DNA of 64,000 nt from Bacteroidota bacterium. GTDB taxonomy: Bacteria; Bacteroidota; Bacteroidia; B-17B0; Aurantibacillaceae. Both the position numbers and the translations under genes were made by a program. Shown here piece after piece: positions 1 through 64,000 of the stretch. The stretch is from the NCBI GenBank assembly GCA_013697245.1, contig JACCXH010000073.1:1-64000 (forward strand), written 5' to 3'. Position 1 is the first letter of the stretch. Each line of letters opens with the position of its first letter. The notes under the pieces were generated by a model. It was given only the letters and a program-made list of their open reading frames with translations, did not search any database and was not told the DNA's origin.

Positions 1-49
1 GAGACTCTCTTTTATCACGATTTGTTTTGGTAATGACATATTGATTTAT

Positions 50-104
50 TATATAGTCCAAAGTTAATACAAAATAATCCAATATGCAAATATTGGACTA
101 TATA
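50..104. repeat. Nested inverted repeats in leader region
   Basis: A perfect 12-bp inverted repeat (50-61 with 93-104, arm tatatagtccaa) encloses a second perfect 8-bp stem (78-85 with 90-97, loop gcaa). The bases TTGGA at 93-97 belong to both, so the two hairpins exclude each other. The structure lies about 135 bp upstream of the first gene. It could be an operator, a switchable RNA leader, or the terminator of a gene outside the window. No T-run follows directly, so a simple terminator is not well supported. Confidence 0.4.
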
Positions 105-239
105 TTATTTCAAATTGGTATAAAAGATGTTTTTTGGCTATTTTTTCTCCCTCAAAACCTAAATTATGAGAATTTTTATTTTTCATTGTAATAATTATCC
201 CGAAAATACATAATTTAGTATTCTAATTAACTCCTTGAA

Positions 240-878
240 ATGAAAAATTTTTTACTTGCATTAACATTGTGTTTTGGTATAGCGCAAATTACCGCGCAAA
301 ACTTTAACGGAAGTATTGAGTTTAAATACTATACTCAAAAAGACACAAACACGAATATTTATTTGGTAAAAGACAAATTAATAAAATTAGATCAGTATGG
401 TAAAAAATCGGGTGCTATTGAAGGAAGTTTTATTTTTGACCTTAACGAAAATAAAATAAAATTCGTTAATCCAAAACGTAAGGTTTGGGGAGAACATAAA
501 AGCGAAACGCCTCCAATTGTAAAAGGTGTTTGTACTGTTACAAAAGGCAATGATACGAAAACCATCCAGGGAATTAAATGTACAGAGTATACTGTAAAAA
601 ATACGGAAGAAAATACCAGCATTACTTATTGGGTGGCAGAAAATAAATTTTCTTTTTTTGTGCCGGTAATAAAACTTTGGAACAGAAAAGATAAACAGAG
701 TATTTATTTTAACCAGATCAAAGATCTTCCGGAAGGGTGCATGCCGTTATTAAGTGAAGAAAAACAATTAAGTGACGGTAAAGTGTTAACTAAGTTGGAA
801 GTGGTTAAAATTGGCCGTAAAGTACCGGATGATGCGAGTTTAGCGGTGCCACCAAACTATAACAAGTTTGATCAATAA
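240..878 (+). CDS. Secreted protein, DUF4412-like
   Basis: This 212-residue protein has a signal peptide of about 19 residues ending at TAQ-NF. The mature part is a compact beta-rich domain: an opening NGSIEFKYYT strand, a stretch naming an internal fluid (KLIKLDQYGKKSG), and a GIKCTEYTV strand. This resembles the DUF4412 group of Bacteroidota exported proteins, whose biochemical role is unknown. Two cysteines (in GVCTV and IKCTEY) could form a disulphide. There is no lipobox and no T9SS sorting domain, so a periplasmic location is inferred. The gene stands alone and ends 18 bp before a strong bidirectional hairpin. The family assignment rests on overall pattern and is tentative; export is well supported. 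Confidence 0.75.
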   Translation: MKNFLLALTLCFGIAQITAQNFNGSIEFKYYTQKDTNTNIYLVKDKLIKLDQYGKKSGAIEGSFIFDLNENKIKFVNPKRKVWGEHKSETPPIVKGVCTVTKGNDTKTIQGIKCTEYTVKNTEENTSITYWVAENKFSFFVPVIKLWNRKDKQSIYFNQIKDLPEGCMPLLSEEKQLSDGKVLTKLEVVKIGRKVPDDASLAVPPNYNKFDQ

Positions 879-896
879 GAATTATAAAACACAAAT

Positions 897-923
897 AAAA
901 AAGGGGCTTAACGCCCCTTTTTT
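897..923. terminator. Bidirectional intrinsic terminator
   Basis: The stem aaaaaaggggc / gcccctttttt has loop ttaac. A GC core is flanked by an A-run and a T-run, so it can terminate both the plus-strand gene ending at 878 and the minus-strand gene ending at 934. Confidence 0.85.
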
Positions 924-933
924 ATTAAAAAAA

Positions 934-1266
934 TTAATCTCTATTACGTTTTGGTTTATCATTTACACCAAACACCGCGTTTAATATTCCGGTAATAAGC
1001 GATAATATCAGGCTAAATAAAAGCGCCCACCAAAAACCATCTACATGGAAACCGGTTACCAGCTTTTCGGCAAAAATAATAATAAAGGCATTTATAGCCA
1101 GTAAAAAAAGCCCCAAAGTAAAAACCGTTATGGGTATGGTTAAAATAGTTAGAATTGGTTTTACAATAGTGTTTAAGAAAGCTAAAACCACTGCAACCAT
1201 TAGTGCCGATAAATAATCATCTACTCGCACATGCGGCAAAATATTGGCGACTATAAAAACCGCCAA
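934..1266 (-). CDS. Phage holin family IV-like membrane protein
   Basis: This small hydrophobic protein (110 residues from the TTG at 1266) has three to four membrane segments and matches the chromosomal 'phage_holin_4_2' family (PF04020). Features seen are VVLAFLNTIVKPILTILTIP, then GLFLLAINAFIIIFAE, then a GFHVDGFWWALLFSLILSL block. Members occur singly in many bacterial genomes with no proven lysis role, and nothing phage-like surrounds this one. The start is uncertain. The reading frame stays open to 1308, and the residues before the TTG (INFILKIIVSA) look like the usual family N terminus, but that stretch has no ATG, GTG or TTG. Translation may begin at the ATC at 1299 or ATT at 1290. 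It shares the hairpin at 897-923 with its convergent neighbour. Confidence 0.8.
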   Translation of the reverse strand: MAVFIVANILPHVRVDDYLSALMVAVVLAFLNTIVKPILTILTIPITVFTLGLFLLAINAFIIIFAEKLVTGFHVDGFWWALLFSLILSLITGILNAVFGVNDKPKRNRD

Positions 1267-1408
1267 GGCCGAAACAATTATTTTTAAAATGAAATTGATG
1301 CTGTGAAATTACTTGTTTTATTAATTGGTTAAATAATTTTTTATCAAGAAAATCCAATAGCAAGTTTTTGAATCTCTTTTTTGCTCAATCGCAAAAAATC
1401 CTCCTAGC

Positions 1409-1425
1409 CCCCTTTTGCAAAGGGG
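1409..1425. repeat. Short GC-rich palindromic repeat
   Basis: Stem cccctttt-type: 1409-1415 pairs perfectly with 1419-1425 over a 3-base loop, set in the context CTCCTAGCCCCC. This motif resembles a palindrome scattered in intergenic DNA of many bacteria. It lies 12 bp past the stop of the minus-strand gene at 1437, so it may also serve as a terminator, though the T-run is poor. Confidence 0.45.
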
Positions 1426-1436
1426 AAATCATTAGA

Positions 1437-2702
1437 TTAAGTTTTTTGTTTCTTCTTTTTAGCCGCCGGAAACAAAATATTATTTAAGATTAACCTATAA
1501 CCCGGAGAGTTAGGGTGTAACGAAAGATCGGTTGGCGGCTCTTCAACGCGGTGCTCATAATCTTCAGGGTCGTGACCGGCGTAAAACGTCCAGGTGCCTT
1601 TACCAATATCGCCATGAATGTAACGTGCCTCACCATATGCTTTTGCCTCGCCCATAATCAATACGTTTTTTTTAATGTACTTTTTATCAAAGGCCACTGT
1701 TTGACCCCAAAATCCCTGGATGGTACTTGTGTGATTTTGACATAACATGGTTGGAACAGGATCCCACTTGGCAGAGAATTCGAATAAAGTGAACAGGTCT
1801 GTTTTTTGTGTCATACCAAAATTTCTGCGCGTTAAATAGGTATCAATGGTAGAGTATTCATACTCATACGGGTTCTCTTTTAATTTATAATTCTCGAAAG
1901 CAAATTCTTTCGAAAAATCTAATTTAGATTGCGCGTTCTTATCTGCGGGATCATGATCGAACATGCTTTCGCAAATATCAACCCCTTCAGCTGCAAGCGC
2001 AATATCATAACTATCAGTGGCGCTACACATAGCAAATAAAAAACCGCCGCTAAAAACAAAGTCTTTTATTTTTTTCGCAGAATTTAATTTCATTAAAGAA
2101 ACCTTTGCGAAACCTAATTTTTTAGCCAGCGCTTCATTTTCTTTTACTTCATTTTGATACCAGGCTGCATTTTGAAACTGTGAATAAAATTTTCCATACT
2201 GGCCGGTAAAATCTTCGTGATGTAAATGCAGCCAATCGTAATCTTTTAATTTTTCTAAATAGATCTCCTCATCGTAAACAATATCGTAGGGAATCTCGGC
2301 ATATTTTAAAACAAGCGTTACCGCATCATCCCAGGGTTGTTTACCTTTTGGAGAATATACTGCAATTCGTGGGGCTTTCTCTAGTTTAATAGCATCCATA
2401 TTTGCTTCTGGATTAGCAATTTCGGCCAAAATCGAACTTCCTTGCGCGTCAGAAATGGTTTCGTAACTAATACCTCTAATTACACATTCGTTTGAAACCG
2501 GTTTTGCATTTGGTATCATAAAACTACCGCCACGGTAATTTAAAAGCCAGTGTATCTCTAACTCACCTTTTAAAGCCCAATAAGCAAGGCCATATGCTTT
2601 TAAATGATTTTTCTGTTCATCATCCATTGGAATTAAGATGTAAGCGCTAAAGGACCTGCTTACAAAAAAAAGCGCAAAAAATATAATTAAAAATCGTTTC
2701 AT
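1437..2702 (-). CDS. Exported protein of the family often labelled 'asparagine synthetase B'
   Basis: This 421-residue protein has a signal peptide (hydrophobic residues 4-18, then SFSAYILIP). Bacteroidota homologues opening with ...LIPMD..Q.NHLKAYG.AYW.L..G.E..WLLNYRGGSF are commonly named asparagine synthetase B in databases. Neither hallmark of that enzyme is present: there is no N-terminal Cys2 glutaminase domain and no SGGxDS PP-loop, and the protein is exported. Residues 110-250 (PRIAVYSPKGKQPWDDAV, LHLHHEDFTGQYGKF, SGGFLFAMCSATDSYD) look like a class I glutamine-amidotransferase-like or ThuA-like Rossmann fold, which is inference. A lysine-rich tail (KKKKQK) ends the chain. The gene is monocistronic. 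The true substrate is unknown, and the family name should not be taken as function. Confidence 0.75.
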   Translation of the reverse strand: MKRFLIIFFALFFVSRSFSAYILIPMDDEQKNHLKAYGLAYWALKGELEIHWLLNYRGGSFMIPNAKPVSNECVIRGISYETISDAQGSSILAEIANPEANMDAIKLEKAPRIAVYSPKGKQPWDDAVTLVLKYAEIPYDIVYDEEIYLEKLKDYDWLHLHHEDFTGQYGKFYSQFQNAAWYQNEVKENEALAKKLGFAKVSLMKLNSAKKIKDFVFSGGFLFAMCSATDSYDIALAAEGVDICESMFDHDPADKNAQSKLDFSKEFAFENYKLKENPYEYEYSTIDTYLTRRNFGMTQKTDLFTLFEFSAKWDPVPTMLCQNHTSTIQGFWGQTVAFDKKYIKKNVLIMGEAKAYGEARYIHGDIGKGTWTFYAGHDPEDYEHRVEEPPTDLSLHPNSPGYRLILNNILFPAAKKKKQKT

Positions 2703-2786
2703 TAACTGAACACTAATTTAGGAATAATTGCAGAAACCGTAAGGAATTGTTTTGGGAAAAAAAGTTAAATGTAAAGTAGGGAGAAC

Positions 2787-3617
2787 TTATGCGCCTGCAA
2801 TTAATTTATTTCGTAAGGCAGTGATCTTTTCCTTAATGGTTTTAATGGTTTCAACGTTTTGAACGGTATTGGCTTCGGCTACTTCAAAAGCATCGCGAAT
2901 AGATTTAAGATCGGCAATAATAAATTTTGTACCATCTGTTAAGTTAGACGCTTCTAACATGATGATAATGTTCTTTAATGACTCATTCTGATTAATGATG
3001 GTTTTAATTATTTTTTCACCGTTGGCTGTTTCTGCTATCTGGCAGGAAACATACATACCTTCAACCCAAGATCCGGTGAGGATGACAGCGGACGTTGCAG
3101 GGCGATTATTTACCTTTAAAATTTCATCTGCTTTTTTAAATGCAGCAGTAATGATTTCTAAGGTTGAATCTTTATTCTCTCTGTTAGCTTCCATCCTGTC
3201 AAACATAGCCTGATCGAATGCATTGTTAACGCCAATGTTTGCGGCTAATGAATTAACGCATTTTAAGAAAACCATACTTTCCTGGGTTTGATCAAAAGAA
3301 TTGGCGATGCTAAGGTCAGAGCCGTAAATGCCTAAGTTTGCTGCTTTATAGAATTCGATGGTGTATTTAGAAACCGAATTAGGATCGTTTAAAAAATCAG
3401 GATTGTAATCGATCTTATTGTCCTCAATTAATTTTAAAATTAATTTTCTATCGGGCATTGAATTAAATACATTTTGCGCATTTAATTTTGTTTCCTGAAC
3501 AGCTTGTTTCGTGTTATCATCAATAACAAGATTTTCATCCTGTTTTTCACCGTTTTTGCAATAAGTGAAAGAAAGGGTAAAAACAACTAAAATTATTTTA
3601 AAACTAAGCCTGATCAT
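2787..3617 (-). CDS. Lipoprotein, paralogue of the one at 49533-50465
   Basis: This 276-residue protein has a lipoprotein signal: hydrophobic residues 5-18 and lipobox FTYC (Cys20). No family was recognised. It aligns over most of its length with the lipoprotein at 49533-50465. Shared blocks are a (M/I)P(D/S)P-like start, LLK.N..DY...LNDP.....KY...FYKAANLGIYGSDL, and a second block around AVILTGSWVEGMYVSCQIA. The C-terminal quarter is a helical coil (TVQNVETIKTIKEKITALRNK). The gene has a good -7 box (TATATTTG, 3638-3631) only 13 bp from the ATG, implying a very short leader. It is probably anchored in a membrane leaflet facing the periplasm. Function unknown. Confidence 0.8.
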   Translation of the reverse strand: MIRLSFKIILVVFTLSFTYCKNGEKQDENLVIDDNTKQAVQETKLNAQNVFNSMPDRKLILKLIEDNKIDYNPDFLNDPNSVSKYTIEFYKAANLGIYGSDLSIANSFDQTQESMVFLKCVNSLAANIGVNNAFDQAMFDRMEANRENKDSTLEIITAAFKKADEILKVNNRPATSAVILTGSWVEGMYVSCQIAETANGEKIIKTIINQNESLKNIIIMLEASNLTDGTKFIIADLKSIRDAFEVAEANTVQNVETIKTIKEKITALRNKLIAGA

Positions 3618-3630
3618 AAATTGTACTTGA

Positions 3631-3638
3631 CAAATATA
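3631..3638 (-). promoter_or_regulatory. Bacteroidota -7 box TATATTTG
   Basis: A perfect match to TAnnTTTG on the minus strand, 13 bp upstream of the lipoprotein start at 3617. It predicts a leader of under 10 nt. Confidence 0.55.
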
Positions 3639-3654
3639 ACAAAAAAACTTTCAA

Positions 3655-5409
3655 TTACTTTTTTACCCCATTTTCGTAAGTAATTCTATTGATCTCTTTA
3701 CCGCTTTTATCATAGAATACCCACAAACCATGAGGAACGCTTTGCACTTTGCCTTTTCTTCGATCGTTAATTATTTTATAGTTACACTCGCTTTGCAGCT
3801 TTGCATTTGTATAATACGAAAGGCTTTTGCCACTTAGCTTTCCATTTTTAAAGTGCTGAGTACGATTAATGCCGCCGGTCTCATAAAAATAAGTCCATTC
3901 GCCCTGCTGATGCCCTTTACGATACTTGCCTTTTGTATCAACAAAGCTTCCTTTTTCGAACCATTGGGTATAGCTGCCATGTTTTATACCGTTTACATAC
4001 GAACAGGTTTCACGAGGCTGCCCATTTTCGTAAAAATAATCCCATTTTCCTGATTTTTTGCCTTTGCTATTATAGTTTCCGATATAATTTTGTTTGCTAT
4101 TGGCGTACCAGCCAAACCAATCACCTATTAACTGGCCATCTTTAAAGCTGCCTTCATCCTTTTTTGCGCCGTTATCCCACCAGCTTGTCCATAAACCGTT
4201 TTCTTTACCTGCAATATAAGGGCCTTCCTGTAGTTTTTTGCCATTCTCGAACCAGGTTGTCCACACACCTGTTTTTAGGTTATTATCAAAATTACCCTGG
4301 CGCCATTTTTCGCCACCGCGATAAAAATAGTTCCAGGTGGCTGTTTGTTTGTCATTTAAATAATAACCTTCGCTTTCCACTTTTCCATTAGAGTAGTAAT
4401 AGATCCATTTATCATCTCGCAGGTCATCTTTCAGGGTGCCCGTCATTTCAAGTTGGCCATTGCTTGTATAAAACTTCCAAACACCATTTTTTTTGTTGCC
4501 GGTAAAATTGCCTTCACTTTTTATTTTATGATTTGGAAAATAAGATGAATAATATCCGTTTAACGCGCCACCCTCATAGGTTGCTTCATAATCCAGCTCG
4601 CCATTAGCATGAAAAAAACGCCAAATACCATCCTGCAAGCCTTCTTTGTAAAAACCCATTGCTCTAATAATGCCACTATCGTAGTTAGCTGTAATGCTGC
4701 CATTACCATTAGTCACCAATTGCTTTCCCTTATTATCCCAAAGGTCCATAAGGTACAGCGTACTGTCTTTATATTCTTTTACGAATTTTTTTTGCCCGTT
4801 CTCGTAATATTCCTCCCAATGGTTACAGGGCTTACCGCTGCAAAAATTTTGAATGGCCAATAATTTTCCGGTTTTAGAATAGGTTTCAACTTTGCCCTGG
4901 CGCTTATCTTTTTCAAAATTACCTTTACTTTCAATTTGGCCATTATCAAAAAAATAAACCCACTCGCCTTCTTTTTTTCCTTTTTCAAAACTCTCGCGAC
5001 TTTTTACTTTGCCGTTCTCGAAAAACGATGTCCAAATGCTATCAGCAAGGTTGTCGGTAAACTTTGTAAGCTGAGAGACTTTACCGGATTTGAAATAATA
5101 AATATTGGTGCCGTTCTTTTTACCTTTTTCATAACGCTCTACGGCTTTTTTGTTGCCGTCTTCATAATAAAATGTCCAAATACTGTCTTCTTTTCCTAAA
5201 AAATGACTGAGTTTACCTGAATAATAATAACCTTTGGATAATACTTTTCCGTCTTGATAATACTCGGTGTATGCGCCATAGGGAACACCTTTGTAATAAT
5301 CTGTTTCAGATTTTAATTGAGTTTCTTTAGCATCGTAATACTCTTTTTTTGGTTGAGAGGAGAGGGTAAGACTGAATGTAAAAAGGAAAATAAAGGCTAA
5401 AAATCGCAT
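3655..5409 (-). CDS. Exported MORN-repeat protein (YwqK-like repeats)
   Basis: This 584-residue protein has a signal peptide (ending near LSSQPKK). It consists almost entirely of about two dozen MORN-type repeats of roughly 22-24 residues with core G.W..YY.NG....EG.Y.NGK. Examples are EGEWVYFFDNGQIESKGNF, NGVWKFYTSNGQLEMTGTL and SGKWDYFYENGQPRETCSY. Databases often label such arrays 'toxin-antitoxin system YwqK family antitoxin', but no toxin partner is adjacent and the protein is exported, so that name is unlikely to describe its role. Each repeat would form a beta-hairpin, giving an elongated sheet. No sorting domain or lipobox was seen, so it is probably periplasmic. It is transcribed toward the lipoprotein gene but separated from it by 37 bp. 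Function unknown. Confidence 0.8.
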   Translation of the reverse strand: MRFLAFIFLFTFSLTLSSQPKKEYYDAKETQLKSETDYYKGVPYGAYTEYYQDGKVLSKGYYYSGKLSHFLGKEDSIWTFYYEDGNKKAVERYEKGKKNGTNIYYFKSGKVSQLTKFTDNLADSIWTSFFENGKVKSRESFEKGKKEGEWVYFFDNGQIESKGNFEKDKRQGKVETYSKTGKLLAIQNFCSGKPCNHWEEYYENGQKKFVKEYKDSTLYLMDLWDNKGKQLVTNGNGSITANYDSGIIRAMGFYKEGLQDGIWRFFHANGELDYEATYEGGALNGYYSSYFPNHKIKSEGNFTGNKKNGVWKFYTSNGQLEMTGTLKDDLRDDKWIYYYSNGKVESEGYYLNDKQTATWNYFYRGGEKWRQGNFDNNLKTGVWTTWFENGKKLQEGPYIAGKENGLWTSWWDNGAKKDEGSFKDGQLIGDWFGWYANSKQNYIGNYNSKGKKSGKWDYFYENGQPRETCSYVNGIKHGSYTQWFEKGSFVDTKGKYRKGHQQGEWTYFYETGGINRTQHFKNGKLSGKSLSYYTNAKLQSECNYKIINDRRKGKVQSVPHGLWVFYDKSGKEINRITYENGVKK

Positions 5410-5519
5410 AATGTAAATTTAACCACTATAATACCCATGACGCTTTTTAGTTACAGCTTTTGTGAACAAAATTTAGGTTGAAAACAATTACAAGGCCTGG
5501 CTTTTTTTAAACAACAACA

Positions 5520-7310
5520 CTAATCATTCAACTTCAACACCGCCATAAACGCGCTTTGCGGGATCTCAACATTACCAACTTGCTTCATACGCTTTTTACC
5601 TTCTTTTTGTTTTTCCAGTAATTTGCGTTTACGGCTAATATCACCACCATAACATTTTGCGGTAACATCTTTACGCATGGCGCTTATGGTTTCACGAGAA
5701 ATAATTTTTGCACCAATAGCTGCTTGTATAGGAATTTCGAATTGTTGTTTTGGAATAAGTTCTTTTAATTTTTCGCAGATCTTTTTTCCGAATAAATAGG
5801 CATTGCTTCTGTGAATTAAACACGACAAAGCATCTACTGGTTCGCTCTTTAATAAAATATCAAGCTTTACCAGGTCTGAATCGCGCATGCCAATTGGATG
5901 GTAATCAAAAGAAGCGTAGCCTTTGGAAATAGATTTTAAACGATCGAAAAAGTCAAATACTACTTCGCCTAAAGGCATTTCAAACACTAACTCTACGCGG
6001 TCTGCCGTTAAATAATTTTGCGTAACAATGTGTCCGCGTTTTTCAATACACAAACTCATTACTGGGCCAATAAAATCAGACTTAGTAATAATATTTGCTT
6101 TGATATAAGGCTCTTCGATACGATCGATACGTCCCGGATCTGGCAGATCGCTTGGATTATTTACAGTTACTACATCACCATTGGTTTGGTAGGCAATGTA
6201 CGATACGTTAGGAACGGTTGTAATAACCGTCATGTTAAATTCACGCTCTAAACGCTCCTGCACAATTTCCATATGTAACATGCCTAAAAAGCCGCAACGA
6301 AAACCAAAACCCAGGGCTAAAGATGATTCAGGCTCCCAGGTTAAAGAGGCATCATTGAGCTGCAATTTCTCCATACTATAACGCAGTTCTTCAAAATCAT
6401 CCGTATCTACAGGGTAGATACCGGCAAAAACCATTGGCTTTACTTCTTCAAAACCATGAATGCCTTCGGTACAAGGACGATCAAAATGCGTAATCGTATC
6501 GCCCACTTTTACTTCTTTGGCACTTTTAATGCCTGAAATAATATAACCCACATCGCCGGTACTTAATTCAGGGCGGGGCTCCGGCTTTAATCTCAAAACC
6601 CCAACTTCATCGGCATTATAAAATGCGCCGGTGTTTACGAATTTTACTTTCTCGCCTTTTTTAATGGTGCCATTAATAATTTTAAAATAAGCAATAATTC
6701 CTCTAAATGAATTGAAAACAGAGTCAAAGATCAAAGCTTGTAATGGTGCGGTAGGATCGCCAACGGGTGCTTTTATTCTTTCGATGATGGCAGAAAGAAT
6801 TTCTTCAATGCCCATTCCTGTTTTTCCACTTGCAGGAATAATATCATCTCTATCACAACCTATCAGATCAACGATCTGGTCTTTTACCATTTCGGGTTCT
6901 GCACTTGGCAGGTCCATTTTATTTAAAATTGGAATGATGGTAAGATCGTGCTCTAAGGCTAAATATAAATTGGAAATAGTTTGTGCTTGTATGCCTTGCG
7001 CCGCATCTACGATAAGCAATGCGCCTTCGCAGGCAGCGATAGAGCGCGATACTTCATAACTAAAATCTACGTGGCCGGGAGTATCAATTAAATTAAGAAC
7101 AAATTTTTCGCCTTTGTAAGGATAATCCATTTGAATGGCGTGGCTTTTTATGGTAATGCCACGTTCTTTTTCAAGATCCATGTCATCCAACACCTGCGCC
7201 TGCATATCGCGCTTGTTAACGGTTCCGGTAAACTCCAATAAACGATCTGCTAAAGTGCTTTTTCCGTGGTCAATATGTGCAATAATACAAAAGTTCCTAA
7301 TGTTCTTCAT
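5520..7310 (-). CDS. lepA: Elongation factor 4 (back-translocating GTPase LepA)
   Basis: This is a 596-residue translational GTPase of full normal length. G1 is [14 protein letters not shown] (residues 11-24), followed by G2 [11 protein letters not shown]3 DTPGHVDF, and G4 [11 protein letters not shown]. LepA-specific features follow: the second-domain run [21 protein letters not shown], the [23 protein letters not shown] segment, and the C-terminal [25 protein letters not shown] tail that reaches the peptidyl-transferase centre. EF-4 binds stalled or mis-translocated ribosomes at the membrane or in the cytoplasm. The gene is single, with a -7 box (TATATTTG) at 7353-7346 and an approximately 30-nt leader. 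It diverges from the chitinase-like gene. Nothing is unusual. Confidence 0.98.
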
Positions 7311-7345
7311 TTTCTACCGATACGCTCTCTAAATTAATTTAGCCG

Positions 7346-7353
7346 CAAATATA
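7346..7353 (-). promoter_or_regulatory. lepA -7 box TATATTTG
   Basis: A perfect TAnnTTTG on the minus strand, 35 bp upstream of the lepA ATG, in the 113-bp divergent interval with the GH18 gene. Confidence 0.6.
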
Positions 7354-7423
7354 CGAAAAAGTCGCTTTTTATACCTCATTTTTATAGGTATTATGAGAAT
7401 TTCGCGCTACTTTCGAATGACTA

Positions 7424-9229
7424 ATGAAAACTACTTTTTTATCTATCTTACTGTTTTTAACTGTAACAAGTATTTCGCAAGAAACCAACTTTAAATCCAT
7501 TATGCAGCGTCAAAGCGAATATTATGGCGCTTTAAACCTAAGCACGGACGAGCAGTTTGATAGCTTAAGAAATGAAGAGAATGGAAGTGCGATAAATAAC
7601 AAAGCACTTGAAATTTCCAGTTCGCCCACCTGTACACTCAATAAAAAGATTTTTGGCTGGCACCCTTATTGGGTGGGCTCTACATACACCGCTTACCAAT
7701 GGAACCTGTTAAGCGATCTTTGTTATTTTAGTTATGATGCTTCTCCTTCAACAGGTAATAATACAAACGCCTCTTTTGCCTGGACCACAGCAAGTGTTGT
7801 TACCGTTGCAAAAGCCAACGGAACAAAAATTCATATCTGCGCTACCATGTTTAGCGGACACTCTACATTTTGGGCAAGCAGCACCGCGCAAACAACATTT
7901 ATCAATAATATTGTTTCATTATTAAATGCCCGCGGGGGAGATGGTGTAAATATTGATTTTGAAGGCATGGGCTCTTCCGATAAAGTTCCGTTTACCACTT
8001 TTATGACCAATTTGAATAATGCTCTAAACACAGCCAATCCTAATTATAAATTATCATTGTGTTTATATGCGGTTGACTGGAGCGGAACTTTTGATATGCC
8101 TGTATTAAATAATGTGGTAGATCTTTTTACAATAATGGGCTACGATTACTATTATGGTGGCAGTGCCACAGCTGGCCCGTCATCACCATTATACAATTAT
8201 CAAACCTCTTACAATTATACCATTGCAAAATCTGTTACAACTTATATTAAAGCAGGCGCAACTCCATCTAAAGTATTATTAGGCCTGCCATACTATGGCG
8301 AAGAGTGGGAAGTTACAGCAAATACAATTCCTGCATCAACCACTGGAAATTTTAATTCGTCGCGCACCTTAAGTTATCTTTTAAGTAATGCCGGCACCTA
8401 TTCTGCTGCCAATAAACATTGGGAAGGAACGTGCTACAGTCCTTATTATGCTTACCAAAGTGCGAGCATATGGCGCCAATGTTTTATTGATGATGTGTAT
8501 AGTTTAGGAAGAAAATATGATATGGTAAACGAACGCGGCCTTGGTGGAATTGGTATTTGGGCCCTAGGGTACGATGCAGGCACAACGAATTATTGGACGC
8601 TAATCCAAAATAAATTTAGCAGTTGCGCACCGTTGGTTTGTAGCGACAGCCTTTTTGATATGGGTGGGCCAATGCGTAATTATTATGATAACGAAAGCTA
8701 TACGTATAAATTAGCAGCACCAACCGGAAGTTTGGTAAAACTGCAATTTAAAAGTTTTGGAACAGAACAGGGGTACGATTCATTATTCTTATATAATGGC
8801 CCGTCAATAACTTCTCCTTTAATTGGATCGTATACCGGAACTAACAGTCCCGGAACCGTTACCTCGAGCGGACAAAATTTGACACTGCGCTTTAAAAGTG
8901 ATGGCGCTACCGTTAATTCTGGATTTAAAGCCATTAGATCCTGTACACCGCAAGCTATTGCCACCGGTATGACGGCAAATGAAATATCTGACGAAATTTT
9001 AATTTACCCGAATCCAACCAATGGTAAATTATTTTTATCGGCAGCAAAAATAAAGTCGTTTGAATTATTTGATGCGCAAGGAAAATCGATCTTAAGGAAA
9101 GAAGTAAACCTTGAAACCAGTACAATTATTGATCTAACAAGTCTGAATATCAATAAAGGATTATTTATTCTTCGCTTGCATCAATCAAACGGTGCCATCA
9201 GCACCAGAAAAATAATTTATACTGAATAA
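7424..9229 (+). CDS. T9SS-secreted GH18 chitinase-like protein with CUB domain
   Basis: This 601-residue protein has a signal peptide (residues 1-18). A glycoside hydrolase family 18 barrel spans about 73-395. It begins IFGWHPYWVG and carries the strand-4 signature DGVNIDFEGM (173-182), in which Glu180 is the expected acid. The canonical DxxDxDxE motif has Asn176 at its second Asp position, as in many cell-wall-directed GH18 members. MGYDYYYGG and LGLPYYGEEW follow, as expected for the later substrate-binding strands. A CUB-like domain (about 405-508, YDSLFLYNGP, LTLRFKSDG) comes next. A type A sorting domain (about 525-601, IYPNPTNGKLFL to TRKIIY) completes the protein. It would cross the outer membrane by T9SS and cleave chitin or peptidoglycan-like glycans; activity is inferred. 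A near-match -7 box (TACTTTCG) ends 8 bp before the ATG. Confidence 0.9.
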   Translation: MKTTFLSILLFLTVTSISQETNFKSIMQRQSEYYGALNLSTDEQFDSLRNEENGSAINNKALEISSSPTCTLNKKIFGWHPYWVGSTYTAYQWNLLSDLCYFSYDASPSTGNNTNASFAWTTASVVTVAKANGTKIHICATMFSGHSTFWASSTAQTTFINNIVSLLNARGGDGVNIDFEGMGSSDKVPFTTFMTNLNNALNTANPNYKLSLCLYAVDWSGTFDMPVLNNVVDLFTIMGYDYYYGGSATAGPSSPLYNYQTSYNYTIAKSVTTYIKAGATPSKVLLGLPYYGEEWEVTANTIPASTTGNFNSSRTLSYLLSNAGTYSAANKHWEGTCYSPYYAYQSASIWRQCFIDDVYSLGRKYDMVNERGLGGIGIWALGYDAGTTNYWTLIQNKFSSCAPLVCSDSLFDMGGPMRNYYDNESYTYKLAAPTGSLVKLQFKSFGTEQGYDSLFLYNGPSITSPLIGSYTGTNSPGTVTSSGQNLTLRFKSDGATVNSGFKAIRSCTPQAIATGMTANEISDEILIYPNPTNGKLFLSAAKIKSFELFDAQGKSILRKEVNLETSTIIDLTSLNINKGLFILRLHQSNGAISTRKIIYTE

Positions 9230-9246
9230 TTATTTTAATCGCCTTC

Positions 9247-12200
9247 TTAATTAATAATTACTTTTTTAGTAACTGTATCTCCGCTCTTACTAATCGTTAC
9301 AAAATAAACACCTCTTGTAATTGAAATAGTATTAAATTCCATGGTATCATTTTTCTTTGTGAAAGGAATTGTAATTGCTTGTCCTAATAAATTTGTAACT
9401 TTTATTTGTGCGCCATCCAATTCAGTTCCTTCTAACACAAATTTATCGTGTGCAGGATTTGGATATAAATTTAAAGAAGCATCAAGCACATTTTTTTTAA
9501 TCGATAACGGCCCGTCTGTTGTAAAACTATATACAAAACCGGCACCAAAATCGGGCTGAAAAGTTTTAATGACATTGCTACTATTATCTTTTATGCGAAT
9601 GTAACCTGTGCCCTGGCCTGTATTTGCCCACCAAGAAATGCCGTCATTTCCTGTATCCAGGAAAATTAATTTGTAGCACCCGTTTAATGAATAGAATTCT
9701 TCATAAACCGTAGCCCCAACCGAATAACTGCTTTGACCAACAATATTTCCGTTATCATCCTCAAGGGTGTAAGAGTTTTGGTAATAGAAATTATTGGTCA
9801 GGCATTCGATCGAAAATACGCCCGGCAATGTTTCGGGAACAACAAACGAAGAGCTATAAATATTATTGAACGAATAATCATCCACAACCGAATTTGCTTT
9901 TTTAAGCTCAACATTAAATTTATTATTTGTTGGCGTAATGCCCGATTGCCATAATGTGTTTACGGGTAAAGTAATTGTTACAGTATCCATAAACGCAAGG
10001 TTGCCCGACCAGCTATAGGTTTGTTTAGTACTGGCATTGTTTATCCAATATTCAATATCAAGGCTTGTTAAATTTGTGGAGCCTGTATTTTTTACCAGGA
10101 TGGACGGACTTGTACAAATTGGATTGGTTCTTGAATAAAACACTTTATTGCTCGGCGCCAAAACGTCAACAATGGCTGCGTCAACCGAATGATTAGGGCC
10201 GCCATAAGTTATAAGTTGGTTGGCAACAATAAACCTGTAATCGCCGGTAGCTACCGGTGGATTAGATGTGTTATAATCTAAAGTAACGGTTGAGCCCGGT
10301 GTTACAAAAGGAGTAATATCCATCTCTTTTAATAACGAACTTAAACCCGGACACCAGCCCTGTCTGTCATACAACCAGGTACCACCTTGCGGGAAAATAG
10401 GATTTAAAGAGCATTTGATTGTATTTTGCCAATCAAATTCATTTGATCCACCGGCAATATTAAAGTAATGATGAATAGCACCGCCATTTTGTTTGAACTC
10501 GCCCTGCGCGCCATGGCCGGTAATGGTTGATCTTACTTTAAAAGACTGCCCCGTACTTAACATGGGCACGTTTAAAACATTAAATCGTGCATTATTAATA
10601 ATACTTCCTATTGGCACGCCACCATAGCGTGCGCCACCTTGCCAGAGTTGGTTAAACTCTAACACATTGCGAGGTGGTGTACCTACAATAAAAATAAAAT
10701 CAAGGTCCATTTGTTCCTGGTTCTCGCCACCTAAGGTCATTAACAATCTTTTCTGACCTTTTAATAATGGTGTAAAATCGGTAATGTCGTAATACCATGA
10801 TTTACCATTTATGCCAAGATTCAGGCCTTTGCCATATGGCGTTACAAACGACATGATCTCGTTATAAAAAGGATAACGGTTATAATAATTTAAATTGTTG
10901 ATGATTATGCTGCCGGTTGGGATAACAGCAATCGTACTGGTTAAAGTACCAAGGTCACCATCATAGATTTTTATTGGCGTTGCTTGGTATGAATTTGAGG
11001 TAGAAGTAAGAACTACAGCATCATTTATTGCGGGTGTTACTGTTGCGTTAGAAGTGATCGAATATTGCTGAACAACATTTGGATTCCTTGCAACAGAATC
11101 TTTTGTGATAAGAGTTGTTGTTGTTAAAGCATAAGTACCATTTAAAAATACAATGTTTGGGCGTAAAGTACTTTCTGTAAACGTGCGTTTTAAATTATTA
11201 CCTCTATCATATGTCCACTGCAAGTTAACGCCTGTTGAGGTTAAGTTGTTCTTTATATCTGTAATATTTAACCCGGTGCCTTCGTTCATTTTATAATAGC
11301 CTAACAGGTTATTGTAAAAAGGATGAGTTGCGTCAATAGATTTATTCATCCAGGTTTGAATATCAGTTAAGGATAATTCTTTGTTCCAAACAGTAAACTC
11401 ATTAATTTTTCCTTTGTAGTTAAGGGTGTTAGAAACGGTAGCATCTTTCCCGAGAATTAAAGTGAGAATGGAAATAGGTTTTGTTTTACCGGTGCCGGAG
11501 CTCCATAATAAACCGTTTAAATAAATTTTCATATCACCGGTTGCTGCATTTTTTGTAAATGCCCAGTGATTCCATTGCCCGCCTTGTTCTGCGGCAGTGG
11601 CTACTTTGTTTATCCTGTCGTAGCCCCCGGCACTATAACCACAATCAAAATACATGTTGTTATCGCTCCATGGTAAATGCAGATTAAGATTACGTTGATT
11701 GACATTTGCAGAATAGCCTTCAAGTAAAGAAGTGTTTGTTGGTAATTGAGCAGAATTGCCATATGCCCAAAATGAAACTGTAATTTCATTGCTGATGCCC
11801 GAAAGCACAGATGTATTTAAATAGCAATGCCCGAGTGATGAAAGATCAAGCGCGTAATTATTTTTTGTATACAAAGCCATAACCGATGACGAACTTGTGC
11901 CATTAAATACAATTGGATTACTCGGAACTGTATTGGTAAAAGAAAGATCAATTAAAACATTACTGGTACCGTTCCAAACAAATGGCGTATAAAATTGAAT
12001 TCGGTTACTGCCATTTACAAAAGCATAATTTTGATTATATACGTTTGTAAAACCACTTACAGTAACGGTGCTTGAATTTAAAGTTGTTGAACCGCTGTGT
12101 TGGATACCAATTTTAAAAAAATTAACGCCGCCACCTGTGTTGGCCACATTTAATAAAATACCATTAATATTTCCAGCCACAAAGCCAGCAGCGGTTAGTT

Positions 12201-12717
12201 CGGTTGCAGTGTATAAGATCTGCGAGCGGCCGGATCTTTCATCTGACTTAAGAAAGTTTGGAACAGAAGATGAACCTGTGCCAATTGTAAATTGACCTTC
12301 GGAAACAATATTATTTAAGACAACATTGTTTTGACTATAATTATAATAGTCATAAATAGGTTGTGATACATAAGGAAAAACTGTACCGGTAAAATTAGAG
12401 ATAACATGACTTGGCTGAAGATTAAGATCATTCTCGGTCTTTGTTGAATCAACAATATAAGTGTTGCAGGAATAATCCCATTCGCCACAACCCTGGTTGG
12501 GTAAGGCTTGTGTAGAGACCAAGCCATTCTTGCAACGCATGTTGTATTTTAAAATTACTTTTTCGTAAGTAAGATTACTTGGCGGAAAACTAAGAACAGT
12601 GTCTCTGGTTGTACTGCCATATTTAAAAGCTTTTACAATAATGGTATCGCCTGGTACCTGTGCATTAGTATTAAATGCTAATAAACAGAATAAGCTGTGA
12701 AGGATAATTTTTTTCAT
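9247..12717 (-). CDS. Large T9SS-secreted PNGase F-like / LamG protein
   Basis: This 1156-residue protein has a signal peptide (to about residue 19). The next region (TIIVKAFKYGSTTRDTVLSF, RCKNG..., QGCGEWDYSC near 77-87) matches the N-terminal part of peptide-N-glycosidase F-related Bacteroidota proteins, including the CGEWDY signature. Residues about 285-465 form a LamG/jelly-roll domain (LDLSSLGHCYLNTS, EITVSFWAYG, LNGLLWSSGTGKT, FTVWNKELSLTDIQTWM). The middle (FIVGTPPRNVLEFNQLWQGG, HGAQGEFKQNGGAIHHYFNI, EFDWQNTIKCSLNPI) resembles the PNGase F C-terminal jelly roll with its mannan-facing residues. A type A sorting domain closes the chain (LYPNPAHDKFVLEG to KKVIIN). It could deglycosylate glycoproteins at the cell surface, but catalysis cannot be confirmed from sequence reading. 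It is convergent with the GH18 gene, 17 bp between stops. Confidence 0.85.
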   Translation of the reverse strand: MKKIILHSLFCLLAFNTNAQVPGDTIIVKAFKYGSTTRDTVLSFPPSNLTYEKVILKYNMRCKNGLVSTQALPNQGCGEWDYSCNTYIVDSTKTENDLNLQPSHVISNFTGTVFPYVSQPIYDYYNYSQNNVVLNNIVSEGQFTIGTGSSSVPNFLKSDERSGRSQILYTATELTAAGFVAGNINGILLNVANTGGGVNFFKIGIQHSGSTTLNSSTVTVSGFTNVYNQNYAFVNGSNRIQFYTPFVWNGTSNVLIDLSFTNTVPSNPIVFNGTSSSSVMALYTKNNYALDLSSLGHCYLNTSVLSGISNEITVSFWAYGNSAQLPTNTSLLEGYSANVNQRNLNLHLPWSDNNMYFDCGYSAGGYDRINKVATAAEQGGQWNHWAFTKNAATGDMKIYLNGLLWSSGTGKTKPISILTLILGKDATVSNTLNYKGKINEFTVWNKELSLTDIQTWMNKSIDATHPFYNNLLGYYKMNEGTGLNITDIKNNLTSTGVNLQWTYDRGNNLKRTFTESTLRPNIVFLNGTYALTTTTLITKDSVARNPNVVQQYSITSNATVTPAINDAVVLTSTSNSYQATPIKIYDGDLGTLTSTIAVIPTGSIIINNLNYYNRYPFYNEIMSFVTPYGKGLNLGINGKSWYYDITDFTPLLKGQKRLLMTLGGENQEQMDLDFIFIVGTPPRNVLEFNQLWQGGARYGGVPIGSIINNARFNVLNVPMLSTGQSFKVRSTITGHGAQGEFKQNGGAIHHYFNIAGGSNEFDWQNTIKCSLNPIFPQGGTWLYDRQGWCPGLSSLLKEMDITPFVTPGSTVTLDYNTSNPPVATGDYRFIVANQLITYGGPNHSVDAAIVDVLAPSNKVFYSRTNPICTSPSILVKNTGSTNLTSLDIEYWINNASTKQTYSWSGNLAFMDTVTITLPVNTLWQSGITPTNNKFNVELKKANSVVDDYSFNNIYSSSFVVPETLPGVFSIECLTNNFYYQNSYTLEDDNGNIVGQSSYSVGATVYEEFYSLNGCYKLIFLDTGNDGISWWANTGQGTGYIRIKDNSSNVIKTFQPDFGAGFVYSFTTDGPLSIKKNVLDASLNLYPNPAHDKFVLEGTELDGAQIKVTNLLGQAITIPFTKKNDTMEFNTISITRGVYFVTISKSGDTVTKKVIIN

Positions 12718-12840
12718 TTTTAGGTAAAATTTAAATGCTTTTAGATTTTGTAACGCTAAGCTACTGAATATTTTATAATTTAAATCTTTTTTAACTAAAA
12801 ATCCTCTTTTTAGGGGATAAAACTTCCCGGTAAATGCCTT

Positions 12841-12848
12841 TAGTTTTG
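12841..12848 (+). promoter_or_regulatory. -7 box TAGTTTTG
   Basis: A perfect TAnnTTTG match 29 bp upstream of the ATG at 12877, in the divergent interval. A clear -33 element was not found. Confidence 0.5.
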
Positions 12849-12876
12849 TTTAGGTTAAACCTTTTAAATAAATACT

Positions 12877-13782
12877 ATGAAAAAATTATTACTATTATTT
12901 GTAACGCTCTGTTCTTTATCTTCTTCAGCACAAACAATTCCAAACGCAGGTTTCGAGAACTGGCAGCCATACGATGGGGCACTTCCCATACAAGTGCCAC
13001 AAGGCTGGTGGTCTTATGATGTGCTAGTAAAAGCTTTTCATCCAGCTTATACAGGCAGCTCGGTACTGCAAACTAATCAAAGCCATAGCGGTACTTCCGC
13101 TATATTAATGCAAACTAATATTAGCAATGGCGATACTATCAACGGCCGTGTTTTTTCCAGCGATTCGGTTGAGCTTTTTGGAAGTCCGCAAGGCTTCTCT
13201 TTTAATCTAAGGCCCGCTACCTTTAGCGGCTATTACAAATTAAACTTAGTTGGTAACGACAGTGCAGCCTTTGCAATAATAATGACAAAATGGAATGGCA
13301 ATCACAGGGACACCATTGTGGCCAAAGTATTTGCATTTGGCTCAAACGTACCAAGCTACACGCAATTTAATTTTCCTATAACATACCTTTTAAACCAATT
13401 TCCTGATACTGCATACATTGTCATGGGTATTGTTGGGCCAAATAATAAAGTATCGCACGTGGGTACACAATTTTTTGTAGATGACCTTTCCTTCTCTGGT
13501 TCGGTTCCATTAGGCATTAAAGAAAATAGTAAAGAAAATAACCTTGTAAGTTTTTATCCTAACCCATTTTCAAATACAGCGGAGGTAAGCTTAAATACTA
13601 CCATTAATTTAAATAATACGCAATTAATTATTTGCGATATTACCGGTAAAGAGGTTAAAAAGATAAAGCCAACAACTTATAAAACTACTATTAGCAGGGA
13701 AGGCCTGGAAAAAGGAATCTATTTTTATAAATTATTTAATTCGCAAACAATAACATCAACAGGAAAATTTGTGATAGAATAA
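12877..13782 (+). CDS. T9SS-secreted protein with N-terminal jelly-roll-like domain
   Basis: This 301-residue protein has a signal peptide ending SSSAQ. It opens TIPNAGFENWQPYDG...PQGWWSYD, a pattern typical of carbohydrate-binding or PCMD-like beta-sandwich domains of Bacteroidota (a 'N.GFE.W' start with a later FFVDDLSFSG strand near residue 207). A type A sorting domain occupies the last 80 residues (SFYPNPFSNTAEVSL to TGKFVIE). It is likely exposed on the surface as a binding or adhesion module. No catalytic motif was seen. The next gene starts 13 bp downstream, so the two are probably co-transcribed. The fold call is inference. Confidence 0.8.
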   Translation: MKKLLLLFVTLCSLSSSAQTIPNAGFENWQPYDGALPIQVPQGWWSYDVLVKAFHPAYTGSSVLQTNQSHSGTSAILMQTNISNGDTINGRVFSSDSVELFGSPQGFSFNLRPATFSGYYKLNLVGNDSAAFAIIMTKWNGNHRDTIVAKVFAFGSNVPSYTQFNFPITYLLNQFPDTAYIVMGIVGPNNKVSHVGTQFFVDDLSFSGSVPLGIKENSKENNLVSFYPNPFSNTAEVSLNTTINLNNTQLIICDITGKEVKKIKPTTYKTTISREGLEKGIYFYKLFNSQTITSTGKFVIE

Positions 13783-13795
13783 GTAAATTTATAAC

Positions 13796-14683
13796 ATGAA
13801 AAAAATCAACCATTTTATTTTTTGCGCGCTTGGTTTTATATCTTGTAATATGGCTTCGCAAACGCACATGCTGGCAGAGTTTAAAGCTATGCCTGCACTT
13901 GCGCTGAGTTCTACCGAAGCCTTTAAAGCCAGCAAGATCAAAATAAATGATGGGGTTTATTTTTACGAAGCCGCTAGCGATCCTATAACTGCATACAATA
14001 AAAAATTGCATGAAGATAATAAACTCAACCAGGATATAATTGTGGCAAAAGGGCAAGCTGGTATAGCTCCGGGCATGGGCGCCGCCAATGATTTTTCAGA
14101 TCTTAATAGTCCCGAAACGCAAGCCAAACTTGCAAAAATGACGCAGGATGAAAAAATAAAATTTGCGATGGAAATACAAGCGCGCATGCAGAACAATAAA
14201 AATTTGCAAGCTGTCAGCGTACAAACTAAACCAAGCCCGCTTACGGGTATTCTTTTAAAACTAAGCACATCATTGCAAGATCTTTTAACTATTATGCCCG
14301 AATATAAAAAAGCGCCTTCGCCGGGGTTTGATAAGTGCGCTATTACATGCGCATCTGATAACGACCCGGTATGTGCTGCAAAAATAAAGGCTTGTTATAA
14401 TAAAATCAGCAAAGATTTTTATACCGCAGAAATAACAAGATATAATGCCTTTATAAAAAATATAGCCACGCAATACAATCTTAAAAAAACCGCTTTCGAA
14501 AATAACCTAAAGGAATTTGACTCGCAGGCAGCAAAATATAAAAGAGAAGAGATAGCAACAGACAATTCAACTGTAATTGCCCTGCTCATGAATGTTGCCG
14601 AAAGAATAGAAGCTTATGAAAAAATCGGCGCTATGATATTGCTTGAAGCCAAAAATGACAACAATTGCAAAAACGCATTTTAA
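13796..14683 (+). CDS. Exported protein of unknown function
   Basis: This 295-residue protein has an N-terminal signal (residues 4-20, FIFCALGFISCNMASQ). Cleavage after ASQ, or acylation at Cys17 of the ISC lipobox-like motif, are both possible. No family was recognised. The body is helical and charged, with a methionine-rich centre (MTQDEKIKFAMEIQARMQNN) and a cluster of four cysteines at about 179-201 (KCAITCASDNDPVCAAKIKAC) that could form disulphides or bind metal. A coiled segment (KKTAFENNLKEFDSQAAKYKREEI) follows. It lies 13 bp after the T9SS gene at 12877 and ends 5 bp from the convergent cytochrome gene. Confidence 0.7.
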   Translation: MKKINHFIFCALGFISCNMASQTHMLAEFKAMPALALSSTEAFKASKIKINDGVYFYEAASDPITAYNKKLHEDNKLNQDIIVAKGQAGIAPGMGAANDFSDLNSPETQAKLAKMTQDEKIKFAMEIQARMQNNKNLQAVSVQTKPSPLTGILLKLSTSLQDLLTIMPEYKKAPSPGFDKCAITCASDNDPVCAAKIKACYNKISKDFYTAEITRYNAFIKNIATQYNLKKTAFENNLKEFDSQAAKYKREEIATDNSTVIALLMNVAERIEAYEKIGAMILLEAKNDNNCKNAF

Positions 14684-14688
14684 AGGTT

Positions 14689-16134
14689 TTATTTTTCCGG
14701 TTCCATGTCTATGGCCTCATCTCCGGCTTTGTATGGCACGTAAGTAAAAATAAACTGGAACATTTCCTCTGTGGTTTTCATGCTTTCAACACCATTGCCT
14801 TGGGTTATTCTTTGCGGCGGCGAAAAAGGGTTGTTTGGATTCTTAGAAGTATTATCAAATGTACCATACACAAAAATAGTGCAGCCTCTTTCTAATTTTA
14901 CAGGATGTTTATAGGTATAATAATATTGCCATCTAAAATCCCATTTATTTATTTTAATTAAAGGAATGGTATCGCCGTTTGGCTTTAAAGCAAATGCCCA
15001 AAATGTTTTACCAATTAAATGCATATGCGGATTTACCGATAATAAAGAAATGGGCGCAGACAAAGTTGTTTGTGTGTGAAACGTTTTTATTTCATTAGGT
15101 GGTATTATAAATTCAGGTTCAATTTTAGAAATGCCAAAAGTGCCTAATTGTTTTTCGGTTACCGGTCGTTGAATGGGGGTCTTCCTATAAAACACATTTA
15201 TATAACTACTGTCTAAAAGATTTTTATTACTTGGCCCGTAGTGAATGTTGTTCAATAAAAAAGCACCGTTCTTTTTAAAATGATAACCGCCAATTTCTTT
15301 TGGATAAGAAGGCGGAATATAACCCGGTAAATAATACACCACATTTGGTGTGAGTGTTGGAAACTGAGGCTGCAATTGATCTTTATACGGAATATGCATT
15401 TGTGTATATACATCTATTAACTGTGCTTTGGTATCTTCGTGAATAGACTCTCCGCTTAAATAATTAAATGTTCTTTTATCATCGTAACTAATTAAATGAC
15501 CGTTTACGTGATGAATTAATTTACGTTGTGCAGGAACAAACTCTACAAAATCAATAATGGTATCTTTTTTTATTTGATAAGGATATTTCATAATTAAAAA
15601 AGCATCGATACCATTTCCTTTTACGGCATAAGCTTTTTGCGGTTTAATGACAAGATCAGGTTTTCCAAAATAAGAACCGGTGTAAAATGTTGGCGCTTTT
15701 GGTTCAGTTAAACTATCACCGCGCAAACAATTATTGTCTACCCAAAATTTTAATAATTCTATTTCATTTTTATTTAGAACACGTTCGCCAATAAAATGCG
15801 TGTAACTGGCATCGGCTGGCCAGGGAGGCATGTAGCCGGTTTGGGTTACAAACTTTATAAGCTTTGCTTTTTTTACTGCATCAGCATAACTTAATAAAGT
15901 AAAAGGTCCGCTTTCACCTGTGCGGTGACAAGGAGAACAACTTTTATACACAATAGATGCAATGTGTTTGCTCCAGGTAATTTCTTTATCAGTAATTACT
16001 GGCTCATCTTTTTTTGGATCAGAAGTGCAGGAATGCAAAAATAAAATTGATACGAAGGCAGAGAGATAAAAAGAAACACAAAGAAATGTCTTAGTGTAAA
16101 TTAGCGACTTGGTGTCTTTGTGGCAAAAACTCAA
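14689..16134 (-). CDS. Cytochrome c / PHM-like copper-domain lipoprotein
   Basis: This 481-residue lipoprotein has lipobox LHSC (Cys36). A c-type heme motif CSPCH lies at 66-70, followed by YMPPWPAD about 35 residues later, which supplies a likely axial Met. The C-terminal two thirds follows the pattern of copper type II ascorbate-dependent monooxygenase-like (PHM fold) domains: KLIHHVNGHLI, NNIHYGPSN and NPHMHLIGKTFW provide the expected His and Met ligands. In bacteria this heme-PHM fusion is widespread but its substrate is unknown. It starts at a TTG only 3 bp after the DUF420 stop, so translational coupling is likely. Residues 4-23 are encoded by a dispersed repeat (16073-16124), so the present signal peptide appears to have been built from it. 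Functional call moderate, heme motif certain. Confidence 0.8.
   Translation of the reverse strand: MSFCHKDTKSLIYTKTFLCVSFYLSAFVSILFLHSCTSDPKKDEPVITDKEITWSKHIASIVYKSCSPCHRTGESGPFTLLSYADAVKKAKLIKFVTQTGYMPPWPADASYTHFIGERVLNKNEIELLKFWVDNNCLRGDSLTEPKAPTFYTGSYFGKPDLVIKPQKAYAVKGNGIDAFLIMKYPYQIKKDTIIDFVEFVPAQRKLIHHVNGHLISYDDKRTFNYLSGESIHEDTKAQLIDVYTQMHIPYKDQLQPQFPTLTPNVVYYLPGYIPPSYPKEIGGYHFKKNGAFLLNNIHYGPSNKNLLDSSYINVFYRKTPIQRPVTEKQLGTFGISKIEPEFIIPPNEIKTFHTQTTLSAPISLLSVNPHMHLIGKTFWAFALKPNGDTIPLIKINKWDFRWQYYYTYKHPVKLERGCTIFVYGTFDNTSKNPNNPFSPPQRITQGNGVESMKTTEEMFQFIFTYVPYKAGDEAIDMEPEK
16073..16124 (-). repeat. Dispersed 'CCACAAAGACACCAAG' repeat inside a coding start
   Basis: On the minus strand this reads GCCACAAAGACACCAAG...CACTAAGACA...CTTTGTGTTTC. 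It belongs to the AC/AG-rich intergenic repeats common in Bacteroidota, and is related to the ends of the element at 47960-48172. Here it is read through as CHKDTKSLIYTKTFLCVSF at the N terminus of the cytochrome lipoprotein. Confidence 0.6.
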
Positions 16135-16137
16135 GGG

Positions 16138-16728
16138 TTAATAATTATAATAAGGCGCTATCATCAAATAAACCACCACACCGGTAACGGTTACATATAA
16201 CCAAATAGGGTAACTAAAGCGTGTTAATTTTTTGTGCTTCTCACGTTGGTCGGTCAAGCCATAATAAAACGATAATAAGATCATTGGTAAAACAGCCACT
16301 GCTAAAAAAATATGCGATACTAAAATAATTACGTAAAATGGTTTTATACCGCTCACTGCTGCACTTTCGGCAATACTCATGATGCCGTCATGATCCACAT
16401 CACCATACTTAGTGTCAGGAATAAAATAATGCGCGGTTACATAACTTAATAAAAACACTGTGCTAAAAATAAAGGCAGAGATGTTTAATTTTTTATGCAG
16501 CTGGATATTTCTTTTTTTAATGGCCAATAAAGAAAAGATCAATAAAATAGTACAGCTCCCATTTAAAAATGCATTTACCATTGGTAATTTATAGATCAGG
16601 TTTGGGAAGGTGTCAGGATGCGGGATCCATTTTTGATTTAATACAATTACCAATGCGCAAACGGCAACCGTGGTAATGTATATTGTAAGTTTAACGCCTT
16701 TTTCGCTATAACTGCTTAATGTTGCCAT
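16138..16728 (-). CDS. DUF420 membrane protein
   Basis: This 196-residue integral membrane protein has five to six TM segments. It matches DUF420, a relative of heme-copper oxidase biogenesis proteins that usually sits at the end of cytochrome oxidase or SCO clusters. Features seen are PMVNAFLNGSCTILLIFSLLAIK, a LHKKLNISAFIFS helix, SHIFLAVAVLPMILLSFYYG, and HKKLTRFSYPIWLYVTVTGVVVYLM near the end. The spaced His residues in HKKL motifs are conserved and may coordinate copper or heme. A hydrophilic insert (DTKYGDVDHDGIMSIAE, about 105-120) resembles a calcium-binding loop and is not typical of the family as I know it. The gene heads a two-gene operon with the cytochrome c/PHM lipoprotein, pointing to a joint role in electron transfer or copper chemistry. 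Confidence 0.88.
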   Translation of the reverse strand: MATLSSYSEKGVKLTIYITTVAVCALVIVLNQKWIPHPDTFPNLIYKLPMVNAFLNGSCTILLIFSLLAIKKRNIQLHKKLNISAFIFSTVFLLSYVTAHYFIPDTKYGDVDHDGIMSIAESAAVSGIKPFYVIILVSHIFLAVAVLPMILLSFYYGLTDQREKHKKLTRFSYPIWLYVTVTGVVVYLMIAPYYNY

Positions 16729-16832
16729 TTTAAAATTTTTTATAAAGATACTAGTATTTCAAATACTAAAAGTGGTTAAAAACTTGCTTCTGTGTGCTTT
16801 TTTTGTACATTTAGGTAACTAAAACCTTTAGC

Positions 16833-18689
16833 ATGAAATTTTTATACAGCAGTTTATTTATTGTATCCTTTTTAGTTACCGGCATAGCGCAGGTGAGCAC
16901 AACCAAAAAAACTTCCTTTACTTTTAAAAGGCAGGCAGTAGTTAATTATAGCACAGCGCAGCCAGACTACAGCCCAAAGTTGCTGATGATAGAGATGCCC
17001 AAACAAAGGGCAGCGAAAATGGAGACCTACAATTATCCGGCAAATTATAAGACAAATAATATCAACGCTGCCGCCGCCATTTTGCCTACACTTTCTGTAG
17101 GCCAAAGTTTTGTTGGTAATCCTTGGGGTTTAAGTACGCCCAACGATAATGATATGGCTATTTCTAATGGCGGCATGCTTATTTCTGTCATCAACACAAA
17201 TATTTTGGTAAGAAATACAGTTACAAATGTTAACTCACCAATAAAATCTTTAGCAGTATTTACTACACCTATTAACAATCTGCATCAGGAATTTGATCCT
17301 AAAGTAATGTACGATCCGGTTAAAGACCGCTTTGTTTTGGTTTGTTTAGTTGGTTTTGTAGACACTACCAGTAAAATTATTGTTGGCTTCTCGCAAACTA
17401 ACGACCCTTCGGGCAGCTGGAATTTATATACTTTACCCGGCAATCCTTTAAATAATACACTTTGGACGGATTACCCAATGATAAGCATGACAGATAAAGA
17501 ATTATTTTTAACTGTTAATTTGCTTTATAATAACCAACCTTGGCAAACAGGTTTTAACGAAAGCTTAATTTGGCAAATGAAAAAAGACAGCGGTTATGCC
17601 GGCTTGCCCCTAGGCAGTGTTTTACACTCCAACATTAAATTCAACAATAAACCAATTCGTAATTTATGTCCCGTAAAAGGTGGAAGCCAATTATATGGGC
17701 CCAACATGTATTTTATTTCTAACCGAAATTTGGCATCACAAAACGACACCGTTTTTTTAGTGAACGTTACCGATACCATTGGCGCGCCAACAGGCACTGT
17801 AACAACTAAAGTATTAATTTCTAACCAACCCTATTATTTACCGGTAGATGGCAGGCAAACAAACACGCTGCAAACCCTTGCAACAAATGATTGCCGTAAC
17901 CTGGGTGCTTTTTTAGAGAACGGTAATATACAGTATGTACATAATACAAACCACCCGGTTAATAACAGGCCAACCATTTATTATGGTGTAATAAACAATC
18001 CCGCGGCCGTTAGTCCAACGGTAACGGGTTATATTATTTTTAATGACACTATGGATTTTGCTTACCCTAATATTTCGTACGCCGGAAATTCTGCTACCGA
18101 TAACACTTCTATTTTTACATTTAACCATAGCTCTAATAAAGTATTTGGTGGCACCTCGGCTATACGGGCAGATGCGTTGGGCAATTTTTCGCCGGTGCTG
18201 CGTATACAAAACGGCACAACTTACGTTAACCTTTTATCTGCTACGCAGGAAAGGTGGGGCGATTACACCGGCTCGCAAAGAAGGTATAACGATCCGGGCA
18301 AAGTTTGGATGAGTGGTTACAATACGTATTTTTACAGCGGGTCTTACCCTTTTGCACACAGAGCCTGGATAACTGAGTTAGGCTTAAACCCTTTTATTGT
18401 TACTGACATTAAACACCAGGTAAAAACAAATGAAGCTTCGGCAAACGTATTTCCAAATCCGGCAAACGATGTGTTTAGTGTTGAGCTTAGCTTAGCACAG
18501 CCCGAATATTTAAGTTTTGAATTGTACGACCAACAAGGTAAATTAATTGCAACGCTATTACGCGATTGGGTTAAAGTAATACAAAACACATTTAGCTTTA
18601 GCACACAATCATTAAGCAAAGGGGTTTATCTTTTAAAAATAAAAGGTAATTACAATACGGCTATTACTAAAAAGGTGGTAGTGGAATAG
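16833..18689 (+). CDS. T9SS-secreted protein, propeller-like
   Basis: This 618-residue protein has a signal peptide (to about residue 20). The long central region has beta-rich repeats around HQEFDPKVMYDPVKDRFVLV, SNPSG-type SQTNDPSGSWNLYTLPG, WTDYPMISMTDKELFLTVNL, and a late TQERWGDYTGSQRRYND segment. These resemble surface proteins with a sialidase-like or six-bladed propeller, although no Asp-box repeat is clear. A type A sorting domain ends the protein (about 540-618, VFPNPANDVFSVELS to KKVVVE). No catalytic residues could be assigned. It is an isolated gene whose 5' interval carries only a weak -7 match (TACATTTA, 16807-16814). Export by T9SS is well supported; function is unknown. Confidence 0.8.
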   Translation: MKFLYSSLFIVSFLVTGIAQVSTTKKTSFTFKRQAVVNYSTAQPDYSPKLLMIEMPKQRAAKMETYNYPANYKTNNINAAAAILPTLSVGQSFVGNPWGLSTPNDNDMAISNGGMLISVINTNILVRNTVTNVNSPIKSLAVFTTPINNLHQEFDPKVMYDPVKDRFVLVCLVGFVDTTSKIIVGFSQTNDPSGSWNLYTLPGNPLNNTLWTDYPMISMTDKELFLTVNLLYNNQPWQTGFNESLIWQMKKDSGYAGLPLGSVLHSNIKFNNKPIRNLCPVKGGSQLYGPNMYFISNRNLASQNDTVFLVNVTDTIGAPTGTVTTKVLISNQPYYLPVDGRQTNTLQTLATNDCRNLGAFLENGNIQYVHNTNHPVNNRPTIYYGVINNPAAVSPTVTGYIIFNDTMDFAYPNISYAGNSATDNTSIFTFNHSSNKVFGGTSAIRADALGNFSPVLRIQNGTTYVNLLSATQERWGDYTGSQRRYNDPGKVWMSGYNTYFYSGSYPFAHRAWITELGLNPFIVTDIKHQVKTNEASANVFPNPANDVFSVELSLAQPEYLSFELYDQQGKLIATLLRDWVKVIQNTFSFSTQSLSKGVYLLKIKGNYNTAITKKVVVE

Positions 18690-18740
18690 AATCTTAAATT
18701 AATTTTTCCAAATTGCTTATTAATGTAAGTGGAATGCTTT

Positions 18741-19895
18741 TTAAGAAATCACAACAAGCCCGCTTTGGTTTAACAAATCTTTATATAATGTGCCTTGTCC
18801 GCTTGAACCAGGCAAATATTTCTCTCTATTAAATTCCTCCTCCTTAAGTGTAATTTTTGCGAAAATAGCTATAAACTCTTCTTTAGAAATTACCTCGCCA
18901 ATACGCCCGAAACTTAAGTAAGCATCCTTAAAAAATCGCATTAAAGCGATAAATCCAGTTGACTTATTCAAAATATTATTTGGTAAATTCACATTTGTAT
19001 TCCATGCATTTGGCCATTTTTCTTGAACCGCATAAAAATAGTTCCATAGAATTTGTGCAATTTTTACATCCGTGTCGTCGTCAATGAAAATATTACGAAG
19101 AAAATATTTTTTTAAATCATTCCCTTGAACATATGGTAACTTCGCTTTCTTATCTTCTTTGTTTCTTTTATAGAAATCTCTATCCAACTGAGGATCTTTT
19201 GAAATATAGGAAAGTAGGCTTTTAACGAATGTATCTTGAGTTATGGTTTCATTTTCTTTATCTACAGCTGTTCCGAGTATTTTAATTTTTTTATAAAATG
19301 GGCTTGTTTCTTTTTTTGTTAGTGCCCTAGCTATGTTATGCCCAGTCTTTTGTGGACTTCTACTTTCAGCAAAAGCAAATAAATCCGCGACTAAGGAATT
19401 ACTAACATTTTTTTGTTCTTTGTTAATCGTAGCAAAAACAATAGCTTGATCTTCTAACTCCATATCAATATAAATTGTAACGATACATTGAAACTCTTTA
19501 CCTGGTTTTGTAAAACTCCTTAGGCCAGCAATTCTATGTTGCCCGTCTAGTACCTTTGCCACATCGTCCTTATGACGGACACTCATGATTTTAGTTTCTG
19601 AATTATATTTTGCATTTTCGGATGAAACAGCTAGAATTATACTATTTGGAAAAGTTGCATCAATAAGATTTACATATTTACCAATTACTTTTTCTCGCTT
19701 TTCATCTAACTTTCTTTGTATTCCAATATAATCCTCTAGCTCCCTATTGTCTTTTCCAATTTCCATTCTTCTCACATCAGCAAAAGATATAACTTCCAAA
19801 TCGTCGAAATTAATTGCTCCGATATACATTAATCCAATGGGTTGTTTAACTTCCAAACATTCAAATTCAATATATTGCTCCGTAATTATTTCCAT
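18741..19895 (-). CDS. DGQHR-domain protein (DndB-like)
   Basis: This 384-residue protein has the signature VLDGQHRIAGL at 115-125, with DGQHR at 117-121. It is followed, as in the family, by FATINKEQKNVSNSLVADLF (154-173). DGQHR proteins are ParB-like-fold relatives that include DndB, a regulator in DNA phosphorothioation, and DpdB in 7-deazaguanine DNA modification; many are encoded in defence or modification islands. No dnd or dpd genes are present here. A helical C-terminal half ends with the tail YLPGSSGQGTLYKDLL. The gene is the last of a tightly spaced minus-strand trio: it starts 4 bp after the 4-TM protein stop, and a broken Dam-type methyltransferase leads the trio. Family call strong; exact role inferred as DNA-modification related. 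Confidence 0.88.
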   Translation of the reverse strand: MEIITEQYIEFECLEVKQPIGLMYIGAINFDDLEVISFADVRRMEIGKDNRELEDYIGIQRKLDEKREKVIGKYVNLIDATFPNSIILAVSSENAKYNSETKIMSVRHKDDVAKVLDGQHRIAGLRSFTKPGKEFQCIVTIYIDMELEDQAIVFATINKEQKNVSNSLVADLFAFAESRSPQKTGHNIARALTKKETSPFYKKIKILGTAVDKENETITQDTFVKSLLSYISKDPQLDRDFYKRNKEDKKAKLPYVQGNDLKKYFLRNIFIDDDTDVKIAQILWNYFYAVQEKWPNAWNTNVNLPNNILNKSTGFIALMRFFKDAYLSFGRIGEVISKEEFIAIFAKITLKEEEFNREKYLPGSSGQGTLYKDLLNQSGLVVIS

Positions 19896-19899
19896 CTGA

Positions 19900-20373
19900 T
19901 TAAGTTAAAGCGTTTGCGATATTGTTTGATTCTTCATTTCTTTGAGCGCCAATATCTGGAGTTGGTTTATTACTTAATAATTGTGAATGGTAAAACAATG
20001 CAGTCGCTATAATAAAAAAACTAAATGATATATATTTTATTACAGGTAAATTAGGTCTCGGTGATACGATAATCAGTGCGTACAGTAATGCTAAAATCAA
20101 TAATGCAATCATTATTATCATCGATAATAGCCTCCTCCAATCTGAAGCGCGTACTTTAAACTTATTATATACTAGATATGCTCCGCTCAACAGTGACACA
20201 CTATACAATAGAATTTCGCCTGATTTATAGAATTTACTATACAAAATCGTTTCGGAATTTATTATACCTGCAAAAACCCCAGCAATTGTTGGTAATACAG
20301 TAAATATCAGTATAACGAGTGTTTCAACAATTGCAGTCCAATGGTAATCTTTAAAAAACTGTTTTATTTTCAT
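19900..20373 (-). CDS. Small four-TM membrane protein in the DGQHR module
   Basis: This 157-residue protein has no recognised family. Four hydrophobic segments are visible at about 14-37 (VETLVILIFTVLPTIAGVFAGII), 51-68, 84-105 (LSMIIMIALLILALLYALIIV) and 114-131. A charged loop KFKVRASDWRRL sits between TM2 and TM3, and the C-terminal tail is polar and cytoplasm-like. It starts 2 bp after the methyltransferase stop and ends 4 bp before the DGQHR start, so the three must share one transcript. In defence modules, small multi-TM proteins next to DNA-associated proteins often act as membrane effectors, but nothing in this sequence proves that. Confidence 0.75.
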   Translation of the reverse strand: MKIKQFFKDYHWTAIVETLVILIFTVLPTIAGVFAGIINSETILYSKFYKSGEILLYSVSLLSGAYLVYNKFKVRASDWRRLLSMIIMIALLILALLYALIIVSPRPNLPVIKYISFSFFIIATALFYHSQLLSNKPTPDIGAQRNEESNNIANALT

Positions 20374-20375
20374 AA

Positions 20376-21251
20376 CTATATATTTTTATACAAAAGTTCA
20401 TTATATTTTTTCCGATTCGCTCCTTTACCCCCGATTAAGCTAAAGCGATTAAGTTCAAAGCTTGTTCCAGTATCACCATAAAGCTGTTCTATACTTGTGT
20501 GTGCTGCATTGGTCAAAATAAAATGAGCTCCTTTTTCTTTGACAGCTTCGATATAATTTTTAAGTCTAATTTGATCTTTCCAAGAAAAAATTTTTTGGTT
20601 ATATTTAACGAAGCCATTGTTTTCATGGGCAACGGTGTATGGCGGGTCCAGAAATACAAGATCATTTTTTTTTATTCGATTTAATGATTTGCTAAAATCT
20701 TTTGAACTAAAATAACAATTTTTAAATTGTTTGCTAAGTTCGAGAAGTTCGTTTTCAATTATTTCCTGACCAACATTGCGATAACCATAAGGTACATTAT
20801 ATTGTCCCAATTGATTGACCCTATAAATTCCGTTAAAAGATGTTTTATTTAAATATATAAACTGCGCAGCATTTTTAATTTTATCATTAAATTTTTTAGA
20901 TCTTATATTATAATAAAACTCTTCAGTATTCTTAAATTTATATAACTCTTTAATTAATTGTTCCGGTTTAGATTTCATAATTTGATATGAATTGATCAGG
21001 TCCCTATTTAAATCAGAAAGATATGCCTTGCCAGTAATAATGTTTTTGGATTTCAGATAGATAAATATTGAGCCGCCACCGAGAAATGGTTCGTGATAAT
21101 CGTTAAACTGGTTTGGAATAAACTGATTTAACTGTTTTATTAACTATGTTTTACCACCTGCCCACCTTAGGAATGGCTTAATGGGAATTTCATCTTGTTT
21201 CTCATGAGCCAATTTTTTAATTCTTGTGGCAGTGTTTTTCATAATAGGCAT
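20376..21251 (-). pseudogene. Dam/DpnM-type adenine methyltransferase interrupted by an amber codon
   Basis: Read from the ATG at 21251, this frame would encode 291 residues, the normal size of group-alpha GATC-type N6-adenine methyltransferases. The N terminus has KPFLRWAGGKT (about 25-35). Then TAG at 21146-21144 (codon 36) stops it, where relatives usually have Gln, Arg or Lys, so a single C-to-T change (CAG to TAG) explains it. The frame then continues intact through EPFLGGGSIF (SAM-binding motif), SDLN, the target-recognition region with YLNKTSFNG and NVPYGYRN, and DPPY (202-205). Reinitiation at the ATG at 20978 would give a 200-residue product lacking the SAM motif, presumably inactive. 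A weak AAAGGA lies just before 21251 and supports that start. It leads the trio with the 4-TM and DGQHR genes. Confidence 0.85.
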
Positions 21252-21295
21252 GTATCCTTTGTAAATTAAAGTAAAATATTTGAGACTTACTAAAT

Positions 21296-21327
21296 AAAAA
21301 CACCTACTGCCAGCAGTAGGTGTTTTT
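21296..21327. terminator. Strong bidirectional terminator
   Basis: A perfect 14-bp stem (21296-21309 with 21314-21327, core cacctactg) with a 4-base loop is flanked by A- and T-runs. It ends the minus-strand gene at 21347 and isolates the methyltransferase module from it. Confidence 0.9.
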
Positions 21328-21346
21328 GGATTTTAATGCTTGGTTA

Positions 21347-22105
21347 TTACTCATCCTTCAAAAGAGCTTCCCCTTTTACCAGCCATGAGAAACCAAAAGC
21401 TATAAAAGCAATGGTTTCTAAGCAAAACGTCGGTTTATAAATAACAAGATTGTTGTAGACGCTTTTAGGCAAGGCAAAAAAGATGATTAAAAGAATAACG
21501 CAAACTAACATAATATATCCGCATACTTTATATACCAGATTTCTTTTTACTTTTTCAGGCGTTGGGTTTGTTTCGCCTTTTGTAAATAAGAATAAACTAA
21601 AGTAGCACAAGCTTAAAATAAAAAGGCCGGCAGCACTTAAATGGATGATGCCAATTATTTCATAACGCTGCACATCGCACCAAATATTGCAGGGCGGTAT
21701 TAAACCGGTAATGGGGTCTAATTTAATATTGGTTGGCATTAGCGCAACTGTTAAACCAAAAATGCCTGCCAGTGCAGAAACTATCCTGTCGGTTAAGTCA
21801 TATCCTTTATAAGAGAGCAGGAAGATAGATAAGGTGCAAACGTAACCCACAAATACATCGCGCATATTGGTGTGATAATAATTGCTGATGGATAGTTGCA
21901 CTTGTTTACACTGACCAAATAGTAGTGTTCCTAAAACCAGAATTAAAGGGAACAAAATACCTAATATGCCAATGATCTTGCGAACCGTTAAATAAGAAAG
22001 TACCAGTTTATTTTCTTTTTCGAGTTGCCTGTAAATGTTATCCGGACTTTGGCCGCCGGGGTTTTCTGTAGGGTCATTTGACCCTGAATTATTATTCGTT
22101 TTCAT
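21347..22105 (-). CDS. Six-TM membrane protein of unknown function
   Basis: This 252-residue protein has a polar, Asn- and Gly-rich N terminus (about 1-40) and then six or so TM helices. Conserved-looking blocks are LSISNYYHTNMRDVFVGYV (between TM1 and TM2), SYKGYD, LAGIFGLTVALMPTN, IIGIIHLSAAGLFILSLCYF, and a final TFCLETIAFIAFGFSWLVKGE. I have seen this arrangement in Bacteroidota hypothetical proteins but know no function or domain name for it. The His/Tyr/Asp cluster on the first loop and His in TM5 could bind metal, which is speculative. It is the last of three small minus-strand genes, each separated by its own hairpin, so independent expression is likely. It ends 20 bp from a strong terminator. 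Confidence 0.75.
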   Translation of the reverse strand: MKTNNNSGSNDPTENPGGQSPDNIYRQLEKENKLVLSYLTVRKIIGILGILFPLILVLGTLLFGQCKQVQLSISNYYHTNMRDVFVGYVCTLSIFLLSYKGYDLTDRIVSALAGIFGLTVALMPTNIKLDPITGLIPPCNIWCDVQRYEIIGIIHLSAAGLFILSLCYFSLFLFTKGETNPTPEKVKRNLVYKVCGYIMLVCVILLIIFFALPKSVYNNLVIYKPTFCLETIAFIAFGFSWLVKGEALLKDE

Positions 22106-22145
22106 TTTTTAAGTTTTTAATGATTTGCAATTTTTGTTGAAAGAA

Positions 22146-22172
22146 AAAACCGCCGCAGGTTGCAGCGGTTTT
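22146..22172 (-). terminator. Intrinsic terminator after the HU-fragment gene
   Basis: The stem aaaaccgc / gcggtttt (22146-22153 with 22165-22172) has an extra gca/tgc pair inside. On the minus strand a T-run follows. It lies 20 bp past the stop at 22192. Confidence 0.75.
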
Positions 22173-22191
22173 AAAAGGAAGGGAATTAGGC

Positions 22192-22473
22192 TTAACGTTT
22201 TATAAACCTGAAAAGAAATTTTAGTATACGCAACGTACTATACTTTATAAAAGATGCAACTATGTAAAATACATTGCTGCCTCTATCAGCAGTATTGTTT
22301 GTAATGGTAATACTAATTTCTTTTGTTTCTTCGGGCTGCATTAATCGTCCCGCATCTGCTTTTGTTAATTTAGAACCCGATGCAATGGCATCTATCAACT
22401 GTTTTTTATCCAGGTAGTTCATTTGTGAAGCAATAGCTACTATCAGCTTCTTAATTTCAGTTACATTTTCCAT
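22192..22473 (-). CDS. Small protein carrying the N-terminal helices of HU
   Basis: This 93-residue protein has residues about 22-45 (LDKKQLIDAIASGSKLTKADAGRLM) that read almost exactly like the first 25 residues of Bacteroidota HU proteins, i.e. the helix-turn-helix base of the HU dimer. The rest of HU, including the saddle strands and DNA-clasping arm, is absent. A 21-residue helical stretch precedes it. After it comes a short beta-like stretch (EISITITNNTADRGSNVFYIV) and a basic, hydrophobic C terminus (ILKFLFRFIKR). It may be a truncated HU able to dimerise, or a domain recruited for a new role. It is flanked by its own terminator. Coding is supported by the similarity; function unknown. 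Confidence 0.65.
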   Translation of the reverse strand: MENVTEIKKLIVAIASQMNYLDKKQLIDAIASGSKLTKADAGRLMQPEETKEISITITNNTADRGSNVFYIVASFIKYSTLRILKFLFRFIKR

Positions 22474-22490
22474 GATCTTGGTTTTAATAA

Positions 22491-22515
22491 AGAGAAGCGT
22501 TGTTAGCGCCTCTCT
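22491..22515 (-). terminator. Hairpin after the FN3 gene
   Basis: The stem agagaagcg / cgcctctct (one mismatch) has a 7-base loop and is followed on the minus strand by a short AT-rich tract. It lies 14 bp past the stop at 22529. Confidence 0.5.
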
Positions 22516-22528
22516 TAAACATGAAGAA

Positions 22529-23140
22529 TTAATTAACTACAAAAGCAATTTCGGATGTTTGACTGTCGCCGCTGGTATTAATAAATAATACCCTAAAATA
22601 ATATAAGGCACCGCTTACAAGGTTACCAATAGTGGCTCGGCTAACCGTGCTGCTTGAGGCAGTTACCCATGCATTTTGGTTGGTTGGGGCCATACAGTAT
22701 TGCCATTTGTATACCGTTTTTATTTTTGCCTTAACTTTTAAGTTTACAGCGCCACGATCGTCGGTTGCGGCGACTTCAAACTCGGACAGGTTTTTTATGT
22801 GGGGTAGCTTTTTACTATCCATGGCTGCTAAATGCACTTTGCTTTCATCGCCATCGGCAACACCTTCCACGTAATGCCCAAGGTCATTCATTAATTTTAG
22901 TAGCTCGCTTTCTTTATCATGCATAATAGCTTTTTTGCTTTTGCCGCCGTCAACAGCATTATTCCAGGCTATCTCAAGATCGTTAATAGCGGTTACCACT
23001 GTGGCAATTGCAGGTATAGGGCTGGCAAAGGTAGCGGGGTTATTATTAATAGCATCGGTAATTAACCTTGCTTTATTTATTTTATCTGGCACAGAAGTTC
23101 TACTCATATTCAGTGCCACTTTTAAACTATGCTTTTTCAT
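22529..23140 (-). CDS. Fibronectin type III-domain protein
   Basis: This 203-residue protein lacks a signal peptide (it begins KKHSLKVALNMSRTSVPDK). The N-terminal half is helical, including LITDAINNNPATFASPIP and a DLGHYVEGVADGDESKVHLAAMD segment. The C-terminal 90 residues form a fibronectin type III-like sandwich (GAVNLKVKAKIKTVYKWQY, NAWVTASSSTVSRATIGNLVSGALYYFRVLFINTSGDS). Proteins of this layout recur in Bacteroidota without known function and look like cytoplasmic or phage-tail-like structural pieces. It is the first of three small minus-strand genes; its upstream region is the gene-free interval with the 21-bp array. Domain call moderate, function unknown. Confidence 0.7.
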   Translation of the reverse strand: MKKHSLKVALNMSRTSVPDKINKARLITDAINNNPATFASPIPAIATVVTAINDLEIAWNNAVDGGKSKKAIMHDKESELLKLMNDLGHYVEGVADGDESKVHLAAMDSKKLPHIKNLSEFEVAATDDRGAVNLKVKAKIKTVYKWQYCMAPTNQNAWVTASSSTVSRATIGNLVSGALYYFRVLFINTSGDSQTSEIAFVVN

Positions 23141-23537
23141 AATTTCATATTTTATTTGTGACCGCTGAACCAGCTTTTATTGTCATGGGATAATAACTAA
23201 TGCAAGCAAATAGTTATAACATGGCTTAAGAACTTTTTCTGTTTTTAACCGACTGCGAAAACAGGCTGAAAGAGATTGCAGTGCGTAAGCGGTTAAGCAT
23301 ATATGCCGAACGTTTACTGTAAGACCTTTGCTATGTTTCCGAACGCAATAGCGTATTACGGAGTGTTTTAATAAATCTTAAAATCAAATTATACATCAAC
23401 TTAAATACTTAAACGTTTAAAACATAAAAATAGTACAGCTCTTAACGCCTTTTAACAGGGCATTTCAGGGCTTTTTTATAATTGGTTGTGTTTTATAAAC
23501 CAACGGTACATTTAAACCAATTTAGTTACACGTTGCT

Positions 23538-23912
23538 TTATTTTGTATTGAGACAAAATGTTTGCGGCTTTAAACAAAATGTCTTTGTATTAATACAAAG
23601 AAGCTTTGCTTCAATACAAAGGAGTTTTGTCTCAATACAAAATGCTTTAGGTTAAGCCGAAATGATAAAAGCTTAATGCAACATATCTTTGTATTAATAC
23701 TAAGGAGCTTTGGCCCAATACTAACGAGTTTAGGTTAAGCCTAAATAATTGCGGCTTGAGACAAAATATTTGTGTCTTGAAACAAAATAGTTTAGGTTAA
23801 GCCGAAATGTTAATGCCTTTAACCGAAATGTTTCCGGCTTAAGGTAAAATATATATGATCTAAGACAAAATGCCTTAGGGTTTAACCTTAATAATTGTGC
23901 GTAAGGAGAAAA
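23538..23912. repeat. Array of 18 degenerate 20-21-bp units, many palindromic
   Basis: Eighteen consecutive head-to-tail units, fifteen of 21 bp and three of 20 bp, share the consensus T-R-n-TTT-n-G-n-n-TT-n-A-n-n-C-n-AAA-A. The first starts at 23538 and later starts include 23559, 23580, 23601, 23622, 23643, 23663, 23684, 23705 and 23726. About half are good palindromes over 16-18 bp. Unit 23580-23600 contains the perfect palindrome ctttgtattaatacaaag; others carry tttaggttaagcctaaa or ttttgtctcaatacaaaa. The three 20-bp units (23643, 23726, 23788) are one sub-family (tttaggttaagcc) lacking the same base. Period equals two helical turns, so all units would face one side of the duplex. It is either a protein-binding array, a set of RNA hairpins, or the relic of a heptad-repeat gene. 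Confidence 0.75.
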
Positions 23913-23955
23913 TGTTTACCATTTCTCTGATATACTAAAAGCCTGACATTTAGAG

Positions 23956-23995
23956 TAGGTAAATTTACCTATAAAAAGGTAGGTAATATTACCTA
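23956..23995. promoter_or_regulatory. Twin 16-bp palindromes (AGGTA-n-TACCT)
   Basis: taggtaaatttaccta (23956-23971) and taggtaatattaccta (23980-23995) are both perfect palindromes with identical arms TAGGTAA/TTACCTA. They differ only at the centre and are 24 bp apart centre to centre. They look like a pair of operator sites for a dimeric regulator upstream of the metzincin gene. A T-run after the second also allows a terminator-like hairpin. Confidence 0.55.
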
Positions 23996-24208
23996 TTTTT
24001 CTATTAAAACAGATCTCTTAACCTTAATTTCCCATTCTGTTTTTATACATTCGTTACTCTTGTATAAATTATAACTGCAATTTTCCGTCCTGTCCTCTTT
24101 CCCGATCAGTTAAACACAATTCTATTTAACTGGTTTTTACTTTTTTACGCTTGACTAAAATTAAAAATTTTGAACCCATATTAATTAATAACCTCAAAAA
24201 AAACAACC

Positions 24209-27200
24209 ATGAAAAACAACCACTATTTAATTTTATTTCTAGCAGCATTTTTAGTCGGAAATATTTTCAGCCAGTCGCCGAACAAATGTTCCAATCCAGC
24301 AGGAAATGTTACTCCGCCAATTTGTCCAATTGATATTGCGGGATATTATACAACCACAACCTCCGTAGTATATGTTAAACTTAATTTTTGGGTCACTAAA
24401 CCCTCAACAGGTACGGGAGTATTTGCAAATAATACAATTACTGATGCAAACAACTATATTAATGCTTGGAATGCAATAATGGCAAATTTACAGCCACCCA
24501 ATTTAAACCGAAGCCCAAATCCGGCATATTATTGGAATAGCAAAATACAATTTGTTCTTAACAGTTTCCAATTTGTAACTAATAATGCCGCTTATAGTTC
24601 TGCGCCAGTATGGAATACTTATAATGATCCAGCCGCTATTAATTTAACTTGGGGAACGCATCCAACCAATAATGGGTACGGTGCCGCCATGGATATTCCT
24701 TCAAATCAAATATTCATGGTTCACTCTCCTGTCAACCTCGGCCAAACCTTTGGTGATACAACTTTGATCTTACATGAGCTTGGGCATGCCATGGGATTAG
24801 AACACACTTGGGCTTGGGATTACAATGCTATTCCTATTGCAGATGTATTTCCGGCAGGGTCTTATCCAAGCGGCTTACCTCCTTATGCAACACTAGTTGA
24901 TGACTATTGGTTTGAGGATAAAGCTCATTGGAATATTGGTTCGCTTAGCTGTGCAGGAATGACACCCGGTATTAATTCTAATAATATTATGGGTTATAAT
25001 TTTGACTGTCGCCGTTATCTTAGCCCAAAGCAATTGGGAAAAATACATTACCATTTATCAAATGATCTTTCAAAAGTTGTGCAGAATCCATCCTGCGCAT
25101 CAGATAATTCAAATATTAATATCAATACTAATACTATTTATGGCAATCCATTACTACAAATTAATGGTAATCTAACTGTAAAAGCAGGTTACAAATTAAC
25201 GATATCAGGTACATTGCGGATGCGAGAAAATGCTAAAATTATTGTAGAGCAAGGCGCAAAATTGGTAATAACATCTTGTGGTGTTATCGAAAGTTCTTGT
25301 GGCAAATTGTGGGATGGCATTGAGGTGTGGGGAAATTCTGGCCAAGACCAATCGATAAATGGCACAACAAATATGCCAAATTACCAGGGCATGGTTGATA
25401 TTAATGGAGGCACAATTAAAGATGCGAAAACCGGAATTTATTTGGCAAAAAAAGTAAGTGGAAGCCCTGATCTTACCACCACTGGTGGAATCGTTCAGTC
25501 TATTAATGCTAATTATTTAAATAATAAGGTTGGCGCGGCATTTTACACATACTTTACAAATAGTATTATTTTAGATTATCATGGCAACCGAAGTTATTTT
25601 AAAAACGATCACTTTACCTACAACTCAAGTTACAAAGGCGATGCTAGTAATTTAGCGTTTGCACATATTACCGGAAGCGAGATCGCAAATGTGAGAGTTT
25701 ATGGCTGTACTTTTTTAGGAAATAATAATGACGGGTTCAATACTGTACCGTTTCAAAATCCTTTAAATGCTTATGGTATTTACGGTATCGACAGCCGGTT
25801 TATAATAAAAGATTTTTGTCTAAATCCAATTAATGCAACAACCTGCAATGGCACACCTGCAAGAAATACGTTTACGGGTTTCGCAACCTCCATTTATTTA
25901 ACTAATGCGACAACATCTTATGCTAGCACCATTGACCATGCTACCTTTAATAACGATGGATATTATCCTTGTGGGCAGATATATTTAAATAATATTGTTG
26001 GGGTGCAGATACTTAATAATAGCTTTATTTTTGGAGGAACAAACTCGTTAGCGGCACCAAATTACGGCTTGTATTTAAATGGATGCGATGGTTATTTAGT
26101 TCAAAACAATGATTTCTCTGCCACAGCAATCAAAACAGCAGGGATATATGTTAATAATAGTGGCACAAACCCAAATAGCATTTACAATAATACGTTTAAT
26201 AGCCTTCAACAACCAATATGGGCTATAAGCGTAAATTACAATCAACAAACCGGTGTTGGGCTAGTAATGAATTGCAATGATTTTTTTAGCTCCGTTTATA
26301 ACATTGGCGTTGAAAAAAGCGGAAGGGTTTGTGGCAATTGCATTAATAATTATGGTGTTGCAACTACGCAAGGCGTTTACAATATCTTAAATGATCAAAC
26401 TAGCGTTAGAAATAAATATTATTCAGTTGCTTGCAATACAGGTGCTGAAAATAAATATTATATTAGTATTCCAACTAGTTTTGCAATTACAACTCATGGT
26501 TCTTATAATGGATCACAATGGCACCCAACCCCTCAAACAAATGCAAGTTGTAGTAATGCTACAGAATTAGTTGATATTGTAGGAACGAACCCACCTAATA
26601 GTTCACTGAAATCTATTTACTGCCCGGTAAGCAATACTCCAAGTTTTGGTAGTCGCCTGCTTTCAGGAACTCAACTAGCTGCACACCGATTAAACAGACA
26701 GGCTTTTATCGACAGTATAGCAGCTATGAGGGACGGCGGTAATACACAACAATTGATAAATACTATTTTAATTTCTGGAAACCAAAACACATTAAAGGAT
26801 TTGTTGTTAGCTAAACCTTTCTTAAGTGATTCTGTTATTATTACATATTTTAAAAGAACTAATGTTCCGGCGCAGAATCTGAAAGATGTTTACGATAAAA
26901 ACTACCCATTATCCCCTGTTTTGTGGAATAAAATATTGAACTTAAACATTGCATCCTCTGCACTAAATTATATGCAGGTTAAGCAAGTAGAAAACAAACT
27001 TAGCAAACACAGCATACTTAAGGCCCAGCTTGAATTGGTACAAAGAGAGATTGGCCTAATTCATCACGCAGCGATGCGGGATTATTTGAATATGGAAAAT
27101 GGGGCACAATATGATAGTATTCTGTCAATTTTAGCAACTAATGAATTACCAAAAGCTAAATATACTCGAATTGGACTGTTAATTGCCGCTAAACGTTATG

Positions 27201-27754
27201 CGGCAGCTACAGTCGCGATAAATTCGCTCCGTAACGAAACGCCGAAGAATAATACGTTTTGTGATTTGCAGGAAATTGCGCTAAATATTTCTCAAAATCC
27301 AAGTGGTATAAGTCTGTTAAAAAATAACCAAGGCATTAAAAATCAATTATTGCTTGAATCTTCCAAAGATGATTTTTTAACGGGCGGTATAGCTATAGCG
27401 TTATTGGAGAAAATTTATGGATTTCAGGTTGCAGAAGAACGCATTGAACCGATTAATGCGAGCACATCAAATAAAACTATTTTCAATGAAGAAAATAATC
27501 TTACAGCTATTTCTCTTTCAGATAATATTAAAATTTATCCAAATCCTGCCAAAGATCAACTATTTGTAGAGTCGGAGGGCGATGAAAATGCGGAAATTCA
27601 ATTAACAGATCTTACAGGCAAGGTTGTTTTAAAACAAAATTGTGTGCAAAGCTGTGTAATTCAATTAAGTACTTTGCAAAATGGTATTTATTTAGTAAAT
27701 TTATATAAACAAAGCAGGTTAATAAGCACAAAAAAAATTGTGATCATTAAATAA
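24209..27754 (+). CDS. T9SS-secreted metzincin with parallel beta-helix
   Basis: This 1181-residue protein has a signal peptide to about residue 22. The N-terminal 290 residues hold a zinc metallopeptidase of the metzincin clan: HELGHAMGLEH at 189-199 fits HExxHxxGxxH, and NNIMGYN about 60 residues later supplies the Met-turn, as in pappalysin-like (M43) or related families. Residues about 310-720 form a right-handed beta-helix with turn-rich repeats (GCTFLGNNNDGF, VQILNNSFIFGG, GYLVQNNDFSATAI). A helical stretch (about 860-1080) and a type A sorting domain (about 1105-1181, IYPNPAKDQLFVESE to KKIVIIK) complete the chain. It is likely a cell-surface or released protease. It is first of three co-directional T9SS genes; the next starts 3 bp downstream. 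Its region upstream carries the palindromes and array. Confidence 0.9.
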   Translation: MKNNHYLILFLAAFLVGNIFSQSPNKCSNPAGNVTPPICPIDIAGYYTTTTSVVYVKLNFWVTKPSTGTGVFANNTITDANNYINAWNAIMANLQPPNLNRSPNPAYYWNSKIQFVLNSFQFVTNNAAYSSAPVWNTYNDPAAINLTWGTHPTNNGYGAAMDIPSNQIFMVHSPVNLGQTFGDTTLILHELGHAMGLEHTWAWDYNAIPIADVFPAGSYPSGLPPYATLVDDYWFEDKAHWNIGSLSCAGMTPGINSNNIMGYNFDCRRYLSPKQLGKIHYHLSNDLSKVVQNPSCASDNSNININTNTIYGNPLLQINGNLTVKAGYKLTISGTLRMRENAKIIVEQGAKLVITSCGVIESSCGKLWDGIEVWGNSGQDQSINGTTNMPNYQGMVDINGGTIKDAKTGIYLAKKVSGSPDLTTTGGIVQSINANYLNNKVGAAFYTYFTNSIILDYHGNRSYFKNDHFTYNSSYKGDASNLAFAHITGSEIANVRVYGCTFLGNNNDGFNTVPFQNPLNAYGIYGIDSRFIIKDFCLNPINATTCNGTPARNTFTGFATSIYLTNATTSYASTIDHATFNNDGYYPCGQIYLNNIVGVQILNNSFIFGGTNSLAAPNYGLYLNGCDGYLVQNNDFSATAIKTAGIYVNNSGTNPNSIYNNTFNSLQQPIWAISVNYNQQTGVGLVMNCNDFFSSVYNIGVEKSGRVCGNCINNYGVATTQGVYNILNDQTSVRNKYYSVACNTGAENKYYISIPTSFAITTHGSYNGSQWHPTPQTNASCSNATELVDIVGTNPPNSSLKSIYCPVSNTPSFGSRLLSGTQLAAHRLNRQAFIDSIAAMRDGGNTQQLINTILISGNQNTLKDLLLAKPFLSDSVIITYFKRTNVPAQNLKDVYDKNYPLSPVLWNKILNLNIASSALNYMQVKQVENKLSKHSILKAQLELVQREIGLIHHAAMRDYLNMENGAQYDSILSILATNELPKAKYTRIGLLIAAKRYAAATVAINSLRNETPKNNTFCDLQEIALNISQNPSGISLLKNNQGIKNQLLLESSKDDFLTGGIAIALLEKIYGFQVAEERIEPINASTSNKTIFNEENNLTAISLSDNIKIYPNPAKDQLFVESEGDENAEIQLTDLTGKVVLKQNCVQSCVIQLSTLQNGIYLVNLYKQSRLISTKKIVIIK

Positions 27755-27757
27755 ACA

Positions 27758-29296
27758 ATGCGTTATAGGAAAATATTATTTTTAGTTTGCCTTTTGCCTT
27801 TATTAAGCAAAGGGCAAACTTATTTTAATAATTACTACAAAACAGGGTATAATAATACAGCCAGTACACATGTGTTTAATAACCCGGCCGATTCAAGCTT
27901 TACGGTCTTTAATTATGCTAATGATTCAGTAACCGGTTATCAGGGCCTATATTGCACCAATATAAGTAAAACCGGTATCCTTAATTTTAAAAAAACACTT
28001 ACTTATCCTAATTATGATTATTATTCTTATCTAAATGGCTTAAAACAATTTATACCAGCTACCAACTGTAGTTATTTTGGCGCATCTGTAACTTATACTT
28101 CAAGCTTTAATACCCTCTTATTTACTAAAATAAATAAAGTAACGCTGGATACTATTAAAACCTCTTTTTATTATGATGGTATTTATAGTTATTATATGAA
28201 CAACCTTATTAAGTTTAATGCCAATAAATACTATTTGATCGGTAATAAAAGTAATTCTTCTAGCCAATGGCCCTGCGTTTTTCAACTAGACAGCAATTTG
28301 AATATTGTTACCACCTTTACAATTTCGAATCCATTTAATATGGGTTGTTCTGCTGCCACTTATGATCTGGTAAATAAAAAATTGATCCTGTGTGGGCGAA
28401 GATATAATTCCTCTAACCATCCCAATAATGTTATAATGATCTGCGATACTTTGGGCGCCGTTTCTACAGCGTCCTTATATCCTACTTATTGGACCAATGG
28501 AGTGTCACAGTCGTTTTATTCCGGAATTGATAATACTATTGTAACAATCGGTGGGATTCAAACCAGTTTGTATGCAAATAATTATGAAATGTACAGATTA
28601 CAGATCTGTAAATACGACCTTAATCTAAATCCTATCTGGAAAAAAACCTACGGCAGATCTACGATAATAAACACCTGTTATTCAGGCGTCATTAATAATG
28701 ATGGAAGCCTTGTTGTGGCATGCGGCTATGGCGATTCTACCAGCTTGCCATTAGTGAACGAAGATATTAACGGAACCATCTTAAAAGTAAACAGCAACGG
28801 TGATAGTTTATGGATGCGGCAGTACAGTAATTATGTCACAGGAAGTTCACCCGCAAATTATTGGGAAACATTTTATGGCATTGAAAAAACCTTGGATGGC
28901 GGTTATATTTTATGCGGGAGTGTCGTTAACAAGCCCCAAGGTAAAGCCTGGATAGTTAAAACAGATAGTTTGGGCTGCGTTTCTTTTGGTTGCGGAAACT
29001 TAATTACAGAAGCTGTTGAGAACACGAATAGTAAAAAAGAACTTGTTCTTTTTCCAAACCCTAGTAGCGATATTTTAAATATTGATTTTGATCCTAACGA
29101 TAAATACACCAAGGCACAGGTTATTAATAGTCTTGGACAAATAGTAAAAGAAGATGTTATTGAATTAGAACTTAAAAAATATTCTATTGATATTAAAGAC
29201 CTGCCCGAAGGTGTTTATTTGTTGAATCTAAAAAGTTTGGGTTCGACAAGCCCAACCACCGTTAACATAAATAAACGTTTTGTAATTGCGAGATAA
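27758..29296 (+). CDS. T9SS-secreted propeller-like protein
   Basis: This 512-residue protein has a signal peptide ending SKGQ. The body has repeated strands of the kind seen in Bacteroidota 'delta-60'-like propellers: TLDGGYILCGSVV, NNDGSLVVACGYGDS, TILKVNSNGDSLWMRQY, IVKTDSLGC. It ends in a type A sorting domain (about 430-512, LFPNPSSDILNIDFD to NKRFVIAR). No catalytic residues were seen. The ATG lies 3 bp after the metzincin stop, so the two are co-transcribed. A role in substrate binding alongside the protease is inferred only from the operon. Confidence 0.82.
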   Translation: MRYRKILFLVCLLPLLSKGQTYFNNYYKTGYNNTASTHVFNNPADSSFTVFNYANDSVTGYQGLYCTNISKTGILNFKKTLTYPNYDYYSYLNGLKQFIPATNCSYFGASVTYTSSFNTLLFTKINKVTLDTIKTSFYYDGIYSYYMNNLIKFNANKYYLIGNKSNSSSQWPCVFQLDSNLNIVTTFTISNPFNMGCSAATYDLVNKKLILCGRRYNSSNHPNNVIMICDTLGAVSTASLYPTYWTNGVSQSFYSGIDNTIVTIGGIQTSLYANNYEMYRLQICKYDLNLNPIWKKTYGRSTIINTCYSGVINNDGSLVVACGYGDSTSLPLVNEDINGTILKVNSNGDSLWMRQYSNYVTGSSPANYWETFYGIEKTLDGGYILCGSVVNKPQGKAWIVKTDSLGCVSFGCGNLITEAVENTNSKKELVLFPNPSSDILNIDFDPNDKYTKAQVINSLGQIVKEDVIELELKKYSIDIKDLPEGVYLLNLKSLGSTSPTTVNINKRFVIAR

Positions 29297-29306
29297 AAAT
29301 TAGAAA

Positions 29307-30347
29307 ATGAAACACCTTTTTATATTTATAGTTCTTTTAATTATGTGTAAATATAGTAATGCCCAAAAATATCAACCTTATGATACCAATATGGTTTGGA
29401 AGGTGTTTCAAACTGGTAGTGCAACTGCTTTTTCAAACCAATGTTACAGAACGGATGCGTACAACTATTTTGTAAGGGGCTATATTGCAAATAACGGTAG
29501 ATTATGGCACAAGGTGTATGCAAATGTAATGCAAGGTGTTTTTATTCACTCTCAGTTTGGCGGCAACTGCGATCCGTCTATAGTGCCCATAAACTCAACA
29601 CAATTTATTGGTATGTTCTCGAACGATACTGTAAATAAAAAAGTATATTTTGTTCCTACATCAACCCTTGTTTCAAACTTTACAGCGGATGATACACATT
29701 TGATCTTTGATTCAAAAAATAAGAATATTGATGATACGATATCTGTTTTTTCGGGAGGAGATCCCTCAACGAAAATATTAAACTACAAAATAAATACAAT
29801 TGATTCGATATTGTTGGGAACAAAATATCATAAACGTTTTAAAGGCGCAACAACTAATACTATAAATTATAGTCCAAACATTGCTTATTTTATTGAAGGC
29901 GTTGGAGCTAGTGCTGGGGTGTTTAATAGTTATTTTTATAGTTTTAGTTACCAATCTTCAAAATTAGGCTGTTTCTCTAATACAAATTACACGAAGTATT
30001 ATGTGGGACAGAATAGTTTTACTGTAGCACTTCAAGCTTACCCATCAGCGTTAAGAGATACAAATGTTTGTTTTACAACATTGCCATCGGATATTATTTC
30101 AAATAACCTGAGCGATCAATTAAACGGCATGTATCCAAACCCGGTAAAGGATAAATTAACTCTTGAATTTGATAATGCCACGAGCAATAATTTATATATA
30201 ACAAACACATTGGGGCAAATAGTTTATTCAGTAAATACTGTAAATTCAAAAGAAGAACTCGATCTAAGTTTTTTACCAATTGGTATTTATTATCTAAAAA
30301 TTCAAAACAATTCTACGCAAAAAGTATTTAAGGTCATTAAAGAGTAA
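29307..30347 (+). CDS. T9SS-secreted protein of unknown fold
   Basis: This 346-residue protein has a signal peptide ending SNAQ. The central part has no recognised domain. It contains NYSPNIAYFIEGVGASAGVFN and SKLGCFSNTNYTKYY, a pattern frequent in Bacteroidota secreted proteins of this size ('...YIEGIGS..G'). A type A sorting domain closes the chain (about 270-346, MYPNPVKDKLTLEFD to QKVFKVIKE). It is the third gene of the run and starts 10 bp after its predecessor. A bidirectional hairpin follows. Confidence 0.8.
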   Translation: MKHLFIFIVLLIMCKYSNAQKYQPYDTNMVWKVFQTGSATAFSNQCYRTDAYNYFVRGYIANNGRLWHKVYANVMQGVFIHSQFGGNCDPSIVPINSTQFIGMFSNDTVNKKVYFVPTSTLVSNFTADDTHLIFDSKNKNIDDTISVFSGGDPSTKILNYKINTIDSILLGTKYHKRFKGATTNTINYSPNIAYFIEGVGASAGVFNSYFYSFSYQSSKLGCFSNTNYTKYYVGQNSFTVALQAYPSALRDTNVCFTTLPSDIISNNLSDQLNGMYPNPVKDKLTLEFDNATSNNLYITNTLGQIVYSVNTVNSKEELDLSFLPIGIYYLKIQNNSTQKVFKVIKE

Positions 30348-30383
30348 TTCTTAAAAAAGCACAAAAAAAATTAATCGAAATAA

Positions 30384-30415
30384 AAAAAGCCTTCCCATTA
30401 TTGGAAAGGCTTTTT
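30384..30415. terminator. Bidirectional terminator between T9SS operon and odhB
   Basis: The stem aaaaagccttcc / ggaaaggcttttt (one bulged A) has loop cattatt. It has an A-run on one side and a T-run on the other, lying between the stops at 30347 and 30434. Confidence 0.8.
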
Positions 30416-30433
30416 AGTTTAAGTTCTATTTTT

Positions 30434-31699
30434 TTATAACCCCAACAATACCTCTTCGGGTAATTTGCCGCCAAATAAAATGCGGCTTGGGTTCTCTAAC
30501 ATCTCTTTTACTTTTACTAAAAAGCCAACGCTTTCTCTTCCGTCAATAATTCTATGATCGTAGCTTAAAGCAACATACATCATTGGGCGAATTACCACCT
30601 GCCCGTTAACAGCCATTGGGCGCTCTACTACATTGTGCATTCCTAAAATGGCGCTTTGCGGCGGGTTAATAATTGGTGTGCTCATCATACTTCCAAAAAC
30701 ACCTCCGTTGGTAATTGTAAATGTGCCGCCGGTCATATCTTCAATCGTTAATTTACCATCGCGTGCTTTTACGGCAAGCTCTTTAATTCCTTTTTCAATA
30801 TCTGCAATGCTCATTAATTCTGCGCTGCGCAACACAGGCACCATTAAACCTTTTGGCGCACTTACGGCAATACCAATATCACAATATTTATTGTAAACAA
30901 TTTCTTCGCCATCTATCATCGCATTCACTGCCGGAAAATGGTATAAAGCTTCGGTTACTGCTTTGGTAAAAAAGCTCATAAAACCAACATTGCTTCCGTA
31001 AACTTCTTTGAACTTATCTTTGTATTTAGCACGTATGGCATAAATGGAGCTCATGTCTATTTCATTAAAAGTAGTTAACATGGCAGTTTCGTTCTTAACA
31101 GAAACCAAACGCTTGGCAACCGTTTTGCGCAACGAGGTCATTTTAGTACGATCTTGTGTTCTGTCGCCTTTCCAGGAATTTGAAAGTACAGCTCCGGCAG
31201 TTGGTAAACCGTTAGATAAAGCAGCCAATACATCTTGTTTGGTAATGCGTCCATCTTTACCGGTACCATTTAATTGGCCTGATTTAATATTATTTTCTGC
31301 CATTATTTTAGCAGCCGAAACACTTGGCGTACCTGTTGCGTAGGTAGCATCTTTTTTACTGTCTTTGCTAACTGGGCTTGTAGAAGTTTCCTTCTTAGGC
31401 TCTTCTTTTTTAGCCTCTACTTTTTCAGTTTTTTGGGCTTCCTTTTTAGCTTCCGGTTTAAAAGAAGTATCAATTTTTACAACTACCTGTCCAACTTTAA
31501 CCGTATCGCCTTCGGCAGCTAATACTTCTATTTTACCGGACTCTTCTGCATTTAAAGTTAAGGTTGCTTTGTCAGAATCTATTTCTGCCAACACTTCATC
31601 TTTTTCAACCACATCGCCGGTATTTTTTACCCAACGTGCTATTACTACTTCTGTAATTGATTCGCCCGGACTTGGTACTTTTAATTCTACTATTGCCAT
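30434..31699 (-). CDS. odhB: 2-oxoglutarate dehydrogenase E2, dihydrolipoyl succinyltransferase
   Basis: This 421-residue protein is of normal length. A lipoyl domain (1-78) has the lipoylated Lys44 in [12 protein letters not shown] charged Lys/Glu-rich linker spans about 80-120. A peripheral-subunit-binding domain (about 128-165) is [27 protein letters not shown]. The catalytic domain has [32 protein letters not shown] and the active-site SYDHRIIDG, with His382 and Asp386. It transfers the succinyl group to CoA in the TCA cycle. The gene belongs to the odhA operon, but a toxin-antitoxin pair lies between the two subunit genes; its ATG is 2 bp after the toxin stop. Confidence 0.97.
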
Positions 31700-31701
31700 A
31701 A

Positions 31702-32007
31702 TTATTTTCTTTTCAGTTTTTTGGTTATTGTCTTCTTACTTCGTTTATGATGCGATATAGCGATTATTACGATTGTTGTTTCTTCAATGACATAAAAAAC
31801 ATTGAAGGGAAATCTATGAATGATCGCTTTTCTTATTTTTTTACTTACTTGTTTATATATTAAAGGCTCACGTTTTATTAATTCTATTTCATTTTCAAGG
31901 CAAAGAATAAAATCGAAATCAAGACCTGTTCTTATTCTTTTGTACCATTCTGTAATTTCATTAAAATCTTTTTCGGCTCCTTCGGAGAAAAAAATTTCAA
32001 ACTTCAT
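31702..32007 (-). CDS. RelE/ParE-superfamily toxin
   Basis: This 101-residue protein has the typical RelE/ParE layout: two N-terminal helices ([24 protein letters not shown]), the ...[44 protein letters not shown] strand run, and a basic C terminus ([11 protein letters not shown]). The pattern R..+..RFP+.+.Y.++ with the terminal HxxR is diagnostic of the superfamily. Members inhibit gyrase or cleave mRNA at the ribosome; which applies here cannot be read from sequence. Its ATG overlaps the antitoxin stop by 4 bp, the usual coupling. Unusually the pair is transcribed inside the odhA-odhB operon. Confidence 0.9.
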
Positions 32008-32234
32008 TTTTTCTTTAAATATCCTTTTTTAATATCCTCCCACTTTTTAATTTTAGTAGGATTTTTTTTATAAGCTTCAAGCCTTTCGTTCACAAACTCA
32101 ATCCCTTCCTTATCCGTACCATTTTTTACCGCTTCACTCCTTATATTTTCCCATAAGGATTCTACTACAAAAAGCTTTTCGGCCATTGATCTTTTGAGAA
32201 TTTCGTCCAGATTTTTATCCTTTAATTTTCCCAT
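32004..32234 (-). CDS. Antitoxin, addiction-module (TIGR02574-like) family
   Basis: This 76-residue protein contains the family core. An N-terminal helix pair (LDEILKRSMAEKLFVVESLWENI) resembles 'L..ER..LVE.LWDSI'. Then come VNERLEAYKKNPTKIKKWEDIKKGYL, where RL..Y..NP....W+++K is the toxin-wrapping segment. It pairs with the overlapping RelE/ParE-like toxin. The ATG lies 6 bp after the odhA stop, so it has almost no room for its own promoter and probably depends on odhA transcription or on a promoter inside odhA. Confidence 0.88.
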   Translation of the reverse strand: MGKLKDKNLDEILKRSMAEKLFVVESLWENIRSEAVKNGTDKEGIEFVNERLEAYKKNPTKIKKWEDIKKGYLKKK

Positions 32235-32240
32235 GAGATC

Positions 32241-34961
32241 TTATTTAACTAATACTTTAGAAAAAATAGTTGTCATTATCTCTTCATTTTCTGCCGCGTG
32301 ACGTTTTGCAAAACCTGTTGCCGGGCTTGCCGCTTCATCTCTGCCAACATATTTTAAATTCAACGAACGCAACCATTTATCTACAAAACGCCAAGGGCCC
32401 ATATTCTCAGGCTCTTCTTGTACAAATAAATATTCTTTTGCTTTATCGTATTTTTTCAAAATAGCATCTACCTGTTTTTGAGGAAAAGGATAGAGTTGCT
32501 CTAAGCGGATAAAAACAATATCAACAACACCTTCTTTTTCTCTACGCTCAATAAGATCGTAATAAACTTTACCGGAACAGAATGCAACACGCGTTACTTT
32601 TTTTGCATCAATAGTATCATCTAACACTTCGCGGAAATTAACTTTTGTAAAATCACTTATCTTGCTTACACAACTTGGGTATCGTAATAATTTTTTAGGC
32701 GTAAAACACACCAATGGTTTTCTAAAATCGCGTTTTAACTGGCGGCGAATAACGTGAAACTGTTGGGCGGGTGTTGTAGTATTTACAATCTGCATATTGT
32801 TCTCGGCACATGCTTGTAAAAAACGTTCCATCCGTGCGCTTGAATGTTCCGGGCCCTGGCCTTCGTAACCGTGCGGTAACAATAACACCAAGCCATTCAT
32901 GCGGCGCCATTTATATTCTGCCGAAGTTAAATACTGATCAATAATAATTTGTGCACCGTTAAAGAAATCGCCAAACTGCGCTTCCCAAATAGTTAACGTA
33001 TTTGGTGCGGCAAAGGCGTAACCGTATTCAAAACCAAGCACACCATACTCGCTTAATAACGAATTGTAAATACTTAATTTTTCTTTTGAATCAATACTAT
33101 TTAGTGGCGTGTATTCTTCTTCGCTATCCTCTACTTTTACAACAGCGTGGCGGTGTGAGAAAGTTCCGCGTTCCACATCCTGTCCGCTAAAACGCACAGG
33201 GTAGCCCTCTTTCATTAAAGAAGCATAAGCTAATAATTCACCCATGGCCCAATCGTAATTATCGTTGGTGATCATGGCTTTTCTATCATCAAAAACCTTT
33301 TGGATCTTATTAAAGAATTTTTTATCGGCAGGAAGCTCGGTTGTTTTTTTGGCCAGCTCTAAAAACACTTTTTCATCAATGGCCGTTTTAGGAGATTCTT
33401 CAAAATCCTTATCGCTTGCCATTTTTACACCCTTCCAATTTCCTTCCAGGAAAGAAGTGATCTTTGCCTTGTCAGTTTTTTTAGCGGCATCTAAATTACT
33501 GTCCAATTCTGCTTTAAAAGTATTTTCTATTTCTTTAGCCTCGTCAGCTAATTCAGAACCTTCGGCAGCTAATTTTTTTACATAAATATCTTTTGGATTG
33601 GCATGTGCTGCAATTGCCTTGTATAATAAGGGTTGTGTAAAACGTGGTTCATCTCCTTCATTATGTCCATATTTACGGTAGCATAAAATATCTATAAATA
33701 CATCGCGACGAAATGTCTGGCGGAATTCCATTGCTAATTTTGAAATAAAGCATAAAGCTTCCACGTCATCACCATTAACGTGAAATACCGGACATAAAAC
33801 AACTTTTGCAATATCTGTACAATAGGTTGAAGAGCGGCCATCAATAAAATTAGTGGTAAAACCAACCTGGTTGTTTATTACAAAGTGAATAGTGCCGCCT
33901 GTTTTATAACCATCTAATTGGCTCATTTGTAACACCTCGTAAACAATACCCTGGCCGGCAACTGCGGCATCGCCATGTAAAATAATAGGGCATACTTTTG
34001 AGTTATCGCCTTTATGTTGATTATCTATTTTTGCGCGAACGATGCCTTCAACAACCGGCGCCACAGTTTCAAGATGCGACGGGTTGGGAGTTAAACTAAT
34101 ATGAACTTTTTTTCCTGTATCGCTGGTTTGATCGGAAGAATAACCCATGTGGTATTTAACGTCGCCGTCAAATAAAGAATCTTCACTTGGCCTGCCTTCA
34201 AACTCTGTAAAAACATCTTTGTAGGTTTTATTCATGATGTTGGTAAGTACATTTAAACGTCCGCGATGCGCCATTCCAATTACATAATCTTCAATACCTA
34301 AATTAACGCCATGTTCCATCAAAGCATTAACAGCGGGTATTGTAGCCTCGGCGCCTTCTAATGAAAAACGTTTTTGACCAACAAATTTTGTATGTAAATA
34401 ATTTTCAAAAACAACAGCTTGCGTTAATTTTTTAAGAATGGTCCTTTTCTCATCTTTAGAAAATGAAGGTGTGTTGCGGTTCTTTTCCATACGCTCCTGC
34501 AACCATTTTAAAACTTTTGGTTCGCGGGTGTATAAATATTCTACACCAATACTTTGGCAATAGGTTTGTTCTAAATGTGCAACAATATCTTTTAATTTTA
34601 CAGCACCAATGCCAATTACACTTCCGGCCTGGAAAACAGTTTCGGTATCTTTTTCAGAAAGCCCAAAATTTTCTAAGGCAAGAGTAGGATCGTAAGTGCG
34701 GCGTTGACGCACCGGATTTGTTTTAGTGAACAAATGTCCGCGTTGACGGTAACCGTTTATTAAACCAATTACTTTAAATTCTTTACTTACATTTTCGGGA
34801 ATTGCCCCACCATCTCCATCGTAAGATGTTTTTGCAAACTCAAAACCTTTAAAAAAATCGCGCCATGATGCATCAACCGAATTGGCATCCTGTGTGTATT
34901 GTAAAAACAATTGCTCAATTGCGCTTACATCGCTTGTTCCAACGTATGAAAATTTGTCCAT
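32241..34961 (-). CDS. odhA: 2-oxoglutarate dehydrogenase E1
   Basis: This 906-residue protein is a full-length thiamine-diphosphate enzyme. N-terminal DKFSYVGTSDVSAIEQLFLQY is the E2-contact helix. HRGRLNVL and GDVKYHMG give active-site residues. PSHLE..APVVEGIVRAK and HGDAAVAGQGIVYE are present. The ThDP/metal motif includes GD(D)VEA...NGDDVEALCF. C-terminal RGTFSHRHAV and EAQFGDFFNGAQIIIDQY, then LVLLLPHGYEGQGPEHSSAR, complete the transketolase-like Pyr domain. It decarboxylates 2-oxoglutarate in the TCA cycle. It is the first gene of the operon odhA-antitoxin-toxin-odhB. Upstream there is only a weak -7 match. Nothing else is unusual. Confidence 0.97.
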   Translation of the reverse strand: MDKFSYVGTSDVSAIEQLFLQYTQDANSVDASWRDFFKGFEFAKTSYDGDGGAIPENVSKEFKVIGLINGYRQRGHLFTKTNPVRQRRTYDPTLALENFGLSEKDTETVFQAGSVIGIGAVKLKDIVAHLEQTYCQSIGVEYLYTREPKVLKWLQERMEKNRNTPSFSKDEKRTILKKLTQAVVFENYLHTKFVGQKRFSLEGAEATIPAVNALMEHGVNLGIEDYVIGMAHRGRLNVLTNIMNKTYKDVFTEFEGRPSEDSLFDGDVKYHMGYSSDQTSDTGKKVHISLTPNPSHLETVAPVVEGIVRAKIDNQHKGDNSKVCPIILHGDAAVAGQGIVYEVLQMSQLDGYKTGGTIHFVINNQVGFTTNFIDGRSSTYCTDIAKVVLCPVFHVNGDDVEALCFISKLAMEFRQTFRRDVFIDILCYRKYGHNEGDEPRFTQPLLYKAIAAHANPKDIYVKKLAAEGSELADEAKEIENTFKAELDSNLDAAKKTDKAKITSFLEGNWKGVKMASDKDFEESPKTAIDEKVFLELAKKTTELPADKKFFNKIQKVFDDRKAMITNDNYDWAMGELLAYASLMKEGYPVRFSGQDVERGTFSHRHAVVKVEDSEEEYTPLNSIDSKEKLSIYNSLLSEYGVLGFEYGYAFAAPNTLTIWEAQFGDFFNGAQIIIDQYLTSAEYKWRRMNGLVLLLPHGYEGQGPEHSSARMERFLQACAENNMQIVNTTTPAQQFHVIRRQLKRDFRKPLVCFTPKKLLRYPSCVSKISDFTKVNFREVLDDTIDAKKVTRVAFCSGKVYYDLIERREKEGVVDIVFIRLEQLYPFPQKQVDAILKKYDKAKEYLFVQEEPENMGPWRFVDKWLRSLNLKYVGRDEAASPATGFAKRHAAENEEIMTTIFSKVLVK

Positions 34962-35024
34962 TTTATTGAATTAGAATAGAACGTAAAATTAACAAATTTT
35001 GCAAGATTTGAGCTAATTTTACCT

Positions 35025-35032
35025 TACTTTTG
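35025..35032 (+). promoter_or_regulatory. -7 box TACTTTTG abutting the SPOR gene
   Basis: A perfect TAnnTTTG that ends 5 bp before the ATG at 35038. The expected transcription start falls on or next to the start codon, so the mRNA would be leaderless. Confidence 0.6.
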
Positions 35033-35037
35033 TAGAG

Positions 35038-35433
35038 ATGAAAAGCCCTTTTAAGACCCTATTTTTGCCATTTTTGCTAATAATGTTGGCCTCTTCTTGC
35101 TTTTTTGGGCAAACCAACCAAACACAGACCCAATTAAAGGTTAAACAGCTTATTGATAAAAAAGCAGAATATAACCGTTTAACGAATGGAGAAATGGATG
35201 GGTACCGCATAAAAATACATTTTGGCGGCGATAGGGAAAATGCTAAAGCTGTAAGAAATAAATTTTCAGCAAAATTTTCAGATTATAATACTTATGAAGA
35301 ATATCAACAGCCTAATTTTGTGGTTTTAATTGGCGATTTTAAAACAAAACTGGAAGCTTTTGAGACTTTAAAAAAGATTCAGGTAGAATTTCCAAATTCT
35401 TTTATTGTAAAAGGAAGAATAAGAGCAAAGTAA
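35038..35433 (+). CDS. SPOR-domain exported protein
   Basis: This 131-residue protein has a signal peptide with a lipobox-like LASSC (Cys21), so lipoprotein is possible. Residues about 55-128 form a SPOR domain: GYRIKIHFGGDRENAKAVRNKF, an aromatic YQQPNFVVLIGDFKTKLEAFETLKKIQ, and a final FPNSFIVKGRI. SPOR domains bind denuded glycan strands at the septum, so a division-site or cell-wall role is likely. Single gene with a promoter box touching the start codon, convergent with the alpha/beta hydrolase gene 3 bp away. Confidence 0.88.
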   Translation: MKSPFKTLFLPFLLIMLASSCFFGQTNQTQTQLKVKQLIDKKAEYNRLTNGEMDGYRIKIHFGGDRENAKAVRNKFSAKFSDYNTYEEYQQPNFVVLIGDFKTKLEAFETLKKIQVEFPNSFIVKGRIRAK

Positions 35434-35436
35434 TTT

Positions 35437-36297
35437 CTATAATTTTTGCAACAATAAATTTCTGATCAATTCTGGCTGTTCATTCGTAACCAGGTGGCCG
35501 GTATTTTGCAATTTCAAAAAAACCGAAGGGCAATTTTTTAGGTGCGATCTTGCAAAACTGTAATTGCAGGTATCGGCTATTTTATCGTTAGCGCCTGTAA
35601 TAACATAAGTAGGCGTGTACAATTTTTTCCATTTAGGCAACATTAAAAGCATTTCACGTTCGTGCGAATATTTTTCTTTTGTGGCCACATTCAACATTTT
35701 AGGTAAGAACCATTGCACGGGTTTCCATTTACCAATGCTACTGAACCAATAAAATTTTTCTTTTTGCGGATCGATCACCGGCGATACCATAAATAGTTTT
35801 TCTACTTGTTGCGGATAATTGATAGAAAGAAAAGCCGCTATTGGCGCGCCGTATGAGCGGCCAAGCAACACTATTTTTTTACCGGATATATTTTCTTTAT
35901 CAATAATTTCTTTTACAGCCAAAGCCTGTATTTGTGTGGATGTTTCGGCTTTACCATAATTTGATTTACCATAACCCAAGCGGTCGATGGCAATGAGCTT
36001 ATATCTTTGTTGCAATAATGTATCATCCATTAAATTCATGTAACCGTACCAGGCGCCGGGCGCACCATGTATAAGCACGAGCAAGGGCAACGAGTCGTTC
36101 CTGCTCATAACTGCATAATGCATAGTGTGATCCAAAAAATTAATATTCCGGTAAGAAGGTTTTAACGTTTCGTGCGCATAATGTAATTCAAGTTCTTTGT
36201 CGGTGTAGATATATTTGTTAAGCATAAAACAACCTGTAAATACCCCCGTAAAGCTTAGTAATAAGAGGCTGTAAAGAAAATATTTTTTAATTGGCAC
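35437..36297 (-). CDS. Alpha/beta hydrolase, membrane-anchored
   Basis: This 286-residue protein starts at GTG 36297. A hydrophobic N terminus with lipobox-like FTGC (residues 17-20) is followed by an alpha/beta hydrolase fold: LLVLIHGAPGAWYGYMN (oxyanion HG), IAIDRLGYGKS, the nucleophile elbow LGRSYGAP (Ser in GxSxG), acid in GANDKIAD, and catalytic His in NTGHLVTNEQPELI. Substrate unknown. The frame also has an in-frame TTG at 36303, but that TTG is itself the end of a perfect -7 box (36308-36301), so transcription must begin downstream of it and GTG is the sensible start. Confidence 0.88.
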   Translation of the reverse strand: MPIKKYFLYSLLLLSFTGVFTGCFMLNKYIYTDKELELHYAHETLKPSYRNINFLDHTMHYAVMSRNDSLPLLVLIHGAPGAWYGYMNLMDDTLLQQRYKLIAIDRLGYGKSNYGKAETSTQIQALAVKEIIDKENISGKKIVLLGRSYGAPIAAFLSINYPQQVEKLFMVSPVIDPQKEKFYWFSSIGKWKPVQWFLPKMLNVATKEKYSHEREMLLMLPKWKKLYTPTYVITGANDKIADTCNYSFARSHLKNCPSVFLKLQNTGHLVTNEQPELIRNLLLQKL

Positions 36298-36300
36298 ACA

Positions 36301-36308
36301 CAAAGATA
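36301..36308 (-). promoter_or_regulatory. -7 box TATCTTTG that decides a start codon
   Basis: A perfect TAnnTTTG on the minus strand ends 3 bp before the GTG at 36297. Predicted transcription starts at or within a few bases of the GTG, giving a leaderless mRNA and excluding the upstream TTG. Confidence 0.55.
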
Positions 36309-36372
36309 AGAAAGGAAAGACGTATTCTTTTGTTAAATCTTAATAAGGAATGCTAAATAAAGCGATAGAATT

Positions 36373-37824
36373 TTAGCTCTTTTTGTCGGCATCTTGAAGT
36401 TTAGCCAACTCTTTTTTTACATATTTTTCAGTCGGAAGTAAAGCCAACTGTATGCGTTTGGCATAACGTATACTATCAGTAATTTCTTTGTTTTTTTGTT
36501 CAACAATTAATTTCTGGCTCTCAATAATTTTGTTTTGTTTTTTGGTAAGCCTGAATCTTTGCAACAAGGCATATGAGAAAATAAGCACAATTAAAAGCAC
36601 GCCAATTGCAATGTAAATAATAGTTCGTTGTTTTGCTTTTTCTTCTTCCTGCTTTTGAAGTTCTGCATCTGCTTTTGCTTTCAGATCATTCTCCTGCCGG
36701 TCTAAGGCATACTGTGTTTTTAAACTGTTAAGCGTTTCGCTTTTTGATGAATTAAAAATACTATCATTTAATTTTCTTGCCAGTTCATGATATACAAGAG
36801 CGTTTTTAAAATCCTTATCTTCTTTATAGTTCCTGTAGAGCCCCATAGCAGCAGCTTCTTGAGTGTTTAGGTCACCCATGGCTTTTGACAGTTCAAGGGA
36901 TTTTTCCAAATAAACAGTAGCTTCTGCGGTTTGATGAAGTTGAACGTATGCTTCAGCAATATAAGCTGATACTGTGGCCAAAGATCTTTTGTCACCCAGT
37001 TCTTCAATAATTTTTTTGCTTTTTAAAAACATTTCCAAAGCTTCTTTTGGCTGATAATTATCATAATAAAGACTTCCGATATTTGCATAAGCACTTTTAA
37101 TGCCGTCTTTATTTTCCATTTCGGTAGCGTATGCTAAAGCTTCTTCATAAAAATGGCGGGCCTTATCAAATTGTTTCTTTTTCCTGCAAAGATTTCCTAA
37201 ATTATTGGCTGAATTTATAAGGTCAGTTTTATTATTCATTTTTTTATGGATAGCATAGCTCCGTTGCTGAAATACCATAGAAAGGCTATCTTCTTTTAAA
37301 GAAGAATATATTACTGCCATGTTTCCAATACAAGCAGCTATTTGTTTTTCATCACCTAGTTCTTCCTGAATTTTTAAGGCTTTTTGCAAATACTCTATTG
37401 TTTTAGGATAATCGGTAAGGCGATAATAAACAATGCCAATATTGTTATAAGATCTTGCTATCCGTCCTTTATTATTTGTTTCAAAAGCTACCTGAAGAGC
37501 CTTTTTATGATTGACAATTGTTTTGGGGTAATCTCCAAGAGCAACATAACACCCGGCTAATTGATTGTAGATATTCCAAAGAAAAGAAGTGTTTGATATT
37601 TTTTGAGCAAGCAGCAATGATTTTTGCGTTAACGCTAAGGCCTGGTTTATATCGCCTTGATCTCTGATCTCTAACGCCAGTTTACACATTGTTTTTATGC
37701 GGGTAGTATCATGAATAGTTCCTGCCAGTTCATTTTTCATACTATCTATTTTTTTGGCAGGTTGCGCGTTCAAACAAAAACAGCTTAAAACAAAAAAAAG
37801 TAAAAATGTTATTGATCTATACAT
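36373..37824 (-). CDS. TPR sensor protein lacking the expected phosphatase domain
   Basis: This 483-residue protein has a signal peptide (to about residue 20). At least eight TPR units span about 45-350 (GRIARSYNNIGIVYYRLTDYPKTIEYLQKALKIQEELGD). A TM helix lies near 402-420 (IYIAIGVLLIVLIFSYALL), then a coiled coil (IIESQKLIVEQKNKEITDSIRYAKRIQLALLPTEKY). Its two upstream neighbours continue from exactly this coil into a SpoIIE/PP2C domain. This one stops about 15 residues later with a charged tail (KLQDADKKS). It may be a receptor or antagonist that shares partners with the full phosphatases, or a degraded copy. It is the last of the three-gene operon, 10 bp after the 772-residue protein. Confidence 0.88.
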   Translation of the reverse strand: MYRSITFLLFFVLSCFCLNAQPAKKIDSMKNELAGTIHDTTRIKTMCKLALEIRDQGDINQALALTQKSLLLAQKISNTSFLWNIYNQLAGCYVALGDYPKTIVNHKKALQVAFETNNKGRIARSYNNIGIVYYRLTDYPKTIEYLQKALKIQEELGDEKQIAACIGNMAVIYSSLKEDSLSMVFQQRSYAIHKKMNNKTDLINSANNLGNLCRKKKQFDKARHFYEEALAYATEMENKDGIKSAYANIGSLYYDNYQPKEALEMFLKSKKIIEELGDKRSLATVSAYIAEAYVQLHQTAEATVYLEKSLELSKAMGDLNTQEAAAMGLYRNYKEDKDFKNALVYHELARKLNDSIFNSSKSETLNSLKTQYALDRQENDLKAKADAELQKQEEEKAKQRTIIYIAIGVLLIVLIFSYALLQRFRLTKKQNKIIESQKLIVEQKNKEITDSIRYAKRIQLALLPTEKYVKKELAKLQDADKKS

Positions 37825-37834
37825 TTAATAATAA

Positions 37835-40153
37835 TTATTTTTTTGATCTTTCCAGTTCTGCCATTTTTTCAGCGCCGGGGTAAACCGACTCATTTGTATA
37901 TAACCGCACCCCCAAAACGCACACATCATCTACTTGTTCTAATGGTCCGATCCAACTCTCAAATTTTTGTTTTAAAACAACTTCCTGTTTATACACATCT
38001 AAGTTATTATTTTCCAACAAAAGTTCTTCTAATTGTTTGTATTTAAATTTTTTACCTTTTGGCCCGCCAAACTGATCCGGAAAACCATCGGTATACAAAT
38101 ATAACATATCGCCTTTTTTTCCTTCAAATGAAAATTCAGTAAAAGGCTCTTTCTTTTCGCCAACACCTACAGGCATTTTATCACACTGCAATTCATTTAA
38201 TTTATTTTCGGAGATCAATACCGGTCTGTTATTTGCGGCAGCATACGTAATCGTATTGTTTTTTTCTTCAATACAGATAAGAATGCCATCCATTCCATCT
38301 TTCCTGCCATTTTGTGAAATGGTCTCTATCAGGCGTTTTCTAACATGATCAAAGATCTCGCAAGGTTTTATTAAGTTTTTTTCTTTGATGGCTTCATTAA
38401 GATAGTTAATATTCAACAAACTCATAAAAGCTCCCGGTACCCCATGGCCGGTACTATCACAAACCGCAAGATAAAAACGTTTATTTTTTTTGGTGGCCCA
38501 ATAAAAATCGCCGCTTACAATATCTTTTGGTTTAAAGAACACAAAACTATCAGGGATGGTTTGATTAACTAATTCGTGATTAGCAATAAGTGTTTTTTGA
38601 ATTTGCAAAGCGTAATTAATAGAATCTACAATTTCTTTTTGCTTTTCGTCTACAATGTTTTTTTGATGCTCTATTTCTTTTTTGCTTTCTTGTAATCCAA
38701 CATTTTTTATTTCTATCTCTTCTTTTTGAGAGTTCAATAAAACATTATCTTTTTGTTTTACCTTATAAGCCCGTAAACTTAGAATCAGCAATACTACTAC
38801 TAAAACCCCTACAACGCTACCTGCGATCAACAAAGTAGTTTGACGTTTGTTTTCTAAAAACGCTTTGTCCTTTTCATTATTTGACAAAGCCAGTTCTTTT
38901 TCTTTTTTATCTAGCTGATTGAAGGAATTTAAAGTGGCGATTCTTGTATCAAATAATTCAGAATTAATAGAATCACGAATAAGCACCGATCTTTCAAAAC
39001 AGCTTAATGCCATTTTATAATCTTTTAAAGCTCTGTATACCTGCGATTGGTTCATGAAAATTACTGCCTCTTCTGTAGTGTTACCTGTTTGCCTTATAAC
39101 AGTTAGGGCTTTGTTTGAAAACTCTAACGATCGGTTGTAATCCTTAAGTGATTTATAACAATCTGCTTTTACGCCTAACAACACGCCATAAGTTTGTTGG
39201 CTTGTTATTGTATCAATAATGGCAAGGCCTTTATTTACTTCAACAAGCGCTTCTGTTGCTTTGTTTATTTCTAATAAATAATTGGCCTTTGTTAAATGCA
39301 AGGAGGCGGTATAATCGTTAAAATGAAGTTGTGCTGCAATTTTTTCCATCTCTTTAATAAAAAATTCGCAGGCCTTCATGTCTTTATTAAATCGTGTAGT
39401 ACTGGTAAGATTATATACCACAATACTTAGGTCACGAATATTATTTTCTTTTTTGTAGGTTTCGTAAGAAGATTTAAAATATTTCTCAGCCTCATCATAT
39501 AAGCCTCTTTTATGATAAATGGTGGCAATGTTTATATACAATTGTGCTTGTTGTAATTTTTGTGATTCACCTTTTAACTGTTTATTTAAAACAACTGCTT
39601 TTTGCAATGTTTCAAGAGCAAGATCGTTCAACTCCGAATTATTATAAACTATGCCAATATTGGTTAAGATCACTATCTGGTTTTCGATCTGATTCCAGCG
39701 CTTTGCGTTATCGAGGCCAAGGTTTAAGTATTTTAGCGCGTTAACATAATCGCCTTTCACCAAATAAACTGAGCCGATATTTGTGTATGCTCCCGTATAT
39801 CGGTCGGGCGAATTATTTTTTTTTCTTAACTCAAGAACTTCCTCACCAACTTTTAAGGCTTCATCTAATTGATTATTCATGCGCAGCAACAATCCTTTAA
39901 CATTCCTACCGGTGATCATGCCATCTACATAATTTATTTTTTCTGCCAGCGCCATGGCCTCTTCATTATACATCTTTGCTGTATCGGTATTGTAATCAAG
40001 ATATTGGTATGCCAGCTCATTCAAATAAAAAACGCGTGCGGTATCTGCGTCCTTATGTATCCGCACCTGTTGCCTTAAACTATCAAGCACAATTTGCTGC
40101 GAAAAAGAAACGCAACAACAAAAAACGGGGATAAGGCTTAAAAGCTTTTTCAT
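37835..40153 (-). CDS. TPR-TM-SpoIIE (PP2C) phosphatase
   Basis: This 772-residue protein has a signal peptide, periplasmic TPR repeats (about 50-400), a TM helix at about 436-458 (LLIAGSVVGVLVVVLLILSL), and a cytoplasmic coiled coil. The SpoIIE-type PP2C domain spans about 525-760: GDFYW (near 546), CDSTGHGVPGAFMS (near 566), YLYTDGFPDQFGG (near 686) and VDDVCVLG, so the metal-binding acids are all present. Such proteins sense a periplasmic signal and dephosphorylate a serine/threonine on a regulatory protein, often a STAS or SiaC-like partner. No partner is encoded nearby. Middle gene of three, 1 bp after its upstream neighbour. Confidence 0.92.
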   Translation of the reverse strand: MKKLLSLIPVFCCCVSFSQQIVLDSLRQQVRIHKDADTARVFYLNELAYQYLDYNTDTAKMYNEEAMALAEKINYVDGMITGRNVKGLLLRMNNQLDEALKVGEEVLELRKKNNSPDRYTGAYTNIGSVYLVKGDYVNALKYLNLGLDNAKRWNQIENQIVILTNIGIVYNNSELNDLALETLQKAVVLNKQLKGESQKLQQAQLYINIATIYHKRGLYDEAEKYFKSSYETYKKENNIRDLSIVVYNLTSTTRFNKDMKACEFFIKEMEKIAAQLHFNDYTASLHLTKANYLLEINKATEALVEVNKGLAIIDTITSQQTYGVLLGVKADCYKSLKDYNRSLEFSNKALTVIRQTGNTTEEAVIFMNQSQVYRALKDYKMALSCFERSVLIRDSINSELFDTRIATLNSFNQLDKKEKELALSNNEKDKAFLENKRQTTLLIAGSVVGVLVVVLLILSLRAYKVKQKDNVLLNSQKEEIEIKNVGLQESKKEIEHQKNIVDEKQKEIVDSINYALQIQKTLIANHELVNQTIPDSFVFFKPKDIVSGDFYWATKKNKRFYLAVCDSTGHGVPGAFMSLLNINYLNEAIKEKNLIKPCEIFDHVRKRLIETISQNGRKDGMDGILICIEEKNNTITYAAANNRPVLISENKLNELQCDKMPVGVGEKKEPFTEFSFEGKKGDMLYLYTDGFPDQFGGPKGKKFKYKQLEELLLENNNLDVYKQEVVLKQKFESWIGPLEQVDDVCVLGVRLYTNESVYPGAEKMAELERSKK

Positions 40154-40154
40154 T

Positions 40155-42230
40155 TTATATTTTTATTCCAATTACGCAAATATCGTCTACCTGTTCTAAA
40201 TCCCCTTTCCATTTTTGGATCGTTGAATTTAGAATTTCTTTTTGGGCAGTCATTGGCGTATCACAATTGGCAAGTAATAATTGATTTAATTGTTTGTATT
40301 TGAATTTTTTTCCTTTTGGGCCGCCAAACTGATCCGCAAAACCATCAGTATATAAATAAAGCGTATCTTCTTTTTGTAAGTCAATTTCATGCAATTTAAA
40401 ATTATCCATTACTTCTCCTTTTCCAACAGGCATTTTGTCTTTTGCTAATTCAATTACGGCGTCATTGCGAATTAAAACTGGCGAATTATTTGCCGCTGCA
40501 TATTCAACTTTTAAATTTGTTTTATTTACAGGAATTTTAAGAAGCACCGCGTCCATCCCGTCGCGCCCTCCATCCATGTTTTCTAATAAACGTTTACGAA
40601 CATGGTCTAACACCTTGTTAGGTGCCGAAATATTTTTTTCGTTAATAGCTTCATTTAAAAAACTAATATTTAGTAAACTCATAAAAGCGCCGGGCACACC
40701 ATGTCCGGTACTATCACACACCGCTAAATAAAAATGATCATCCTTTTTAATTGCCCAATAAAAATCGCCACTTACAATATCTTTAGGATTAAATAAAATA
40801 AAATGCTGTGGTAAATTAGCGCTTAAAAGATCCGTATGGGCTAATAATGCAAATTGAATACGCTTTGCATAATTAATCGAATCGATCATCTCGTTGCGCT
40901 GCGTTTCTATAATATCTTTTTGTTTACGGTTTTCTTTGAGGCGCTTAAAAATAATAAAGGTAAAAACAGAAACAATCAGTAAAAATAAAACAGATGCGCC
41001 AAGTATTAGGTCTTTTTTAAAAGTTTCAGATTTTATAATAGCTTCTTTTTTTTCTTGTTCTTTTTGTAAAATGATCTTTTCTTTTTCGTGCTCATATTTC
41101 AAGGATTCGCTGGTAAGCTTGCGGGTATTTTCCTGATCGAACAAACTATCTTTTACCGACACCCAAATCTTATGATAGGTGAGAGATTTTTTATAATCAC
41201 CGGTTTTTTCATACACATAACTTAGTTTATTGGCAATACTACTTATCAATTCTTTATTATCAATATTCTTCGCAACGGAAAAAGCTTCTTCTAACATTTT
41301 AACAGCCTCTTTTATTTCTTTTTTTTCGAAACTAATTTGGCCAATAATTTCGAGACAGGTAGCAATTCCCTCGTAGTTATTATTTTTTTTCGAAATCCCG
41401 AGCGCGCGTTCATAAAGCGGAAGACATTTTTCAATTTTATGTTGTTTGTAATAAACAGCCCCAACATTATAGCAACCAATAGCTATGGCTTCTTCATCAC
41501 CAACCTTTTCGCTTATGGCAAGGCCTTTTTGAAGATAAAGTAGAGCCTGGTCAAGTTGTTCATTACCCTGATAATATAAACCAATGGCCATTAATGAATT
41601 GCCAATACCATTAAGATCGTTTACTTTAGTTCTTAATGCAAGGGCCATTCTATGGTATTTGATAGTATTGGAAGTATCATTTGCCTCACTAAATAAATGA
41701 CCAATATTTGAATACGAATTAGCAATGGCAATGGTATCGTGCAATCTCTCTTTGATCTTAAGGGCTTTAAAATAATAATCCAATGCGGTTGAAATATTGC
41801 CATGTGAGCGATATACTACACCAATGTTATTTAGCATACCGCCTACAAGAGCAGAGTCTGATAAAATAACATAATATTCTTTTGCTTTTGTAAAGTAATA
41901 AATGGCAGAGTCAAGGTTGCCTCTATAATTATACACCTGGCCAAAATTGTTGCATGCCAAGCCCAAAACGGGATAGAATTTAAGTTTTTGTGAAATTAAA
42001 TAACCTTTGTTTGCATAAGTATAACCGGAATCAACGATACCTCTACCTAAATATAAAGTAGAGATCCTGAGATAAGCTTTTGCGCCAATTGTATCGTTGA
42101 GGTGCTTACCGGCTATTTTTAAAAGACTATCGATTTTTTTATTCTGCGAAAAAAAAGGCAGAAAAAAACAACAAAGTATTATCGCGAAAAATATTTTTTT
42201 GACTTCGACTATTTTAATTGGCCATCTCAT
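40155..42230 (-). CDS. TPR-TM-SpoIIE (PP2C) phosphatase
   Basis: From the ATG at 42230 this is 691 residues with a signal peptide (KKIFFAIILCCFFLPFFSQ). The frame is open further to a TTG at 42299 and an ATG at 42251, but the 42230 start places the hydrophobic stretch as a normal signal. TPR repeats follow (NNIGVVYRSHGNISTALDYYFKALKIKERLHD), then a TM helix (LILGASVLFLLIVSVFTFIIF) and a SpoIIE/PP2C domain with GDFYWAI, CDSTGHGVPGAFMS, YLYTDGFADQFGG and VDDICVIG. All metal-binding acids are kept. First gene of the three-gene TPR operon. It is closely related to the 772-residue protein, suggesting tandem duplication. Confidence 0.92.
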   Translation of the reverse strand: MRWPIKIVEVKKIFFAIILCCFFLPFFSQNKKIDSLLKIAGKHLNDTIGAKAYLRISTLYLGRGIVDSGYTYANKGYLISQKLKFYPVLGLACNNFGQVYNYRGNLDSAIYYFTKAKEYYVILSDSALVGGMLNNIGVVYRSHGNISTALDYYFKALKIKERLHDTIAIANSYSNIGHLFSEANDTSNTIKYHRMALALRTKVNDLNGIGNSLMAIGLYYQGNEQLDQALLYLQKGLAISEKVGDEEAIAIGCYNVGAVYYKQHKIEKCLPLYERALGISKKNNNYEGIATCLEIIGQISFEKKEIKEAVKMLEEAFSVAKNIDNKELISSIANKLSYVYEKTGDYKKSLTYHKIWVSVKDSLFDQENTRKLTSESLKYEHEKEKIILQKEQEKKEAIIKSETFKKDLILGASVLFLLIVSVFTFIIFKRLKENRKQKDIIETQRNEMIDSINYAKRIQFALLAHTDLLSANLPQHFILFNPKDIVSGDFYWAIKKDDHFYLAVCDSTGHGVPGAFMSLLNISFLNEAINEKNISAPNKVLDHVRKRLLENMDGGRDGMDAVLLKIPVNKTNLKVEYAAANNSPVLIRNDAVIELAKDKMPVGKGEVMDNFKLHEIDLQKEDTLYLYTDGFADQFGGPKGKKFKYKQLNQLLLANCDTPMTAQKEILNSTIQKWKGDLEQVDDICVIGIKI

Positions 42231-42288
42231 TAGTACTAACGAATTTAACATGAATTTAATTGAGGCACAAAAAAAGTTTAGCACAATG

Positions 42289-43035
42289 CTACTTTTCAAA
42301 CTGGTAATGGCTATAATCCATTAATAAGGTCTTTAAAAACAAATCGTCTTTTTGGTTTACGCTTGTAATACCATACTTATCCTTAATTTTTTTGGCGAGT
42401 AATGTAATGTGCTGAGGTTGATCTTGTGCCAATCCAAAATCCAGTACTTCTTTTATGGTATTCGCATCCACATCACTCATTAATGAAATTTGCGAATAAA
42501 CAATCTTATAATCCGGCCTTTGCCTGCGTAAAATAGTTTGGTCGAGACTTACTTTTTTATTGATCAAAATAACAGTTGTGCCGGCAACCATATCGCCAAA
42601 GCGTTGCGAATTTTTAGATACTGCAACTGTAATTAAGGCTACAATTGGTTTATCAATTATTCTGAACATAGAGCGGACCAAATACGAGCCAAAATTTGGT
42701 TGCGTGCCATCTAATTTCACCACTTTTATTTTGAGGATCTTTTTACCAAAGCTCTGGCCGTTTAAAAATGTTTCGCAAAGCAAATTATATAACATGGCGG
42801 GCAATAAAAGCAAGATCAGTAAACCTATCATTATCCTGTTAAAATTCTCGTGGCTTTCGTAATCGCCGCTATAATCATTTCGGTTAATGGCCAATGAAAA
42901 TATGGTAATTATGATGGCCGCATAAGAATAAATAAAGACAATGTCCAGCAAACCAGCCAGGATCCTTGGCCCAACACCTGCCGCGGCATAACTAAGGCTA
43001 ACGTTTTGAGAAGTGGTTATTTTAATCTCGCTCAT
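42289..43035 (-). CDS. RDD family membrane protein
   Basis: This 248-residue protein has an N-terminal RDD domain: AAAGVGPRILAGLLDIVFIYSYAAIIITIF (the R and D of the family), a second TM at about 70-90, then NGQSFGKKILKIKVVKLDG and RFGDMVAGTTVILINKK. A cytoplasmic tail (about 175-248) follows. RDD proteins are small transporters or accessories in the spoIIM/moxR/DUF58 cluster, which here diverges from it across a 78-bp gap. Its role in that cluster is not established. Confidence 0.88.
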   Translation of the reverse strand: MSEIKITTSQNVSLSYAAAGVGPRILAGLLDIVFIYSYAAIIITIFSLAINRNDYSGDYESHENFNRIMIGLLILLLLPAMLYNLLCETFLNGQSFGKKILKIKVVKLDGTQPNFGSYLVRSMFRIIDKPIVALITVAVSKNSQRFGDMVAGTTVILINKKVSLDQTILRRQRPDYKIVYSQISLMSDVDANTIKEVLDFGLAQDQPQHITLLAKKIKDKYGITSVNQKDDLFLKTLLMDYSHYQFEK

Positions 43036-43113
43036 TAAAAGCTGTTGGCTAATTCTATTTAAATATTTACATTTATGTGGTTGCTAAGATAAACCATTTC
43101 TACAAACTTTAAG

Positions 43114-44082
43114 ATGAAGGAAATTACTTTTTTAAAACAAAACGCCGAAAAGTGGGAAGGATACGAGAAAGTATTGGATGAAAAAAAAGATGTTCATCCG
43201 GCAAAAATAACCGAAATGTTCATCGAGCTAACAGACGACCTCTCTTACGCCAACACCAATTATACTAAAAGCAATACCAATGCATACGTAAACGGTATGG
43301 CCTCACGCATACACCACCTGGTGTATAAAAATAAAAAAGAAAGCGGCAACCGGTTCGTTACTTTTTATACGAAAGAATTGCCTCTACTATTTGGGCGATA
43401 TCATAAACAGTTGTTCTACTCATTTGTAGTTACAGCAATAGCAACTATGGTGGGTGTCTTATCTCAAATTTATGACGATAGTTTTGTACGCATGATACTT
43501 GGCGATTATTATGTGGATTATACCTTAGAAAACATTAAAAAAGGAAACCCTTTGGCTATTTACGGTGAAGAGAACCAGTTTTTAATGTTTGTGCAAATCA
43601 CTATTAATAATATCCGTGTTTCTTTTATGGCATTTATCTTTGGTTTGTGCACGGCTTTTGGGACTTCTTTTTTTCTTGCTTACAACGGCGTAATGTTAGG
43701 TTGTTTTTTCGCTATGTTCTACCAGCACAATGTATTGGACAAAGCCTTAAAAGTTGTGTGGATACACGGTACGCTCGAAATATCGGCCATTGTTATTGCG
43801 GGCTGCGCGGGTTTTGTTTTAGGAAACAGTTTTATTTTCCCGGGTACGCACACGCGCATGCGGGCATTTATGCGCGGCGGAAAAGATGGATTAAAAATAG
43901 TTATTGGATTAGTACCTGTTTTTATTACAGCAGGTTTTTTAGAAAGTTTTGTTACCAGGTATACCGAAATGCACATGGCGCTAAGCCTTACTATTATTGG
44001 TTTATCTTCTATGTTTATTGTCGGTTATTTTATTGTTTTACCAATTTATTTAAAAAAGAAATATCAACCAACTTATGAGTGA
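43114..44082 (+). CDS. SpoIIM-like membrane protein
   Basis: This 322-residue protein is of the 'stage II sporulation protein M' family as found in non-sporulating bacteria. A soluble N-terminal part (about 1-95, KEITFLKQNAEKWEGYE..) leads into six TM helices. The typical core is NNIRVSFMAFIFGLCTAFGTSFFLAYNGVMLGCF, then WIHGTLEISAIVIAGCAGFVLGNSFIFPG with its conserved HGT.E motif. It heads the operon spoIIM-like / membrane protein / DUF4129 / DUF4350 / moxR / DUF58, and overlaps the next gene by 8 bp. The cluster is thought to act in envelope or stress functions, but its biochemical role is unknown. Confidence 0.9.
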   Translation: MKEITFLKQNAEKWEGYEKVLDEKKDVHPAKITEMFIELTDDLSYANTNYTKSNTNAYVNGMASRIHHLVYKNKKESGNRFVTFYTKELPLLFGRYHKQLFYSFVVTAIATMVGVLSQIYDDSFVRMILGDYYVDYTLENIKKGNPLAIYGEENQFLMFVQITINNIRVSFMAFIFGLCTAFGTSFFLAYNGVMLGCFFAMFYQHNVLDKALKVVWIHGTLEISAIVIAGCAGFVLGNSFIFPGTHTRMRAFMRGGKDGLKIVIGLVPVFITAGFLESFVTRYTEMHMALSLTIIGLSSMFIVGYFIVLPIYLKKKYQPTYE

Positions 44083-45043
44083 GCAAAAAATTTATTACAG
44101 AAAGGTGCGCGACCTTGGCGGCATTTTTACAGCAACCTTTGCATTTATTAAACAAAATTTTAAACCATTTTTTGGCGGCCTGCTTTTTTTGGCCGGACCG
44201 TTCATTATTGTTGGATCGGCCATTTCTGCTTATATGATGGGCTCATCCATGACCTTTACAAAAATGGTTCGAAACCTCGAATCATTCTATGGTAAATTAC
44301 TGGTATCGTATTTTTTTTCTATGATATTCATTTTTATTGGCATAACAATTTATAATGTGATTTTAAATAAAAATTTAATTGAGAATGAAAAATTAAAAGA
44401 CGATGAACCATTAACAATTAATCATTCGTTAACCGGTTTTTTTAGTGACTTTTGGCGCGTATTTGGAAACACTTTATTATTTGTTTTGGTTTCTGTTGTA
44501 GCAGTTGCTGTTATAGCTTTGGTATTTGGGGGTATTTTTTCCTTAACCGGAGGAAGCAATGGTAGTGGCGGAGCAATTGCACTTATTGTGTTAATGGTAA
44601 TTTTATTGTTTGTGGCAATATTAATTTTTGGCCCAATACTTTCATTTATACCTTTAGCGGCATTATTTGTTTGTCAGCGCGATAGAATTGGAATCTTCTC
44701 AGCGATCAGAAAGGTATTTTATTATTTGAAAGGAAATTTTTGGACGACCTGGGTAGTAAGCTTTGTTGCATTTATATGTTATTCCATTATGGGATTTATA
44801 GTTCAATTACCGGTATTAATAATTACGCTTATTACAACATTTTCAAGAGCAAAATCAACTATTGGTTTTGGAGAGGCCGATGAAACAACACCGCTTTTAT
44901 TAGTGACTGCCATTATTATAAGCTCTTTATTATCCTACGGTGTTCTTTCGGTTTATTATTTAATGAGCATTTACCAATATACAAACCTCGAAGAGAAAAA
45001 GGAAGGCAGTTCAATTATCGAAAAGATCAATCAAATACAATAA
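44075..45043 (+). CDS. Polytopic membrane protein of the moxR cluster
   Basis: This 322-residue protein has an N-terminal cytoplasmic stretch (YYRKVRDLGGIFTATFAFIKQNFKPFF) and six TM helices, with a Gly-rich loop (FSLTGGSNGSGG). It resembles the 'glycerophosphoryl diester phosphodiesterase membrane domain' or DUF4013-like proteins that recur in this cluster; the call is by layout and context. The central KVFYYLKGNFWTTWVVSFVAFI segment looks like the internal repeat of the first membrane unit. It overlaps the spoIIM-like gene by 8 bp. Confidence 0.75.
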   Translation: MSEQKIYYRKVRDLGGIFTATFAFIKQNFKPFFGGLLFLAGPFIIVGSAISAYMMGSSMTFTKMVRNLESFYGKLLVSYFFSMIFIFIGITIYNVILNKNLIENEKLKDDEPLTINHSLTGFFSDFWRVFGNTLLFVLVSVVAVAVIALVFGGIFSLTGGSNGSGGAIALIVLMVILLFVAILIFGPILSFIPLAALFVCQRDRIGIFSAIRKVFYYLKGNFWTTWVVSFVAFICYSIMGFIVQLPVLIITLITTFSRAKSTIGFGEADETTPLLLVTAIIISSLLSYGVLSVYYLMSIYQYTNLEEKKEGSSIIEKINQIQ

Positions 45044-45048
45044 TTATT

Positions 45049-45789
45049 TTGTTCTTAAAAAAGCATATTCTATTTAGCTTATTTTTTTTATTTTTTGTTG
45101 AGGCAAGCTTTGGCTCTATTCCCAAAACTGTAATTATTGATGTTTCAAAACACACTCAAACAGATACCGCTAAAATTGAAACGCTATCTCCGTCGAAAGA
45201 AAAAGAAGATAAAACATTTTCAGATACCCAATTAAAATACAAACAAACCATAGCAGCCGAAAAAGGAATGTTTGCACGTTTTCTTGAATGGCTTGCCGAA
45301 AAACTTTTTGGAAATGCAGGCTTTGATAATGTTATTACTGCCCGCCAAATTATTATATGGACAATTATTATTGGCGCCATGGCATTATTAATATGGCTGC
45401 TTGCACGATCAGACCTGGCAAGTTTAATTAAACCAAAGCCAAAAGCAACAGCGTTTAATTTTATAGATGTTATTGAAGACCTTGATAAAATAAATTTCGA
45501 AGAAAAAATAAAAACGGCATTAGCTGATAGCGATTTTCGTTTAGCCACTCGTTGGCATTATTTAAAGATCTTATTCTTAATGGATAAAGGCAAACTAATT
45601 GAATTTGCTTCTTATAAAACTAATATCGATTACCGTTACGAGCTAAAAAGTAAAAAACATCAACATGCATTTATACGCTTAAGTTACATCTATGAATATG
45701 TGTGGTACGGTAAATTCATTATAGGCATTACAGATTATAAGTTAAAAGAAACCGAGTTTGCGGATTTTGAAAAAGAACTAAATGTTTAA
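45049..45789 (+). CDS. DUF4129 protein
   Basis: This 246-residue protein probably starts at TTG 45049, 5 bp after the preceding stop; no ATG fits upstream. A signal-anchor (HILFSLFFLFFVEASFG) is followed by a periplasmic stretch, one TM (about 103-118, IIIWTIIIGAMALLIWLLA) and a cytoplasmic C-terminal DUF4129 domain: DFRLATRWHYLKILFLMDKGKLIEF and RLSYIYEYVWYGKFIIG...F.....F. DUF4129 is often found with DUF58 and MoxR and in transglutaminase fusions, and is assumed to be part of the same envelope-associated complex. It overlaps the next gene by 8 bp. Confidence 0.85.
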   Translation: MFLKKHILFSLFFLFFVEASFGSIPKTVIIDVSKHTQTDTAKIETLSPSKEKEDKTFSDTQLKYKQTIAAEKGMFARFLEWLAEKLFGNAGFDNVITARQIIIWTIIIGAMALLIWLLARSDLASLIKPKPKATAFNFIDVIEDLDKINFEEKIKTALADSDFRLATRWHYLKILFLMDKGKLIEFASYKTNIDYRYELKSKKHQHAFIRLSYIYEYVWYGKFIIGITDYKLKETEFADFEKELNV

Positions 45790-46981
45790 AGGCAATAAAA
45801 AATTTGTTTACATTTTTTGCGGCATATTTGCCGTTGTAATTGCTGTGCAATATTTTTTACCCAAACCTACAAATTGGTCGCGTACTTATTTAAGTAAAGA
45901 TAAAGCGCCTTTTGGTTGTTTTGCTATTTATAATTTAATGGAGAATGTGTATTCAAAAAGTTATAAGATCAACAATAAAACCCTTTACAATTTAAATAAC
46001 GAGCAAAATAAAAAAACCTCGTTGGTATTAGTCAATGATAATATTAGTTTTAATAAGAACGATATTCGCTCACTTTTCGAATTTTTAAATAAAGGAAATA
46101 CTGTTTTTATTTCCGCGAATCTATTTAACGGCGCTATTGCAGATACATTTCATATAAAGACAGACCAGAATTATGCAGATTACTTTGAATCGGTTGATTC
46201 TCTGATCAAAAAAGAAGGGATAAAGATCAAGCTTGCCGCCTGTAATTATAAAAAAACATCTTTTTCTTATTCAAGAGTGGCTTCTTCTGCGTACTTCAGA
46301 AATTTCGACTCCACACGTTTTAAAGTACTGGCCGATCTTGGAAAAGATAAAGCCTGTTTAATTGTTGGTAATGTTGGTAAAGGTAAATTGTATCTAATGA
46401 CCGTGCCGGATGTTTTTGGAAATTACTTTATTGTTAATGATCCAAACCGGAAGTTTGTTTATGCCATGTTATCGCTTATTAAGAATGATGAACTAGTTTG
46501 GGACGAATATTACAAAACATATAACGTAACTAATTATTCGTTCATTAAATTTGTTTTAGAGAACGATTCTTTATACGCAGCATATCTGTTAATAATTTTT
46601 ATTCTTATTTTTTATATGATCTTTGAAGGAAGAAGAAGGCAAAGAGCTATTCCTATCATAGAACCGCCAAGGAACAGCACACTTGAATTTATTAATGTGG
46701 TAGGCCATGTATATTATAATAGCAAGAACCATCAAAGCATAGCCGCAGAAAAGATCAAGTTTTTTTATGAAGGGGTAAGGAGGAAATTTAATGTGAACAC
46801 CAATCAAATTAATGATGAGTTTTTAAATGAGATCTCGGTATTAAGTGGCATCGAAAAAAAATTAATACGACAATTATTCGTTTATTGCGAAAAATTAAAA
46901 GAACCAGTTGAAATAACAGAAAATGAATTAATAGAATTAAACAGGCAAATACATAATTTTAATAAAAACAGTTTACGATAA
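45782..46981 (+). CDS. DUF4350 protein
   Basis: This 399-residue protein has an N-terminal anchor (FVYIFCGIFAVVIAVQYFLP), then a GATase-like extracytoplasmic domain of the DUF4350 type: SRTYLSKDKAPFGCFAIYNLMENVY, FLNKGNTVFISANLF, and VGKGKLYLMTVPDVFGNYF. A second TM lies at about 265-282 (YAAYLLIIFILIFYMIFE) and leads into a cytoplasmic helical tail. It sits 1 bp before moxR. In the cluster it is predicted to sense or bind a ligand at the membrane; this is inference. Confidence 0.85.
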   Translation: MFKGNKKFVYIFCGIFAVVIAVQYFLPKPTNWSRTYLSKDKAPFGCFAIYNLMENVYSKSYKINNKTLYNLNNEQNKKTSLVLVNDNISFNKNDIRSLFEFLNKGNTVFISANLFNGAIADTFHIKTDQNYADYFESVDSLIKKEGIKIKLAACNYKKTSFSYSRVASSAYFRNFDSTRFKVLADLGKDKACLIVGNVGKGKLYLMTVPDVFGNYFIVNDPNRKFVYAMLSLIKNDELVWDEYYKTYNVTNYSFIKFVLENDSLYAAYLLIIFILIFYMIFEGRRRQRAIPIIEPPRNSTLEFINVVGHVYYNSKNHQSIAAEKIKFFYEGVRRKFNVNTNQINDEFLNEISVLSGIEKKLIRQLFVYCEKLKEPVEITENELIELNRQIHNFNKNSLR

Positions 46982-46982
46982 A

Positions 46983-47957
46983 ATGGAAAATCAATTTGAA
47001 AACAGAATAGATCTAAGCGATCTGGTAAATAAGACCCAATCGGTTAAAAATGAGATCTCGAAATATATTGTTGGGCAACAACAATTAATAGATCTTTTAT
47101 TAATTGCTTTATTGGCTGATGGTCATGTTTTAATTGAAGGAGTGCCGGGTGTTGCAAAAACACTTAGCTCTAAGTTATTAGCAAAAACAATTGATGCAGA
47201 TTTTAAAAGAATCCAGTTCACGCCGGATCTTATGCCAAGCGATATTATTGGCACCTCTATTTTTAATGCTAAAACGGCCGACTTCGAATTTAAAAAAGGT
47301 CCCTTGTTCGCAAACATTGTTTTAACGGACGAGATAAATCGTTCGCCGGCAAAAACACAAGCCGCTTTGTTTGAAGCAATGGAAGAAAGACAAATTACTG
47401 TGGATGGAAAAACCTATCCGCTCGATCTGCCATTTATGGTATTGGCAACACAAAACCCGATCGAGCAGGAAGGAACTTACCGCTTGCCTGAAGCGCAGCT
47501 TGACCGTTTCTTGTTTAAGATCCATGTTGGTTATCCTTCTATGGAGGATGAAGGAACGATGTTAATGAATTTTCATACTAACTCCCACATCATTGACCTT
47601 AATAAAATAAATAAGGTTTTAAATAAATCTTCTATCAATGATCTTAAAAAACTGACCACAAAAATTGTGATTGAAGAAAATCTTATTAAATATATTACGC
47701 AGATCGTACAAGCTACACGGAAAAACTCGGGATTATTTTTAGGTGCTTCACCACGTGCTTCTATAGCAATTTTAAATTCGGCCAAAGCAAATGCCTGTAT
47801 TCAAAACCGTGATTTTGTAACACCCGATGATATTAAGTTTGTTTCATTCCCTGTTTTACGACACAGGATAATATTAACACCAGAAAAAGAAATGGAAGGG
47901 GTTGGTGTTGACACGATCATTCAGCAAATAATAGATAAAGTAGAAGTGCCACGATAA
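46983..47957 (+). CDS. MoxR-family AAA+ ATPase
   Basis: This 324-residue protein has Walker A EGVPGVAKTLSSK, then FTPDLMPSDIIGTSIF, Walker B VLTDEINRSPAKTQAALFEAMEE, sensor LATQNPIEQEGTYRLPEAQLDRF, and arginine finger region ASPRASIAIL. MoxR ATPases act as chaperones that load cofactors or assemble complexes, typically together with DUF58 and vWA partners. The DUF58 gene follows, but 224 bp of inserted DNA (47958-48181) now separates them, unlike the 1-bp spacing seen with the preceding gene. Confidence 0.95.
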   Translation: MENQFENRIDLSDLVNKTQSVKNEISKYIVGQQQLIDLLLIALLADGHVLIEGVPGVAKTLSSKLLAKTIDADFKRIQFTPDLMPSDIIGTSIFNAKTADFEFKKGPLFANIVLTDEINRSPAKTQAALFEAMEERQITVDGKTYPLDLPFMVLATQNPIEQEGTYRLPEAQLDRFLFKIHVGYPSMEDEGTMLMNFHTNSHIIDLNKINKVLNKSSINDLKKLTTKIVIEENLIKYITQIVQATRKNSGLFLGASPRASIAILNSAKANACIQNRDFVTPDDIKFVSFPVLRHRIILTPEKEMEGVGVDTIIQQIIDKVEVPR

Positions 47958-47959
47958 TC

Positions 47960-48172
47960 TTAACCACGAAGAACACGAAGAAAGCTCAAGGAACACAGAG
48001 AAAAAATTTAAATGACAGAAAACGAAATAGCTAAAGTTGCTGTAGAATGTGCTTTGAAAGTGCATTCAACTTTAGGCCCTGGACTTTTAGAAAGCGCTTA
48101 TGAAGAGTGTTTATTTTTTGAATTAAAATATCGCAGTACTCTTGGTGCATACTTTGTGCGCTCTGTGGTTAA
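47960..48172. mobile_element. Inverted-repeat-bounded GxxExxY element
   Basis: The left end reads ttaaccacgaagaacacgaag (from 47960), and the right end reads ctttgtgcgctctgtggttaa (48152-48172). Read inward, both begin TTAACCAC followed by AG-rich CAC(G/A)AAG words. They bound the remnant of a GxxExxY gene. No transposase is present. The ends are the AC/AG repeats that commonly flank GxxExxY genes in Bacteroidota, pointing to a non-autonomous mobile cassette inserted between moxR and the DUF58 gene. Confidence 0.6.
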
Positions 48173-48179
48173 AACATAA
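48012..48179 (+). pseudogene. Truncated GxxExxY protein
   Basis: This 55-codon frame opens MTENEIAKVAVECALKVHST then LGPGLLESAYEECLFFEL, the unmistakable N terminus of GxxExxY proteins (normally about 125 residues, PD-(D/E)xK-like). After about 40 residues it leaves the family pattern and runs into the right inverted repeat (RSTLGAYFVRSVVKT). The nuclease-like centre is missing, so the product is almost certainly non-functional. It stops 2 bp before the DUF58 start, and may still affect its translation by coupling. Confidence 0.8.
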
Positions 48180-48181
48180 AC

Positions 48182-49531
48182 ATGCTAAGCAAAGCAAGAA
48201 ACATATTTAAACAAATACGATTAACCAAATGGTTTTACAGAGCTATTTTTGGCTTGATTGTTCTATTTATTTTATCTTTCTTATTTACTGTGATCTATGA
48301 TATTGCTTTTATTTTATTAATACTTCTTGTATTTTCAATGGGTATTGATATTTTTATTCTTTTTAGGAACCCCGAACCAATTGTGGCAAACCGCAGTTCA
48401 AAATTTCAACGCCTTAGCAATGGCGATGTCAACGATTTGGAATTAAAAGTTCAAAATTATTTCCCCTTTAAAATTCAAATATCTGTTATCGACGAATTGC
48501 CGGTTCAATTTCAGGTGAGGGATTTTAAAATAGATTCTTCTTTGGACAAGGGAGAATCAAAACGTTTCGCATTTCAGTTACGCCCGGTTGAAAGAGGCGA
48601 ATACCATTTTGGTTTAATTAATTTATTTGTTTGCTCGCCAATCAGTTTAATTGAAAGGCATATAAAAGTGGAGGAGCCTTTTATGATGCCATGTTACCCG
48701 TCTTTTTTAAAACTAAGGCAATATGAATTGTTGGCAATAAGCAATCGTTTGTCGGAGCTTGGTGTAAAAAAGATCAGGCGAATAGGGCATAGCACCGAGT
48801 TCGAGCAAATTAAAGAATACGTTACCGGAGATGATGTTCGAACGATTAACTGGAAAGCTACAGCAAGAAAAAATCAGTTAATGATAAATCATTATCGTGA
48901 TGAAAGAGCACAGCAGGTTTATTGTTTGGTAGATATGGGCCGTATAATGAAAATGCCTTTCGAAGAATTAACGCTTTTAGATTACGCTATTAATGCAAGT
49001 TTGGTATTAGGCCATGTAGCCTGGATAAAACAAGATAAGCCGGGATTAATAGGTTTTTCAAATAAAATTAATGTGGCTGTAAATGCCGATAGAAAGGGAA
49101 ATCAATTATTGCGTTTACAGGAAGGATTATATAATGCCAAGACCAATTTTGAAGAAAGTAATTATGAGAATTTGCTTTCGTTCACGCGCACAAAGATCAC
49201 GCAGCGAAGTTTGTTATTATTGTTTACCAATTTTGAAACATTAAGTGGTTTACGCAGACAACTAAAGTATATTCGTAAAATGGCAACACAACATTTGGTT
49301 GTGGTTATATTTTTTGAGAACACAGAGCTAAAAGAGCTGTTGGAACAAAAACCACAAAACACTTTCCAGATCTACGAACAAACCATTGCGCAAAAATTTG
49401 ATTTCGAAAAAAGACAAATTACAAAGGAATTACAGCAATACGGCATATTGAGTGTTTACACAACACCACAACAATTAACCGTAAACTCTTTAAATAAATA
49501 CCTTGAAATTAAAACGCGGGGAATGATTTAA
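48182..49531 (+). CDS. DUF58 protein
   Basis: This 449-residue protein has two TM helices near the N terminus (about 21-60). A C-terminal DUF58 region carries IGHSTEFEQIKEYVTGDDVRTINWKATARKNQLMINHYRDE, followed by a vWA-like fold with the partial MIDAS-type start VYCLVDMGRIMKM. The expected Asp is present, but the DxSxS serines are replaced (DMGRIMK). DUF58 proteins pair with MoxR ATPases. Last gene of the operon; its ATG lies 2 bp after the inserted GxxExxY remnant. Confidence 0.9.
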   Translation: MLSKARNIFKQIRLTKWFYRAIFGLIVLFILSFLFTVIYDIAFILLILLVFSMGIDIFILFRNPEPIVANRSSKFQRLSNGDVNDLELKVQNYFPFKIQISVIDELPVQFQVRDFKIDSSLDKGESKRFAFQLRPVERGEYHFGLINLFVCSPISLIERHIKVEEPFMMPCYPSFLKLRQYELLAISNRLSELGVKKIRRIGHSTEFEQIKEYVTGDDVRTINWKATARKNQLMINHYRDERAQQVYCLVDMGRIMKMPFEELTLLDYAINASLVLGHVAWIKQDKPGLIGFSNKINVAVNADRKGNQLLRLQEGLYNAKTNFEESNYENLLSFTRTKITQRSLLLLFTNFETLSGLRRQLKYIRKMATQHLVVVIFFENTELKELLEQKPQNTFQIYEQTIAQKFDFEKRQITKELQQYGILSVYTTPQQLTVNSLNKYLEIKTRGMI

Positions 49532-49532
49532 A

Positions 49533-50465
49533 TTAATTGATCATTAAGTCCCTTACCCTTGCTATTTCTGAAATGATCTCTTTAAGTTGTGCATCTGTAA
49601 TATTTACAGTACTCTTGCTTTTATTTACGATCACCAATTGTCCGTTAACTTCTTTTGTTTCAGGCTCTACGTATTGGTAGCTAATATCTATCTTGCTGTA
49701 GATCTGTTTTAGTTTTTCAAACTCAGTTACTATTTGCGCAAAATATTTATCATTCTTATAGGCATTTAAAATAACCAAAATGTTATCTAAGTTTATTTTT
49801 TCAAAACCTAAACGCTCTGTAAGATCTTTATTTGGTTTTAATTTTGCAACCTGGCAAGCAATGTGCACGCCTTCTAACCATGCGCCTGAGATCATTAAAA
49901 CACTTAGTTCATTTCTGTTCTGTGTTCTTAAGTGCGCATCCATTTTATTAAAATTATCAGTGCTGATAAAGATCAATGAATCATAATTTTTAGTGTTGGT
50001 TGCTAAACGCTTTAATGTTTCAAAATCAAAGAACTGGCCAATGTGAATTTCATCGCCCAACTCTTTTATATTCTGCAAATAACTCATGGCAGAAAATGTT
50101 TTTTCGTAAATGTTTATGTAACCAAGATCTGCACTATAAACGCCAATATTAAATGCTACTTTATAATTGGTGTTGTATTTAATAAGATTGGTGGATGGGT
50201 TAAGCAGGTTCGCATCATAGCCTTGTCCATTATCTTTAAGCATGGTAGCCATTTCTAAAGGAGAAGGAATAGACATGATGATGTTATTGATCACCTCGGC
50301 AGAAATGTCGGGTTTAATTTTTGTTTGAATAGTGTCTTCGGTTTCTTTTTTCTCAACAAATTTTTCTTCATTGCCCCCACAACTCACTAAAGCAAAAAGA
50401 GGTATAAGTATATAAATACCAAAATGGATAAAATTAGTTAGACGTTGCTTACTACAATTTTTCAT
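49533..50465 (-). CDS. Lipoprotein, paralogue of the one at 2787-3617
   Basis: This 310-residue protein has a signal peptide with lipobox ALVSC (Cys29), then a Lys/Glu-rich linker. Shared blocks with the first lipoprotein are IPSPLEMATMLKDNGQGYD..LLNPSTNLIKYNTNYKVAFNIGVYSADL and NELSVLMISGAWLEGVHIACQVA. It has an extra C-terminal helical tail (TVNITDAQLKEIISEIARVRD). No known family was recognised; the pair defines a local family of envelope lipoproteins. The gene is convergent with the DUF58 gene (1 bp between stops), and 29 bp separates it from the small exported protein upstream. Confidence 0.8.
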   Translation of the reverse strand: MKNCSKQRLTNFIHFGIYILIPLFALVSCGGNEEKFVEKKETEDTIQTKIKPDISAEVINNIIMSIPSPLEMATMLKDNGQGYDANLLNPSTNLIKYNTNYKVAFNIGVYSADLGYINIYEKTFSAMSYLQNIKELGDEIHIGQFFDFETLKRLATNTKNYDSLIFISTDNFNKMDAHLRTQNRNELSVLMISGAWLEGVHIACQVAKLKPNKDLTERLGFEKINLDNILVILNAYKNDKYFAQIVTEFEKLKQIYSKIDISYQYVEPETKEVNGQLVIVNKSKSTVNITDAQLKEIISEIARVRDLMIN

Positions 50466-50494
50466 AAATGTTTTTTTGTAAAATAATAAGGAGA

Positions 50495-50905
50495 TTAAGA
50501 TTTTGTGAAACCTAAAATATTAACACCGCAAGGATCTTTTGAATCTTCGTAAAAGGATTCGATGTAATAGATACCTGTTGCACTGCACGGATATTGAATA
50601 GACGGATACACCTTTTTCTTTAATTTATTGGTAGCAATTAAATTTTTGTCTTTATCATAAACATTCACAATTAAACGACTGCCTTTTATTGCCTGGTCGC
50701 AACACAATACCATATATGTTGAACCTTTACTAAATAAATAGGTAACCATATTGGGTTTATCCTGAAGCTTGGTATTATCAATATAAATTGTTTTTAAATA
50801 GGTAAAAGTTCCAAGTTTAGAATTGCAATTATCAGAAACGCATTGCGCTTTTAAATAACAACTCAAAAAGATCAAGCTGAATCCAAGAAATAGTTTTGCC
50901 TTCAT
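50495..50905 (-). CDS. Small exported protein of unknown function
   Basis: This 136-residue protein has a signal peptide ending LKAQ. Six or seven cysteines lie in the mature part (CVSDNCNSK, LCCDQ, CSATG, DPCG). The pattern LFSKGSTYMVLCCDQAIKGSRLIVNVYDKDKNLIATN and PSIQYPCSATGIYYIESFYE suggests a small beta-sandwich that responds to disulphides. It lies between the lipoprotein gene and the ABC transporter gene on the same strand. Not recognised. Confidence 0.7.
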   Translation of the reverse strand: MKAKLFLGFSLIFLSCYLKAQCVSDNCNSKLGTFTYLKTIYIDNTKLQDKPNMVTYLFSKGSTYMVLCCDQAIKGSRLIVNVYDKDKNLIATNKLKKKVYPSIQYPCSATGIYYIESFYEDSKDPCGVNILGFTKS

Positions 50906-50941
50906 AAAAAAATAAATGTTTTAATGTTTAATAATGGGAAC

Positions 50942-53900
50942 TTAGCGTTTGCTAAACAAATTTAAAGTTTTTTTAAGAACTTCAAAATATAAAAGAATAA
51001 ACAGTAATAAAGAAATGAACCAAATTACGATAGAATTGAACCAAAAAGTGCTGATTTCCTTGCCAAAAAGGTACTTATTGGGCGAAAAGAAGTGAATATT
51101 GTACGAAATATACTGATTTGGAGGATTTATGTAGATTGGGTCGATCTGTTGATTTAAACGCTCATTTTCAACAATATATTTATTTTTTACATATTCCTTC
51201 CGTACAACGTCCTCTAAATACTCGTTCGAATACTTATTTTTTATTCTTTGGAACATGGCCTGCCCCTCTTTAGAATCAACCAGGCTCGAAAGTTTTAGAT
51301 TTTTTTTAAGATCATAACGAATGAACTGGAAATTATAGTAACGGTTTAAACGTAAAAAATGATTATTAAGGTTCTCGAAAGTAATGCTTGAATATTTTTT
51401 TGGGGTTAAATAAGCCATATCATTAAACAATACATCTTTGTTTATTTTAGCTTCCCGCGCTAATTCATTTCGAATGATGGCCAGTTTTTCTTTTAACTCT
51501 GCCTGAGACTTTACATCTTTTTCTTTTGATAAGCGTAAGGCATCGGTGCTAATTTGTACCAGCTCAGGTATATAATAAGTCATTTTATTATTTATCTGGC
51601 TTATGTTCTTATCAAAATCAAAAAATGGCGCCTCGTAATTGTTATACCTGAATTGCTGAACCATTAAACCCTCATACGCCCAACGCGAAGGCATCATGCT
51701 GGCAATATAAGGCACTCCCGATCCCCCGCCTATAGAAGAGTTTAGCTTATCAAAGGTAAACATGGCACCACCCAAAATTAATTGTGGAATAACTAAAAGA
51801 GGAATTAATATATAAATAGTTACTGCCGAGTTAAACGCGCTGGAAATATTTAAACCAATTAAGTTAGCAGAACAGGCCACCGTAAAAAGCATGAACCAAC
51901 ACTGCACATTCATGCCTTTTAACTCAATAATATAATTGCCAATTAAAACAAATAATAAACTTTGTATAGCAGAAATAACAAATAATATTTTAACCTTGGA
52001 AAGATAATAGGCAAATGGGCTAAGATTTAAAAAACGTTCGCGTTTTAAGATCTTACGGTCTTTATATATTTCTTCGGCACTTACTGTAAGCCCAATAAAC
52101 AACATAACAATAACGCACATAAATATATAGGCAGGCACATTATCATTATCCCTGAAAATATATTCTGAGCCTTTTATGCGAGAGGTATAACGAATCACAA
52201 AAGATAGCAATGCCGCCAGCACCGGGGCTTCTAAAAAATTGATCAATAAATATTGTTTGTTACCGATCTTAGAAAGAAGGTCGCGTTTAATAAAAACAAA
52301 TAATTGTTTTAAAATACCTGGAATTTTAAACGAGTTAAAGATCTTATCTTTTACTTCTTTAAAATCAGGAAATTTTACATTTGTTTTAAAAGAGCTGTGC
52401 CATTCTTCCGGCTGCACTTTTCGGTTGCCGGTGTAGTTTCCATATTCATCCACCTCCTGGCTCTCTAAAATATTAAAAATTAATTCGGGATTAACGTTTC
52501 CGCAAAGTTCGCATTCGCCAACATCACAATTAACATGGTTGGCCGCTTCTTTAAAATACATAACGGCCTCAACAGGATTGCCGTAATAAATATTATAACC
52601 CCCCACATCCAACACGCAAATTTTATCGAACATTTTAAAAATGTCAGATGATGGTTGATGGATCACCACAAAAATTAAATTACCTTTTAAGGAGAGTTCT
52701 TTTAAAAGATCCATTACATTTTCCGAATCGCGTGAGGATAGGCCGGAAGTAGGCTCATCAACAAATAAAATAGCGGGCTCCCTAATAAGATCTAGCGCAA
52801 TATTTAAACGTTTACGCTGGCCGCCACTTATTTTTTTATTAAGCGCGTTGCCAACAATAATGTCGCGGGTTTCGAGCAGACCTAAATTTTCGAGTGTAGC
52901 TAAAACAATCGTCTTTAATTCGTCGGGCGATTTATCTTTAAAACAAAGCTGCGCGTTAATATAAAGATTTTGATAAACGGTTAACTCTTCAATTAAAAGA
53001 TCATCCTGCGAAATGTAACCTATTAAACCTTTAATTTGTGTTTTATCTTTTGTAACATCTAATCCGTTAATGCGAATGCTTCCGGCGCTTGGGGTTTCAA
53101 TACCGGACAATACATTTAACAAAGTTGTTTTACCCGCGCCGCTGGCACCCATTATACCTACCAAGGCACTGTGAGATTCGGAAATATTAATATCCCTTAA
53201 CCCAATTTTTCCACCGGGAAATTTATATTCTAAATTTTCAACAACAAAACTTAATTTATTGGCCTGTGTTTTATTAAGGAATGTTTCAACAATATCGGAA
53301 TAGTAGATCGTTCCCCTGGGAACCCTGATAGTGCTGCCCGGCGCTAATAAATAAACAATGGATTGATTAACGGGAATGCCATTAATGTTAAGCTCATTAT
53401 TGCCTGTGTAACTTGTAAATAATAAGTTCACGCTTGGAAAACGGATCGTAGATATCTCGCCGTCTAAGCCTTCGGAGTGAATGTGATTTGCTTTTGTTGT
53501 TCTATCGGCATTATCATCAATTATAACAAAATGCTGAGCTATATCATCCGGAATATCTGCATGTGTAAAAAAAATCTCAACGGCGCGCCTTTCTTCTTCC
53601 GGAATATTAAAGGTTTCCGCGGCGGTATTAATGATCTCAACTCTTTGCTCTGTAAATGAATTATTTGCTTTTAATAATTCATATAAACGCACTAACACAA
53701 TTACCTTTTGTTTTTGAGCAAGCGTTTTATTTATTTTAAGACAAATAGTAAGCGTTTTAAGCGAATCAGAAACTGAAGTCAGGCGGCGTTTTTTTGGAGC
53801 CGGGGCATCTTCTCCTTCTGCAGTTTTAGCTGGCTTCTCGTCTTTACCAATTAAATAATTATCGTAAAGCAAAAGATACTCTTCTGTTTTTGCCTTATTA

Positions 53901-54016
53901 AGCTGGAATGCCAAAAAACTCCGCACAAAGTTGCGTTCAGAATCACCACTTCCATCATCTTGTTTAGCGATGATGGCAAATAATTGCATTAATGCCCTAA
54001 GTATTTCCTCACTCAT
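50942..54016 (-). CDS. ABCG-like transporter with TerB- and FHA-like N-terminal regions
   Basis: This 1024-residue half-transporter has an N-terminal TerB-like helical domain (about 1-160, LMQLFAIIAKQDDGSGDSERNFVRSFLAFQL). It is followed by an FHA-like beta-sandwich (about 160-245, HSEGLDGEISTIRFPSVNLLF). The ABC domain has Walker A GASGAGKTTLLN at about 290-301, signature SGGQRKRLNIAL, Walker B AILFVDEPTSGLSS, and an H-loop. An ABC-2 permease follows (six TM helices, about 610-1015). It contains a Cys cluster in the linker (HVNCDVGECELCGN). Substrate unknown. The N-terminal regions imply regulation by tellurite-like or phosphopeptide partners. It lies 62 bp past the stop of the giant exported protein. 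Confidence 0.88.
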   Translation of the reverse strand: MSEEILRALMQLFAIIAKQDDGSGDSERNFVRSFLAFQLNKAKTEEYLLLYDNYLIGKDEKPAKTAEGEDAPAPKKRRLTSVSDSLKTLTICLKINKTLAQKQKVIVLVRLYELLKANNSFTEQRVEIINTAAETFNIPEEERRAVEIFFTHADIPDDIAQHFVIIDDNADRTTKANHIHSEGLDGEISTIRFPSVNLLFTSYTGNNELNINGIPVNQSIVYLLAPGSTIRVPRGTIYYSDIVETFLNKTQANKLSFVVENLEYKFPGGKIGLRDINISESHSALVGIMGASGAGKTTLLNVLSGIETPSAGSIRINGLDVTKDKTQIKGLIGYISQDDLLIEELTVYQNLYINAQLCFKDKSPDELKTIVLATLENLGLLETRDIIVGNALNKKISGGQRKRLNIALDLIREPAILFVDEPTSGLSSRDSENVMDLLKELSLKGNLIFVVIHQPSSDIFKMFDKICVLDVGGYNIYYGNPVEAVMYFKEAANHVNCDVGECELCGNVNPELIFNILESQEVDEYGNYTGNRKVQPEEWHSSFKTNVKFPDFKEVKDKIFNSFKIPGILKQLFVFIKRDLLSKIGNKQYLLINFLEAPVLAALLSFVIRYTSRIKGSEYIFRDNDNVPAYIFMCVIVMLFIGLTVSAEEIYKDRKILKRERFLNLSPFAYYLSKVKILFVISAIQSLLFVLIGNYIIELKGMNVQCWFMLFTVACSANLIGLNISSAFNSAVTIYILIPLLVIPQLILGGAMFTFDKLNSSIGGGSGVPYIASMMPSRWAYEGLMVQQFRYNNYEAPFFDFDKNISQINNKMTYYIPELVQISTDALRLSKEKDVKSQAELKEKLAIIRNELAREAKINKDVLFNDMAYLTPKKYSSITFENLNNHFLRLNRYYNFQFIRYDLKKNLKLSSLVDSKEGQAMFQRIKNKYSNEYLEDVVRKEYVKNKYIVENERLNQQIDPIYINPPNQYISYNIHFFSPNKYLFGKEISTFWFNSIVIWFISLLLFILLYFEVLKKTLNLFSKR

Positions 54017-54078
54017 AAATTAACTGCAGCATGAAATTAATCATTATTTGCTTTTATACAAGTATTTTAAATTTAAAA

Positions 54079-57000
54079 CTATTCTTCTTTCTTTTCTTCT
54101 TCTTCGCCCATGGCGCCAATCTGTTTCATTTTGCGCAGGAAGTCGTCTTTCTTTTTCGCTGTAGTAGCATCAAAGCGGTAGGATGGGCCTTTGTCTACCT
54201 CCATTTTTTTACTTTTACTTTTTAGCTCTTTCACATCTTTATTAAACTGTTCGTTGCTGCTTACGGCTAACATAGTTCCGTTATAATAAGTAAAATAATA
54301 CCAGGTGTTTGGATCTGCCTCAATGTAAATATCTAAAATATCTTTACCTCTTTGTTTTTTAATTTGAATTTTTCCCGTCATGTAACGAAAGATCTCTGTT
54401 TTTTGGATGTTGCCAACCCCAAGCATTTTCCCTTCGGATAAATAAGCTTTTGCCTCGCGGTTATAACTCATTTTTACATCGTTAAACACAATGTTCTTTT
54501 CTAATTCATCCGGGAATTTTTTATAGTTACCATATAAATTTAATTCTGATAGCGCCCTGTCGCCTTTATCTTTTCCTAATATCTCAATTAAACCATGGTT
54601 AAAAAGATCGCCCTCAAATGGTGTAGGGTTTAAACTACCAAGGTACAATTCAAAATCCTTGGCCATTTTACGAATAGCACTACCTTCAAAAAAGAAATCG
54701 ACAACCAGCATTAAATTAAAATTAATACTGTCTTTAACCGTATTGTATTTGGCGTTACCAACGCTTTTTAATTTTACCTGGCCAAGGTCGTTACTAAGAT
54801 TATAGTTACCCTCAGTATATATTTCGCAATTGGTGGTATTTAAACTTACGTAGTTACCGGGTAAACTCATCTCTAATAATTTTTCTTTATTTGAGATCTC
54901 ATACATTTCATTTTCTTTATCATAAGTTAATATACCGTCGGCCTCAATAACATCTTTAGAGCTTCTTGCGCCCTGCAATGATAAAAACGAAGCATAAACC
55001 ATATTTGTATCCTGATTATAGAATAAGCCAGTTCCAACTGCCCCGCCTTTAACATCAAGCGCTTTTTTAGGGATTGGTATTTGAATATCTTTTGGATTGA
55101 TCTCGCCGGTAAATTGTAAATACGATTTTCCTATTTTTTTACAATTGTTTACAATTTTTGTTCCACCTTCATAAAATAAAAACTCGTTGGTGGCAAATAA
55201 ATATACTTTACCGGCAAAACTAAAATGATCATTGAATTGGAATTTTTCTTTTTCATCAATTAAACCTTCAGAAATTGTTTGGCCCGTTGTATCCGGACGA
55301 ATGGTATTAAATTTAATGAGGTAAGGTTTGTCGTTCTCATCTAAGTATTGATATTCACCCGAGGCAAGATAACTTCTTCTGCCAAAAATATTGGTTGTTG
55401 TGTTCCTGATGGTGTGGAACTTTGTAACAGTATTTGCAAGTATGGATGAATTCCTTAAAGTATCCATAACCGCGTTCTTAAAAATGGTAACGTCGCCGTT
55501 GTTGGGAAACATTCTGGCATCTGCTACGTTAATATATGGCACGTTCTTACACTTGATAATATATTTTTTTAAATTGTATTTTGCACCGGGGGCAAAAAAG
55601 CGTAACGAATCCTGCCTGGGATGAATACTAATAAACTCCGGACCTTCAAGATCAAGTCCTTTTTCGGCGGCCTCTGTATCAATTTTTTTCTGGGTATCGC
55701 CCAATTCCATTTCTTCAGAATCCATGTACCATTTAAAGCGGTCCATAAAAGCAATATATTGGTTCTTATCAAATTTTACATAAGAGCCTTCGCCATTGGT
55801 AATAAAATCACCTTCCCGTTTATCAAAATCTATTTTTGCGTTTACGTTAACAGTACTAAATGTAAAACCATCTTCATTAAAGGCTTTTAAATGGAAATTG
55901 GCTGTATCACTAAAGAACCGTCGTTTGACAAATAGAATTTTTCCGGAAGTGAGATCGGCTTTCTCAAAATCTATTTTTCCGTTACCTGTTAGTTCTTTAT
56001 AAGTTAGATCGAACCTGCCCCTGAACTCAGCTTTTTCTTTGTAAGCTATGAACGGTTTTTTAATATCAAAAGCCTGTAACAGGTCAGAATACGGCATAAA
56101 GTGCAGGCGCACGGTATCGCCATGTGCAGTTGGGAATTCAGGCGAATCGCCTTCTTTTACATCAAAGGTATTAGCGTTGCCATTGGCGCTATCCGGAAAA
56201 AATATTATATCCGGAACCTTAGAGTTGCTGGAACTAAAGTTGAGGTCACCGCCACCACGCAAACCTTTATTGCTTAAGCGTATCTCATGATTAAAATTAC
56301 CCTTACCGCCATAGATCGGGAAACCACCTTCAGGAGTTTGCCGAATAAACCCGAGCGAATAATCTTTTTGTAAAGTAAGCACTTCTCTAAACGAAGGAAA
56401 AATTCCCGCAGAGGCAAATGTGCCGTCAAACCGCAGGCCTTCATTTCTAAAGTTATCTAAACTATCTATGGCAAATGGGTCTAGCTTAAAATAGAATTTA
56501 TCTTTATTGTAGGCGCCTTTAAAAATGGTACGTTTATCGTAAAAAGCATAACTCTCTTTAAAGCTTTGAAACGACGGGAAAGTAGGCGCACGTCCCCAGC
56601 CACTTTTATTCTTGGGCGCATCTATCCGTAATTCACCATTTACATTCTCAATTAAGGTTTGCACTTTTTTAAAGGGTACATTGCCATTAATATCTGGTTC
56701 AAAAGCTTCAACATAGATTTTGATAGAGTCGATAGTTTTCATTTTAACTTTAAATTCATCATAATCGAAAATAAAATCTTTTCCAATGAACTCAAACTTA
56801 CCGGAAGATAATGTGCCGTTAAAATCTATTTCGCGATTCTTCTTTAAGATCAACTCGCCATTTCTGGGAAACATGAATACTTTTTGAGTATCGCTTAGTA
56901 GCACCTGCTTCACCCCGCGAACAGTGATATCGTAATTTAATAGGTTCAACGTAGCATTGTCTTTACCTTGTATTATAGAGTGTAGGGTAATAATATCATA

Positions 57001-58572
57001 ATCGTGCTTGTGTTTTAAATTATCGGCATAATCAAATAAACGCTGTCTTATTTTTATCATATCCGTTTCGGGATCATAATAAACTAAACCGTAAATGGCC
57101 ATTTTAAAAATAATGGGCCTAAGATCAACCGCAAGAAACTTAATGTATTTAGCAAAATCAACTGTAGTAAATTGCGCCGGCTTTTCGTTGGCATTATAAT
57201 ACTCTATCATTTTACTAACAGGGCTAACAGTTTCTTTACCTCTTATGCTTTCTGCTTTTTCTCTTGTATAAAAATCGGTTGATTCAAAATAAGCTTCGCC
57301 TTGAAAATTATTCGGTAAAAAATTAAAAGCAAGTATAGGCTCATCCAATTGCCAAAGTATTTGTTCAAAATACATATCGTATTTATGGAAGGAGTTGGAG
57401 AAAGGTGTTTTCTGCAAACCGTCATCGCCTCTTAATATGGTTACCAGTCGTTTATCTACCTGATAGGTAAAACTTAAACCGGGATGATAAATAGTATCTT
57501 TATTTAAGAAAAATTTTACAGCGCCGGGGTTAGCAACGATCCTGTCTTTACTCATTCCAAATGAGCGGGCACTAATTTCTAGAAACTTTACACTGTTCCT
57601 TTTAAAGATAATTCGCGCAGGATTGCTATTAGTGCCGGAGCCAACAAACTTAGGGCCGCGCATACCAAACCCACCATCGTAATCAACATCAGGATAAATA
57701 TTTTTTACGATCAAACGTTTGCTGTAAGAATCAAAACGCGGGTAAGTAAGCTCACCGTTCTCTGTAATGATCCTATCAGAAAATCTTCCCACCTGGGCTT
57801 TGTCAAAAAACTGTTTTCCAACAAAAGTGGCAGTATCGCTGGCGTAATTGCCGGTTTTACAATCAATGGTGTAGCGTTTAATGGTAGCATAAACTTCTTT
57901 ATCAAGGCCGCAGCGCGCCCAACTTATTTTACCGCCTTTACCAATAAAAGTACCAACGTTGGGATAATAGGTTCCCTGCGTTTCTTCAATGGCAATACTA
58001 TCGCCCCGTGGGTTAACGCCAATAAGGGTAATATCTTTAAAAATAATTTTAGGAATGGTGTCGTAATCAAACTTATAATTTGGCTGGTATGAGTAATAAA
58101 TGTAGGAAGGTGTTTTATAAAAAGCATTGTATTTGAACATGTTTTCGCCAAGCACAATTAATTCCTGCACCCCGTTATTTCCTTTTTTGGCGAGCATCTT
58201 CATTAAGCACAATTGCCAGTTCTGAAAAGTTTCAACAGGTAATTTTTTTTCAAGGGCAGCATAAAGCGCCGAAAAATAACCAATAATAAATGGGTTAGGC
58301 TTTAAACGCTTATTGGCCATGGCAATACAGGCTTTTACTGTCGCCTCTTTATAATAACCTGTAATATAATTCTCTTCCCAATATCGACTAAAGGTTCTCA
58401 TGTAGGTTTCTGCCTCAAGTCTGTTAGACGTGTTCTCTATAAAATAACTATTAAGGTCATTTATAAACTTTACTGTATCGTTAGATAATTGACTTCCTTT
58501 TTGCGAATAACTGCAAAAAGATAAAAGCAAAAATGCCAGAGATAGTATTTGTTTTTGGAACCGGGAAAACAT
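54079..58572 (-). CDS. Giant exported beta-rich protein of unknown function
   Basis: From the ATG at 58572 this is 1497 residues with a signal peptide (ILSLAFLLLSFCSYSQ). The frame also opens at 58605, but that start would put an extra hydrophilic stretch before the signal. A helical first part (about 20-150) is followed by more than 1000 residues of alternating short strands, e.g. GNGKIDFEKADLTSGKILFVKRRFFSD, KIDFDKREGDFITNGEGSYVKF, NNGDVTIFKNAVMDTLRNSSIL. These look like beta-taco or jelly-roll repeats of the LptA/OstA kind, though no signature is decisive. It ends in a Lys/Glu tail (KKDDFLRKM..EEEEKKEE). Homologues are known to me only as Bacteroidota hypothetical proteins. Confidence 0.75.
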   Translation of the reverse strand: MFSRFQKQILSLAFLLLSFCSYSQKGSQLSNDTVKFINDLNSYFIENTSNRLEAETYMRTFSRYWEENYITGYYKEATVKACIAMANKRLKPNPFIIGYFSALYAALEKKLPVETFQNWQLCLMKMLAKKGNNGVQELIVLGENMFKYNAFYKTPSYIYYSYQPNYKFDYDTIPKIIFKDITLIGVNPRGDSIAIEETQGTYYPNVGTFIGKGGKISWARCGLDKEVYATIKRYTIDCKTGNYASDTATFVGKQFFDKAQVGRFSDRIITENGELTYPRFDSYSKRLIVKNIYPDVDYDGGFGMRGPKFVGSGTNSNPARIIFKRNSVKFLEISARSFGMSKDRIVANPGAVKFFLNKDTIYHPGLSFTYQVDKRLVTILRGDDGLQKTPFSNSFHKYDMYFEQILWQLDEPILAFNFLPNNFQGEAYFESTDFYTREKAESIRGKETVSPVSKMIEYYNANEKPAQFTTVDFAKYIKFLAVDLRPIIFKMAIYGLVYYDPETDMIKIRQRLFDYADNLKHKHDYDIITLHSIIQGKDNATLNLLNYDITVRGVKQVLLSDTQKVFMFPRNGELILKKNREIDFNGTLSSGKFEFIGKDFIFDYDEFKVKMKTIDSIKIYVEAFEPDINGNVPFKKVQTLIENVNGELRIDAPKNKSGWGRAPTFPSFQSFKESYAFYDKRTIFKGAYNKDKFYFKLDPFAIDSLDNFRNEGLRFDGTFASAGIFPSFREVLTLQKDYSLGFIRQTPEGGFPIYGGKGNFNHEIRLSNKGLRGGGDLNFSSSNSKVPDIIFFPDSANGNANTFDVKEGDSPEFPTAHGDTVRLHFMPYSDLLQAFDIKKPFIAYKEKAEFRGRFDLTYKELTGNGKIDFEKADLTSGKILFVKRRFFSDTANFHLKAFNEDGFTFSTVNVNAKIDFDKREGDFITNGEGSYVKFDKNQYIAFMDRFKWYMDSEEMELGDTQKKIDTEAAEKGLDLEGPEFISIHPRQDSLRFFAPGAKYNLKKYIIKCKNVPYINVADARMFPNNGDVTIFKNAVMDTLRNSSILANTVTKFHTIRNTTTNIFGRRSYLASGEYQYLDENDKPYLIKFNTIRPDTTGQTISEGLIDEKEKFQFNDHFSFAGKVYLFATNEFLFYEGGTKIVNNCKKIGKSYLQFTGEINPKDIQIPIPKKALDVKGGAVGTGLFYNQDTNMVYASFLSLQGARSSKDVIEADGILTYDKENEMYEISNKEKLLEMSLPGNYVSLNTTNCEIYTEGNYNLSNDLGQVKLKSVGNAKYNTVKDSINFNLMLVVDFFFEGSAIRKMAKDFELYLGSLNPTPFEGDLFNHGLIEILGKDKGDRALSELNLYGNYKKFPDELEKNIVFNDVKMSYNREAKAYLSEGKMLGVGNIQKTEIFRYMTGKIQIKKQRGKDILDIYIEADPNTWYYFTYYNGTMLAVSSNEQFNKDVKELKSKSKKMEVDKGPSYRFDATTAKKKDDFLRKMKQIGAMGEEEEKKEE

Positions 58573-58678
58573 AAATAAATTATTTAACCAAATATAATTA
58601 ATCAATTAGGTAATTAATAATAAATTTAATTTTTTTAGCTCGATTTCATTCAATTTACCTTTCTAAAGGCTGTGCGAC

Positions 58679-58690
58679 CTGCTATAGCAG
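58679..58690. promoter_or_regulatory. 12-bp palindrome CTGCTATAGCAG
   Basis: A perfect 12-bp palindrome in the divergent interval between the giant protein gene and the Sia-like operon, about 60 bp upstream of the -7 box. A possible operator. Confidence 0.35.
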
Positions 58691-58738
58691 ATTATAGCCC
58701 ATTTTACAACTTAATTTTTATAATTTGCAATAAAATTG

Positions 58739-58746
58739 TATGTTTG
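58739..58746 (+). promoter_or_regulatory. -7 box TATGTTTG of the SiaB-like gene
   Basis: A perfect TAnnTTTG ending 7 bp before the ATG at 58754, which would give a leaderless or nearly leaderless mRNA. It argues against the TTG at 58748 as start. Confidence 0.55.
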
Positions 58747-58753
58747 ATTGATT

Positions 58754-59878
58754 ATGCAGATAACTAATAGCGGAAAATATTCGTCTATAGCCGAATTATT
58801 TAGAGTATTAAACAACTATCAATTAAATTATGCATATAATGGCGACTTTACAAACGACCTTACTGAACGGATCTTAGCCTTAGCTGAGACGAATATGGAT
58901 GTAGAGAGCGAAAGCCTTAAGATAAAAAAGAAAGTTTATTTTATAATTGTTGAGTCGCTTCAGAATATAACACGACACCAAGGAAGCAGTAAAAATTCGA
59001 GATTAATGGATGGTTTTTTTTCCATTCATAAATTTTTGGGTGGATACCTTGTAGGCTCAGGAAATGCAATTGAGAACGATCATATTAAATCATTATCTCA
59101 AAAGTTGGATAAAGTAAATTCGCTAAGTGCAGAGGAGCTAAAAGAATATCAGAAAGAAGTGTTAAGTGCAGGGGGGTTCTCTGAAAAAGGCGGAGCCGGC
59201 CTTGGTTTGATAGAAATGGTGCGAAAGAGCGGCAACAAATTGCAATACGATTTTGAAAAAATAGACGAGCAAAATTCTTATTTTTATTTTCAGTCTAAAA
59301 TTACCGAGGCGCAAGCAGGCGAGAACCCGGAAATAGATGAGCAAAATCATGAGGTGGTTAAAAGTGTTCATCGTGCAGTAACGAAAAATAATTTAAAGGT
59401 CTTTTTTCAGGGCCAATTCAAGCACGAAAATGTAAGAAGTTTATTGTCGATGGCTGAAGGAAGCATTTACCTGGCCGAAAAATTTGAGTTCAAAAAAACC
59501 TCTGTAGCTATTATGATCGAGCTACTTCAAAACATTAGTTATCATGCGGCAGGAATTAATAATAGTGATGATAGGCCGGGCTTGTTCATGGTGGCAGATA
59601 ACAATAACATTTGCTCACTTATTACCGGAAATTACGTTAATAACAATAAAATAGAAGAATTAATAAAGAAAATAGATTTTGTAAATTCGCTGGATAATAT
59701 AGCTATCGAAAAACTTTATTTAGAAACGATCATGTTAGATCAGGATGAGTTAAAACGTGGCGCAGGCCTTGGCTTTATTGATATAAGAATAAAGAGCAAG
59801 AATAAGATAGAGGTAGAAATGGTTCCCTATACCGATGAAAAAACATTTATAATTATTAAAGCAAATATTAGTTATTAA
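58754..59878 (+). CDS. Tandem SiaB-like protein kinase (two kinase-fold domains in one chain)
   Basis: This 374-residue protein from ATG 58754 consists of two copies of the SiaB (DUF6272) ATPase fold. Copy 1 (about 1-189) has ESLQNITRHQ (68-76) and GGAGLGLIEMVRKS (146-159). Copy 2 (about 190-374) has ELLQNISYHA (256-265) and RGAGLGFIDIRIKS (335-348), at a spacing of about 189. Pseudomonas SiaB is a single domain of this size that phosphorylates SiaC. Both copies keep the Asn and Gly motifs of GHKL-type nucleotide binding, so both may bind ATP. It starts the operon with the SiaC-like gene, which follows 4 bp downstream. The fused form would fix a two-domain enzyme; its consequence is unknown. 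Confidence 0.85.
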   Translation: MQITNSGKYSSIAELFRVLNNYQLNYAYNGDFTNDLTERILALAETNMDVESESLKIKKKVYFIIVESLQNITRHQGSSKNSRLMDGFFSIHKFLGGYLVGSGNAIENDHIKSLSQKLDKVNSLSAEELKEYQKEVLSAGGFSEKGGAGLGLIEMVRKSGNKLQYDFEKIDEQNSYFYFQSKITEAQAGENPEIDEQNHEVVKSVHRAVTKNNLKVFFQGQFKHENVRSLLSMAEGSIYLAEKFEFKKTSVAIMIELLQNISYHAAGINNSDDRPGLFMVADNNNICSLITGNYVNNNKIEELIKKIDFVNSLDNIAIEKLYLETIMLDQDELKRGAGLGFIDIRIKSKNKIEVEMVPYTDEKTFIIIKANISY

Positions 59879-59882
59879 GAAT

Positions 59883-60254
59883 ATGGCGGCATTAAATTTA
59901 GAGGCAACTGAAGATCTACCTCAGGTACTATTTGATAGTAGTAAAGGTGTTTTTGAGATCTCGAAGCGTTCGCTGCCCGAAAACGCTATTCTTTTTTATG
60001 AGCCGTTATTAGATTTTGCTAACGAATATCTTAAGGCGCCAAAAGAGGAAACAACTATTGCCTTTCATTTTGATTACATCAGCACTTCATCTACAAAACA
60101 AATTATGAAGTTGATCCTTTTATTTGATCCAATTAGCGCCACTAACAAAGTAAATTTAAATTGGAACTATGATCACGGCGATGTGGACATGTTGCAGACC
60201 GGAAAAAGGCTGGAGCAATTAACCAGTTTAAAATTTATTTTTAACGAAGTTTAG
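59883..60254 (+). CDS. SiaC-like phospho-target (DUF1987)
   Basis: This 123-residue protein is of the DUF1987/SiaC family. It opens LNLEATEDLPQVLFDSSKGVFEISKRSLPENAILFYEPLLDF, then carries FHFDYISTSSTKQIMKLILLFD. The Thr in ISTSS is residue 68, the same number as the phosphorylated Thr68 of Pseudomonas SiaC, which is phosphorylated by SiaB and reset by the SiaA phosphatase. Its output there is the diguanylate cyclase SiaD, but no GGDEF gene is present here. Its stop overlaps by 3 bases the stop of the convergent TPR-SpoIIE gene, the most likely counterpart of SiaA. Confidence 0.88.
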   Translation: MAALNLEATEDLPQVLFDSSKGVFEISKRSLPENAILFYEPLLDFANEYLKAPKEETTIAFHFDYISTSSTKQIMKLILLFDPISATNKVNLNWNYDHGDVDMLQTGKRLEQLTSLKFIFNEV

Positions 60255-62452
60255 ATCTTAAATCCAATTATTAGAACATCATCAATTTGTTTGGATTCAC
60301 CCTTCCATTCATCAAACGTTTCTTCCAACATGTATCTTTGTTTTTCTACCGCCAAAGTGTGTATTTGGCCTAATAATTTTTCGTAACGGGAGGTTAAAAA
60401 TTTCTTTTTTGTTTCTTCTCCAATTTGATCCACATACCCGTCGGTTGACATGTATACCATCATATTTGGCTTTAATGTTATTTCAAACGGTGTTATTTTT
60501 TCGAGATTATCTATTGCTAAGATCCCGTTTATAGAACTTATTTGCGGCTTGATCTCTTGTGTTTGATAATTATCTACAATATAAATAGATTGGTTGGCCC
60601 CTGCAAAATATAATTTTTTAGTAATGTGATCGATCTTGCAAATAGAAATATCCATACCGTCGGTATTTAACTCCTCTTTTTCTTTATTGATCAATGTGCC
60701 TGATAAGCCGGCGGCTAATGAAGTAATGATCAATGCGGGATCATGTATTTTTTTGTGGGTAATAATCTCGTTCAATAAAGTGCTGCCAACCATGCTTAAA
60801 AACGCGCCGGGCACACCGTGCCCTGTGCAATCGGCAACAACTATAAATGATTCGTGACCTTGTTTTGAATACCAGTAAAAATCACCGCTTACAATATCTT
60901 TTGGAATGTAAGTGATAAATAAATTAGGAAGGTGTGCAATAATCTTATCTTCAGAAATTAAAATAGATTCCTGTATACGTTTTGCATAATTAATACTTGA
61001 TAAGATCTGTGATTGTTTTTCTTCTACCAAACTTTTTTGCCTTTCAACCTCTAACTTTTGCAGAGTAATGATCTTATTTGCTTTTTGTTTATGACGGTTG
61101 CTTCTAAAAATAAAAATTGCAAGGGCTGCCATAAAAACAAAGGCAACAATAAACATATTCAACAATGATTTTTGTTTATCATTTATTTGTTTGGCGTCGT
61201 CCTGTTTTCTTTCCTGCTCTAATTTGGTAATATTTTCTTTTTGCTCAAACTCGTAATTCATCTCTGCACGAATACTTTTTTCGTTATCAATGAGTTTAGT
61301 TAGACTATCCCTGAACTGGATATATAGTTTATAATTTTGTAAGGAGGATTTTGTATTACCTATTAGTTCTTCCAATTCTGATAAATAAGCATAAGACTGA
61401 CTTATACCTTCTACCTGCCCAATTTTTTGATATAACTGCAAACCGGTAGTAAAATATTTTTTTGCTTCTTGTGCATTCTTATTCTTTTCTGAAGGATTTT
61501 TTTTAGCTTTTGACATGAATGATACGCCAATGTTTGAATTTATTAATGCCAGCTCGCCTTTGTTACCTATTTCTTCGAGAATCTTTAAGGCCTTAAATTG
61601 CGTGGCGAAAGATCTGTCAAAATCGCCCTGCATTTCATAAACGTTTGAGATATTTAAATAAGCAATGGCAACATTACGTTGATTTTTAGAACCTTCAGCG
61701 ATATTTAAAAACTTAAAAAAATAATCTAATGACTCTTCAAACTTACCTTGCTCAGCATAAACTGTTCCAATATTGGAGTAAGAAATACCCATGGTTGCTT
61801 TATCGCCGATTTCGGTACTTAATTTTAAAACCTTACTGTAGTACTCAAACGATTTACTGTAATTCTTTTGCCTGTCGTAAGTAATTCCTAAGTTGTTGTA
61901 AATGGTCATTACCTCATCTTTATAATTAACCTCATCAATTAATTTTAATGCCCGGTAATAATAATCCATCGAAGCAGCAAAATTATCCTGGTAATTATAC
62001 AGCTCGCCAATCTTGTTAAGGCAAAGCGATGTTTTGTAATTATTGCCGGTTTCCTCCCTTAGTTTTAATTCTTTTTTGTACTGCGATAGAGCATTGGCAT
62101 AATTTTCTTGATTCTCAAACGTATAAGCAATACTTTGAAAAGAGTTGGCCAGCCAGTTCTTTGAAACAGAAATAGCCACCGCGGCTACTAATTTTTCGGA
62201 AATTATTTTTGCGATACTGGCATATTTAATTGCTTTAGCGTAATCTCTTAAGGTCACATACTCTTTACTAAGTGTTATTAAAGTGCTTATGCGAATAGTA
62301 TCGTCGAGACTGGCTGATGAAGACTCGGCGTTTAATGTTTTTATAACAGACAGTAAAGAATCAACGGCACGGCTTTGCGCATTCAGGTTTCCTTTATTAA
62401 AGGAAACAAGAATAAAAGTAACAAAAAAAATATTTTTCAAATTAAAGTTCAA
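60251..62452 (-). CDS. TPR-TM-SpoIIE phosphatase, probable SiaA-like partner
   Basis: This 733-residue protein starts at TTG 62452, the only usable start before the signal peptide (NIFFVTFILVSFNKGNLNAQ). Periplasmic TPRs (about 60-370), a coiled segment and one TM (about 430-447, SLLNMFIVAFVFMAALAIFIF) follow. Then comes a SpoIIE/PP2C domain with GDFYWYS, DCTGHGVPGAFLS, STDGYVDQIG and IDDVLIIG. All metal-binding acids are present. It is related to the cluster at 37-42 kb but more distant. Lying tail-to-tail with the SiaC-like gene suggests it dephosphorylates that protein, as SiaA does, with the sensing part replaced by TPRs. Tail-to-tail placement implies separate transcripts. Confidence 0.9.
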   Translation of the reverse strand: MNFNLKNIFFVTFILVSFNKGNLNAQSRAVDSLLSVIKTLNAESSSASLDDTIRISTLITLSKEYVTLRDYAKAIKYASIAKIISEKLVAAVAISVSKNWLANSFQSIAYTFENQENYANALSQYKKELKLREETGNNYKTSLCLNKIGELYNYQDNFAASMDYYYRALKLIDEVNYKDEVMTIYNNLGITYDRQKNYSKSFEYYSKVLKLSTEIGDKATMGISYSNIGTVYAEQGKFEESLDYFFKFLNIAEGSKNQRNVAIAYLNISNVYEMQGDFDRSFATQFKALKILEEIGNKGELALINSNIGVSFMSKAKKNPSEKNKNAQEAKKYFTTGLQLYQKIGQVEGISQSYAYLSELEELIGNTKSSLQNYKLYIQFRDSLTKLIDNEKSIRAEMNYEFEQKENITKLEQERKQDDAKQINDKQKSLLNMFIVAFVFMAALAIFIFRSNRHKQKANKIITLQKLEVERQKSLVEEKQSQILSSINYAKRIQESILISEDKIIAHLPNLFITYIPKDIVSGDFYWYSKQGHESFIVVADCTGHGVPGAFLSMVGSTLLNEIITHKKIHDPALIITSLAAGLSGTLINKEKEELNTDGMDISICKIDHITKKLYFAGANQSIYIVDNYQTQEIKPQISSINGILAIDNLEKITPFEITLKPNMMVYMSTDGYVDQIGEETKKKFLTSRYEKLLGQIHTLAVEKQRYMLEETFDEWKGESKQIDDVLIIGFKI

Positions 62453-62610
62453 GGGTAATATTTCAAACGAAGAAAAACTAAATTTTGCACATATTTACAT
62501 AGGGCTAAAATATTTTTTAACAGTTAACACCTTATTTCCTTGCAATTTGTTCATTAAAAAACCATTTAAGAGGCCTTTAAAATCAATATCTTTAAGGCTT
62601 AATTTTAACT

Positions 62611-64000
62611 ATGGCAACTATAAAATATTCAGAGCAGATAGCTGATCTAGAAGCGGCAAAAAATTTAGGGCTTTTAGCAGAAGAGTTTGACAAAATTAAA
62701 TCAATACTTGGCCGAACCCCTAATTTTACTGAGGTTTCTATCTTTTCTGTGATGTGGAGCGAGCACTGTTCTTATAAAAATTCAATTACCTGGCTAAAAA
62801 CTTTACCAAAAGACGGGCCACATATGCTGGCCAAGGCCGGTGAGGAAAATGCAGGGTTAGTTGATATAGGAGATGGTTTGGCTTGTTGTTTTAAAATAGA
62901 ATCGCATAACCACCCAAGTGCTATTGAGCCATACCAAGGTGCAGCAACAGGTGTTGGCGGTATAAACCGCGATATATTTACAATGGGCGCAAGGCCAATT
63001 GCCCAATTAAACTCTTTGCGTTTTGGCGATCTTAATTCGGCAAAAACCCAATGGCTGTTAAAAGGCGTGGTTAAAGGCATTGGCGATTATGGTAATGCTT
63101 TTGGCATTCCAACCGTTGGCGGCGAGGTTTTTTTTGACGAATGTTATAATGTCAACCCCCTTGTAAACGCTATGAGCGTGGGCATTGTAAAACAAGGCGA
63201 AACAGTAAGCGCTACTTCGTACGGAGCAGGTAACCCTGTGTTTATTGTTGGCTCATCAACCGGCAAGGATGGTATTGCAGGTGCTGCTTTTGCCAGTAAA
63301 GATCTTACCGAAGATTCTGCCAAAGACCTTCCCTCAGTGCAAGTGGGCGACCCATTTCAGGAAAAATTGTTATTGGAGGCTACCTTAGAGGTTATCAAAA
63401 CAGGCGCGGTTGTTGGTATGCAGGATATGGGCGCTGCGGGTATTACCTGTTCTACTTCCGAAATGAGCGCAAAAGGCGAGCATGGGATGAATATTTGGTT
63501 ACATAAAGTACCAACGCGTCAGGCAGGTATGCACCCTTTCGAAATTTTATTGTCAGAGTCTCAGGAACGTATGTTGGTTGTGGTTGAAAAAGGAAAAGAA
63601 CATCTTGTAAAAGCTGTATTTGATAAATGGGACCTTAACTGCGAACAAATTGGCGAAGTAACTACTGGCGACCGATTAAAATATTATATGAATGATGAGC
63701 TTGTAGCAGATGTGCCGGCAGGTGTTTTGGTACTAGGAGGCGGCGCACCGATCTATGAAAGAGAATATAAAGAGCCGGCCTATTACGCTGAATCTAAAAA
63801 ATTTGACATCAATTCTGTTTTTGAACCAACCGATTTAAAACCTATTATGCAGCATTTGGCTAAACATCCCAATTTAGCAAGTAAACGTTGGGTGTATAAC
63901 CAATATGATAGTATGGTAGGCACTATAAATATGAGCACCAACAAACCAAGCGATGCCGCCATTGTAAATATTAAAGGAAGCAACAAAGGTTTGGTAATGA
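62611..64000 (+). CDS. purL: Phosphoribosylformylglycinamidine synthase subunit PurL (5' part)
   Basis: The first 463 codons of the small-type PurL, cut by the window end. MATIKYSEQIADLEAAKNLGLL precedes SVMWSEHCSYKNS (the SEHCSYK motif of PurL), ESHNHPSAIEPYQGAATGVGG, the ATP-binding region MGARPIAQLNSLRFGD, VGGEVFFDE, and VGMQDMGAAGITCSTSEM. It is the fourth step of purine synthesis, acting with PurS and PurQ, which are not in the window. A weak -7 match (TATCTTTA, 62587-62594) precedes it by 17 bp. Nothing in the visible part is unusual. Confidence 0.97.
   Translation, partial: MATIKYSEQIADLEAAKNLGLLAEEFDKIKSILGRTPNFTEVSIFSVMWSEHCSYKNSITWLKTLPKDGPHMLAKAGEENAGLVDIGDGLACCFKIESHNHPSAIEPYQGAATGVGGINRDIFTMGARPIAQLNSLRFGDLNSAKTQWLLKGVVKGIGDYGNAFGIPTVGGEVFFDECYNVNPLVNAMSVGIVKQGETVSATSYGAGNPVFIVGSSTGKDGIAGAAFASKDLTEDSAKDLPSVQVGDPFQEKLLLEATLEVIKTGAVVGMQDMGAAGITCSTSEMSAKGEHGMNIWLHKVPTRQAGMHPFEILLSESQERMLVVVEKGKEHLVKAVFDKWDLNCEQIGEVTTGDRLKYYMNDELVADVPAGVLVLGGGAPIYEREYKEPAYYAESKKFDINSVFEPTDLKPIMQHLAKHPNLASKRWVYNQYDSMVGTINMSTNKPSDAAIVNIKGSNKGLVM

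Follow-up and report, generated by a model that had tools for sequence, protein, structure and literature searches.

A phased non-coding repeat array in a Bacteroidota genome goes with an adjoining FN3-protein gene, and the repeat period goes with the gene family

What reads an array of short, divergent repeats that itself encodes no protein? The question was raised by positions 23538..23912 of the window, by which we mean the whole 64-kb stretch of DNA analysed here. A preliminary description had divided these 375 bp into 18 head-to-tail units (fifteen of 21 bp and three of 20 bp), and the concatenated units indeed reproduce the window sequence at 23538-23912 letter for letter. The array, which is dyad-rich and not assigned to either strand, ends about 400 bp upstream of a gene for a protein with an FN3 domain. 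Its identity at a lag of 21 bp is 0.545. When lags of 15-59 were scanned across the window, it gave the strongest 350-bp periodicity of the entire 64 kb (0.549 at lag 21), and the runner-up, at an unrelated place, reached 0.446 at lag 18. TRF counted 17.9 copies of 21 bp as well as higher-order periods of 62 and 83 bp. A further repeat row at 38624-38726 (2.4 copies of 43 bp) was too short and was omitted from the array counts. With units of 20-21 bp, the proposed period of two helical turns is supported.

Each of the six reading frames of the array contains 7-12 stops. The interval had been called gene-free, which is correct for the array itself but overlooked a conserved RNA and the gene that belongs to the array, both described below. 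The units stand head to tail without spacers and neighbouring ones are about 55% identical, whereas a CRISPR consists of near-identical repeats and unique spacers; the earlier distinction from CRISPR therefore stands.

It had also been suggested that the repeats are a decayed heptad-repeat gene, in which seven codons would account for 21 bp. In its favour, the period is divisible by three, one or more frames are open in many arrays, and a few arrays are alike in translation. This origin is nevertheless hardly credible, given that all six frames are stopped in the window array and in those of loci L016, L030, L096 and L106, and that homologous arrays have periods of 20, 22, 41, 44, 61 and 62 bp. 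For the window array it is refuted, as no open reading frame runs through the repeats. The translated repeats of the upstream arrays at L042, L102 and L112 form a blastp cluster, with heptads that we read as GMWYNR- or GVCFNR-like. Judging from these translations, a few arrays may be coding now or may have been so formerly.

Subirana and Messeguer have described bacterial repeats that do not code for protein and whose size is constant (20-21 or 52 nt) although their sequence varies. In the portions of their paper available to us, they equate 20-21 nt with two helical turns and discuss a polymerising protein or transcribed RNA (PMC8161180). A class of 20-23 nt with several arrays per genome is treated in the accessible parts of PMC8161180, PMC8625621, PMC6749651 and J Bacteriol 2020 e00229-20 (the last via PMC8161180). 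The window array fits this kind of satellite. It has 18 units of 20-21 bp, where the class has at least four repeats of 20-23 nt, its frames are closed by 7-12 stops each, and its sequence is not conserved. A search with its DNA at E up to 1 gave matches in 36 of 41 genomes, all of them short outside the array itself (the best with E 1.8e-4 over 46 bp). Seven of the match loci were inspected, and all of them lacked an array at that place. Rfam, also at E up to 1, gave no covariance-model match to it. As for several arrays per genome, no other such array of at least 100 bp was present in 376 kb sampled from the 4.44 Mb of the window genome outside the window; G129, a genome rich in the genes described below, has many, with eight in 398 kb.

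The gene next to the array (22529..23140, minus strand) encodes a 203-aa protein with an N-terminal helical bundle and a C-terminal FN3 domain, and is multi-copy in relatives. We refer to this protein and its homologues as family I. Of 60 genomes, 14 contained a match to the window protein, counting the genome of the window itself, and a family I profile search of the class found the family in 33 of 197 genomes, with per-genome matches reaching at least 16. For the study of array linkage, 116 loci with a family I match were reduced to 96 unique ones, duplicates being judged by protein residues 20-80. Profile A1 was built from earlier-found loci that had been selected by protein and not by array; 40 further family I places were picked by choice from a larger match list, not taken as its whole. 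An array was counted as in-class if it was at least 80 bp long and had a period of 19-23, 40-44, 60-66, 80-88 or 105 bp.

An upstream in-class array was observed at 84 of the 95 family I loci with at least 250 bp of upstream sequence, or at 85 of 96 if L101, with 162 bp, is counted. The same rule found a downstream array at 11 of 94. Where 900 bp were available on either side of the gene (82 loci), the corresponding numbers were 72 upstream and 10 downstream. Wherever the upstream array was 100 bp or longer, the best-scoring repeat row fell in the period class (82/82). The arrays have a median length of 313 bp and a median gap to the start codon of 241 bp, and 74 of 85 end within 500 bp of that codon; the one at L102 is 1.66-2.0 kb away. 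TRF detected no upstream in-class array at eleven loci with at least 250 bp of upstream sequence (L011, L027, L034, L046, L048, L063, L068, L083, L094, L108 and L113). The downstream arrays belong to L102, L108, L109 and eight more loci. Those at L108 and L109, which start about 100 bp past the stop codon, may have moved to the other side of the gene or may be another gene's.

A blind set from a later search of the phylum gave the same picture. An array was present at four of five full-length homologues, three of the five lying outside the class, vs none of eight FN3-only proteins, the latter from genomes where the search had turned up no full-length family I gene. In the four positives the array lies between -507 and -86 and has a period of 21 or 42 bp; at the fifth there are just 2.1 copies of 85 bp, at -772.

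The linkage has exceptions, and the period class is broadly drawn, as the 11/94 downstream arrays and the unpartnered arrays of G129 indicate. One of the eight G129 arrays is upstream of a family I gene, one is upstream of a gene of a second family, family II, and six have neither directly beside them; this count omits the repeats at L145, which form several in-class rows and are presumed to be probably coding. Arrays without such a neighbour, with periods of 21, 42 or 62 bp, are at L142 10347-11134, L148 278-556 and L149 6706-6906, and further L151 8571-8773 and 13738-14142 and L154 10849-11153. The L142 array pair is upstream of a gene with an AbiJ_NTD4 domain. A different kind of repeat occurs at L071, in a Sediminibacterium MAG, where about 25 copies of 76 bp extend from 90 to 2000 after the family I stop codon; these look like a type II CRISPR array.

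Family II was founded on a 329-aa gene beside one of the G129 arrays. It is unrelated to family I in a profile comparison (hhalign probability 0.13%) and had no match among Pfam, NCBIfam and PADLOC models; one of seven members weakly matched an unannotated PHROG (E 0.018). It is likewise multi-copy, with 13 matches in G129 and 12 in G027, and occurs in 11 of 59 genomes; none was found in the window's own genome. An upstream array was observed at 26 of the 27 family II loci with at least 250 bp upstream, and at all 14 further loci of a second blind set.

The true period of the family II arrays is 41-42 bp. In the comparison of lags, which covers arrays of at least 110 bp (78 of 82 in family I and 25 of 26 in family II), identity at lag 21 exceeded 0.45 in 60/78 family I arrays vs 0/25 family II arrays, and the difference between lag 42 and lag 21 separated the families (Mann-Whitney p=3e-9). 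The same holds within genomes that carry both families, where 24 of 30 family I arrays exceeded 0.45. In a sample of 149 genomes, all ten with family II also had family I, but these are not ten independent events because they come from just four genera. Thus, the repeat period goes with the linked gene family, being mostly 21 bp for family I and 42 bp for family II.

It is worth stressing that this dependence within the same genomes bears on the possibility that a general nucleoid or polymerising protein, unlinked to these genes, binds the arrays and that the gene families merely adjoin. Such a protein has been proposed for constant-size Bacillus repeats (in the part of PMC8161180 we draw on), and the unpartnered G129 arrays mentioned above would suit it. 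We consider it improbable, since the period follows the linked gene family and since array and gene have been duplicated as a unit in genome G033. There, two copies (L029 and L035) are 93% identical over 1358 bp comprising about 30 bp upstream, array, leader, gene and terminator, and show little similarity beyond this block. That two families keep different repeat lengths within the same genomes would be explained most simply if the linked protein binds its own array.

Between loci the unit sequences are almost completely different, and the arrays can be aligned in near relatives only. Array similarity was clearly above permuted controls only at more than about 45% protein identity; below this value, shared 9-mers were hardly more frequent than in the controls. 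The period is kept at 20-22 bp or a multiple far below 45% identity, which means that sequence drifts while length hardly does. In general, the array goes with the gene, by linkage in most loci, by co-duplication and by co-descent in near relatives; it is non-coding; and its period is kept while its sequence is lost.

Alternatively, the repeats could be a passive satellite, born by slippage and unequal exchange, retained neutrally and with an inherited period. The higher-order periods among the arrays (42, 62, 63, 84 and 105 bp) are typical of unequal exchange, and homogeneity is higher in the middle of an array than at either end (0.730 vs 0.678 and 0.699, p=6e-5, 77 arrays). However, the period outlives the sequence memory in many families, also outside the class, and the arrays are placed upstream in most loci, so that we regard this origin as very unlikely. 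Eukaryotic satellite DNA similarly combines a conserved period with fast-evolving sequence and higher-order repeats; here, in contrast, the arrays are short, stand upstream of genes and consist of two- or four-turn units.

The preliminary description had drawn attention to symmetry within the units. Around a dyad between columns 12 and 13, 61% of the cells of the window array are paired vs a mean of 43% after column permutation (p=0.002, 1000 permutations), so the symmetry is significant. About half of the units had been called near-perfect palindromes, and in 9 of 18, six or more of the 8 dyad pairs are formed. The claim that the arms vary together proved marginal (92 of 144 paired cells vs 84.6 in within-column shuffles, p=0.035), and it is weakened further because the units share descent through 83-bp higher-order repeats. 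Selection on symmetry did not hold up as a general rule, as the consensus units of family I arrays are palindromic in just 11 of 85 cases at p<0.05 and 21 of 85 at p<0.1. Palindromy as a universal feature was therefore rejected, most family I units being without a significant dyad. In family II, where one consensus unit was taken from each of 25 loci, 9 stems were significant at p<0.05 (mean 6.24 vs 4.62). Dyads are favoured in the arrays, yet they are not obligatory.

Family I arrays also fold better than column-permuted controls in which dinucleotides were not kept, with z<-1.5 in 42 of 85 and z>1.5 in 2. The sense and antisense strands of these 85 arrays did not differ in foldability (sense more stable in 37, p=0.14). 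Since both strands fold equally well, the signal looks like DNA rather than RNA, and RNA-specific folding of the arrays was rejected for want of a strand bias.

RNA is nevertheless part of the locus. A structured leader of about 130 nt with seven helices lies between array and gene (23241..23371, minus strand) and covaries across the window's genus (12 loci). Under the corrected structure, pairing in these loci reached 77.1% of cells vs 69.4% in shuffles, both sides had changed in 17 pairs vs 8.6, and the covariation score was 0.223 vs 0.142 (0/500 shuffles in each case), bearing in mind that related sequences can exceed shuffles even without structure. Further pair types were not above shuffles (171/500). 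Sliding the partner by one column lowered pairing to 42-44%. Rfam had no match to this interval at E up to 1. Searches with the first model (R1), in which helix 6 was misplaced, returned just the 12 training loci from 60 genomes at E up to 0.01, and one weak extra match (E 0.54) from 78 loci, a subset that leaves L101-L123 among those outside. Other groups of loci have different structured-looking spacers, seen in alignments of 2-4 sequences.

Smaller elements surround the leader. Two putative boxes on the minus strand, ACCGTTGG and ACCAATTAT, lie about 21 bp apart at 23480..23508; by eye, ACCACTTAT-like boxes with this spacing occur between array and leader at same-genus loci and also at L080-L082. 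A possible promoter with the degenerate pattern TGTAC-N-CGTTTA is found at 23410..23437 (minus strand); we take it to be of the extracytoplasmic-function sigma type. It is weak in the window itself, several relatives have TGTAAC-N-CGTTA as the corresponding promoter-like sequence, and in the window's genus it lies between array and leader. The loose form of the latter pattern was present at 16 of 96 loci, in the window (L001) at a different spot from the proposed promoter, and a single promoter type for all loci was therefore rejected. Shortly before the start codon there is a conserved AAAAGC(A/T)GGTTCAGC-like box (23164..23178, minus strand). On the other side of the array, between it and the metzincin gene, the inverted repeats AGGTAAATTTACCT and AGGTAATATTACCT were noticed by eye at 23957-23998 (plus strand).

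Strict Bacteroidetes promoters were found upstream of the array at 7 of 80 family I loci (1.0 expected), at 0 of 80 in the reverse sense, and nowhere between array and gene in 78 loci. These seven make transcription of some arrays probable, and such arrays could work as RNA. The array might then be part of a long 5' untranslated region, together with a structured leader, and its repeat RNA would bind the encoded protein or tune its translation. The covarying leader, the spacers of the other groups, the one-sided promoters and the better-than-control folding all speak for such a role, as does satellite transcription in Bacillus coagulans, reported in the part of PMC8625621 available to us. Yet foldability is equal on both strands, why an RNA should keep a period of 20-22 or 42 nt is not evident, and in the window's genus the possible promoter lies between array and leader; we judge an RNA function of the array to be unlikely.

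We turn next to the adjoining protein as a possible reader of the array DNA. The window protein is basic (pI 9.1), as is family I in general (median 9.1); family II is less so (median 7.6). The structure model of the window protein (mean pLDDT 93.6) shows a helical bundle followed by the FN3 domain. Against Pfam, the window protein hit fn3 alone, at 19.4 bits and below the cut-off of 25. Foldseek and VIA-align, which effectively compared residues 119-203, returned FN3 domains and no DNA-binding fold; for family II, Foldseek gave nothing trustworthy (top rows with rmsd near 48 A over long helices). No replication family in the model library matched the window protein, although absence from a library is not proof. 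The window protein had no match in plasmids or phages, and profile A2 had none in viral contigs.

Iterons, the direct repeats of certain plasmid replication origins, measure about 20-22 bp, are spaced by two turns and have private specificity. They share with the present arrays the repeat size and phasing and, on the explanation proposed here, an adjoining gene whose product binds them and the private specificity. The present arrays differ in several respects: a typical one has about 15 units, which in the window are divergent, many relatives have several copies per genome, no initiator-type protein was recognised, and the window protein had no plasmid match. The parC/ParR and tubC/TubR centromeres are phased repeats on which an adjacent small protein polymerises, regulating its own promoter. 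Here, no ATPase or GTPase of the partner type recurs beside the module in 96 loci, most of them seen over only 3-4 kb, and the helical part of the protein is unmatched in fold. No conserved operon partner was seen in these stretches either. The largest recurrent neighbour family, a repeat-rich protein of secreted type, occurs at scattered positions at 11 of the 96 loci.

Our tentative preference, at a little under an even chance, is that the phased array is docking DNA for the linked protein and controls its own module. We infer DNA binding by this protein from linkage, family-dependent period, co-duplication, co-descent, dyads, the lack of strand bias and the basic character of family I. The module would consist of phased array, leader and a gene for a helical and beta-sandwich protein, with the array as its upstream DNA part. 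The linked protein, alone or as part of a complex, would dock once per unit on the double-stranded DNA, and successive protomers would polymerise on one face of the helix. The footprint would be two turns for the protein of about 200 aa (family I) and four turns for that of about 320 aa (family II). Specificity would be private to each locus, unit and protein drifting together, and this would allow many copies to coexist without cross-talk. The likely output would be control of the module's own transcription, and the structured leader might add a second control at the RNA level.

That array and neighbour form a self-recognising pair with private specificity, in which the repeat length is the footprint of two or four turns, is a further and doubtful reading; if true, a multi-copy nucleoprotein system would account for the constant-size satellites. 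Counted against the docking explanation are the lack of a recognised DNA-binding fold, the not notably basic family II, the dyad-poor majority of family I units, the promoters upstream of some arrays, the eleven array-less loci, the G129 arrays lacking an adjoining family I or II gene, the downstream arrays and the fact that no full-length family I gene turned up in the control genomes. The preliminary description had listed an ancient binding array among its alternatives. This is still the best type of explanation, but it missed the link to the FN3 gene, the structured leader and the conservation of period without that of sequence.

No partner gene is named in the portions of the Subirana and Messeguer satellite papers available to us, and the terms 'Bacteroid', 'upstream' and 'fibronectin' have no occurrence in the main text of PMC8161180. 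Compared with the satellites described there, most arrays examined here are upstream of two multi-copy protein families, have a family-dependent period (21 or 42 bp) and show co-duplication of array and gene, with a structured leader between the two in one genus. Judged by title or abstract opening, none of the open-licence papers listed (12 of 142 in one search) described such an array-leader-gene module. As far as these searches show, neither the partner genes nor a period that depends on the gene family has been described before, and the same applies to the co-duplication and the leader. Such arrays now have a usual address and partner genes with which their repeat length goes. What reads these repeats thus becomes a matter for experiment, using an identified protein and the array of its own locus, and taking the 42-bp array of family II as a built-in control; the leader RNA is a second testable part of the module.

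Further observations concern the other side of the family I gene in the window. A 93-aa reading frame at 22192-22473 (minus strand) has an N-terminus that reads like an HU-family DNA-binding protein, with no Pfam match. It overlaps a weak Rfam match to rli32 at 22142-22283 (E 0.007, far below the gathering score). At 18741-20978 (minus strand) there are a DndB-like gene, a weakly acyltransferase-like gene and a short D12-class DNA methylase gene, which possibly represent a variable island beside the module.
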